DNA from: an uncultured Gammaproteobacteria bacterium
GTDB lineage: Bacteria > Pseudomonadota > Gammaproteobacteria > GCA-002705445 > GCA-002716945
Direction: 5' to 3'
Assembly (NCBI GenBank): GCA_913048065.1
Contig: CAJWVG010000005.1
Coordinates: forward strand, 1-46,732
Length of the DNA stretch: 46,732 bases
Part shown: in pieces, positions 1 to 46,732 of the stretch
Layout: each line of letters starts with the position of its first letter
Numbering within the stretch: the stretch's first letter is position 1
Position numbers and translations under genes: made by a program
The notes under the pieces: generated by a model
Databases searched by the model: none
Seen by the model: the letters and a program-made list of their open reading frames with translations, nothing else
What the model was told of the DNA's origin: nothing

Positions 1-141
1 CTAGTTGAAGATATCCACTAGCTGTTCACTTAAACAATTTATTGCGGTTCTTCCCTGGCCATAGATATTAAGTACAGCCGTGGATACTTTTTAACAGTTA
101 GCAGACAAGAACACAAGTAATTATTTCTGAAATAAAACGTT

Positions 142-549
142 TTATTCTTGGATATTTTTTAGTTCACTTACATGATTGGATAAAGCTAAATGAGATTGTT
201 GTGTTTCAATTACATATAACAGAATGGAGATGATCATTAATACTACAGATAATCCAAAAAAAGCAAGTGAAGAAGCATATAATTCAAAATATCTTAAAAA
301 TATTGTCATAAGATTAGCAATGAATCCCAAGCATGCTGTGGTCTGCATCCATCTCAATAAGACCAATCTACTATCTAGTATTTTGATTCTTTCAGAGGAT
401 AATGTACAAACTGAATTTTGTTCCTTTGCTAATATGTGTAGTTTCCTGATTAAAGTGGCAAGAGCTGTATATTTATTACTATAAACGATAAGCATTAATG
501 GAATTGCTGGAAACAATAATGCTGGGTACCAAAAAGAATAATTATCCAT
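142..549 (-). CDS. DUF2721-like membrane protein
   Basis: 135-aa ORF with N-terminal 'LLFPAIPLMLIVYSNKYTALATLIRKLH' resembling DUF2721, plus two C-terminal hydrophobic segments. Confidence 0.7.
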   Translation of the reverse strand: MDNYSFWYPALLFPAIPLMLIVYSNKYTALATLIRKLHILAKEQNSVCTLSSERIKILDSRLVLLRWMQTTACLGFIANLMTIFLRYFELYASSLAFFGLSVVLMIISILLYVIETQQSHLALSNHVSELKNIQE

Positions 550-588
550 TTAAATTCTCCTGTAATAACTTAAGTAATATAAAAAACA

Positions 589-650
589 TAGAGTTAGACA
601 TTCTTGGGGGAGAAAGATTATTTAAGGACAAACAATCACGTCTAACTCTA
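589..650. other. Intergenic stem-loop with 11-bp perfect inverted repeat (TAGAGTTAGAC...GTCTAACTCTA), 40-nt loop
   Basis: Direct reading: arms 589-599 and 640-650 are exact reverse complements; lies in the ~360-nt gap between the DUF2721 gene and amtB. Confidence 0.55.
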
Positions 651-858
651 GTCAAAATATTTAAGGTCATTAATCTCAATATTTTATTTATTAGATGCAT
701 AATCCATGCCAAATTTGCCTAGTGATAATTTGTATCCCTATATTAGCTAAAATCATGAGTTTTCATCATATTAAAAAATCACACTTCTCAAATTGGTGCA
801 TATGAAAGTCCAAAGTAATGCATTTCATTTTATATGTGTTGTAAAGACAATTATTAAG

Positions 859-875
859 TTGGCATGGTTTATGCA
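859..875 (+). promoter_or_regulatory. Putative sigma-54 (-24/-12) promoter of amtB: TTGGCATGgtttATGCA
   Basis: Matches TTGGCACG-N4-TTGCA with exact GG/GC spacing and two mismatches; predicted start ~886, 26 nt before the amtB ATG at 912. Confidence 0.7.
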
Positions 876-911
876 TTTATTTAAATAAACATTTATTTAG
901 GAGTAAAAATA

Positions 912-2180
912 ATGGAAACACAAGTAATTGAACTAGCATATGCACTAGATACCTTCTACTTTTTAGTGATGGGTGCATTTGTTATGTGGATGGCCGCTGG
1001 GTTTACAATGCTCGAGTCTGGACTCGTAAGAGCAAAAAATACTGCGGAAATTCTCACAAAAAATATCTCGTTATACTCAGTTGCATGTATCATGTATATG
1101 ATTGTAGGGTATAACTTAATGTATCCAGCTGGCGGATCAGGATTTCTACCTGATTTATCATTCTTTTTAGGTGCTGATAATACCGCAGAAGCTGTAATTG
1201 CAAGTGGTGGTGATATTTATTATTCAGGAATATCAGATCACTTTTTTCAAGTAGTCTTTGTTGCGACTGCATGCTCAATAATCTCAGGTGCGGTAGCTGA
1301 AAGAATGAAGTTATGGCCTTTCTTATTATTCTGTGTCTTTATGACAAGTATAATATATCCTGTACAAGGTTATTGGAAATGGGGCGGTGGATTCTTAGAC
1401 GCAGCTGGCTTTTCAGATTTTGCCGGTTCTGGTGTAGTACACTTATGTGGTGCTGCTGCAGCTTTAGCTGGTGTTATAGTCCTAGGTTCAAGGAAAGGAA
1501 AATATGTTAACGGAAAACCTCAAGCTATGCCTGGGGCAAACCTTCCTCTAGCTACTTTGGGTACATTTATTCTATGGTTAGGATGGTTTGGATTTAATGG
1601 TGGATCTGAATTAATCATATCTAATGTTGCTGAAGCTAATGCTGTATCACTAATTTTTGTAAATACAAATTTAGCAGCTGCTGGTGGTGTGATGGGTGCG
1701 CTAATTTTATCAAAACTGATGTTTGGAAAATCAGATTTAACTATGGCACTTAATGGTGCAATTGGTGGATTAGTTTCTATAACTGCTGAACCATTGGCTC
1801 CAACACCAGGTTTAGCTCTAATTATTGGGTTAATAGGTGGCCTCATAGTTGTATTTTCAATTGTTACACTAGACAAAATGAATCTCGACGATCCAGTAGG
1901 AGCAATTTCTGCTCATGGTACTTGTGGTATCTGGGGTCTTCTCGCTGTTGCATTAACAGGCGGTAGTCTTGGAGCACAAATATATGGCATAGTCGCAATA
2001 TTCTTATGGACGTTTATAGTTAGTTACATTATTTGGTCTCTAATAAAAATGTTCTTTGGATTAAGAGTAAGTGATGCCGAAGAAGAAGAAGGTGTTGATC
2101 TTTCAGAATGTGGATTAGAAGCATATCCTGAATTCAGCAAATCTTTGGAAGGTGGTGCATCTGTTTATCCAAAAAAATAA
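912..2180 (+). CDS. amtB: Ammonium transporter (Amt family)
   Basis: 422-aa polytopic protein with Amt motifs ('MWMAAGFTMLESGLVRAKN', 'FAGSGVVHLCGAAAALAG', 'DDPVGAISAHGTCGIWG'); SD 'aggag' upstream. Confidence 0.95.
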   Translation: METQVIELAYALDTFYFLVMGAFVMWMAAGFTMLESGLVRAKNTAEILTKNISLYSVACIMYMIVGYNLMYPAGGSGFLPDLSFFLGADNTAEAVIASGGDIYYSGISDHFFQVVFVATACSIISGAVAERMKLWPFLLFCVFMTSIIYPVQGYWKWGGGFLDAAGFSDFAGSGVVHLCGAAAALAGVIVLGSRKGKYVNGKPQAMPGANLPLATLGTFILWLGWFGFNGGSELIISNVAEANAVSLIFVNTNLAAAGGVMGALILSKLMFGKSDLTMALNGAIGGLVSITAEPLAPTPGLALIIGLIGGLIVVFSIVTLDKMNLDDPVGAISAHGTCGIWGLLAVALTGGSLGAQIYGIVAIFLWTFIVSYIIWSLIKMFFGLRVSDAEEEEGVDLSECGLEAYPEFSKSLEGGASVYPKK

Positions 2181-2231
2181 ATGAAAATTAATTGCTGCTT
2201 ATCATGTTTGTCTCCTCAGCAGCATTAAAGT

Positions 2232-2261
2232 CTAAAGGCATAATAATATTTATGCCTTTAG
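2232..2261. other. 12-bp perfect hairpin CTAAAGGCATAA-taatat-TTATGCCTTTAG downstream of amtB
   Basis: Arms 2232-2243 and 2250-2261; no strong U-tract follows. Confidence 0.6.
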
Positions 2262-2330
2262 GTATTTAGAAAAAAGATGTTGACAGGTACATAAATATAT
2301 CATAATATACTTATATACCTCCTTCGTAGT

Positions 2331-2358
2331 AAAGCCAGCAGCAATGCTGGCTTTTTAT
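2331..2358 (+). terminator. Intrinsic terminator between convergent amtB and gpm: AAAGCCAGCA-gcaa-TGCTGGCTTTTT
   Basis: 10-bp perfect stem, GCAA loop, T-run on + strand; overlaps the 3' end of the gpm gene. Confidence 0.85.
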
Positions 2359-2891
2359 ATTTTCAATACAGTGCCTACTTTAATTTCAAATGTGCTTACA
2401 TTAGCTTCACTGTTAATTCCAAAAAGCACAGATATTGCTCGAATAGTATTTCCATGTGATACAACAAGAATATTACCTGAATTTGGCAAACTATCGATGA
2501 AAGGCTTAACTCTTATACTCACATCTTTGAGGCTTTCACCATTCGGAGGACTAGTTTCCCAACCACGTCTTGCCGCATAGTAGTTTGCCTCGCCTTCTAT
2601 AGATTTAACCTCTTCTTTATTTTTAGCGGACCAATCGCCATAACTTCTTTCCTTGAGTCTTTCATCCACAATGATTTCTTTATCATCAATAATTATATTA
2701 GCTGTTTGCAGAGCTCTTTTAAGAGGCGATGAATAGACATAGTCAAATTTGACAGTATAAAGCTCCTCTTTTAAGTCATGGGCTTTATGTTTTCCGTGAT
2801 CGGTTAGCTCTGGATCGTGCCAACCTGTAAATAATTTATTCTTGTTATACTCAGATTGCGCATGTCTCACCAACCAAATTGTTCTATCCAT
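2355..2891 (-). CDS. gpmA: 2,3-bisphosphoglycerate-dependent phosphoglycerate mutase (short form)
   Basis: 'WLVRHAQSEYNKNKLFTGWHDPELTDHG', 'SSPLKRALQTA', 'ERSYGDWSAKNK', 'VVSHGNTIRA'. Confidence 0.85.
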   Translation of the reverse strand: MDRTIWLVRHAQSEYNKNKLFTGWHDPELTDHGKHKAHDLKEELYTVKFDYVYSSPLKRALQTANIIIDDKEIIVDERLKERSYGDWSAKNKEEVKSIEGEANYYAARRGWETSPPNGESLKDVSIRVKPFIDSLPNSGNILVVSHGNTIRAISVLFGINSEANVSTFEIKVGTVLKI

Positions 2892-2893
2892 GA

Positions 2894-3697
2894 TTATTTT
2901 TTATCCTCAGTATCATTATCATTTATTATATTATCATGTAGTGTCTCTTTTACTACAGTATGTCTATTTTTAGTAATCATCCTCGCAAAAATTATTCCAA
3001 TTTCATATAGCAACCATATTGGAATTGCCAATAGAGTCTGTGATATTACATCTGGCGGTGTCAGTAGCATGCCTACTATGAATGCGCCAACAATAACATA
3101 GGGTCTTTTAGTTGACAAACTTTTCGGCGTGCTTACATTAGTTAAAACGAGTATTACTGTAACTATAGGCACCTCAAAAGCAAAACCGAATGCGAAAAAT
3201 AAAGTAATAACAAAATCTAAATATCTACTTATATCAGTCATGACAGCAATGCCGTCAGGAGCAATACTTATAAAGAATGTAAAAATTAATGGGAAAACAA
3301 CAAAATATGCAAAAGCTGCGCCAAGGTAAAATAATAAGCTGCTTGATATTAATATGGGTAAAACTAATTTTCTTTCTTTTTCATAAAGTCCAGGTGCTGT
3401 AAACATCCAGAGATGATAGAGCAAATATGGAATAGAAATGAATATTGATAGAATCATTACCAATTTGAAGGGAATAAAAAAAGGCGAGGCAACATCAATT
3501 GCTATCATACTGCTTCCTTCGGGTAATCTAGATATTAATGGTTCTGCTAGTTGATTATAAATAATGTCAGAAAATGGGAATAGTACTATAAAAAAAACTA
3601 AAACAAAAAGTAATGATTTTGATATTCTGACCTTTAGTTCCTGAAAATGTGGAATAAGAGATTTAAATGAGTTATTAATTTCGTCTTTGGAAGACAT
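2894..3697 (-). CDS. tatC: Sec-independent protein translocase TatC
   Basis: 'LIPHFQELKVRISKSLLF', multi-TM, order tatA-tatB-tatC. Confidence 0.95.
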   Translation of the reverse strand: MSSKDEINNSFKSLIPHFQELKVRISKSLLFVLVFFIVLFPFSDIIYNQLAEPLISRLPEGSSMIAIDVASPFFIPFKLVMILSIFISIPYLLYHLWMFTAPGLYEKERKLVLPILISSSLLFYLGAAFAYFVVFPLIFTFFISIAPDGIAVMTDISRYLDFVITLFFAFGFAFEVPIVTVILVLTNVSTPKSLSTKRPYVIVGAFIVGMLLTPPDVISQTLLAIPIWLLYEIGIIFARMITKNRHTVVKETLHDNIINDNDTEDKK

Positions 3698-3960
3698 TAT
3701 TCTTCTTCCTTCTTTTTATTCTCAATTTCTTTTTCTATTCTATCCATTGAAGATTTCTGATCATCTAGGAGCCTATTAATTTCATTGGTGGGTTCAACTG
3801 TTTCTCTTTGTATGGCATCTTTTACTTCAAAAAAATATCTTTGAAGTTTCCCGAACCATTTTCCAAAATATCCGGCTATAGCTGGTAATCTTTCTGGCCC
3901 TACCACAAAAAGTAGTAACAAAAAGATTATGAATAATTCCCAAAAACCTATATCAAACAT
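3697..3960 (-). CDS. tatB: Sec-independent protein translocase TatB
   Basis: 'MFDIGFWELFIIFLLLLFVVGPERLPAIA'. Confidence 0.95.
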   Translation of the reverse strand: MFDIGFWELFIIFLLLLFVVGPERLPAIAGYFGKWFGKLQRYFFEVKDAIQRETVEPTNEINRLLDDQKSSMDRIEKEIENKKKEEE

Positions 3961-3965
3961 AAGTT

Positions 3966-4163
3966 TTACTTTTTATCTTGTTTAGCTGATGTTTTAGTAG
4001 CAACTGGTTTATTATCAGAGCCATCGTCCTTTGAAGACTTTTTGAAACTTTTGATAGCTGAGCCTAAATCTGCTCCAACATTTCTAAGTTTTTTAGTTCC
4101 AAATAAAACAATAACTATGATTAATATTAATAATATTGACCATGGTGATATACCGCTTAGCAT
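3966..4163 (-). CDS. tatA: Sec-independent protein translocase TatA
   Basis: '[37 protein letters not shown]'. Confidence 0.95.
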
Positions 4164-4173
4164 ATTTAGTACC

Positions 4174-4506
4174 TCATTTATTTCTTAATCTCTTCTCTTC
4201 TAATCCAGACTGTCCAAATCTATTTTCGAGCTCTTTAAGGATATCATCTGATGATATCTCATTCAAAGATAATGATACAAGTGTGTGAAACCATAAATCT
4301 GCTGCTTCATGAATTATATGCTTTCTGTCGTTTTCACTCACAGCCTCAATGAACTCATTGGCTTCCTCTAACACTTTACTGCTGATATATTTATCACCTT
4401 TAATAAATAATGAAGAAACATAAGAGTTTTCCGACATGTTATTTTTTCTCTCAATTATTACTTTATCAAGTTTCTTGAGAACAGTATCTTTATTATCCTT
4501 GCTCAT
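4174..4506 (-). CDS. hisE: Phosphoribosyl-ATP pyrophosphatase
   Basis: '[13 protein letters not shown]...[17 protein letters not shown]' and position beside hisF/tatA. Confidence 0.9.
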
Positions 4507-4528
4507 AAGGATAGATTATCATAAATAA

Positions 4529-5290
4529 CTAAATACGTACTAGAACTCCATTACTTTTAAGATAATCCTTTACGTCTTTAATAGAATAGATTGAATAATG
4601 AAATATACTCGCTGCTAGAACTGCGTCAGCTTTCCCATGTAAAATAGCATCTTTTAAATGTTCTAACTTACCTGCTCCTCCGGAAGCAATGACAGGAATT
4701 GAAACTTCATTAGAAATGGTTTGTAGCAAATCTAAATCGAAACCCTTCCTAGTTCCATCTCTATCCATACTAGTTAATAATATTTCACCAGCACCTCTTT
4801 GATTAATTTCTTTTGCCCATTCTACTGCATCAAGCTGTGTTGATTTACGACCACCATGAGTAAAAACATTCCAAGTTTTTTTATCATTTTGCTTTACATC
4901 TATTGCAGCAACGATACATTGTCTTCCTATTTTATCAGTAACTTTATTAATTAAATCTGGATTAAGTACTGAAGCACTATTAATAGCGACTTTATCTGCA
5001 CCAGCACTTAATAAATTTAATACATCATCATAATCAGATACACCTCCGCCAACTGTTAAAGGAATGAAAACTTCAGAAGCAACTTTCTCAACAATATCAA
5101 TTATTGTTTTTCTACCCTGATGAGTAGCAGTTATATCCAAAAAAGCTATTTCATCGGCGCCCTCATCGTCATATCTTTTAGCAACCTCAACAGGATCGCC
5201 TGCATCAACTATATTGACAAAGTTTATCCCTTTGACAACTCTACCATTATCAACATCTAAGCAAGGAATTATTCTTTTATGTAGAGACAT
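4529..5290 (-). CDS. hisF: Imidazole glycerol phosphate synthase cyclase subunit
   Basis: '[49 protein letters not shown]'; ATG at 5290 chosen over upstream extension. Confidence 0.95.
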
Positions 5291-5291
5291 C

Positions 5292-6023
5292 TTAAGTACT
5301 GCCAATTTTAATTGCATCTGAAAGTTTTACTCTTTCCTCATAAAGTGCTTTTCCAATAATTACTCCGGAAACTCCTTTCTTGCTGATTTCATTTAGTTTT
5401 TTAATATCATTTATAGAAGTTACTCCTCCAGATGCAATCACTGGTATGTTCGAAAAACTTAAAATGTTATTAATTTCCTCAAAGTTCATACCGTTTAACA
5501 TTCCATCTTTATTGACATCTGTATATACAATCTCAGATATATTATGATCTTCTAAAATTTTAATGTAGTTTTCTATAGTATATTTTGAAGAACTATTCCA
5601 ACCATGAATCGCAAGTTTGCTGTTTTTTATAGCAATATCTACGATAATTTTCGATTTTAAGTCCTCATTTATTTCTTCTAGAAAAGATGGGTCTGAAACT
5701 ACTTTAGTTCCAATTACAATCTTATTAATGCCGATATTTATGTATTCATTAATTGTTTCAATAGTTCTTATTCCTCCACCAACTTGTATAAATACTTTAG
5801 GATATGTTTTTCTGATTTTAGTAATTACGTTGTAATTTATTGTAGCTCCGCTTTTAGCACCATCAAGATCTACAATATGTAAATTACTAGAACCTTCTGA
5901 TATCCAGTTATTTGCCACCTTAATTGGATCATCATAATAATGTGTTACCTCATCATAGTTCCCTTTAGCTAACCGAACACATTTGCCATCCTTTATATCA
6001 ATAGCTGGAAATATTTTTATCAT
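5292..6023 (-). CDS. hisA: Phosphoribosylformimino-5-aminoimidazole carboxamide ribotide isomerase
   Basis: '[21 protein letters not shown]', '[13 protein letters not shown]', '[14 protein letters not shown]'. Confidence 0.93.
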
Positions 6024-6655
6024 ATTTGACCATCCCATTTAATAAAATTTTCAAGAAGTCTTAACCCATTAGAAGAACTTTTTTCTGGGTGAAACTGGAC
6101 AGCCACAATATTATTTTTGAACAATGATGAGGTAAATTCTAGGCCATATGAAGTTTTTGATAATATATTATCTTGTTCATTAATATCTACAAAATAACTA
6201 TGTACAAAGTAGAAAAAAGATTTATCTGGAATATTATTCCAGATAGGGTGCTCACGGGTTTGCATGACTTCGCTCCAACCCATATGCGGTATTTTATAAT
6301 TGTCTTGTATTCTATTTTCAAAACTACATACACGACCATCAATAATATCAAGACAATCAGCGCCATTGTTTTCTTCGCTAGCTGTCATTAAAACTTGAAG
6401 CCCCATGCATATTCCAAGAAATGGTTTTTTGTTTATAATCTTTTTAAACTCTGTAACATCAAGATATCTGGATATATTTAACATACATTCTGAAGCAGCA
6501 CCTTGCCCTGGAAAAACTATATGTGAAGATTTTTTTATTTCCTCTAGAGAATTACTAATCTTAACATGCGATCGTTTATCAGCTATTTTATCTAGTGCTT
6601 TAAATACACTATGAACATTGCCCATACCATAATCAATAATTACAATATCTGCCAT
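6020..6655 (-). CDS. hisH: Imidazole glycerol phosphate synthase glutaminase subunit
   Basis: 'IVIIDYGMGNVHSV', 'FPGQGAASECM', 'PFLGICMGLQVL', 'AVQFHPEKSSSNG'. Confidence 0.95.
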   Translation of the reverse strand: MADIVIIDYGMGNVHSVFKALDKIADKRSHVKISNSLEEIKKSSHIVFPGQGAASECMLNISRYLDVTEFKKIINKKPFLGICMGLQVLMTASEENNGADCLDIIDGRVCSFENRIQDNYKIPHMGWSEVMQTREHPIWNNIPDKSFFYFVHSYFVDINEQDNILSKTSYGLEFTSSLFKNNIVAVQFHPEKSSSNGLRLLENFIKWDGQI

Positions 6656-7248
6656 TAAATCACTTCTTTAGTAGAAGGTATCTTATCTGCTTGCCTTGGA
6701 TCAATAGACACAGCCATTTTTAATGCTTTACCAAAAGCTTTAAAGATTGTTTCAGCAATATGATGAGAGTTACCCCCTCTAATATTATCTATATGTATAG
6801 TGGCCTTTGCATGGTTGACAAAACCTTGGAAAAACTCCTGAAGAAGATCAATGTCAAATTCACCAACACGTGATCTTGGGAATGTCACATTATACTCAAG
6901 GCCTGGCCTACCAGAAAAATCTAATACCACACGTGATAACGACTCATCCAAAGGAACATAAGCAGAGCCAAATCTATTAATTCCTGATTTGTCGCCTAAT
7001 GCTTTTTCCAATACTTGGCCTAGCACAATACCAACATCTTCTACCGTATGATGCGCATCAATTTCTAAGTCACCTTTAGCATGAATTTCTAAATCAAACA
7101 TACCGTGCCTAGCAACTTGCTCTAACATATGCTCTAGGAAAGGTAGATCTGCAGATAAAGAAGATGTTCCTTCACCATCTAAATTAACCTTAGCATGAAT
7201 CTGTGTTTCCTTGGTAAGTCTCTCTATATTAGCTATACGTTTTTTCAT
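6655..7248 (-). CDS. hisB: Imidazoleglycerol-phosphate dehydratase
   Basis: '[38 protein letters not shown]', '[19 protein letters not shown]'. Confidence 0.95.
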
Positions 7249-7265
7249 ATGATATCTATAACATA

Positions 7266-8042
7266 TTATAATAATTTAAGCCATTGCTTTACTGCTTCAA
7301 CCAGAGAATCTGAATTATCTTTATGGTCATGGTCAGAACCTAAAATTTCGACATTTCTAGATAAAGAATATTTATTTCTTAAATACTCATGTTGAAACAT
7401 AAATGAGTTTTCCCTAACAGAACCATGGTCATATTCTCCATAGATATTTAAAATGGGCATATTGAGTTTGCTATAATTTATGGAGCTTTTATTATTTTGA
7501 TTTTTGTCAACAGCGCCAGAACCTATTAACACAAGTCCGTCTATATTATTTTTTTGATTTTTTTTAAGCCATGATGAAATCATATGAACGCCACAACTAT
7601 GGGCAATTATAATTATTTTATCATCATCTATATATTTTATAGCCTCCGATATTCTATCGTCAGAATAATCAAATATTTTATAGTAATCATTATATGTTTT
7701 TCCTTTACTAAGAACCGGCAATTGAAGAGAGTAAATATTAATTTTTTGATCAATCAAAAAACTTCTTATAGGCTCCATAACATTTGGTTCTACTGGATGA
7801 AGGCCCCTGCCATGCAACATTAAAACAGAAAACGATGTATTGCTAAATTTATTGACAATTAAATTAAATTTTTTCTCAAGTTTAGAATTTAGAGTAATCA
7901 CATCTCCGTCAATAACATAATCTATAATCTGTTCATTTATGTTTTGTTCTCTTTTATAATCGGGTATTTCTACTGAATATGAATAGACTGGCGCTAAAAG
8001 CAGTATGAGGGAAAAATGGATATATCCTTTAAATAAGCTCAT
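7266..8042 (-). CDS. Exported alpha/beta hydrolase-like protein (DUF3530-like)
   Basis: N-terminal signal-like segment, '[11 protein letters not shown]', '[12 protein letters not shown]', C-terminal 'GSDHDH'. Confidence 0.6.
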
Positions 8043-8979
8043 TTGGTTTACTAAATATTTCTAATATTTTATTTTTGATGCCAGGCTCTAATAGAGAATG
8101 TCCAGCATTATCTATTATGTTTAAATTTGATGCAGGATATACCTTATGCAAATCAAAAGCCTGTTTAAAGGGGCAGACAATATCATACCTACCATGAACA
8201 ATCTCACATTTAATATCTTTAATTTTATTGATATTAATTAAAATTTGATTTTCATCAATAAAGCAGTTATTGATAAAATAATGAGTCTCTATTTTGGATA
8301 GTGATTCTGAACATTGAGAAAACTGATCTATTATGTTTTTTGAGGGAAGTAGAGATGAGGATTTACCTTCCCATTCCGCCCATTTCTGACAAAATTGACT
8401 ACTTATATTTTTGTTTTTGCCATGAATTCTTTTATGAAATGCTTTTAAAATATCTTCTCTTTCATTTTGAGGAACATCAGCAATGAATTTTTCCCAATAA
8501 TCTGGAAATATTTCATGAGCACCATGCTGATAAAACCATTTAATATCAGATAGTCTACATAGAAATATGCCTCTTAGAACAAGGGAGCTTACAAGTTCTG
8601 GGTAAGACTCTGCAAACAACAATGCTAAAGTTGAACCCCATGACCCTCCGTATATAATAGTTTTTTTTATATTAAGTTTTAATAAAATTACTTTGATATC
8701 ATTAATCAGATCCTGCGTTGTATTATTATTGATACTTCCATAAGGACTAGATTTACCACAACCTCGTTGATCAAATAGTATAATTCTATAAATATTTGGA
8801 TTAAAAAAACGACGATATATAGCACTTGTACCAGCGCCAGGACCTCCATGAAGAAAAATCACAGGGATGCCTTTAGGATTGCCAGATTGTTCCACATAAA
8901 GACAATGATTGCTAGAGACATTAACATTTAAGATTTTATAAGGATCTATGCTAGGAAATAATTGTATGACATTATCCAT
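8029..8979 (-). CDS. pip: Proline iminopeptidase (alpha/beta hydrolase)
   Basis: 'VIFLHGGPGAGTSAIYRRFFNPNIYRIILFDQRGCGKSSPYG', 'YGGSWGSTLALLFAESYPE', 'IVHGRYDIVCP'. Confidence 0.9.
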   Translation of the reverse strand: MDNVIQLFPSIDPYKILNVNVSSNHCLYVEQSGNPKGIPVIFLHGGPGAGTSAIYRRFFNPNIYRIILFDQRGCGKSSPYGSINNNTTQDLINDIKVILLKLNIKKTIIYGGSWGSTLALLFAESYPELVSSLVLRGIFLCRLSDIKWFYQHGAHEIFPDYWEKFIADVPQNEREDILKAFHKRIHGKNKNISSQFCQKWAEWEGKSSSLLPSKNIIDQFSQCSESLSKIETHYFINNCFIDENQILININKIKDIKCEIVHGRYDIVCPFKQAFDLHKVYPASNLNIIDNAGHSLLEPGIKNKILEIFSKPNELI

Positions 8980-9955
8980 ATGGGTACTTCCTATCATCGG
9001 GTCTAGTTTGAAATAATCTCAAGCTCCACATATACTGTTCTAGATTACGTTTAATATTTTTTTCTAATGCTCTATTTATCAATTTAGCATTTTTTTCCAT
9101 ATCATTTTCAGAAAAACCATTGATAGGTTTGTCAATAAAAGTAATATATTTTTTTGTAATTGGACAATAATGATTAATGCAAGGTAGTACACTTGCTTTA
9201 GATAAAGATGCAATTTTGCTTATTGATATTAACGTTGATTTTGGCTCATCAAAGAAATTTTCAAAAACAGAGTTATCTTTACCTAAATCCTCATCTGCAA
9301 CATAATAAAAGATATTCTGAGATTTAAGTGCTTTGATTACTTTTTTAAATGAAAAATTATCTCGTGGGAAAACAACAACATTATCTGTAGATTTGCTTCT
9401 CGATTTACCAATAAACCAGTTTAATAATTTATTTCTAAAAGGTTTGTACATACTAATAATAGGATACTTAGACAATGATCTTCCTCCAAAATCAAGCGAA
9501 ACTGAATGCGCTGTCAAAAGAATTACACCTCTATCTCTTGACAACTCATTATCTATATACTCGCTATTAATTATCTGACACTGAGATTGCAACGATAAAT
9601 TGCTTCTCCACCATAGCAAAGGAAGATCTATAAATGTTTTACCTAAATATGAAAAGTAAGCTTTACATAAATTATTTAAATCATGAGAACTCATTTTTTT
9701 AAAACATAGTGATAGATTTTTTTTACTAATATTTCTTCTCTTATTATTAAAATGATATATGAGAGTTCCAACAAGGCTACCAAGGAGAGCTCGAAAAAAT
9801 TTCGGCGAATAAGATAAAATAAAAGAAAAAAATATTAATAACCATGTAAACCAATATATTGGTAGAAGATAGTTAAAAGAGAATTTCTCACCATCATCTA
9901 TACTCATATTTAAAGGATTATTTTTTGAAAGAAATGGTTTCGAGGATTGTTCCAT
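8972..9955 (-). CDS. Lipid A biosynthesis acyltransferase (LpxL/HtrB family)
   Basis: 'GVILLTAHSVSLDFGGRSLS', 'YVADEDLG', C-terminal 'YMWSLRLFQTRP' typical of HtrB/LpxL. Confidence 0.85.
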   Translation of the reverse strand: MEQSSKPFLSKNNPLNMSIDDGEKFSFNYLLPIYWFTWLLIFFSFILSYSPKFFRALLGSLVGTLIYHFNNKRRNISKKNLSLCFKKMSSHDLNNLCKAYFSYLGKTFIDLPLLWWRSNLSLQSQCQIINSEYIDNELSRDRGVILLTAHSVSLDFGGRSLSKYPIISMYKPFRNKLLNWFIGKSRSKSTDNVVVFPRDNFSFKKVIKALKSQNIFYYVADEDLGKDNSVFENFFDEPKSTLISISKIASLSKASVLPCINHYCPITKKYITFIDKPINGFSENDMEKNAKLINRALEKNIKRNLEQYMWSLRLFQTRPDDRKYPYG

Positions 9956-9962
9956 AATGTTT

Positions 9963-11405
9963 TTAGAATTTCCAAAAATAGGGTGTCATAACAATCAACA
10001 GAGTAAATATCTCTAGTCTTCCCAAAATCATTGCAAACGATAATACATATTTGGCAAAAATACTAATACCAGAGTAATTATCTGCCACTGACCCGAGGGC
10101 GGGACCAAGATTGTTTATACATGAAGCAACAGCAGAGAAAGACGTTGTTACATCTAACCCTGTTAAAAGTAAAAGAAACGATAAAAATAAAAAAGAGAGA
10201 ATATAAAATATAAAAAAATTAAATAATGTTGTAGATATATCATCATTGATTGAAGAACTATCAAGTTTTATCGGTATTTCTGCAGTTGGATGTAAAATTT
10301 TTAGTAGTTCTTTCTTAAGAAGTTTAAACATTAATAAAACTCTTATCACCTTTAATCCTCCGCCAGTTGAACCTGCACATGCTCCAATAAAACTGATAGT
10401 AATGAGTGTAGATACAATAAACGTGGGCCAGACATCATATGCTGTACTAGTAAAGCCAGAGGTTGTTATAAATGATACTGTTTGAAATAAAATTTGCCTG
10501 ACAGTAATATCACTATAATTACCATTAACAGTAAATATTGTAAGCCCTAACAGTAAAAATAGTATAATGAAAATATATGACTTAAATTCCGTGTCTTCAA
10601 AATATGTATGTATATTTTTTGATTTTAACAACATAAAATGTAATATAAAATTCATCGCAGATAATAACATAAAGACTATGCAAATAATCTCTATTAAATA
10701 ACTATCGAAATAACCAATACTTGCATCATGTGTAGAAAAACCACCTATAGCAATGGTAGAAAAGCCATGAGCAACTGCATCAAAAAAATTCATACCCGCA
10801 AAATAATAAAAAAGCGAACATAGAATAGTTAAACCAAGATAGATTGACCAAAGACTTTGTGCAGTTTCTGCAATCCTTGGGGAGATCTTAGTATCTTTAA
10901 TTGGTCCCGTTGATTCAGCTTTATATAGGAGATTACCACCTACGCCTAGCATAGGAAGTATCGCTATCGCCAAGATTACTAAACCCATTCCGCCTAACCA
11001 TTGAAGTTCTTGACGATATATTAAAATTGATGGTGAGAGAATATCTAAACTAGTAATGATTGTTGCGCCAGTTGTTGTCCATCCAGACACTGATTCAAAG
11101 AAAGCATCTGTAAAAGACAATGTGAGTTGTTTATCTAACATAAACGGCAAAGATCCAAAGATGCTTAGGATAAACCAAAACGCTACTACGATAAGAAATC
11201 CTTCTTTAGTTTTAATATCATTTTTAGAGTTCTTATTGGGATAATATAATATGAGCCCAGTGATTAATATAATTAATGACGACAGTAAAAATGTACTGAG
11301 ATTACCATCATTATAAATTATTGATACGATGATGGGGATAAAAAGCATAATGCTAAAAAGAATTAACATGATTCCAATTATTCGTAAGATTAGAGAGTAA
11401 TTCAT
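9963..11405 (-). CDS. trkH: Trk potassium uptake protein TrkH
   Basis: 480-aa polytopic; 'SGWTTTGATI', 'FSTIAIGGFSTHDASIGYF', 'GACAGSTGGGLKVIR', 'INNLGPALG'; adjacent to trkA. Confidence 0.93.
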   Translation of the reverse strand: MNYSLILRIIGIMLILFSIMLFIPIIVSIIYNDGNLSTFLLSSLIILITGLILYYPNKNSKNDIKTKEGFLIVVAFWFILSIFGSLPFMLDKQLTLSFTDAFFESVSGWTTTGATIITSLDILSPSILIYRQELQWLGGMGLVILAIAILPMLGVGGNLLYKAESTGPIKDTKISPRIAETAQSLWSIYLGLTILCSLFYYFAGMNFFDAVAHGFSTIAIGGFSTHDASIGYFDSYLIEIICIVFMLLSAMNFILHFMLLKSKNIHTYFEDTEFKSYIFIILFLLLGLTIFTVNGNYSDITVRQILFQTVSFITTSGFTSTAYDVWPTFIVSTLITISFIGACAGSTGGGLKVIRVLLMFKLLKKELLKILHPTAEIPIKLDSSSINDDISTTLFNFFIFYILSFLFLSFLLLLTGLDVTTSFSAVASCINNLGPALGSVADNYSGISIFAKYVLSFAMILGRLEIFTLLIVMTPYFWKF

Positions 11406-11407
11406 AT

Positions 11408-12778
11408 TTAAAAGAAGCCAACACTCACTTGAAACATTTTTTCTATATTAGTTATATCTTTCTTCTCTAGAACAAAGATTATCACATGATCACCTGTTTC
11501 TATCATGAAATCATCATTAGCCAACAAGACATTATTATTTCGAACTATAGCTCCTATAAGAGCACTATCTGGTAATTCAAGTTGAGATATTTTCTTACCA
11601 ACTAATTTTGAAGTTTTTTTATCACCATGAACTATAATTTCCATAGCTTCAGCATCAGCAGTTCCTAATTGATGTACATTGACAATATCACTAGTTCTAA
11701 CGGATGCTAACAAAGATCCAATTGTTACGTCCTCTGGTGAAACTACAATATCTATCTCCTTTGACACGAGATTTCTATAAGATGATTTGTTGACGATAGC
11801 AATTGTTTTTTTTGCTCCCATATCCTTAGCGAGCTTAGCAGATAGAATATTCATTTGGTCATTATTTGTAACAGCACAAAAATAATCTACTTCATTTATA
11901 TTCTCATTATTTAATAATGTTTCATCTGCTATGTCATTATTCAAAACGACAGTAGATGAAAGGTCTTGAGCAACCTGCTTCGCAATATATTTGTCTTTTT
12001 CTATTAATTTAATGCTATATATTGACTCTAGCTTTTTTGCTAAAGCGGATCCTACTCTGCCACCTCCAGCTATCATGACATTATGTGGTCGAGCAGTTGA
12101 TTTTCTCAATTCACTCATAAAACGCATATTTTCTTCTGTAGCCAAGAAAAATACATCATCATCAGGCAGGACGATAGTGTCACCATTAGGAATTAGATGC
12201 TTTTTATCTCTGTATATTGCAACTACACGAACCTCGACATTTGGCATATGATTTTTAAATTCAGATAATTTTTTACCTGCAAGAGGGCTATCTGGCAAGA
12301 CTGTTGCACCCAAGACCTGTACTCGACCTGAAGCAAATTGAAAAGCTTGGAATGCGCCAGGATGGTCTAAAATATTTTTAACATAATCCGTTAATAGAAT
12401 ATTAGGGCTAATAACTTCATTAATTGAAAATGCTGATTTATCAAAGTTATCCTCATCTCTTAAATACTCATTTGCTCTCAGCCTAGCAATTCTTTTTGGT
12501 ACATTATAAATTGATTTAGCCACATGACATGCTGCCATATTAACTTCATCACTACCTGTAACAGCTATTATCATGTCTGAGTTTTCAGCATCAGCAAGTT
12601 TTTGAACAGATGGATAAGAAGCCAAACCATGTATTGTTTTGATATCCATTTTTTCTCTCAAGTCTGACAAAACATCCTTATCATAATCAACAAGAGTTAT
12701 ATCATTTCCATCGTCTGAGAGTATTTTGGCTACGGATGAACCAACTTGACCACCGCCAAAGACTATGATTTTTTTCAT
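11408..12778 (-). CDS. trkA: Trk potassium uptake regulator TrkA
   Basis: Two RCK-type Rossmann motifs 'IIVFGGGQVGSSVAK' and 'MIAGGGRVGSALAKKLE'. Confidence 0.95.
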   Translation of the reverse strand: MKKIIVFGGGQVGSSVAKILSDDGNDITLVDYDKDVLSDLREKMDIKTIHGLASYPSVQKLADAENSDMIIAVTGSDEVNMAACHVAKSIYNVPKRIARLRANEYLRDEDNFDKSAFSINEVISPNILLTDYVKNILDHPGAFQAFQFASGRVQVLGATVLPDSPLAGKKLSEFKNHMPNVEVRVVAIYRDKKHLIPNGDTIVLPDDDVFFLATEENMRFMSELRKSTARPHNVMIAGGGRVGSALAKKLESIYSIKLIEKDKYIAKQVAQDLSSTVVLNNDIADETLLNNENINEVDYFCAVTNNDQMNILSAKLAKDMGAKKTIAIVNKSSYRNLVSKEIDIVVSPEDVTIGSLLASVRTSDIVNVHQLGTADAEAMEIIVHGDKKTSKLVGKKISQLELPDSALIGAIVRNNNVLLANDDFMIETGDHVIIFVLEKKDITNIEKMFQVSVGFF

Positions 12779-12849
12779 TTCTTCTACTGGGTTATTTTCA
12801 CGATTTCATTCTACACTAAATCAAAACAATTAATATACATATGATAGTT

Positions 12850-13785
12850 TTATTTATGAAAAAAACCCTTGATTTTGTTAGTAAGATTACTATTAGAGTT
12901 ATAAAAATCTCGTGCTGTAACAATATTTTTGCCAGGCAATTGAAGTTTTTCAATATTTATTATTCCATCAATAGCAGCAATTGATAGTGCTTCTGATGTA
13001 AAATCTACTACTGAGCCAGTTTCAAACACATGTTTTTTATTTAAATAACTTGATTTCCATATCTTCAAACGTTCACCATATAATTGAGTTTCAGCAACAG
13101 GCCAACCAACTAGAGCTCTAATTTTACAAAATATTGTTCTACATGGCTCATTCCAATCAATTACCGCCTCATCTTTTTTTATTTTTGTTGCATAGGATGC
13201 CAAACTATTATCTTGTGCTTGGTATTTTAAATTTTGAATATCACTATTTAATATTTCTATTATTTTTTCAGAAGCCAAATCAGAGAGTTTTGTTTGTAAT
13301 ATCAATGAGTCATCTTCATCAAGAATTGTATAATCATAATACTTCAAAATTTTACCAGTATCTAAACCTTCATCAATTTTAAAAAAAGTGACTCCTGTAT
13401 TATAATCATCATTCATTAGTGCTCTTTGAATGGGAGCTGCTCCACGCCATTTAGGAAGAAGTGAACAGTGAATATTTATAATGCCATTACTTGGTAATGA
13501 TATTATCCCTAATGGTAATATTTTCCCATATGCATATATGATAAAAAGATCTGCTCTATAAGATTTAATTTTGTCGCGGAAGCTATTATCCGATAGATTG
13601 GCTGGTCTGAGAACATCTATATTATTGTCGGAAGCAAACTGCCCTACAAATGTATCTTTAATTTTTTTATTCTTATTTTGCTTAAAGTCCTGGGTAACTA
13701 CTGCTGAAATCTTATGTTTGCTAGATATTAAAGTATTTAATACCTTACATGAATATTGTGGGCTTCCGAAAAATATAATGTTCAA
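12850..13785 (-). CDS. fmt: Methionyl-tRNA formyltransferase
   Basis: 'MNIIFFGSPQYSCKVL', 'INIHCSLLPKWRGAAPIQRALMNDDYNTGVTFFKID'. Confidence 0.95.
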   Translation of the reverse strand: MNIIFFGSPQYSCKVLNTLISSKHKISAVVTQDFKQNKNKKIKDTFVGQFASDNNIDVLRPANLSDNSFRDKIKSYRADLFIIYAYGKILPLGIISLPSNGIINIHCSLLPKWRGAAPIQRALMNDDYNTGVTFFKIDEGLDTGKILKYYDYTILDEDDSLILQTKLSDLASEKIIEILNSDIQNLKYQAQDNSLASYATKIKKDEAVIDWNEPCRTIFCKIRALVGWPVAETQLYGERLKIWKSSYLNKKHVFETGSVVDFTSEALSIAAIDGIINIEKLQLPGKNIVTARDFYNSNSNLTNKIKGFFHK

Positions 13786-13800
13786 TTGAGACGCCTAATT

Positions 13801-14337
13801 TTAAATTGAATAAGGTACTTTTTTTCTTTGTTCAACAGTACCTTGTAATTCATGTTTTTTAATTTTTTTAGCAATTCTGTCTCTTTTCATATTGGATATA
13901 TAATCAACAAATAATTTGCCATCTAAATGATCAATTTCATGTTGAATACATACTGATAATAGACCGTCAGCATTACTAATATGCTCAACACCATCAATAT
14001 CAAAAAATGAATAGTCAATCTTATTATATCTCTCTACTTTTTCATAGAAACCTGGAACTGATAAACACCCTTCCTCAAAAGTAATTTTCTCATCTCTTTT
14101 AAATATCACTGGATTAACCAATATTAGTGGTTGATCTCTTTTCTCACTAACATCAATGGTGATTAATCTTATAGGTAGATTTACCTGAACTGCGGCAAGG
14201 CCTATACCTTTTGCTTCATACATCGTTTGAAGCATATCTTGTGCAATTTCCTTTAATTTTTCATCAAAAATCTCAATATTTGCTCCTTTTTGGCGCAGCT
14301 TATTATCAGGAAAATGTAGAATATTTAGTATAGTCAT
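13801..14337 (-). CDS. def: Peptide deformylase
   Basis: 'GIGLAAVQVN', 'EEGCLSVPG', 'IQHEIDHLDGKLFVDY'. Confidence 0.97.
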   Translation of the reverse strand: MTILNILHFPDNKLRQKGANIEIFDEKLKEIAQDMLQTMYEAKGIGLAAVQVNLPIRLITIDVSEKRDQPLILVNPVIFKRDEKITFEEGCLSVPGFYEKVERYNKIDYSFFDIDGVEHISNADGLLSVCIQHEIDHLDGKLFVDYISNMKRDRIAKKIKKHELQGTVEQRKKVPYSI

Positions 14338-14426
14338 TATTAAAGTATTTCAAAAAGTATTGTAATTATGTTCATTTTAATAGTATAAAGTAAAAAAATA
14401 TATTTTTATAAGAGTTAACAAGAAAA

Positions 14427-16751
14427 ATGAAAAATTTATTAATTGTAGAGTCTCCCACCAAAGTAAAATCTATTCAGAAGTTCTTAGGTGCTGATTATAA
14501 AGTACTAGCGTCTGTGGGTCATGTGAGAGATTTAATAGCTAGCGCAAGAAAAGGTATAGATGTAGAAAAAAACTATAAACCGATTTGGAAAGTTTCCAGC
14601 GGCAAAAAAGATGTTATAGATGAAATTAAAAAGTTTTCTAAAGATGCAAAAACAGTTTATTTTGCTACTGACCCAGACAGAGAAGGAGAGGCAATCTCAA
14701 AACATCTATATGACATTTTAGATAAAGCAAAACTGTTGAAAGATAAAAAAACCTATAGAGTTGCTTTTAATGAAATTACCGAAAAAGCAGTTCTATCGGC
14801 TATGGAAAACCCTCGGGAAATATCAAATGATCTTTGGAATGCTTATCTTGCCAGGAGAACTCTAGACTATCTAATGGGATATGATATATCTGAGTTTTTA
14901 TGGAAAAAAGTAAGTAGATATGCAAGAGGAGGTCGTGTACAAAGCCCTGCATTAAGATTAATTGTTGAAAGAGAAAACTTAATAAAGGCCTTTGATCCGG
15001 TTGAGTATTGGATTGCATCTATAAATGCCTGTACCAAAGAGGATTGTATTGACTTGGAGTTGATAAGCATTAATGGGGAGAAGATAAAAAAAGGCAAGAT
15101 AACAAATATTGAGACTTCCAAAGATGCTGAGTCTATCAAAAGAGAACTTGATCAATATAAAGAAGTGATGATAAATGATATAAAAACATCTGAAAGAAAG
15201 ATGAGGCCAAGTGCACCATTTACTACGGCTTCCCTTCAACGTGCTGCATATTCTACTTTAGGTTTTTCTGTTAAGCAAACATCTAGTATTGCCCAAAGAC
15301 TTTATCAAGGAATTGCTTTAGAAGGCGGGACAACAGTTGGTTTAATATCATATATGCGGACCGACTCTACTAATCTATCAACTGATTGTCTAAAGGATAT
15401 ATCTAATTTCCTCGATTCAAAATATCCAAAACTTAAATCAAGTGAAGTAAGAAAGTACTCTAAAAAAGTTAAAAATGCACAAGAGGCTCATGAGGCAATA
15501 CGCCCTACTGTAATTGAGAATACCCCAGACAAAATTAGAAAATATCTTGAAGATGCGGAATATAAACTCTATGAACTTATTTGGAAAAGAACAGTTGCTT
15601 CACAAATGATTGATGCGGTTAATCAGCAGGTTGTTATTGATTTCAATTTAGCAGAAAAATTTGGGTTTAAATATAGCGGATCATTTCTTAAACATAATGG
15701 TTTCAAAGAAATTTATGACTTATCAGAGAATGATCAAAAAGATAAGCTAAATAAAAAAATATTAGAAAATCTAAAAAAAGGAGACAAATTAAATATAAAA
15801 GATATAAATATAGAACAGAAATTTACTCAGCCACCACCCAGATATAATCAAGCAAGTTTAATTGAAGCGCTTGAAGAATTGGGAATAGGAAGACCATCAA
15901 CTTATGTAACAATAATTTCAAAAATATTAGATAGTAACTATGTAGATCCAGAGGCAAGTAATTTTCAACCCACTGCTTTAGCTTCGGTTGTATGTGATAC
16001 GTTAACAAAACACTTTAGCAATGATTTGGTAGATTTTGAATTCACTGCAAGACTAGAGGATAGTCTTGATTTGATAGCAAACGGTGAACAAGATCCTATG
16101 ACGTGCATTAAAGGTACCTATGAACCATTTAGAATGAATTTAGAAGAAAAACTTAAAACGGTAGATATATCAGAACAAAGAGAATTAAAAAATCTTGGAA
16201 CCCATCCTGATACAGGACGACCTGTCACAGTAAGATTAACAAAATATGGCCCGACAATCCAAATGGGTACTAAGGATGATGAGGAAAAACCAAAATGGGC
16301 ACCATTAACATATGAAATGAAAAAAAATATAGACTCTATAACAATGGAAGATGCAATAAAGTTATTTGCTTTGCCACTCAAAATTGGAATTTATAATGGA
16401 GAAGATATATTGGCAAACATTGGACCGTATGGACCATATTTAAAAAATGGTAAAACTAATGTGAGTGTAAAACAACGTGATATATTTGATGTGAATGAAC
16501 AAGAAGCTATAGAATTAATTAAAGAAAAAATTGAAATAGATGCCAATATCAATATAAATATTTTTGAAGAATCTGGTATTAAGGTTCTTAACGGTAGATA
16601 TGGACCTTATGTTACTAATGGGAAAGTTAATGTAACTATTCCCAAAGATATAGAACCTAAGAGTTTAGATGAAGATAAATGTATTGAAATGATCAAAAAT
16701 GCTCCACCAAAAAGAAAAGGTAAACGTAGGTTTAGAGCAAGAAAAACATGA
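14427..16751 (+). CDS. topA: DNA topoisomerase I
   Basis: 'NLLIVESPTKVKSIQKFLG', 'TDPDREGEAIS', 'GLISYMRTDSTNLS'; C-terminal 'GPYGPYLKNG'-type repeats. Confidence 0.97.
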   Translation: MKNLLIVESPTKVKSIQKFLGADYKVLASVGHVRDLIASARKGIDVEKNYKPIWKVSSGKKDVIDEIKKFSKDAKTVYFATDPDREGEAISKHLYDILDKAKLLKDKKTYRVAFNEITEKAVLSAMENPREISNDLWNAYLARRTLDYLMGYDISEFLWKKVSRYARGGRVQSPALRLIVERENLIKAFDPVEYWIASINACTKEDCIDLELISINGEKIKKGKITNIETSKDAESIKRELDQYKEVMINDIKTSERKMRPSAPFTTASLQRAAYSTLGFSVKQTSSIAQRLYQGIALEGGTTVGLISYMRTDSTNLSTDCLKDISNFLDSKYPKLKSSEVRKYSKKVKNAQEAHEAIRPTVIENTPDKIRKYLEDAEYKLYELIWKRTVASQMIDAVNQQVVIDFNLAEKFGFKYSGSFLKHNGFKEIYDLSENDQKDKLNKKILENLKKGDKLNIKDINIEQKFTQPPPRYNQASLIEALEELGIGRPSTYVTIISKILDSNYVDPEASNFQPTALASVVCDTLTKHFSNDLVDFEFTARLEDSLDLIANGEQDPMTCIKGTYEPFRMNLEEKLKTVDISEQRELKNLGTHPDTGRPVTVRLTKYGPTIQMGTKDDEEKPKWAPLTYEMKKNIDSITMEDAIKLFALPLKIGIYNGEDILANIGPYGPYLKNGKTNVSVKQRDIFDVNEQEAIELIKEKIEIDANININIFEESGIKVLNGRYGPYVTNGKVNVTIPKDIEPKSLDEDKCIEMIKNAPPKRKGKRRFRARKT

Positions 16752-17296
16752 TTATCGGTAGTGCTCTGAACGCTATAGATTATCTCAGAAAAGGCAAAAT
16801 CATAGGTTATCCAACAGAAGGTGTTTATGGGTTAGGATGTGACCCTTGGAATGAGGACAGTGTATCTAGAATAAATAGAATAAAAAAACGTGGAGCAGGT
16901 AAAGTATATTTATTAGTTGCATCGAATATCAATCAGCTAACTGAACTTGTAGATACAGATAATATAGCAAAAGAGGTACTAGAATCTTGGCCGGGTCATA
17001 CAACATGGCTTATACCTGCAAAAAAAAATACTCCGAAGTGGCTCGTAGATAAAGATAGTGGATTAATTGCTATAAGAGTTTCAAAACACCCAACTATAGT
17101 TGAACTATGCAATCATTTTAAAAATCCGATTATTTCAACAAGTGCAAATATTAGTGGCGATGAAAACATATTAGGCAAAACAACTTTTATACATACTTTT
17201 TCACAAACGGTTGATTACTTTGTGGAAGGAAATTTAGGCAATTCTGACAAACCTAGTATAATAAGAAATATGATTACGGGAGAAAAATTGAGATAA
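16748..17296 (+). CDS. tsaC: Threonylcarbamoyl-AMP synthase (Sua5/YrdC/TsaC)
   Basis: 'GKIIGYPTEGVYGLGCDPWNEDSVSRINRIKKR', 'WPGHTTWLIP', 'STSANISG'. Confidence 0.93.
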   Translation: MIIGSALNAIDYLRKGKIIGYPTEGVYGLGCDPWNEDSVSRINRIKKRGAGKVYLLVASNINQLTELVDTDNIAKEVLESWPGHTTWLIPAKKNTPKWLVDKDSGLIAIRVSKHPTIVELCNHFKNPIISTSANISGDENILGKTTFIHTFSQTVDYFVEGNLGNSDKPSIIRNMITGEKLR

Positions 17297-18183
17297 TGAA
17301 AAAATCAAAATACTTCATAAAACTTGAAATAGATTTTAAAAAATTACAGAAACATATTATTAATGAATTAAAATCTATTGACTCGAAAATAAAAATACAT
17401 AAAACCAACTGGAAATATAAAACTGGTGGTGGTGGCTTAAGTTGTGAAATTTTAGGTAATAATATTATTGAAAAAGGAATGATAAATTTTTCATCTATTA
17501 AAGGAACAGTACTCCCAGAAAGTGCGTTAGCAAAAAAAATAAAAGGTGGTATAAAAAATTTTGTTGCAACTGGGGTTTCTGTAGTTATACACCCCAATAA
17601 TCCATTTGTACCATGCTCGCATATGAATATCCGGTGTTTTGAGACTAACAGTTCATCTAAAAATAGTTGGTGGTACGGTGGCGGTTTTGATTTAACACCG
17701 TATTTTGTATACAAGGAAGATATAATGAACTGGCACCGATCCGCTAAGAGAGTCTGTGATAGATATAATCCTAAATTCTATAAGGAATTTAGCAAGAATT
17801 GTGATGAATATTTTTATAATAAACATAGAAAAGAAAAAAGAGGTATCGGGGGATTATTCTTTGATAATCTTAATCAACAAAATAAAGATTTTTATAGTGC
17901 CTTCTTAAATGATGTCGGGAAAACATATATAGAAAGTTACGCTGATATCATAAAACAAAGGTATAGAAAAAAATTTACTAAAACCCAAAAAGAATTTCAG
18001 TACTTGCGCAGAGCTAGATATGTCGAATTTAACCTTCTTTATGACAGAGGCACAATATTTGGGCTACAATCTGGTGGAAGGCCTGAGTCTATCTTAATGT
18101 CAATGCCACCAAAAGTGATGTGGATCAGTAAGAAAAATTCAATTCTGAATAAATATGAAAAAGATTTGAAAAAATTTTTATAG
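17296..18183 (+). CDS. hemF: Oxygen-dependent coproporphyrinogen III oxidase
   Basis: 'ATGVSVVIHPNNPFVPCSHMNIRCFE', 'WWYGGGFDLTPYF', 'RYVEFNLLYDRGTIFGLQSGGRPESILMSMPP'. Confidence 0.95.
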   Translation: MKKSKYFIKLEIDFKKLQKHIINELKSIDSKIKIHKTNWKYKTGGGGLSCEILGNNIIEKGMINFSSIKGTVLPESALAKKIKGGIKNFVATGVSVVIHPNNPFVPCSHMNIRCFETNSSSKNSWWYGGGFDLTPYFVYKEDIMNWHRSAKRVCDRYNPKFYKEFSKNCDEYFYNKHRKEKRGIGGLFFDNLNQQNKDFYSAFLNDVGKTYIESYADIIKQRYRKKFTKTQKEFQYLRRARYVEFNLLYDRGTIFGLQSGGRPESILMSMPPKVMWISKKNSILNKYEKDLKKFL

Positions 18184-18184
18184 C

Positions 18185-18661
18185 CTATTTACCAAGAAGG
18201 TTCTTTAATAATTCTGTATTTTTTATAATTTCGTCTTCACTTAAGTTAACAATAGCTGTTGTTAATCTAGAAACACAATTCATTTTTCCAGCATCATTGC
18301 GTATATCAATATTCCATACATGTACAGATCTACCCAGGCTAGCAACTGTCGTTTTACCAGTGACATAACCGCTGGACACAGGTCTTACATGATTAGCATT
18401 TATTTCTAAACCAACTGCTTTTTGTTTTTTCATGTCAATACACATGTTCGACGCAATACTTCCAAGGGCTTCTGCAAGAACACATGAGGCTCCCCCATGC
18501 AATATCCCTCTTGACTGTCTTGTAAAATCTTCAACAGGCATCCTTGCAACAACATAGTCTTCTCCTAACTCAATAAATTCGATACCTAAATGTTTATTTA
18601 AATTGTTATTCCTTAGTGAAATAACATGTTCTAGGGTGAATTTTTCATGCCAAATAGACAT
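18185..18661 (-). CDS. Hotdog-fold (PaaI-like) thioesterase
   Basis: 'GILHGGASCVLAEALGSIAS', 'GLEINANHVRPVSSGYVTGKTTVASLGRSVHVWNIDI'. Confidence 0.85.
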   Translation of the reverse strand: MSIWHEKFTLEHVISLRNNNLNKHLGIEFIELGEDYVVARMPVEDFTRQSRGILHGGASCVLAEALGSIASNMCIDMKKQKAVGLEINANHVRPVSSGYVTGKTTVASLGRSVHVWNIDIRNDAGKMNCVSRLTTAIVNLSEDEIIKNTELLKNLLGK

Positions 18662-18737
18662 TTAGCCTCCTTTGTTATATTTGTAGATAGATTAATATAG
18701 CATCTTCTCTTAAAATAAAAAGTGTTAGACTAATAAA

Positions 18738-19730
18738 ATGAAAAAAAGTTTCCCAAATATAAGACTAAGAAGGCTTCGAAATAATAGTCCAATTAGAAAT
18801 TTGATAAGAGAGAATGTGTTATCTGCACATGACTTGATACAGCCAATTTTCCTAATTGATGGGAAAAATAAAACAGAAAAGATTAAATCTATGCCTAGTA
18901 TTCATAGAATGACGATTGACCTAGCTATCAAAGAAATTAAAATACTACAAAAACTTGGAATTCAAGGAATAGCACTATTTCCATGTATCAAAGATAAATA
19001 TAAAGATGCCTATGGCTCAGAATCTTATAATGATGATGGTTTAATGCAAAGAGCTATTAGAAGTATCAAAAAATCAGTTAAGAACATTGCGATAATAAGT
19101 GATGTAGCACTGGATCCATATACATCACACGGACAAGATGGGATATTGAGTCCTACCAAAAAAATACTTAATGATGAAACCATAGAAATATTAGTTAAAC
19201 AATCATTGAGTCATGCACGATGTGGAGTAGATATATTAGCTCCGTCAGATATGATGGATGGTAGAATAAAATCTATCAGAAAAGCGCTAGAAAATAATAA
19301 ATTTGTTGATACTAAAATTTTATCTTATTCAGCTAAGTATTCTTCAAATTTTTATGGCCCTTTTAGAGATGCTGTAGGTTCAGTTAAAAATCTTGGCGCT
19401 TCTAAGAAAGATACCTATCAAATGGACTTCTCTAATAGTAAAGATGCGATTCGTGAGGCAGAGATGGATATATCTGAAGGAGCAGATATTATTATGATTA
19501 AACCTGGAATGCCATATTTGGATATTGTTTCTAAAATTAATAGTCAATTTAATGTACCTATCTTCGTTTATCAAGTAAGCGGAGAATATTCAATGATAAA
19601 AGCTGCATCACAAAATAAATGGCTCAATGAGAAAAGAATTGTACTCGAAACTCTAATGTCCATGAAAAGAGCTGGAGCGAATGCGATAATTAGTTATTAT
19701 GCCAAGGATGCTTTAAAATGGATGAAATAA
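18738..19730 (+). CDS. hemB: Delta-aminolevulinic acid dehydratase
   Basis: 'LIQPIFLIDG', 'VALDPYTSHGQDG', 'GADIIMIKPGMPYLDIV', 'VYQVSGEYSMIKAA'. Confidence 0.95.
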   Translation: MKKSFPNIRLRRLRNNSPIRNLIRENVLSAHDLIQPIFLIDGKNKTEKIKSMPSIHRMTIDLAIKEIKILQKLGIQGIALFPCIKDKYKDAYGSESYNDDGLMQRAIRSIKKSVKNIAIISDVALDPYTSHGQDGILSPTKKILNDETIEILVKQSLSHARCGVDILAPSDMMDGRIKSIRKALENNKFVDTKILSYSAKYSSNFYGPFRDAVGSVKNLGASKKDTYQMDFSNSKDAIREAEMDISEGADIIMIKPGMPYLDIVSKINSQFNVPIFVYQVSGEYSMIKAASQNKWLNEKRIVLETLMSMKRAGANAIISYYAKDALKWMK

Positions 19731-20524
19731 AGAAATTCGCCGTAATAGGAATTCCAATAAAACATAGCTTGTCACCAAAAATCCATAAGGAGTTTGCAAA
19801 ACAACATGGCTTAAAAATTCAATATAAAATGATTGAACCAGATTCAGAGGAGCATTTTGAAACACATACACAAAGCTTCTTTTCAAAAAAAGGGTACGGT
19901 GCAAATATAACTATCCCTTTTAAAGAAAAAGCGTTCTTATTTGCCGATATTCATGATGAATCTACTATAGAATGTGGTTGTGCTAATACCTTGATTTCAC
20001 AAGAAAATAAAATTAAATCATTTAATACAGATGGAGAAGGTTTCATTAATGACTTAACAATCAAAAAAATAGAATTGTTAAATAAAAAAATATTAGTCAT
20101 AGGAGCAGGTGGCTCTGCTAGAAGTATTATAAATTCTTTGATAAAAAATAATATCGACAAAATTGATATATTAAGCAAAACAAAAGAAAGAGTTGACCTA
20201 TTAGTAGATAAATATAAAGATAAATCTAATATTTTTAATTATGAAGATGGTTCAAGCTACGATCTTGTTATTAATACAACACCAGTGAGCCTGACTAATG
20301 AAGAAATAAACTTCCCAACTAATATTTTTAACAAAATAAGTATTTCTTATGATTTATTTTATTCTAAAAATATTACAAATTTTCAAACCTGGTCTAAGAA
20401 TAATGGTGCTACTAAAGCTTATGATGGCTTGGGGATGCTTATTGAACAAGCGGCTCTGTCCTATAGAATCTGGAATAGTTTTGAACCGTCGACAAAAGAT
20501 TTAAAAAATAAATTAGGTTTTTAA
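19718..20524 (+). CDS. aroE: Shikimate dehydrogenase
   Basis: 'AVIGIPIKHSLSPKIHKEF', 'GANITIPFKEKAF', 'VIGAGGSARSII', 'DGLGMLIEQAALSYRIW'. Confidence 0.93.
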   Translation: MDEIKKFAVIGIPIKHSLSPKIHKEFAKQHGLKIQYKMIEPDSEEHFETHTQSFFSKKGYGANITIPFKEKAFLFADIHDESTIECGCANTLISQENKIKSFNTDGEGFINDLTIKKIELLNKKILVIGAGGSARSIINSLIKNNIDKIDILSKTKERVDLLVDKYKDKSNIFNYEDGSSYDLVINTTPVSLTNEEINFPTNIFNKISISYDLFYSKNITNFQTWSKNNGATKAYDGLGMLIEQAALSYRIWNSFEPSTKDLKNKLGF

Positions 20525-21040
20525 ATATTGATTTTTTAGATCAACATACCCTTTTGCTGAGTACAATAAAAACTCAAGTTCTTTATCTGTAAGTGTACGC
20601 AGTTTTTTTGCAGGGCTTCCAACATAAAGAAAACCGCTTTCTGTCTTTTTGCCTGGTCCAACTAAAGCTCCAGCTGCTATCATACTCTCAGAGCTGATAA
20701 CTGCTCCATCCAGTATAATACTACCCATTCCAATCAAACATCTATCATGGATTGTACATGCATGTATGATAGCGCTATGACCAATGGTAACGTCGCTACC
20801 TATTGATAGTGGATAACCAGAAGGACAAAACTCACTAGCGTGCGTAACATGCAAGATAGAACCATCCTGAATATTAGTTCTTTGGCCGATAAAGATTGTA
20901 TTTATATCGCCACGAGCAACTGAATGAGGCCACATAGCGCTATCTTTATCTATTTCTACATTGCCTATAACTGTAGCCTGTTCATCAACATATGCTGTCT
21001 CATGAATATTAGGACTAATATTATTGAAACTTCTTATCAT
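20513..21040 (-). CDS. Gamma-carbonic anhydrase family / hexapeptide-repeat protein
   Basis: Left-handed beta-helix repeats ('ATVIGNVEIDKDSAMWPHSVARGDINTIFIGQRTNIQDGSILHVTH', 'IGHSAIIHACTIHDRCLIGMGSIILDGAVI'). Confidence 0.9.
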   Translation of the reverse strand: MIRSFNNISPNIHETAYVDEQATVIGNVEIDKDSAMWPHSVARGDINTIFIGQRTNIQDGSILHVTHASEFCPSGYPLSIGSDVTIGHSAIIHACTIHDRCLIGMGSIILDGAVISSESMIAAGALVGPGKKTESGFLYVGSPAKKLRTLTDKELEFLLYSAKGYVDLKNQYLKT

Positions 21041-21108
21041 GTTATCTATTCCTTTTAGTGAACTTACCATATATTATAATCATAAAATCAATTAGGAAGG
21101 AAAAATTT

Positions 21109-21657
21109 ATGAGTGAAAAATTTATTATGAAAGTTGGTGAGTCGTTGGTTGCAGGTGGTCCAGCTGGAACAGCTGCTGAGCCAGAGATAGTTATAGGTGA
21201 TTTAAATGGCCCATTTGGAACTGCTTTTGCAAATTTAATTGGCAATCAATCGAAAGGTCACTCAAAAGTTTTAGCGATAATGAATACTGACGTGATGGTC
21301 AAGCCTGCTACTTTGATGGTAAGCAAAGTTACTGTTAATAAAGATAGGTATACCAATATACTTATGGGTACTGTCCAAGCTGCTATTGCTAATGGTGTGC
21401 TTGATGCTGTAAGAAATGGAGATATACCTAAGGAAAAAGCAAATGAATTAGGGATTATAGTGTCTGTATGGCTAAATCCGTCTGTTGCTACTGATGATAA
21501 TCTTGATCATAAAATACTATTTGATATACACAGGAAAGCAACTACCCAAGCAATACATAAGGCAATGAATAATGAGCCTGATATTGACTGGTTGCTTGAA
21601 AACCAAGACTCAATTATTCATAAATATTTTCAAATGGGCATTGATGGGAAGATATAA
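21109..21657 (+). CDS. Formaldehyde-activating enzyme (Fae) family protein
   Basis: 'VGESLVAGG...IVIGDLNGPFGTAFANLI', 'HSKVLAIMNTDVMVKPATLMVSKVTVNKDRY', 'AIANGVLDAVRNGDIPKEKANELGIIVSVWL' follow the Fae family layout; SD 'aggaagg' upstream. Confidence 0.85.
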   Translation: MSEKFIMKVGESLVAGGPAGTAAEPEIVIGDLNGPFGTAFANLIGNQSKGHSKVLAIMNTDVMVKPATLMVSKVTVNKDRYTNILMGTVQAAIANGVLDAVRNGDIPKEKANELGIIVSVWLNPSVATDDNLDHKILFDIHRKATTQAIHKAMNNEPDIDWLLENQDSIIHKYFQMGIDGKI

Positions 21658-21659
21658 AA

Positions 21660-22511
21660 ATGCTGGAAAGGATTAAACTTTATTCTCAGTTAATGAGGAT
21701 GGATAAACCTATAGGTTTTTTCTTGTTAATGTGGCCAGTATTATGGGCCTTTATAATTTCAAGCGAAGGTTCACCTAATATATTTTTTTTAATAATTTTT
21801 GCAGTTGGGATAATTGCGACCCGTTCTGCGGGTTGTATAATCAATGATTATTTTGATCAAGATTTTGATTTAAAAGTAGAAAGAACAAAAAATAGAGTGC
21901 TGGCTACTAAACAAGTATCAAATAACGAAGCTCTTATTTTATTTGGCTTACTCATCTCATTATGCTTTATGCTTTTACTAATGTTGGACTTTAAAATAAT
22001 ACTACTTGCAATATTCTCTCTATTTTTATTGGTAATCTACCCGCTAACAAAAAGATACTTCAAAATTCCACAATTAATATTAGGAATGGCATTTGGATCT
22101 AGTATCCCGATGGTATTCATGCTTGAAAAAGGACACATAGATTATAACTGTATAATTTTATATGTACTTACCATTATTTGGGCAATAGTTTATGATACGT
22201 ACTATGCGATGGCAGATAAAGATGACGATAGAAAAATTGGTATAAAATCGTCAGCTTTGTTCTTTGGCGATAATGATATAACGTACTCATTGAAGCTACA
22301 CTATATTGTCATATTAAACTTTATAGTATTAGGGATAATAAATTCATTCAATATTGTTTATTATATATTTATATTGTTCTCGCTATTATGTGTCATTTAT
22401 CAAAATCTACTGGTTAAATCTAGAAAACCCTATCAATGTATATCAGCTTTTGAAAACAATAATATCTTTGGATTAATAATTACTTTTGGTCTAATATTTA
22501 ATTATATCTAA
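21660..22511 (+). CDS. ubiA: 4-hydroxybenzoate polyprenyltransferase
   Basis: '[21 protein letters not shown]', '[25 protein letters not shown]', '[21 protein letters not shown]'. Confidence 0.93.
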
Positions 22512-22516
22512 ATAAT

Positions 22517-23572
22517 ATGAAAAACCCTGACATCAAAAACAACTGGACAGTTCAAGAATTACAGAGTATCTATAATTTACCTTTCAATGATTTATTGTGG
22601 AAGTCTCATGAAATTCATAGAAAATATCATGATCCAAATAAAGTTCAAATATCCACGCTGATGTCTATTAAAACAGGTGGGTGTCCCGAGGACTGCAAAT
22701 ATTGTTCACAAAGCATTAGATATGACACTGATATCAACTTAGAAAAAACTTTACCTTTAAAAGACATAATTAAACAAGCTCAAGACGCAAAGAGTGCTGG
22801 TGCTACTAGGTTCTGCATGGGAGCAGCATGGCGCAACCTTAGTCAAAGTAATTTAAAAAAAGTTAAAGAAATGGTCAAGGAAGTTAAAAAACTTGGTCTA
22901 GAGACATGTGTGACGCTAGGTATGTTAACAGGTCAACAAGCCATAGAGTTGAAAGAGGTTGGCTTAGATTATTATAATCATAACTTGGATACATCGGAAG
23001 AGTATTATAAAAGTGTTGTAACCACCAGAACCTATCAGGATCGACTAGATACTCTAGGGCATGTTAGAAATGCCGGCGTTAAGGTCTGCAGCGGAGGTAT
23101 ATTAGGGTTAGGTGAAGAGAACATTGACCGAATTAAATTAATCAAAGTGCTCGCTAATCTCCAAGAACACCCAGAATCCGTACCAATCAATAAATTAGTT
23201 AAGGTAGAAGGTACTCCATATTTTGATAACTTTGATGTAGATGAATTTGACTTTATCAGAGTTATAGCATTAGCAAGGATTGCTATGCCAAAATCTTATG
23301 TAAGATTATCAGCAGGGAGAGATTCGATGAATGATCAGATGCAAGCATTGTGCTTTTTTGCAGGAGCTAATTCAATATTCTATGGAGAAGAACTATTGAC
23401 TACCAAGAACTCAACAATACAACATGATCAGGCCCTACTAAAAAAGCTCAAGATAAAGACTAAAGTTCCCATCACTGAAGAGAAAGATAAAAACTCCAAT
23501 AACAGTAATGAAAATAAATTAAAAGATATTCCGGTATCTGTAAAAGATTTGCATAAACCTTTGGCATCGTAA
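22517..23572 (+). CDS. bioB: Biotin synthase
   Basis: Radical SAM '[17 protein letters not shown]', 'CMGAAWRN', '[13 protein letters not shown]', '[10 protein letters not shown]'. Confidence 0.97.
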
Positions 23573-23577
23573 TATAA

Positions 23578-24738
23578 GTGTCAAACTTCAAAAATAGATT
23601 AAAAATAATAAAAGATGAGAATAGATATAGAGAAAGAATATCTTTATATTCAGCACAAGATACAATTGTTAGAGTTGAAGGTAAGTCTGTTACTAATTTT
23701 GCTAGTAATAATTATTTAAGCTTAGCTAATAACAAAAGTCTAAAAGGCATTTTTAAAAATTTCATCGAGAAATATGGCATTGGCTCAGGATCGTCGCCAC
23801 TAATTAGTGGTTACAATAAAGAATATAAAAAACTAGAGTTATATATATCTAAACTGCTAGGTTTTGAGTCGACATTGATTACAAATTCTGGTTATCTTGC
23901 TAATGTTGGTCTACTTAACGCAATATCAGAAAGAGAAACTACAGTATTCCAAGATCGTCTAAATCATAATTCAATAATAGAAAGTTCCAGACTATCAAGA
24001 ACGAATCTTATTCGATATAAACATTTAGATTATGAAGATTTACTATCAAAGATTACCAAAGCTAAATCTGCAACAAAAATAATTTATACTGATAGTGTTT
24101 TTAGTATGACAGGTGAAAAAGCTGATATTGTTGCTCTATCTAATATTGCAAAAAAAACAAAATCACTATTGTTTGTTGATGATGCTCATGGATTTGGTGT
24201 TTTAAGATTGGATAAAAAAAGATTCCCCTCATGTGTTAGTAATATAAATCTTAAAAAAGTTAAGATTGATGCTTATATAGCGACTTTTGGAAAAGCAATT
24301 GGTACTCATGGTGCCTTCATCTCAGGTTCAAAAGATATAATTGAACTACTTATTCAAAAATCAAAGCCATATATATATTCAACAGCATTACCCCCGGCCA
24401 TTATAGCGACTACACTTGAAAGCATAAAAATGATAAAGAGAGATCTGAGCTTAATAACCAATCTAACAGATAATATCAGATATTTTCAAGAGTATAGTTC
24501 CAAGAAGAAATTAAAAGTAAATATTTCAGATACTGCAATACAAACATTGAAAATTGGTAATCCCAAATCTGTTATAAACATATGTAAAAAAGCAATGAAA
24601 CAAGGTATTTTTATACAAGGGATTAGATATCCTACTGTGCCTAAAGATAATGACCTTATAAGGATTAATTTATGTAGCGGACACACTAAAAAACAAATAC
24701 AATCACTAATAGAATTTCTAATAAAAATACAAGAGTAG
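23578..24738 (+). CDS. bioF: 8-amino-7-oxononanoate synthase (GTG start)
   Basis: 'NFASNNYLSLANN', 'GIGSGSSPLISG', 'VFSMTGEKADI', 'FVDDAHGFGVL', 'TFGKAIGTHGAFISG'; adjacent to bioB. Confidence 0.92.
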   Translation: MSNFKNRLKIIKDENRYRERISLYSAQDTIVRVEGKSVTNFASNNYLSLANNKSLKGIFKNFIEKYGIGSGSSPLISGYNKEYKKLELYISKLLGFESTLITNSGYLANVGLLNAISERETTVFQDRLNHNSIIESSRLSRTNLIRYKHLDYEDLLSKITKAKSATKIIYTDSVFSMTGEKADIVALSNIAKKTKSLLFVDDAHGFGVLRLDKKRFPSCVSNINLKKVKIDAYIATFGKAIGTHGAFISGSKDIIELLIQKSKPYIYSTALPPAIIATTLESIKMIKRDLSLITNLTDNIRYFQEYSSKKKLKVNISDTAIQTLKIGNPKSVINICKKAMKQGIFIQGIRYPTVPKDNDLIRINLCSGHTKKQIQSLIEFLIKIQE

Positions 24739-24740
24739 TT

Positions 24741-25970
24741 ATGGATATACTTACAGATAAAAATGTACTACTTGGGATTACTGGTAGTATAGCTGCTTAT
24801 AAAGCAGCTGATATAGTTAGCAGGCTCAAAAAAGAGGGTTGTAATGTAAAAGTTATAATGACAAAAAGCTCTGAACTGTTTATTACAGAGACGACTCTTG
24901 AGGCTCTATCAAATAATAAAGTACTATCTGAAGATACAAGTAATTCTACAAAATCAAATTTTGCTCACCTAGACTTGGCTAAATGGGCAGACATAATATT
25001 AATTGCTCCATGTACTGCTAATTTTATGAATAAACTCGGAAATGGCCATGGAGATGGTTTACTCTCTACAATCTGTTTAGCTTTTACTAAAACTATTTTT
25101 ATCGCACCCGCAATGAATCCAGATATGTGGAATAATAAAGTCACCCAGGCAAGCATCGATAAGTTAAATGCAGCTGAGATAAAAATAATTGGGCCTAACT
25201 ATGGTAGTCATGCCTGTGGTGATATCGGTTATGGCAGAATGTCAAATCCAGAAAAAATAATAGAGAGAATTAAAGAAAAAAGTAAAATAACAAATCTATC
25301 AGGTTGTAGAATATTAATAACTGCAGGACCCACAAGAGAGCCAATTGACCCTGTAAGATTTTTAAGTAATTATAGTTCTGGTAAGATGGGGTTTGCAATG
25401 GCTGTCGCAGCAAAATCTATGGGTGCAAGTGTAGAGCTTATTTCTGGTCCGGTAGCGATAGAATCAGTTAAAGATGTTAAGACTAGCTATATTGAAACAT
25501 CATCAGAAATGTTGAATGCTGTAATGTCTAGAGTACAAGATTTTGATATTTTCATCTCTACAGCTGCCATAGCAGATTATAAGCCTATCAATTACTCTAC
25601 TAGCAAACATAAAAAGAATGAAAATAATATAAATATTGAATTTACACGTGGTACAGATATCTTGAAAACAGTATCAGAAAAGTATAAAAATATATTTACA
25701 GTAGGCTTTGCTGCAGAAACTGATTCGTTGCAAAAAAATACGATAGAAAAACTTCATAAAAAAAATCTTGATATGATTGTTGGAAACATAGCTAACCATG
25801 AACTTGGACTAGGTTTTGAGTCAGATTATAATAAAGTAACAATATTTTCTCATAATGGAACTAAAGAAATTGATGAAGATAAAAAGACTAATATTGCATT
25901 AAATATTGTGGATTTCATTGCTGAAGAATATTCAAGAAAAATAAAAATTGTCAAATCAGATGCTAAATGA
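24741..25970 (+). CDS. coaBC: Bifunctional phosphopantothenoylcysteine decarboxylase / phosphopantothenate-cysteine ligase
   Basis: '[26 protein letters not shown]', 'APAMNPDMW', '[25 protein letters not shown]'. Confidence 0.96.
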
Positions 25971-26409
25971 AGTAAAGGTTAGGATAAATGATAAAAATTT
26001 AAGAGATATCCCATCTTTCTCAACGCCTGGGTCAGCTGGTTTAGATCTACGAGCATCATTAGAATCACCACTAGAGCTAAAACCAGGTAAAACAGAACTT
26101 ATTCCAACAGGAATATCCATATATATAGAAAATAAAACTCATGCAGCTCTTATATTGCCTAGGTCAGGTTTAGGTCACAAAAATGGCATAGTGTTAGGTA
26201 ACTTGGTGGGATTAATAGATTCTGATTATCAAGGACAGTTGTTTGTATCATGCTGGAATCGGGGTGGCACCGAATACACTATCGAACCATATGATAGAAT
26301 TGCTCAATTAATATTTATAACGATAGAGCAACCAAAGTTCACTATTGTTGATGATTTTAAAGAAACTATAAGAGGGGAAAGTGGTTTTGGCTCTTCAGGG
26401 AAAAAGTAG
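25960..26409 (+). CDS. dut: dUTP diphosphatase
   Basis: '[13 protein letters not shown]', '[29 protein letters not shown]', '[12 protein letters not shown]'; ATG at 25960 preferred to TTG at 25948. Confidence 0.96.
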
Positions 26410-27790
26410 GTTAGATATAGTTAAGGATGCATTTCGCGCATATGACATAAGAGGTACATACCCAGAACAAATAGATGAGGATTTGTTTTATCAAATTGGA
26501 AAATCAATAGCTACAAAGATTCAAAAGGAATCAAACGAAAAGAAAATTATTATATGCATGGATGGAAGATTAACTGGTCCATTACTCAAAAAAAGTCTGA
26601 TAGCAGGGTTGATTGATACAGGAATAGATATTATAGACATAGGTATTTTGCCAACACCATTATTATATTTCTCATTATATCACCTAAAGATAGACAATGG
26701 ATTAATGATAACAGGGAGTCATAATCCTAAAAATTATAATGGCATTAAAATTGTCATAAATAAAAAAACACTATTTAATGAACATATAATGAGATTGTTT
26801 GAAACCATTAAAAATTCTGATTATGTCAATAGCAGAGAAAAAGGAGTTAAAGAATTTAATAATGAGATAGTTGACGAATATATAAATGAGATAAGAACGA
26901 CTATAACAATTAAAAATCCATTCAAAGTAGTTATTGATTGTGGAAATGGTGTAACTGGTGCAATTACAGAAAGAATTTTTAATGCTTTTAATGTTGATCA
27001 TGAAATAATTCATGAAAACGTCGATGGCAATTTTCCAAATCATCCACCAGATCCATCGAATGAAAATAATTTACTTGATATCAAAAAAGCAGTTGTGAAA
27101 ACTCAATCAGAATTAGGAATTGCATATGATGGTGATGGTGACCGTATCATTGCAATAAATGCAGATGGTGAAGTAATTTGGCCAGATGAATTAATGATAA
27201 TTTTCAGTAGAGATATATTAAAAAGAAATAAAAATGCCAAGATAGTTTATGATGTTAAATGTACAGCTAATTTAGAAAAAGAAATCAAAAAAAATGGTGG
27301 TATACCAATATTATCCAGAACCGGTCATTCATTTATTAAAAAAGCGATTACTGAGGAAAAAGCTAAGCTTGGTGGAGAAATGAGCGGACATATATTTTTT
27401 GCTGATAAATGGTATGGCTTCGATGATGGAATTTACACATCGCTTCGCTTGCTAGAAATCTTAACAAATAATAAGACGTCAAATATTCTAACTAATCTTC
27501 CTAAATCTATTTCTACGCCGGAGATAAACATACCCTTTGATGAAAACAATCATATTATATTCATGAAATCATTTGTCGAACAGTCAAAATTTGAAGGGGC
27601 AAAAATAGTTGATATTGATGGGTTAAAAATAATATATGATGATAGTTGGGGTTTGATAAGATGTTCCAATACAACATCTAGTATAGTTCTAAGATTCGAA
27701 GCTGATACAGACATAGCGATGAAAAATATAAAAAGTATGTTTAAGAAAATTATGCTAAGAATAGATAACGCCCTTATTATCCCCTTTTAA
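26381..27790 (+). CDS. algC: Phosphomannomutase/phosphoglucomutase (AlgC-like)
   Basis: '[13 protein letters not shown]', '[16 protein letters not shown]', '[14 protein letters not shown]', '[22 protein letters not shown]'; start uncertain (GTG overlapping dut). Confidence 0.92.
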
Positions 27791-27829
27791 AAAAATCATA
27801 AAATAAATCTTGATTTTTGATACATTATG

Positions 27830-27835
27830 TATAAT
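27830..27835 (+). promoter_or_regulatory. Candidate -10 element TATAAT upstream of argB (no good -35 at optimal spacing)
   Basis: Exact TATAAT in the algC-argB gap. Confidence 0.4.
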
Positions 27836-27858
27836 ATTCTCTATGCATGTATACGTTT

Positions 27859-27876
27859 TAAGTGAATATTCACTTA
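27859..27876. promoter_or_regulatory. Perfect 18-bp palindrome TAAGTGAATATTCACTTA, candidate operator (or RNA hairpin) before HTH-argB
   Basis: Identical to its reverse complement; ends 22 nt before the ATG at 27899. Confidence 0.7.
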
Positions 27877-27898
27877 TATATACTTTATGGAGGGTAAA

Positions 27899-28996
27899 AT
27901 GGATTTAAAACAATATCTTGAAAAACAAGGCCTCAGTATTAGCAAGTTTGCTAAGATGTGTGATTTACCTGAGATTACTGTTACAAAATATAAGTATGGG
28001 GATAGAATTCCTAATAAGCTTAATATGAAAAAAATCTATGCGGTTACAGATAAAGAGGTAACACCTAATGATTTTTATAAGATAAAAAAAAATACTAAGA
28101 AAGATAATTCGGTAGTTTATAGAAAAAAAAGTAGCATAACGCCAAATACAGCAAATATTCTTACAGAAGCTCTACCGTATATTCAACAACTCTCCAATAA
28201 AGTCATTGTAATTAAATTTGGTGGGAATGCTATGATCGATGGTTCATTAAAAAATAATTTTGCAAGAGACATAGTTCTTTTAAAACAGGTTGGTTTACAC
28301 CCTGTAATTGTTCATGGTGGTGGACCTCAAATTACTACTCATCTAGAAAAACTAGGTATTAAATCTAAATTTGCCAATGGAATGAGAATAACTGACCCTG
28401 AATCAATTCATATAATAGAAATGGTATTAGGGGGCTTGGTTAACAAAGATATCGTTAATTCTATTACTTCACATGGCGGTAAAGCGGTTGGTTTATCTGG
28501 TAAAGATGGCGGTTTAATAAGAGCGAAAAAAATTATTGGTGAAGGCGAGTTTAAGAATATCGATTTTAAAAATACTGGTACAGTACAAAGCATAGATCCA
28601 GAAGTAGTGAGTCTTTTAGATGGCTCACCATTTATACCAGTTATTGCGCCTATAGGCATTGGTGATGATGGAACTACTTATAATATTAATGCAGATTTAG
28701 TTGCAGGTAAAATCGCACATATTTTACAAGCTAATAAATATTTAATTCTAACTAATACTACTGGTATTTTAGATGGTGATAAACATTTAATAAAATCAAT
28801 AAATGCAGGTAAAGTTAAAAAATTAATAAATCAAGGTGTTATATCTAAAGGTATGCTACCTAAAGTAGAGTCCGCTCTTGAAGCTGTCTCGTATGGTGTT
28901 GAACATGTACAAATAATAGATGGTACTGTTGACCATGCTGTGCTACTTGAATTATTTACAGATGAAGGTATTGGCACAATGATACGAAGGTTATAA
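27899..28996 (+). CDS. argB: Acetylglutamate kinase with N-terminal Cro/CI-type HTH domain
   Basis: Residues 1-60 'MDLKQYLEKQGLSISKFAKMCDLPEITVTKYKYGDRIPNKLNMKKIYAVTDKEVTPNDFY' look like a phage-type HTH; residues ~82-365 are a full ArgB ('ALPYIQQLSNKVIVIKFGGNAM', 'VIVHGGGPQIT', 'GLSGKDGGLI'); SD 'ggaggg' before ATG 27899. Confidence 0.93.
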   Translation: MDLKQYLEKQGLSISKFAKMCDLPEITVTKYKYGDRIPNKLNMKKIYAVTDKEVTPNDFYKIKKNTKKDNSVVYRKKSSITPNTANILTEALPYIQQLSNKVIVIKFGGNAMIDGSLKNNFARDIVLLKQVGLHPVIVHGGGPQITTHLEKLGIKSKFANGMRITDPESIHIIEMVLGGLVNKDIVNSITSHGGKAVGLSGKDGGLIRAKKIIGEGEFKNIDFKNTGTVQSIDPEVVSLLDGSPFIPVIAPIGIGDDGTTYNINADLVAGKIAHILQANKYLILTNTTGILDGDKHLIKSINAGKVKKLINQGVISKGMLPKVESALEAVSYGVEHVQIIDGTVDHAVLLELFTDEGIGTMIRRL

Positions 28997-28997
28997 A

Positions 28998-29747
28998 TTG
29001 CTTGATTATCTCTACCTTCTTTTAATTTCAATAATATCAAACATTTTTTCAGCGTTCTCTGGTGGTGGTGCGGGTGTTATACAGTTACCAGCCATACTTC
29101 TATTATTTGATATAAATTTCATTAAAGCACTGGCAACCCACAAGGTAGCTACTGTTGCATTGGGTATTGGTGCAACTATAAAATTTATGTCAGTAGTTAA
29201 ATTTAATAAAGTATTAATGTTAAAATTACTTTCTTTTGGATTGCCAGGAACAATAATAGGTGCTTTTATTATTGTCGATACGAATGAAATATTGTCAAAG
29301 TTTTTGTTAGGACTTCTAATTATCTTTATAGGATTATATTCCTTTAAAGAAAAGAAATATGGAGAATATCAAAAAGTATTCACTAATAACCTAAAAAATA
29401 ACTTAATTGGTTTTTGTATAATATTTCTAATAGGATTATTAAATGGTTCATTATCTGCCGGCACTGGTTTAATTTTTACTGTAATATTAATATCTTGGTA
29501 TGGAATGGATTACAAAACAGCTATAGCATATACTCTCATTGTTGTGGGCTTATTTTATAATTTGATAGGCGCAATAACTTTAAGCTTACACACAGACCTT
29601 GATTTAAAAATATTGCCTACTCTTTTTATTGGCTCTTTGATTGGAGGTTATATTGGAGCGAAAATATCATTAACAAAAAGTAATAAATTTATTAAGAGCA
29701 CTTATCAGGCAATTACCATATTAGTTGGTTTAACATTAATTATATAA
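28998..29747 (+). CDS. TauE/SafE-family (TSUP) membrane permease (TTG start)
   Basis: Polytopic 'SGGGAGVIQLPAILLLFDINFIKALATHKVATVALGIGATIKF', 'GLPGTIIGAFI'; starts one nt after the argB stop. Confidence 0.82.
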   Translation: MLDYLYLLLISIISNIFSAFSGGGAGVIQLPAILLLFDINFIKALATHKVATVALGIGATIKFMSVVKFNKVLMLKLLSFGLPGTIIGAFIIVDTNEILSKFLLGLLIIFIGLYSFKEKKYGEYQKVFTNNLKNNLIGFCIIFLIGLLNGSLSAGTGLIFTVILISWYGMDYKTAIAYTLIVVGLFYNLIGAITLSLHTDLDLKILPTLFIGSLIGGYIGAKISLTKSNKFIKSTYQAITILVGLTLII

Positions 29748-30386
29748 TTAAGCTTTATATTTAGACATGTAGTCATACATGGAGTTAAGTAAATTATCCA
29801 TAGAGCCATCTAATTTCATATAAGCAACAATGTCGTCTAAATCTATAAGAGAATGCACAGGTATTTTATATTTATCCTCAATCTCTATTGATGCACGATC
29901 TTTTAATCCTAATTCCATACGGTCAAAACATACAAGAACAGAGCTTGGTTTTGCATTATTCTTTTCTAATAATTCTATTGAGTCAATTATTGATTTGCCG
30001 GAAGAAATAACATCATCTACGATTAGTGCTAGTCCATTTGGCTGGAAGCCGAGAAATATTCCAGTTTCTCCATGGTCTTTTGCTTCTTTTCTATTAGAAG
30101 AATAAGGTTTGTTTAAGTTATTAGATAAGAATAAATTATTGCTAATTGAAGATGCTAAAGTTATGCCTTTATATGCTGGACCAAAAATAAAATCAAAATT
30201 AATTTTGTTAGAAATAATACTATTACAGTAAAATTTTGTTAGAGAAGATAATAAAAGACCATCATTACATAGTCCTGTATTAAAAAAATAAGGGCTTTGC
30301 CTACCTGATTTTAGTGTAAAACTGCCAAAACGTAGTATTTCATGATTTAATGTGAATTCGATAAATTGTTTTTTAAGGCTGTTCAT
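29748..30386 (-). CDS. pyrE: Orotate phosphoribosyltransferase
   Basis: 'LRFGSFTLKSGRQSPYFFNTG', 'GPAYKGITLAS', 'NRKEAKDHGETG', 'ALIVDDVISSGKSI'. Confidence 0.95.
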   Translation of the reverse strand: MNSLKKQFIEFTLNHEILRFGSFTLKSGRQSPYFFNTGLCNDGLLLSSLTKFYCNSIISNKINFDFIFGPAYKGITLASSISNNLFLSNNLNKPYSSNRKEAKDHGETGIFLGFQPNGLALIVDDVISSGKSIIDSIELLEKNNAKPSSVLVCFDRMELGLKDRASIEIEDKYKIPVHSLIDLDDIVAYMKLDGSMDNLLNSMYDYMSKYKA

Positions 30387-30433
30387 CTATATATCTAGTA
30401 ATATAGATATATTAGCATAGAGATAAAAAGATT

Positions 30434-31201
30434 ATGGTAGTTTTGACATTAAATGTGTGTGGGATTAGAGCAAGCCAGAAAAAAGGTCTATTTAAATGGC
30501 TATCTAGAGCAAAGGCGGACATTATTTGTCTACAAGAAGTGCGAGCAACAGAAGAACAGATTGACACAAAGGAATATAGTATAAAAAATTACACAAGATA
30601 TTTATCTGAGGCTATTAAAAAGGGCTATAGTGGTGTCTGTATTTATGTAAAAGAAACACCATTAAAAATAAGCAAAACATTTGGTTCAAAATTTCTCTCT
30701 GATGAGGGGAGATTCATAGAGCTTGAGCTTGCAAAAGTAAGAGTAGTATCTGTATATTTTCCTTCAGGATCCTCTGGCGATGTTAGGCAAAATATTAAAT
30801 ATGATTTTATGAATAAATTTGAAAAATATATGAAGAAAATAAAAGAAGATAAAAAACCAACTATAATATCTGGTGACTGGAATATCGTACACAAGGAAAT
30901 TGACATCAAAAATTGGAAGTCAAATCAAAAGAATTCTGGATGTTTACCAAAAGAAAGAGAGTGGTTAGATAAAATATTTTATAAATATGGGTTTGTAGAT
31001 GCTTTCAGAGAAGTTAATAGTGAACCAAATAATTATACCTGGTGGTCAAACAGAGGTAGGTCATGGGAAAATAATGTAGGTTGGCGCATTGATTATCAAG
31101 TAATTACCCCTAATAGCAAATTAAAAACGTTAGATGCTAAAATATATAAAAGCAAAAGGTTTTCCGATCATTCACCATTAATAGTAAAATATCAATTTTA
31201 A
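30434..31201 (+). CDS. Exodeoxyribonuclease III / Crc family protein
   Basis: 'LNVCGIRASQKKGLFKWL', 'ADIICLQEVRA', 'ISGDWNIVHKEIDIKNWK', 'GWRIDYQVITP', 'FSDHSPLIVKY'; lies next to pyrE as crc does in Pseudomonas. Confidence 0.88.
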   Translation: MVVLTLNVCGIRASQKKGLFKWLSRAKADIICLQEVRATEEQIDTKEYSIKNYTRYLSEAIKKGYSGVCIYVKETPLKISKTFGSKFLSDEGRFIELELAKVRVVSVYFPSGSSGDVRQNIKYDFMNKFEKYMKKIKEDKKPTIISGDWNIVHKEIDIKNWKSNQKNSGCLPKEREWLDKIFYKYGFVDAFREVNSEPNNYTWWSNRGRSWENNVGWRIDYQVITPNSKLKTLDAKIYKSKRFSDHSPLIVKYQF

Positions 31202-31202
31202 T

Positions 31203-32441
31203 ATGATAAATAATTTAAAATCCATAATAAACCCGTACTTAGAAAAGAAAATGCTCATAACTTTATCTATGGGCTTTGTTTCTGGTGTTCCTCTATTATT
31301 AACTATTACATTGCTTCAAGCGTGGTTAACCGATGAAGGCATTTCAAAATCTACCATTGGGTTATTTGCTCTAGTAGGGCTTCCTTACTCTTTAAAATTT
31401 ATTTGGGCTCCAATATTTGATCATATTACTTTAACAAAGCTAGGCAGAAGAAGAAGTTGGCTTTTAATTACACAAATTTCACTTATCATATCTATAATTT
31501 TTCTAGGTATGGCTGATCCATCTATGAATGCTGTTAATGTTGCTATACTGGCAACACTCGTGGCTTTTTCATCAGCATCACAAGATATTGTGATTGATGC
31601 TTATAGAAGAGAATCTCTTTCTGATGAGGAACAGACTATCGGTGCATCTGCATATGTGCTTGGATATAGAATAGGTGCTTTAGCGGCTGGTGCTGGGGGC
31701 CTAATCTTAGCTGACTACATGACATATCAAATGGTATATGCATTTATGTCAGTAGTAATGATATATGGTGTTATCATTACGATTATTGCTAAAGAACCCG
31801 AACAACATTATGAGCCTTCTGGTTTTGCAGCAGCTATTTATAAACCATTTATAGAATTCTTTAACCGACATGCATCCATAACAGTTCCTGTCTTAATATT
31901 GCTTTTTATCTTATTGTATAAAATTGGAGATACAATGGCTCATTCATTAAGCACAAATTTCTACCTAGATATCGGCTTTACGAAAACCGAAATAGGGGCT
32001 GTTGTGAAATTTTTTGGCTTATTCGCTACATTAATAGGTGCTTTTGCTGGTGGCTTGATATCTTTAAAAATAGGTTTATTCAAATCATTGTTTATTTTTG
32101 GAGTATTCCAGGCTATAGCAACACTTGGGTTTTCGATTCTTGCTTTTGTTGGAAGCAATATATATTTACTGATAACCGTTATATCCTTGGAGAATTTGGC
32201 AGCTGGCATGGGCTATACAGCATATCTAGCATTCATTGCAAACATGACAAACAAAAGATTTACTGCTACACAGTTTGCACTCATGACAGCACTAATGTCT
32301 CTGCCAAGAACACTATTTTCTGGGTCTTCTGGATTTTTAGTTGAAATGATGGACTGGGAATTATACTTTGTTTTCTGTTCGCTTATAGCTTTTCCTGCTC
32401 TAATAATACTAATACAATTAAGAAGGAGCTTAAAACTATGA
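31203..32441 (+). CDS. ampG: AmpG-like MFS permease
   Basis: 'GFVSGVPLLLTITLLQAWLTDEGISKSTIGLFALVGLPYSLKFIWAPIFD', 'GRRRSWLL', 'ASQDIVIDAYRRE'. Confidence 0.88.
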   Translation: MINNLKSIINPYLEKKMLITLSMGFVSGVPLLLTITLLQAWLTDEGISKSTIGLFALVGLPYSLKFIWAPIFDHITLTKLGRRRSWLLITQISLIISIIFLGMADPSMNAVNVAILATLVAFSSASQDIVIDAYRRESLSDEEQTIGASAYVLGYRIGALAAGAGGLILADYMTYQMVYAFMSVVMIYGVIITIIAKEPEQHYEPSGFAAAIYKPFIEFFNRHASITVPVLILLFILLYKIGDTMAHSLSTNFYLDIGFTKTEIGAVVKFFGLFATLIGAFAGGLISLKIGLFKSLFIFGVFQAIATLGFSILAFVGSNIYLLITVISLENLAAGMGYTAYLAFIANMTNKRFTATQFALMTALMSLPRTLFSGSSGFLVEMMDWELYFVFCSLIAFPALIILIQLRRSLKL

Positions 32442-32989
32442 AAATCTTTAATACAGCTGATTTATGTGATGATCATCAGGATATTCAAGTAGCTGAACCT
32501 ATGTTTAAATCATATGGACAAAGAAAAAAGTTTTTTGGGAAAATAAGAACAGTTGAGGTCCTAGATGATAATTCTTATGTAAAAAGACTAGTCGATGAAA
32601 AAGTCAACGGGGACGTTATGGTTATTGATGGGAGAGGATCAAAAAAATGTGCTCTCCTAGGTGATAATCTTGCGAGAATCGCAGCGGATAATGGATGGGC
32701 TGGATTTATAATAAATGGTTGTATAAGAGATTCGGAAATTATCAGCACAATTGATATTGGAATTAAGGCTATTAATGTTATGCCTAATAAAAGCCAAAAG
32801 AAAGATCAGGGTAGCTATAAAAAAAGTTTAAGCTTTGCCAATGTAATATTTAAGGAAGGTGATTATACATACTCAGACTCAGATGGAATCATTATATCAA
32901 AAGATTTGCTTTTTCGTGATGATTTAAATAAGTCAGAAAATTCAATCATCCCCTATAAATTAGCAATATATACGAAGACATATAAATGA
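32438..32989 (+). CDS. rraA: RraA family protein
   Basis: 'TADLCDDHQDIQV', 'VMVIDGRGSKKCALLGDNLARIAADNGWAGFIINGCIRDSEII'. Confidence 0.85.
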   Translation: MKIFNTADLCDDHQDIQVAEPMFKSYGQRKKFFGKIRTVEVLDDNSYVKRLVDEKVNGDVMVIDGRGSKKCALLGDNLARIAADNGWAGFIINGCIRDSEIISTIDIGIKAINVMPNKSQKKDQGSYKKSLSFANVIFKEGDYTYSDSDGIIISKDLLFRDDLNKSENSIIPYKLAIYTKTYK

Positions 32990-33594
32990 TGACCAATATT
33001 ATAATAGAAACAAAAGATATCACATTATATAGAAATGATTCAAAAATCTTTGAGGGAATATCACTAGATATAGAAAAAACAAAGCTATTAAATATCTTTG
33101 GAAGAAATGGCTCTGGTAAAACGTCGTTACTGAAAATATTGACTGGTGTGACAGAACCGACATCCGGAATAGTATTGAATAGAAGTGATGATGAGACATT
33201 ATATGAAAAAATTATATATGTAGGGCATAAGAGTGGATTAAAAAATAATTTAACAGTTAATGAAAATCTTTATTATTTTATTAAACCAGAAGAGCAGAAC
33301 AAAACAACTAAAATAGACAGGGCTTTAGAAATTTACCAAATGATGCACTGTAAAAATATATTAGTTAAAAATTTATCACATGGACAACAAAAAAAAGTAT
33401 CTTTGATGAAGACTATAATAGCTGATGCTAAAGTATGGATACTAGACGAGCCTTACAGCGCATTAGATGCGGAAAGTATCAAAATATTTGATATGACAAT
33501 AGAGAATTATATTAAACAAGAGGGGTCTGTAGTTGTCACTAATCACAAAAAAATAACAGAAAACAGCTGGAGTAAGAACTACCAACTAAATTAA
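32986..33594 (+). CDS. ccmA: Haem exporter ATPase CcmA
   Basis: ABC ATPase 'NIFGRNGSGKTSLLKILTG', 'NLSHGQQKKVSLMK', 'WILDEPYSALD'; followed by ccmB. Confidence 0.9.
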   Translation: MMTNIIIETKDITLYRNDSKIFEGISLDIEKTKLLNIFGRNGSGKTSLLKILTGVTEPTSGIVLNRSDDETLYEKIIYVGHKSGLKNNLTVNENLYYFIKPEEQNKTTKIDRALEIYQMMHCKNILVKNLSHGQQKKVSLMKTIIADAKVWILDEPYSALDAESIKIFDMTIENYIKQEGSVVVTNHKKITENSWSKNYQLN

Positions 33595-34262
33595 TGAAAG
33601 ATTTATTACAAATTATAAACAAAGAATTTCTTCTAGTTGCAAGATCTGGATATGGGGTATTTATGCCGGTTGCATATTTACTGATAATAATGATTTTATT
33701 TAATATATCAATAAGCTTTGTTGACAAAAAAATCACTCAAGAATTAATACCATTAATGATTTGGATTTCATGTCTACTTATATGCATACTGAATTTAGAA
33801 ACGATTTTTAAAGAAGACTATGAGGATGGAAGCTTAGAAATGTTTTTAATTAATAAAAAAAATATAGAGTCTACAATAATCGCAAAAATTTTTACTCATT
33901 GGGTTTCATCTAATTTTCCTGTTGTTATTATTGCTCCAATGGTTGCTTTATTGCTTGGTCTAGACTCACACACCGCCATGATTCTTTTTATAAGCCTATT
34001 GATTGGTACACCTTCATTAACATTAATTGGATCTATTGCAGCAGCACTAACAATAAGTCTAAGATCAAATAAAATTCTTTTATCACTGATGGTGTTGCCA
34101 TTATATATTCCAATATTAATTTATGGGACTAATGCGGTGAATAACTCTTATTTTGGAATAAGCTATCAAGGTGAAATAACAATGATGATTCTGCTATTCA
34201 TACTTTTTTTATTGATAACACCATTTACATGTGCAAAAGCTCTTCTAGTTGCACTAGATTGA
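33594..34262 (+). CDS. ccmB: Haem exporter membrane protein CcmB
   Basis: 222-aa polytopic 'FKEDYEDGSLEMFLI...FTHWVSSNFPVVIIAPMVALLLGL', 'GTPSLTLIGSIAAALTISLR'. Confidence 0.92.
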   Translation: MKDLLQIINKEFLLVARSGYGVFMPVAYLLIIMILFNISISFVDKKITQELIPLMIWISCLLICILNLETIFKEDYEDGSLEMFLINKKNIESTIIAKIFTHWVSSNFPVVIIAPMVALLLGLDSHTAMILFISLLIGTPSLTLIGSIAAALTISLRSNKILLSLMVLPLYIPILIYGTNAVNNSYFGISYQGEITMMILLFILFLLITPFTCAKALLVALD

Positions 34263-34979
34263 TTTTATCCAATTAGTATTTTTTTCATGATCCATGAGCG
34301 TATTTCTAGCCGACATTAATATCGCTAATAAAAGATAAGCGGTGAAGCCAATTGTAGTATATATTAAAGGATATAACATTTCGCTAGCTATTGAAGGTGA
34401 GCTGAATTTCATTACAGATGGTCCTTGATGTAAAGTATTCCACCACTCTACAGAAAAATGAATAATTGGAATGTTTATAAAACCAACTATCGCAAGAATG
34501 TTTGCTGCTTTAGCGCCTTTGCGATAATCATCATATGAATAATATAAAAAGATGATTGAAAGATAAATAAATAATAATATTAATTCTGATGTAAGCCGTG
34601 CATCCCATACCCACCATGTTCCCCACATTGGCTTACCCCAAATAGAGCCTGTTATCAAAGCAAGAAATGTAAAAATAGCCCCATTTTTTGCTGATGCGAT
34701 TGATAATATTTCAAATACCTTTATCTTCCATATAAGAGAAATCACAGAGCAAACGAATACAGATGTATAAGCAAATAAAGACAGCCAGGCGCTTGGTACA
34801 TGAACATAGATAATACGAAATGCATCCCCTTGTTGGTAATCAGAAGGTGCAACAAAAAGACCTAAATACAAACCATAAGATATAAATAATAATGAAAAAA
34901 GAAATGCCCACGGTATTATTTTTGAAGAAAAAAAATAAAAGTTCTTTGGTGATATATTCTGAAAAAGTTTTTTAAACAT
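34254..34979 (-). CDS. ccmC: Haem exporter protein CcmC
   Basis: 'DYQQGDAFRIIYVHVPSAWLSLFAY', 'GSIWGKPMWGTWWVWDARLTSELILLFIY', 'HFSVEWWNTLHQGPSV'; internal ATG at 34979 preferred. Confidence 0.95.
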   Translation of the reverse strand: MFKKLFQNISPKNFYFFSSKIIPWAFLFSLLFISYGLYLGLFVAPSDYQQGDAFRIIYVHVPSAWLSLFAYTSVFVCSVISLIWKIKVFEILSIASAKNGAIFTFLALITGSIWGKPMWGTWWVWDARLTSELILLFIYLSIIFLYYSYDDYRKGAKAANILAIVGFINIPIIHFSVEWWNTLHQGPSVMKFSSPSIASEMLYPLIYTTIGFTAYLLLAILMSARNTLMDHEKNTNWIKSI

Positions 34980-35159
34980 AGCTCTTAATTCGTATTTTAT
35001 GATACCATAAAAAAAAGCTAAAACTAATGAAACACATAACAAAGAATAGTCATCTAAAGAAATATGAATCAGTACAAACTACATGGAATAAAGGAAAGTT
35101 TGGCAAATATAAGATTCTGAGGAAAATTAACAAACAGGCTTATGACTTATCAACGGCTT

Positions 35160-35966
35160 CTAAAAAATAGCTTCAATAACTGATTTCCAGTCATAATTAA
35201 CGTCAGATATAACAAAGAATTCCTTGTTTATGAAAGTCTTGTTTTTATTATATCTCAAAGGCTGCATAAACTTATCTACCACGACACCCCCAGCTTCCTC
35301 AATTAATGATTGTCCTGCAGCTGTGTCCCATTCATGTGTAGGCCCTAATCTAGGATAAAAACATCCTTGGCCAGATGCAATATAACCAAATTTCAGGGCA
35401 CTAGAACATTTAATAAACTTCGGTGAATAAATTTTATTTGCTAACAAATGTAGAATATTTTCATTTATCGAAGTACTGGTATAGATAATATTAGGGTGAT
35501 CACAGTTAACTTTTTTCGTATATAGTCTGGTTGGTTGATCATTTTTTTTCTTCAAATAAGCACCTATCCCTTTATATGAATAATATAGATCTTGAGTTAT
35601 AGGCGAATAGATAAAACCCAAAATAGGAAAATCATTATGTATTAAAGATATACATATGCAGAACTCATTGCCTTTATTCATATAATTTCTGGTACCATCT
35701 AGTGGATCAATTAGCCAAAAACATGAGTGTCTATCTTGACCTTTATAATCTTCTTCTGAGATTATAGGTATTTCTGGAGTTATAAGCCTGAGTCCTTCTG
35801 TTAAGATTTTATTGGAGCCAATGTCAGCATCTGTTACAGGTGTTTTATTTTCCTTAGTAACATAATTTAAATCCGTATCGTGCAATTTTATTTGCAATGC
35901 TCCAGCCTCAAAACATATTTTCTGGAGAGATGGAAGTATTTCATTGAACCTATTTTTATTTAACAT
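35160..35966 (-). CDS. cysQ: 3'(2'),5'-bisphosphate nucleotidase (CysQ)
   Basis: 'NKTPVTDADIGSNKIL', 'PIISEEDY', 'FWLIDPLDGTRNYMNKGNEF', 'GPTHEWDTAAGQSLIEEAGG'. Confidence 0.93.
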   Translation of the reverse strand: MLNKNRFNEILPSLQKICFEAGALQIKLHDTDLNYVTKENKTPVTDADIGSNKILTEGLRLITPEIPIISEEDYKGQDRHSCFWLIDPLDGTRNYMNKGNEFCICISLIHNDFPILGFIYSPITQDLYYSYKGIGAYLKKKNDQPTRLYTKKVNCDHPNIIYTSTSINENILHLLANKIYSPKFIKCSSALKFGYIASGQGCFYPRLGPTHEWDTAAGQSLIEEAGGVVVDKFMQPLRYNKNKTFINKEFFVISDVNYDWKSVIEAIF

Positions 35967-36492
35967 TGTTCAGGCCATATTTATATATATACAATGCAGC
36001 TAATGCACGTGAATCTATGTTTTTATTTTCATTTAAAAAACTACTAAGATTTTGTTTCGCACATTTTTCAATAATTAACTCTTCGGGTTCATCTCCAGGT
36101 AATTTTGATGGTGAAAGACCTTCAGCTAAAATAATATAAGTTTTATGATCAATATATCCGGGCGCTAAATCTAGAGTGTAAATGTGTTTCAACATAGTAG
36201 ACTTAAAACCAATTTCTTCTTGTAATTCTCTATTTGCAGCATCCAATATCAACTCACCTTCATCAATTTTACCTTTTGGGAATGTTAATGAATAATCATC
36301 AACAGCAGCTGCATATTCTTTTATGAAATAAAATTCATCGTTCAAAATAGGCATGACCATAACAGCTCCATACCCAGTTCCAGAAATAACTTCATACTCG
36401 CGGTGAACTTTATTCTCGAACTCGATATCAAGTTTCTCAACTTTAAAAAGTTTTGTTTTCGTAATGATTGATTTATTTTTGATGGTAGGCAT
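35956..36492 (-). CDS. nudE: ADP compounds hydrolase (NudE-like Nudix)
   Basis: Nudix box 'GKIDEGELILDAANRELQEEIGF', adjacent to cysQ. Confidence 0.9.
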   Translation of the reverse strand: MPTIKNKSIITKTKLFKVEKLDIEFENKVHREYEVISGTGYGAVMVMPILNDEFYFIKEYAAAVDDYSLTFPKGKIDEGELILDAANRELQEEIGFKSTMLKHIYTLDLAPGYIDHKTYIILAEGLSPSKLPGDEPEELIIEKCAKQNLSSFLNENKNIDSRALAALYIYKYGLNNVK

Positions 36493-36540
36493 TATAAAAT
36501 GATTATATATATTTTCACTAGAGATGATACAGTAAATAAC

Positions 36541-37191
36541 ATGGAATTAAAAGACAACAAATATTATCTTATTGACCTTGATGGTGTGATATTAGACACC
36601 AGCTATGATAATCATTTTTGGCAAGTTCATATACCTGATGTTTATGCAAAAAAAAAGTCGATCTCTATGGAAGATTCTATTAAAGTAACTCATTCTCTTT
36701 TTAACTATAAAAAGAAAACAAAAGATTGGTATGACATAGATTACTGGTCAAATATACTCGATATTGACATAAAAGCCGAAAAAGAGAAAAAGGAAAATAT
36801 GAATAGAATGTCCTATAAGGAAGGAGCTATAGAGGTTCTAGATAAAATGAAAAAACTCAACAAAGAACTCTATTTGGTAACAAATGCCCATAAAAAAACA
36901 TTAGAAATAAAACTACAAAAATTTCATATCAAAAAATATTTTAAACAGATGATATGTTCGCATGAGCTCGGTTATATTAAAGAAGATATCCAATTTTGGC
37001 ATGTCCTTAGAACGAAACTCAATATTAACTATTCTAAGTCCTTACTAATAGAAGACACTATGGATAATATTAGTTCTGCTTATCACGCCGGCTTAAGAAA
37101 TTTTATTTATATCACTGATGATAAAGAAACAAATAATAAAGTTAATGCACAATATATAAAAGCTTTTTCAGAACTTGCCTCTAGCTTTTAA
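36541..37191 (+). CDS. HAD hydrolase, YrfG-like (GMP/IMP nucleotidase family)
   Basis: 'YLIDLDGVILDTSYDNHFWQVHIPDVYA', 'LYLVTNAHKKTLEIKL', 'LLIEDTMDNISSAYHAGLR'; next to nudE. Confidence 0.82.
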   Translation: MELKDNKYYLIDLDGVILDTSYDNHFWQVHIPDVYAKKKSISMEDSIKVTHSLFNYKKKTKDWYDIDYWSNILDIDIKAEKEKKENMNRMSYKEGAIEVLDKMKKLNKELYLVTNAHKKTLEIKLQKFHIKKYFKQMICSHELGYIKEDIQFWHVLRTKLNINYSKSLLIEDTMDNISSAYHAGLRNFIYITDDKETNNKVNAQYIKAFSELASSF

Positions 37192-37692
37192 AAATGAGAG
37201 TCTACTAAACTCAAAAGAACTAGGAAAAACTTCATCCACATATAAAATTTTTTTTGAAAATTTATATAAAGATATTCTATGAATAGAATCATTAATCATT
37301 CTATAGTTTGTTTTAATTCTCCGAAATCTTTTTGAGTTTAATATATATGTCCCTAAAGACTTAGTGCCAAGAATTTTCAAGAATCTCTCACGGCCTGACA
37401 CATGTTTTTGTGGCATGAACGTGTGAGCCTCGATGCTAGGATATAAGGATGTTGACAAAATAACTTTTCTAAATACTCCAAAGGCTTTGACTTTGTCAAA
37501 TAAGTGATACGCGCAAGTCCTCGATGACAGCAAGGATGTCTGTGAAATAACTTTTACTTTAAAATTATGGTTAGGTAAAGATGTTAATTTGTTTGTTAAA
37601 GAATTACAGTCGATGATGCTTAATTTTGTTTTGAGACCTAATCCTTTTATTTTAGATTCATTTTTCCAGTTTGAAAGATATTTGTATTTCAT
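37168..37692 (-). CDS. ubiC: Putative chorismate lyase (UbiC)
   Basis: Weak motifs 'LGTYILNSKRFRRIKTNYRMI' and 'LYVDEVFPSS' in the right order; position next to recG. Confidence 0.6.
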   Translation of the reverse strand: MKYKYLSNWKNESKIKGLGLKTKLSIIDCNSLTNKLTSLPNHNFKVKVISQTSLLSSRTCAYHLFDKVKAFGVFRKVILSTSLYPSIEAHTFMPQKHVSGRERFLKILGTKSLGTYILNSKRFRRIKTNYRMINDSIHRISLYKFSKKILYVDEVFPSSFEFSRLSFLKARGKF

Positions 37693-37694
37693 AT

Positions 37695-39770
37695 TTATAA
37701 TTGAATAGTTTCAGATGATTCTTTACCCCATCTTTTTATTAATTTTGATTTACTCTTTTCATCAAGTAAATCTAACCTTTTATGAGACTCTTTAATTAAT
37801 GGGTAATTATTAATAGCATCTTCTGGTGTAGCGAGTTTGAAATTATGATTAATCCCTGACTGCTTATTGCCCAAATATTCTCCAGCTCCTCTTAGTTTTA
37901 AATCTTCTTCAGCTATTGCAAAACCACTTGTATAATCTTCTAAGGCTTTCAATCTAGAAAATGCTTTTTCAGACAAAGAGTCTTTACTGACTAAATAACA
38001 ATAACTTTGTTTGTCGCACCTACCTACTCTTCCTCTAAGTTGATGAAGTTGTGATAAACCAAATCTATTAGGATCCTCTATAACAATACATGTAGCATTT
38101 GGTACATCAACACCAACCTCTATCATGGTAGTACAAACAAGAATCTTAATTTTGCCCTTGATAAACAGATTCATTATTTTTGAGTTTTCTTTAGAATCTT
38201 GCCTTCCATGCAACATTGAAATCTTTTCTGACGTAAAGATACTACAGAGTTCATCATATATACCTTTAACATATTCAGCTTCATGTTCTTCTGTGTAATC
38301 TATGCAAGAGCATACCCAATATACTTGGTTATTGTTACTTAATATCTTTCTAACTTTTTCATACAATGATGGCCTGTCAAGATGAGATATAATTTCTGTT
38401 GATATTATTTTTCTATTTTGAGGCATATCCTTTATTACTGTATATTCTAAACCTTCATATAGCACAAGGGATAATGATCGAGGTATTGGTGTCGCTGATA
38501 AATATAGCTCATGCGCCAGATAATCTTGATCTTTATTTTTTTGTGATAAAAGTACTCTCTGATTTATTCCAAATTTATGTTGCTCATCTACTATTATTAA
38601 TCCTAGATTTTTGAAACAAACATCGTTTTGAATCAAAGAATGAGTTCCTATAACAATATCAATATTGCCCTCAAGTAAATCCTTTAAAATAGAACTTTTA
38701 CGACTTGAGGATATGTTATTTTTTAGACAGACAATGCTCACATTATGTTTATTAAGTAACTTAACGAAGGTATCTGTGTGTTGGTCAGCAAGTATCTCGG
38801 TTGGAACAAGAACTGCTGTCTGTAAGCCAGATTGTTTAGTATATAAAGCAGCAATGATTGCAATTACTGTTTTACCAGAACCAACATCACCCTGAATTAA
38901 TCTTTTCGTTGGAAAGTCTTTCAAAAAACTTTTCTTGATGACTTCTGAAGCTTCAAGTTGCGATGATGTTAATTTAAAAGGTAGAGATTTTTGAAAATTT
39001 TTGACAGAATTTTCATTTATAGAAAAACTATATGATTTTGATTTTTTTGATGCTTCCTTGGCATTTGATAAAAGTAATTTATAAGCCAAAAGTTCCTCAA
39101 CAATAAATCTTTGTCGGCCTGATTCAAAAAGTAAATTGGACTGTTCATAATTATCAGATGAAGGGAAATGGCAGTATTCTAAAGCATCAAGATAATGAGG
39201 TATCTGAAGATCGCTCAATAATTTATCATCAAAGACATCATCATTAGATTGACTTTTTATATACATAAAAGCATCTTTAATAAATTTACGTATTTTATTT
39301 TGTGATATGAGCTTTCTAGTTTTGTAATAAGGGACAACATTTTCAATAGTTTTATTTTTTTTAATGATTTCTATTTCTGGGTGTATCATTTCTTTTAATT
39401 TTCCCTTGAAACGAATAATGCCTGTAAAACGGATTTTCATACCAACTTTTAGACCTGAATATATTATAATTTTATGGATAAATCTTATCTGTATAGTTGA
39501 GCCTCCTATATCTACATTTAGTATTAGGTTTGGCTTGAAGCCTTTTGTTTTTATTATATTGGTAATTGCTCCGACAAAAAGACACTGGTCACCGGATGTA
39601 ACTGATATAATGTCTGTAAGCTGTGTTTTATCAATTAAAAAAGAAGGTAAAAATAAAATTAGATCGCTTATTCTTCTAATGCCAATTTTATATAACTGGT
39701 TTTTTGTTGCAGGCCCAACTCCCGGCAAACCTTCTAAATCTTTATCATCTAATCTTTTTTGTGTGATCAT
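37695..39770 (-). CDS. recG: ATP-dependent DNA helicase RecG
   Basis: 'GVGPATKNQLYKIGI', 'LIQGDVGSGKTVIA', 'DEQHKFGINQR', 'LSATPIPRSL', 'QLRGRVGRCDKQSYC'. Confidence 0.97.
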   Translation of the reverse strand: MITQKRLDDKDLEGLPGVGPATKNQLYKIGIRRISDLILFLPSFLIDKTQLTDIISVTSGDQCLFVGAITNIIKTKGFKPNLILNVDIGGSTIQIRFIHKIIIYSGLKVGMKIRFTGIIRFKGKLKEMIHPEIEIIKKNKTIENVVPYYKTRKLISQNKIRKFIKDAFMYIKSQSNDDVFDDKLLSDLQIPHYLDALEYCHFPSSDNYEQSNLLFESGRQRFIVEELLAYKLLLSNAKEASKKSKSYSFSINENSVKNFQKSLPFKLTSSQLEASEVIKKSFLKDFPTKRLIQGDVGSGKTVIAIIAALYTKQSGLQTAVLVPTEILADQHTDTFVKLLNKHNVSIVCLKNNISSSRKSSILKDLLEGNIDIVIGTHSLIQNDVCFKNLGLIIVDEQHKFGINQRVLLSQKNKDQDYLAHELYLSATPIPRSLSLVLYEGLEYTVIKDMPQNRKIISTEIISHLDRPSLYEKVRKILSNNNQVYWVCSCIDYTEEHEAEYVKGIYDELCSIFTSEKISMLHGRQDSKENSKIMNLFIKGKIKILVCTTMIEVGVDVPNATCIVIEDPNRFGLSQLHQLRGRVGRCDKQSYCYLVSKDSLSEKAFSRLKALEDYTSGFAIAEEDLKLRGAGEYLGNKQSGINHNFKLATPEDAINNYPLIKESHKRLDLLDEKSKSKLIKRWGKESSETIQL

Positions 39771-39775
39771 GAAAA

Positions 39776-40165
39776 CTAAACATCAGAGAATACTATTGCG
39801 TCTATTTCTATCTGTACATCTTTTGGTAGTCTGCTTACTTCAACCGCAGCTCTTGCAGGGTAAGGTTTCATGAAAAACTTCTCCATCGCCTCATTGACAG
39901 CTTGAAAATTTGCCAAGTCTTGCAAGTAAACGTTTATTTTTACAATATCTGACAAAGTGCATCCTGACTCTTTGACTATCTCAGAAAGGTTTATGAATAC
40001 CTGGTTTATTTGAGGTATAAAATCTTCGCTGATAACTTCCATGGTATCTGGGTCTAGTGGAATCTGCCCTGATATAAATATATAATTACCAGCTTTTATA
40101 GCCTGTGAATAAGCGCCAATAGCTGATGGGGCTTTTTTAGTATTTATTGATTTGATTTTACTCAT
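39776..40165 (-). CDS. ridA: RidA family enamine/imine deaminase
   Basis: 'KKAPSAIGAYSQAIKAGNYIFISGQIPLDPDT', 'KPYPARAAVEVSRLPKDVQIEIDAIV'. Confidence 0.95.
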   Translation of the reverse strand: MSKIKSINTKKAPSAIGAYSQAIKAGNYIFISGQIPLDPDTMEVISEDFIPQINQVFINLSEIVKESGCTLSDIVKINVYLQDLANFQAVNEAMEKFFMKPYPARAAVEVSRLPKDVQIEIDAIVFSDV

Positions 40166-40518
40166 GGTTTTTTCCTTACATAACCGTCTTTTGATAACTT
40201 TTCTAGATATTCATGCCAATATGTTTTGTAATTTATCGATAAATCATATAGATAGTCCCAAGAGTATAAACCCGTATTATGGCCATCATCAAAATTTATT
40301 TTGATGGCATAATTACCAACAGGTTCAATTGCGTCTATGCCAGTGTGTTCTTTCCCCTTTTGCAGTACTTCTTGGCCAGGTCCATGCCCTTTAACTTCAG
40401 CTGATGGTGAAAAACACCTTAAATATTCAGTTGTAAGATTAGCATTAACACCATCTTCAAATGTTAATGCTAAAGTATTAGTTTTCTTTATGTATCTTAT
40501 TTCAGTCGGCTTAATCAT
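40162..40518 (-). CDS. DUF971 (gamma-butyrobetaine hydroxylase-like N-terminal domain) protein
   Basis: 'KPTEIRYIKKTNTLALTFEDG', 'LRCFSPSAEVKGHG', 'NYAIKINFDDGHNTGLYSWDYLYDL'. Confidence 0.9.
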   Translation of the reverse strand: MIKPTEIRYIKKTNTLALTFEDGVNANLTTEYLRCFSPSAEVKGHGPGQEVLQKGKEHTGIDAIEPVGNYAIKINFDDGHNTGLYSWDYLYDLSINYKTYWHEYLEKLSKDGYVRKKP

Positions 40519-40557
40519 TATAGTTAGTATATATTTATATTTAAACTATTTCACTGC

Positions 40558-41478
40558 CTATTCATCAGTAGCCTTGTTATCTTTAATACCTGCCCTAGGA
40601 TGAGATTTATTGTATATACTTTTTAGATGCTCGAAATCCAGGTTGGTATATATTTGTGTTGTGCTGATGTCTTCATGACCTAAAAACTCTTGTACAGCGC
40701 GAAGATCACCAGAAGATTCTAATAAGTGAGTAGCACAAGAGTGTCTCAATGTATGAGGACTAATTTTACAATTCAAACCAATAACTTTACACCAATAATC
40801 TAATCTTAACTGAACAGATCTATTTGAAAGTCTTTTGCCAAATTTATTCAAAAAAAGAGCTTCGTCTTTTGTTTTACTTTCTCTATTATCAATCCATTTT
40901 CTTAGTGCTTTAATAGCCTGAGAACCAATTGGTAAATATCTTTGTTTATTGCCTTTACCTACAACTGATAAGATCCGATCACTAAAATTAATGGAGGTTA
41001 TATTAAGAGATGTGATTTCGCTTAGTCGAAGTCCTGAACTATACATGAGTTCAATCATTGCTTTATCACGAAATGCAGCAAATGAATTTTCAGGGATTCT
41101 ACATAATTGTTCAATTTGTTCAATAGATAAAATATATGGTAGTTTTTGTGATTTCTTTGGAGTAATTATTTTTTTTGTAGGGTTTATAGTGATTATTCGT
41201 TTTTTAGTTAGATAGTTAAATATTGATCTAATAGAAGAAGCTTTTCTGGACAAAGATGTTGCCGAAAGACCTCTACGATGTAATTTATTGATATAACTCT
41301 GTATGATTTCACTGGTGATATCGCTCAATGATACAATACCAATGTCTAAAAGATATAATTCAAATTTTTGAAGATCTAAGAAATAGTTTTTATGAGTCGC
41401 GGGACTATACAGCTTTTCGTATTTAAGATAAGAAAAAAATAATTTACTAGCGGATTTAAAGTTATTCGTTCCAGACAT
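40558..41478 (-). CDS. xerC: Tyrosine recombinase XerC
   Basis: 'YSSGLRLSEITSL', 'GKGNKQRYLPI', 'SPHTLRHSCATHLLESSGDLRAVQEFLGHEDISTTQIYT'; start assigned to internal ATG 41478. Confidence 0.93.
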   Translation of the reverse strand: MSGTNNFKSASKLFFSYLKYEKLYSPATHKNYFLDLQKFELYLLDIGIVSLSDITSEIIQSYINKLHRRGLSATSLSRKASSIRSIFNYLTKKRIITINPTKKIITPKKSQKLPYILSIEQIEQLCRIPENSFAAFRDKAMIELMYSSGLRLSEITSLNITSINFSDRILSVVGKGNKQRYLPIGSQAIKALRKWIDNRESKTKDEALFLNKFGKRLSNRSVQLRLDYWCKVIGLNCKISPHTLRHSCATHLLESSGDLRAVQEFLGHEDISTTQIYTNLDFEHLKSIYNKSHPRAGIKDNKATDE

Positions 41479-42346
41479 TATCGTATTCATATGTGCTTGG
41501 ACCAACTAGAGTAAGATTAGTAGCTTCATTTTGTGATTCAGACGCATTACCCCAATTAATTTTTAGTGTTCCGCCTTCTTGCTCAACATTAATGCTATTT
41601 TTTTGATGGTTGTCTTTTAAGAAATTTTGAATGCAAAATGCACCAGCTGCAGAAGCCGCACTCCCACAAGATTTTGTCCAACCAGCGCCTCGTTCATTTA
41701 CCTTAATAATCAAATTAATAGTCGGATCAGAAATTAATTCATGATAATTGAGAAGAAAAGATATGTTGGCCCCATCATCATATACGCTGTTTAAAATATT
41801 TGATATATGTTCTTTATGCGTATAGCAATCCTTAGAAAAGACTACGCAATGAAAATTACCGATCAATATGGGGGCATAGCTAAAAGATAACTTCCCATTT
41901 TCCGTTGAAGACTCAACATGGCATACAATATTCTCACTTTCAAAGGTCAAATCTGAACTATAATTACTAATCGGTGATTCCAATAGAAAAAATGGAGCGC
42001 CCATGTCGATAGAAATATTATTTTCATCTACATATCGAGCTTCATAAGCAATATCCCCAACAATTATGGAGCATGATGAAAAATTAAATTTTGTTTTAAG
42101 ATAGAGCATAATGGCACGCATGCCATTGCCACACTGTTTTGCTTGAGTACCATCTTGATTATATATGATACACTCAACAGAATTATTATTACCTAGCTTG
42201 ATTATCAATAATTGATCACAACCAATAGTCTCTCGTGAACATAATGATAAAATTAATTCTGGTTTAAATTTGATATTTTGAGATGTATTATCAATTATGA
42301 TGAAATCATTACCCTGGCTGTTCATTTTAGTAAACGCTATCGACAT
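41462..42346 (-). CDS. dapF: Diaminopimelate epimerase
   Basis: 'FTKMNSQGNDFIIID', 'DGTQAKQCGNGMRAI', 'VNERGAGWTKSCGSAASAAGAF'. Confidence 0.95.
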   Translation of the reverse strand: MSIAFTKMNSQGNDFIIIDNTSQNIKFKPELILSLCSRETIGCDQLLIIKLGNNNSVECIIYNQDGTQAKQCGNGMRAIMLYLKTKFNFSSCSIIVGDIAYEARYVDENNISIDMGAPFFLLESPISNYSSDLTFESENIVCHVESSTENGKLSFSYAPILIGNFHCVVFSKDCYTHKEHISNILNSVYDDGANISFLLNYHELISDPTINLIIKVNERGAGWTKSCGSAASAAGAFCIQNFLKDNHQKNSINVEQEGGTLKINWGNASESQNEATNLTLVGPSTYEYDNVWNE

Positions 42347-42361
42347 TTAATTATTCCACGG

Positions 42362-43606
42362 CTAAACCAAACATTTTTTTTCATTTTCTAAGATTTGTTC
42401 AATAGTATCTCTTATTCTGATTTTTTTAATATCTGTATCTTTAGCGAGATACTCATCGATTTTAGGGCGAGTATTATAATTTGATGACAAGACAAACCCA
42501 TAAGCACCTACATTTTCAACACATAAGTAATCACCTTGCTTAACGGAAAGCATTCTATCCTTGCCCAAAAAGTCCGCCGTTTCACAGACTGGTCCTACTA
42601 CATCAGAGAGAATTTTTTTATTCTTAGTTTGAGAAACTTCTTTAATAGCGTGATATGCACTATATAATGGTGGCCTAATTAAATCGTTCATTCCAGCATC
42701 TACAATTAAAAAATTTTTTGATGGCGATTTTTTTGTATTAATTACTTTAGTTACTAAAATCCCTGCATCACCTACTATTGATCTTCCAGGCTCTATGAGG
42801 AGCTTTAAATCTAGGGGCTCAACTAACTTTAAAATTTCTTTAGAAAAGTCCTCTTTGGAAACAATTGGTTTTTTGTCATAAGAAATGCCCAGACCGCCAC
42901 CAATATCAATATGTTCTAATTCAATTTTCAAGCTCTTAAGCTCTTTTATTATGCTTATAACTTTACTCAGTGCATCTATGAATGGTTCTAGGCTCGTTAT
43001 TTGTGAACCGATATGGAAATCTATGCCACGAATATTTAAACCTTTATGGTCATTTGCTTCTTGATATAAATTAATAATTTCTGACTCATCAATGCCAAAC
43101 TTATTGTCACGCATACCTGTCGTTATATAGGGATGAGTCTTCACATCAATTGCCGGATTGACTCTGACTGAGACATTCGCTATTTTTTTTTCTGCTAAAG
43201 CTATTTTATTAAGAGTATTTAATTCTTCTTGAGATTCTATATTAAAACATAGTATGTTCTTAGAGAGAGCAAATTTAATTTCTTCTTCAGTTTTGCCAAC
43301 GCCAGAAAAGACGGTTTTCGCTGGATCACCTCCAGCAGCGATGACCCTCTGCAACTCGCCGGCTGAAACAATATCAAAACCTGAGCCCAAATCTGACAAA
43401 ATAGAAAGTATTGAAAGATTAGAATTAGCCTTAACTGAATAACAAAGTAAATGATTAGCAGTATTTAAGTTTTGAGTGTATTCCATAAAGTTATGTGTGA
43501 TTAAATTCTGAGAATACAAGTAAAAAGGTGTCTGATTGGTTTTGGCAAAATCTAAAACATTAACCTCATCAAAAAACAAGATATTATTTATATATTTTAC
43601 TGTCAT
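42362..43606 (-). CDS. lysA: Diaminopimelate decarboxylase
   Basis: 'PFYLYSQNLI', 'CYSVKANSNLSIL', 'GSGFDIVSAGEL', 'GLGISY', 'VGPVCETADFLGKDR'. Confidence 0.97.
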   Translation of the reverse strand: MTVKYINNILFFDEVNVLDFAKTNQTPFYLYSQNLITHNFMEYTQNLNTANHLLCYSVKANSNLSILSILSDLGSGFDIVSAGELQRVIAAGGDPAKTVFSGVGKTEEEIKFALSKNILCFNIESQEELNTLNKIALAEKKIANVSVRVNPAIDVKTHPYITTGMRDNKFGIDESEIINLYQEANDHKGLNIRGIDFHIGSQITSLEPFIDALSKVISIIKELKSLKIELEHIDIGGGLGISYDKKPIVSKEDFSKEILKLVEPLDLKLLIEPGRSIVGDAGILVTKVINTKKSPSKNFLIVDAGMNDLIRPPLYSAYHAIKEVSQTKNKKILSDVVGPVCETADFLGKDRMLSVKQGDYLCVENVGAYGFVLSSNYNTRPKIDEYLAKDTDIKKIRIRDTIEQILENEKKCLV

Positions 43607-43613
43607 GTTTACC

Positions 43614-43778
43614 TCAATTGCTATTTTCTGTCGATTGCTGATCTACAGTTTGATCTATTTGTTTTTCGGGTAATGTTAACGGACCTTTGTTGCCACATGA
43701 TGTTAGAATAATAGATGTAACTAAGGACAAAGTTAAGGTAATAATAATTCTGTTTACGCGATTTATTTTATAAGACAT
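43614..43778 (-). CDS. lptM: Small lipoprotein (LptM/YifL-like)
   Basis: Lipobox 'LTSC' followed by 'GNKGPLTLP'; upstream of lysA. Confidence 0.85.
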   Translation of the reverse strand: MSYKINRVNRIIITLTLSLVTSIILTSCGNKGPLTLPEKQIDQTVDQQSTENSN

Positions 43779-43804
43779 ATGATACATTATAATCATATTA
43801 TCTT

Positions 43805-44464
43805 GTGTCTACTAGGCTAGCAATGAATTTAAATAATAATGATTTTATAACTATTGGGAATAAAGACGAATCCGACCTAATCATTATATGGTTTCATGGT
43901 TATGGTTCCAATAATTGGTCATTTGAACCAACGCTGAAAGTAATTAACATGCAAATGAATGAAGCTGCATATATAATCATGCCAAATGCACCACTAGTAA
44001 ACGATAAAAGATCATGGTACCCACTGCCAACTAAAGATGAAAATAATGAACTGCTAGAAGACTATCAGGGGTTGCAAGCGTCCGTGAATGCCATGGATAA
44101 TTTTATAGATGGACTAAACTTAGATGTGGATAGGAAATTAATTATAGGTGGTTTTTCACAGGGTGCAGCATTAGCTCTTAGTATGTCTTTTAGTAGCCGA
44201 CATAAAATCTGTGGATGCGCAGCATTATCGGGTTATATGCCATGTGCAAAAATATATGAAAAACATGATATTAGTGTCAGGGATATTTTTATGTCTCATG
44301 GTTATGAGGATAAAGCCATTGAATATGATGCTTTCCAAAGAAGTTTAAAATTTCTTGAAAATAAGACAGATAACATTATAACGTCCGTAGGCAGTTTTGG
44401 ACATACGATAAATCAACAGGTGGCTAATGACTTAGTGTCGTGGTTTGGACAGAGGATTAAATGA
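43805..44464 (+). CDS. Phospholipase/carboxylesterase family serine hydrolase
   Basis: 'IIWFHGYGSNNWSFEPT', 'IIGGFSQGAALALSMSF', 'ALSGYMP', 'MSHGYEDKAIEY'; starts TTG or an internal ATG. Confidence 0.88.
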   Translation: MSTRLAMNLNNNDFITIGNKDESDLIIIWFHGYGSNNWSFEPTLKVINMQMNEAAYIIMPNAPLVNDKRSWYPLPTKDENNELLEDYQGLQASVNAMDNFIDGLNLDVDRKLIIGGFSQGAALALSMSFSSRHKICGCAALSGYMPCAKIYEKHDISVRDIFMSHGYEDKAIEYDAFQRSLKFLENKTDNIITSVGSFGHTINQQVANDLVSWFGQRIK

Positions 44465-44481
44465 GCCCCGGAAGGAGCTCA
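44462..44481 (-). terminator. GC-rich hairpin TGAGCTCC-ttcc-GGGGCTCA downstream of the 44494-44850 gene
   Basis: 8-bp stem on the - strand (one G-U wobble) followed by TTTAATCC; on the + strand the same pair is an A-C mismatch. Confidence 0.6.
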
Positions 44482-44493
44482 CTTAACAAACAA

Positions 44494-44850
44494 TTAGTCT
44501 CTGTGTCTTTGTGCAGCAGCCATAGCTGTTTCACTACCGTATTTCTCATTGATTTTATCTACCGTCTCAAAATGATCTGCTCTTCTATGAGTTAAACAAT
44601 TACCTTTTTTATCTACACCCCATAATGCATATGCAATAAAGGGCTTTAGATGGTCGGGTGTTTGATCAAAGTGCGGTATACCAAACCTAATAAGTAAATT
44701 ATTACGGTCTGCGCCACTATCTTTTTGTTCTTTTATAATGCGTTGTACTTCTACCTGAAGATCTTTAACATCATCTCCATTCCAAGTGCCAACTTTTGTT
44801 CCATCAGGTAATATTATGTCATCGCCTTCTGGTACTGGATGATCTGCCAT
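44494..44850 (-). CDS. Hypothetical protein, 118 aa, hydrophilic
   Basis: Own SD (aaaggagagtaaatcATG) and downstream hairpin; not recognised. Confidence 0.75.
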   Translation of the reverse strand: MADHPVPEGDDIILPDGTKVGTWNGDDVKDLQVEVQRIIKEQKDSGADRNNLLIRFGIPHFDQTPDHLKPFIAYALWGVDKKGNCLTHRRADHFETVDKINEKYGSETAMAAAQRHRD

Positions 44851-44928
44851 GATTTACTCTCCTTTTAATCGTTCATATAACATTATAATCAAAATTATCT
44901 AATCTTCTAGAGAAATAAGAGATTTATT

Positions 44929-45273
44929 CTAATTACATGAGAAGCTAGACACATAAGCATTTCTGAGCGCTAGCCCTAAAAGCGGCGCATCAGAGTATTT
45001 TGTATAAAAAGAAATATTGTCATCAATTTCTGCGTCTATCATGGCCCTCAATTGTTTTGCTGAAAGGACGAGATCTCTTGGTTTGCAATATATTTCGATA
45101 GCATGTTTTGAATATGTATGTTCATATGCCCATTCGATACCGCTTTCTAGACCATAAATATATGAATCGTAAATATTATTTGACTTTTTGTTCTTATAAT
45201 CCTGAATACTTGGCACATCAGAATGAACTGTGCCTACTTGGAATAAAAATAAGAGAAATACAAGTTTCTTCAT
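44929..45273 (-). CDS. Small exported protein, Rap1a/Tai-like
   Basis: Signal peptide 'MKKLVFLLFLFQVGTVHS', 'YCKPRDLVLSAKQLRAMIDAEI' and terminal 'FSCN' resemble the C...C Rap1a/Tai layout; weak match. Confidence 0.5.
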   Translation of the reverse strand: MKKLVFLLFLFQVGTVHSDVPSIQDYKNKKSNNIYDSYIYGLESGIEWAYEHTYSKHAIEIYCKPRDLVLSAKQLRAMIDAEIDDNISFYTKYSDAPLLGLALRNAYVSSFSCN

Positions 45274-46664
45274 TTTTTGAAACCATATTTTTTCAAGTTA
45301 TCAAGTATCATATCTGCCTGCTTAATCACAGAAGCCGGGGATGTTTGACCCAAGCCCCTCCTTGCCTTAACAGAAGCCTCTGGACCAAGAACATTAAATA
45401 TGTCCTTACCTATAAGGGGAGAAAACTTTTGTAACTGTTTGAGAGAAAGGTCTATTAATTCAAGAGATTCCTTTTCGCAAAATTTGACTATCTTCCCTAC
45501 CACATGATGTGATGTTCTAAAGGGCATTCCTTGTTTAGATAAATATTCAGCTAAATCAGTGGCCGTTGAAAAAGAGCTTCCTGCCATTTTCTCGGCTTTT
45601 TTCTTGTTCAATTTTAAAGTAGCAATGAGCCTTGGCAATAAACTTAAACAAGCCATAGTTGTGTCAATAGATTCAAGTATAAGAGATTTATCTTCTTGCA
45701 TATCTCTGTTGTAAGTTAGAGGCAGTCCTTTTAATAACGTTAAAATAGCCATCAATGACCCATAAACTGAACCCGTTTTTCCTCTTATAAGTTCAGCGAC
45801 ATCGGGATTTTTCTTTTGTGGCATAATGGAAGAACCAGTACAAAAGCCTTCATCCATATCAACTAATCCAAATTGAGGATTCATCCAAAGTACAAGCTCC
45901 TCACTTATTCTTGAAAGGTGCATCATAATCATCGCGTTATTATGGGCAAAATCACAAACATAATCCCTGTCACTGACTGCATCCATGGAATTTTTTGAGA
46001 CATTGTCAAAACCTAGTTTCTTTGCAATCATTTTTCTATCTATTTTTAAAGATGTGCCGGACAGAGCCGCTGAACCTAGTGGCAAAATATTTATAATTTT
46101 ACGTGTATTCTCAAGTCTCTGCTCATCTCTTGATAGCATCTCGTTCCAAGCTAATAAATGATGCCCAAAAGTTACGGGTTGTGCAATTTGCAAGTGAGTA
46201 AAACCAGGGAAAAGGGAATCCGAAAATTCTATTGCCATCGTAGCAAGCACATACTTAGTTTCCCTAATTTTATAAAGATAAATATCAATAAAGTCTCTTA
46301 AATATAAACGTAGATCCGTTGTAACTAAGTCATTTCTGGATCTTCCAAGATGTATTTTTTTTCCTAGATCACCAATATTTTTAACTAGTGCATTTTCGAT
46401 GTTCATATGAACATCCTCGTAATCAACAGACCACGGTAATTTGCCACTATCAGCAAGTTTTTTGACTTTTCTTAGTCCTGCCAAGATTTTTTTACACTCT
46501 GAAAGATTGATATGCCCACACTTATTTAACATTTCGACATGAGCAATAGTGACTCTAATGTCTACATCATAAAGGACAATATCGATGCTTAAGCTTTGGC
46601 TGAACTCAAGAACCTCTGCATCAATCTGTTTTGTGAACCTACTGGACCAAGTAACATTTTTCAT
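45270..46664 (-). CDS. argH: Argininosuccinate lyase
   Basis: 'VDYEDVHMNIENALV', 'HLGRSRNDLVTTDLRL', 'GFTHLQIAQPVTFGHHLLAW', 'GSSIMPQKKNPDVAELIRGK'. Confidence 0.97.
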   Translation of the reverse strand: MKNVTWSSRFTKQIDAEVLEFSQSLSIDIVLYDVDIRVTIAHVEMLNKCGHINLSECKKILAGLRKVKKLADSGKLPWSVDYEDVHMNIENALVKNIGDLGKKIHLGRSRNDLVTTDLRLYLRDFIDIYLYKIRETKYVLATMAIEFSDSLFPGFTHLQIAQPVTFGHHLLAWNEMLSRDEQRLENTRKIINILPLGSAALSGTSLKIDRKMIAKKLGFDNVSKNSMDAVSDRDYVCDFAHNNAMIMMHLSRISEELVLWMNPQFGLVDMDEGFCTGSSIMPQKKNPDVAELIRGKTGSVYGSLMAILTLLKGLPLTYNRDMQEDKSLILESIDTTMACLSLLPRLIATLKLNKKKAEKMAGSSFSTATDLAEYLSKQGMPFRTSHHVVGKIVKFCEKESLELIDLSLKQLQKFSPLIGKDIFNVLGPEASVKARRGLGQTSPASVIKQADMILDNLKKYGFKK

Positions 46665-46732
46665 TATTTTATTAATTTTTAATTACATTATTTATTAGTA
46701 AGTATAGTATAAATAAAAACAAAAAATTATAA

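Follow-up and report, generated by a model that had tools for sequence, protein, structure and literature searches.

A lineage-specific promoter-like segment carrying a perfect palindrome and an HTH domain fused to ArgB in an uncultured gammaproteobacterium

Introduction

The acetylglutamate kinase (ArgB) of an uncultured gammaproteobacterium (contig CAJWVG010000005.1) carries an HTH domain at its N terminus, and a palindrome lies immediately upstream of the gene that encodes this fusion. The arrangement raises the question of whether the palindrome might be an operator for the adjoining HTH, so that the enzyme could regulate its own synthesis, as a preliminary description of the locus had suggested. 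Metabolic enzymes joined to DNA-binding domains are well known, BirA combining an HTH with a biotin ligase and PutA an RHH domain with proline catabolism. Arginine genes, on the other hand, are associated with the ARG box, the consensus of which is an 18-bp imperfect palindrome with TGAAT/ATTCA half-sites about 4 bp apart. The locus is analyzed here within the window, that is, the whole available stretch of 46,732 nucleotides, and by comparison with the family to which the genome belongs, represented by 25 genomes (this one and 24 others) and the sole family of its order among those examined.

Results

Direct reading of TAAGTGAATATTCACTTA confirms that it equals its own reverse complement and is thus a perfect 18-bp palindrome, as first reported, and the coordinates bear out its described placement between a TATAAT hexamer and the SD/ATG of HTH-argB (Table 1). 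It begins 23 bp downstream of the TATAAT, here taken as a candidate promoter on the strength of a sequence match, and ends 12 bp before the candidate ribosome-binding site. No good -35 element was found at 16-18 bp from this hexamer, the -35 being weak, and a scan for consensus promoters did not select it. As for an XRE/Cro-type operator, a dyad-symmetric site is found at the candidate promoter of the gene, and the XRE HTH gene lies directly downstream of it. An intrinsic terminator or attenuator was also considered and rejected, the G+C-rich stem and T run of such elements not being present (0 sites in 27600-28100). Since none of these terminator-like sites separates algC from argB, read-through from upstream could bypass or limit any repression exerted at the palindrome.

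Table 1. Features of the algC/HTH-argB region (window coordinates)
Feature	Position	Strand	Remarks
algC-like gene upstream of argB	26381..27790	+	3' end intact
Intergenic region algC/HTH-argB	27791..27898	+	108 bp, 21% G+C, absent in relatives
TATAAT, candidate -10 hexamer	27830..27835	+	sequence match
Perfect 18-bp palindrome TAAGTGAATATTCACTTA, candidate operator	27859..27876	.	sequence and shuffle statistics
GGAGGG, candidate ribosome-binding site	27889..27894	+	4 nt before the HTH-argB ATG (27899)
HTH domain, residues 1-62	27899..28084	+	Pfam HTH_3
Basic linker, residues 63-82	28085..28144	+	aligned with the native ArgB start around residues 66-69, where the ATG is gone
Kinase part (acetylglutamate kinase, ArgB), including the N-helix of arginine-sensitive hexameric NAGKs	28145..28996	+	TIGR00761, 1.1e-71

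Phylogenetic footprinting across the family reveals that the TATAAT, the palindrome and the HTH co-occur in one genome and are jointly absent elsewhere. Of the 24 other genomes, 23 yielded argB, always as a plain kinase, and none yielded the HTH of HTH-argB, so that the fusion is carried by a single genome of the 25. In 21 of the 23 relatives (all those measured) the argB ATG lies 1-6 bp past the algC stop codon, which leaves no room for the palindrome; hence, palindrome and HTH are absent together. The script did not locate the algC stop in the remaining two (L021 and L027), the upstream sequence of which likewise lacks the HTH. The simplest history for the promoter-like TATAAT, the palindrome and the HTH would be a single insertion of about 310 bp, two separate events being also possible, and the stretch that holds them was probably acquired from elsewhere. 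This lineage-specific promoter and HTH segment, with the palindrome inside it, is the firmest new finding of the analysis. It could in principle be due to faulty assembly or binning, with no HTH segment at this place in the organism, given that all of it comes from one draft genome (62 contigs, 82.6% complete) and that the junction appears in no second genome. However, the flanking genes (algC, argB, a membrane protein gene and pyrE) keep the order seen in relatives, and the join is in frame and has lost the native start codon, which would be unlikely for a misjoin. We thus consider an artefact very improbable.

The HTH_3 match covers residues 3-46 of the fusion and exceeds the Pfam cut-off. 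It is the only such match above the cut-off in the 25 family genomes; therefore, the HTH probably came from outside rather than from a copy of a resident gene, and it stands as the sole XRE candidate for binding the palindrome. With the native start lost, the next in-frame methionine falls inside the kinase domain, from which it follows that the enzyme would be made only as an HTH fusion, barring the use of a non-standard start codon. The closest solved relative of the kinase part is the P. aeruginosa NAGK (2BUF, E 1.3e-85), with the N-terminal segment of which NTANILTEALPYIQQ aligns. This N-helix has been found in all arginine-inhibitable NAGKs and, in those that are hexameric, interlaces the dimers (PMC3329491). 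By inference, the kinase part would be of the arginine-sensitive hexameric type. It resembles the P. aeruginosa (2BUF) and T. maritima (2BTY) enzymes of this type in the N-helix motif and in a full-length kinase match, and it differs from them in the 62-residue HTH and the linker that stand ahead of the N-helix. An AlphaFold model of the fusion (pLDDT 34) was too poor for use, and a search of the open-access literature returned no HTH-ArgB fusion.

The main rival to an operator is that the palindrome arose by chance in very A+T-rich intergenic DNA and has no function, the HTH binding elsewhere or being tolerated as an N-terminal extension. The whole window contains two perfect 18-bp palindromes against a mean of about 0.6 in dinucleotide shuffles, the second being found inside argH, and the local shuffle P rises to 0.03 once gaps and one mismatch are permitted. 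Against this, when the 108-bp intergenic region was shuffled 20,000 times, a perfect 18-bp palindrome appeared in only 82 cases (0.41%), and the site falls between the promoter-like TATAAT and the ribosome-binding site. It is, furthermore, the longest palindrome among the 14 intergenic stretches of at least 30 bp in the window (2.0 kb in total), where the next-longest ones span 14 bp and are pure A/T, unlike TAAGTGAATATTCACTTA, and it adjoins a DNA-binding domain absent from the rest of the family. The palindrome is, therefore, unusual for its location but, taken by itself, not beyond what chance could give, a statistical case that is suggestive rather than overwhelming, and we regard a chance origin as unlikely, although it retains a substantial minority share of the probability. 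The second palindrome (GATGTTCATATGAACATC, 46398-46415) lies within the argH coding sequence and is probably a chance occurrence.

The palindrome may also act as RNA, forming a leader hairpin that protects the mRNA or tunes the translation of HTH-argB. The hairpin originally proposed, with a 7-bp stem and a 4-nt loop, is reproduced by folding, and its stem forms locally, some 12 nt ahead of the ribosome-binding site, within a 51-nt fold of -8.1 kcal/mol. Nonetheless, the leader does not fold clearly better than its shuffles (z of 0.26 for 109 nt and of -1.4 for 51 nt), no Rfam family matched it, and an RNA function does not require the symmetry to extend perfectly through the loop. A role of this kind seems decidedly improbable.

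Regarding the origin of the HTH, matches were obtained in only four other genomes out of the 369 of the class and 399 of the phylum that were searched. The best ones (39-41% identical) are 160-residue proteins that combine an HTH with a phage tail lysozyme-like region in another group with 1.1-Mb genomes. No close donor emerged from the viral scan, and matches elsewhere reach only about 28-41%. The weaker matches in phages and plasmids correspond to small XRE genes beside divergent genes (L086, L087, L090 and L092), the divergent neighbor coding for a LexA-type repressor in L090 and for an HTH protein in L092, as in cI/cro switches. A Cro-type ancestry of the HTH fits these arrangements, by position rather than by proof. 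The likeness to the Cro/C1 (XRE) autoregulators of temperate phages and prophages lies in the HTH_3 domain, in the Cro-like position of its relatives and in an operator-sized palindrome near its own promoter, whereas the HTH of this locus is joined to a biosynthetic enzyme, stands without a divergent repressor partner, and its binding is putative only. Upstream of the distant HTH relatives there is no consistent palindrome and nothing resembling TAAGTGAATATTCACTTA, and the HTH-lysozyme genes, which are the closest relatives, share no common upstream palindrome. A viral source for the palindrome was likewise rejected: the 18-mer is absent from IMG/VR, and none of the 19 viral contigs that contain the 16-mer core has such an HTH adjacent to it. 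Separately, the 160-residue Cro-type HTH/tail-lysozyme-like protein (L043:1501-1980, L044:1501-1980) occurs in 5 of 11 examined genomes of one gammaproteobacterial genus with genomes of about 1 Mb, and the ATG of its genes is preceded, at a distance of a few bases, by a TATAAT-like sequence.

Discussion

We see an even chance that the palindrome is the operator of a captured HTH and now serves autoregulation through putative binding of the fusion protein. In this scenario, the junction of algC and argB would have received about 310 bp of DNA that held the palindrome, a promoter and a small HTH reading frame of the Cro type, which would have joined argB in frame at the expense of the native start. 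Transcription would start about 7 bp after the TATAAT, so that the palindrome would span approximately +17 to +34, and pairs of HTH heads borne by the kinase oligomer would bind it and limit argB transcription. Arginine might alter the geometry of these heads and thereby make repression arginine-dependent, a possibility that arises because the kinase appears to be of the arginine-sensitive hexameric type. The single-step capture, the binding, the repression and the arginine response are all steps that we infer. As to the autoregulation postulated in the preliminary description, the co-presence of palindrome and HTH, their joint absence in relatives and the standing of the HTH as the sole XRE-type match above the cut-off speak in its favor, while its extension to a wider arg regulon is not supported.

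A more ambitious reading would make HTH-ArgB a one-protein arginine switch, in which an arginine-sensing hexameric kinase, equipped with HTH heads and an operator taken jointly from a phage Cro-type gene, represses its own transcription and stands in for the ArgR that this streamlined marine bacterium lacks; we consider this quite unlikely. ArgR (PF02863) was found in none of the 25 family genomes and in 8 of 14 controls. An ARG box was rejected as an identity for the site: the half-sites abut directly, GTGAATATTCAC, without the separation of about 4 bp, and the ArgR repressor gene was not detected in the genome. The initial assertion that this is not a standard ArgR box is thus upheld by the missing spacer and by the lack of ArgR in the 25 genomes. 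The two systems have in common the TGAAT/ATTCA half-sites, the arginine pathway and, by inference, a hexameric arginine-binding protein, and they differ in the spacer, in the absence of an ArgR gene from the family and in the presence here of a single site instead of tandem boxes. It may be observed, too, that with ArgB bearing the only HTH_3 above the cut-off and with no ArgR in the whole family, transcription control in the order seems very reduced.

BirA and PutA provide the closest analogy, insofar as a metabolic enzyme bears a DNA-binding domain at its N terminus and has a candidate operator beside the gene that encodes it, but here the enzyme is acetylglutamate kinase, the arrangement is confined to one genome, and the regulatory role is putative. 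If the operator reading is correct, a metabolic enzyme would have become the repressor of its own transcription, maybe in a single step that delivered promoter, operator and DNA-binding head together, and would have done so in a lineage without detectable ArgR or any other clear XRE regulator. The case would then be a recent illustration of the way in which BirA-type enzyme-repressors can arise.

The distribution of similar sites bears on the extent of any such regulation. No other site within three mismatches exists in the window and hence none upstream of argH, in agreement with the copy previously reported as absent there. In the genome, the 18-mer at up to three mismatches has two other sites, both coding. 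The 16-bp core at the same threshold has 19, the palindrome itself included, against 14 for a reversed control, a comparison that counts in favor of a chance palindrome. Fourteen of the 18 other core sites were examined, four being left out, and all of them lie within reading frames or overlap their starts, a coding location that is as expected for a single-target site; no other intergenic copy appeared among the sites examined. The palindrome might instead be the operator of another regulator governing the new argB promoter, such as a TetR-type repressor, for which abutting inverted half-sites are common. A second good site, often expected near the own gene of a separate regulator, is however missing from the genome, and the palindrome adjoins the only HTH_3 gene, making this alternative improbable. 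The suggested scan for palindrome-like sites near arg genes likewise gave no support for a wider arg regulon, given the counts above and an unconvincing match at argD. This partial match (L062) overlaps the argD start codon and was rejected as evidence of an operator; in congeners the site reads, for example, TTATGAAGAATTACTT, with six mismatches, part of the difference corresponding to the second codon. These data favor a single-site autoregulatory role for the palindrome, or none, and lend no support to an arginine regulon. Apart from this, many genomes of the family (L063-L085) share a promoter-like element similar to TATTAGAATAC, located some 30 bp ahead of argD.
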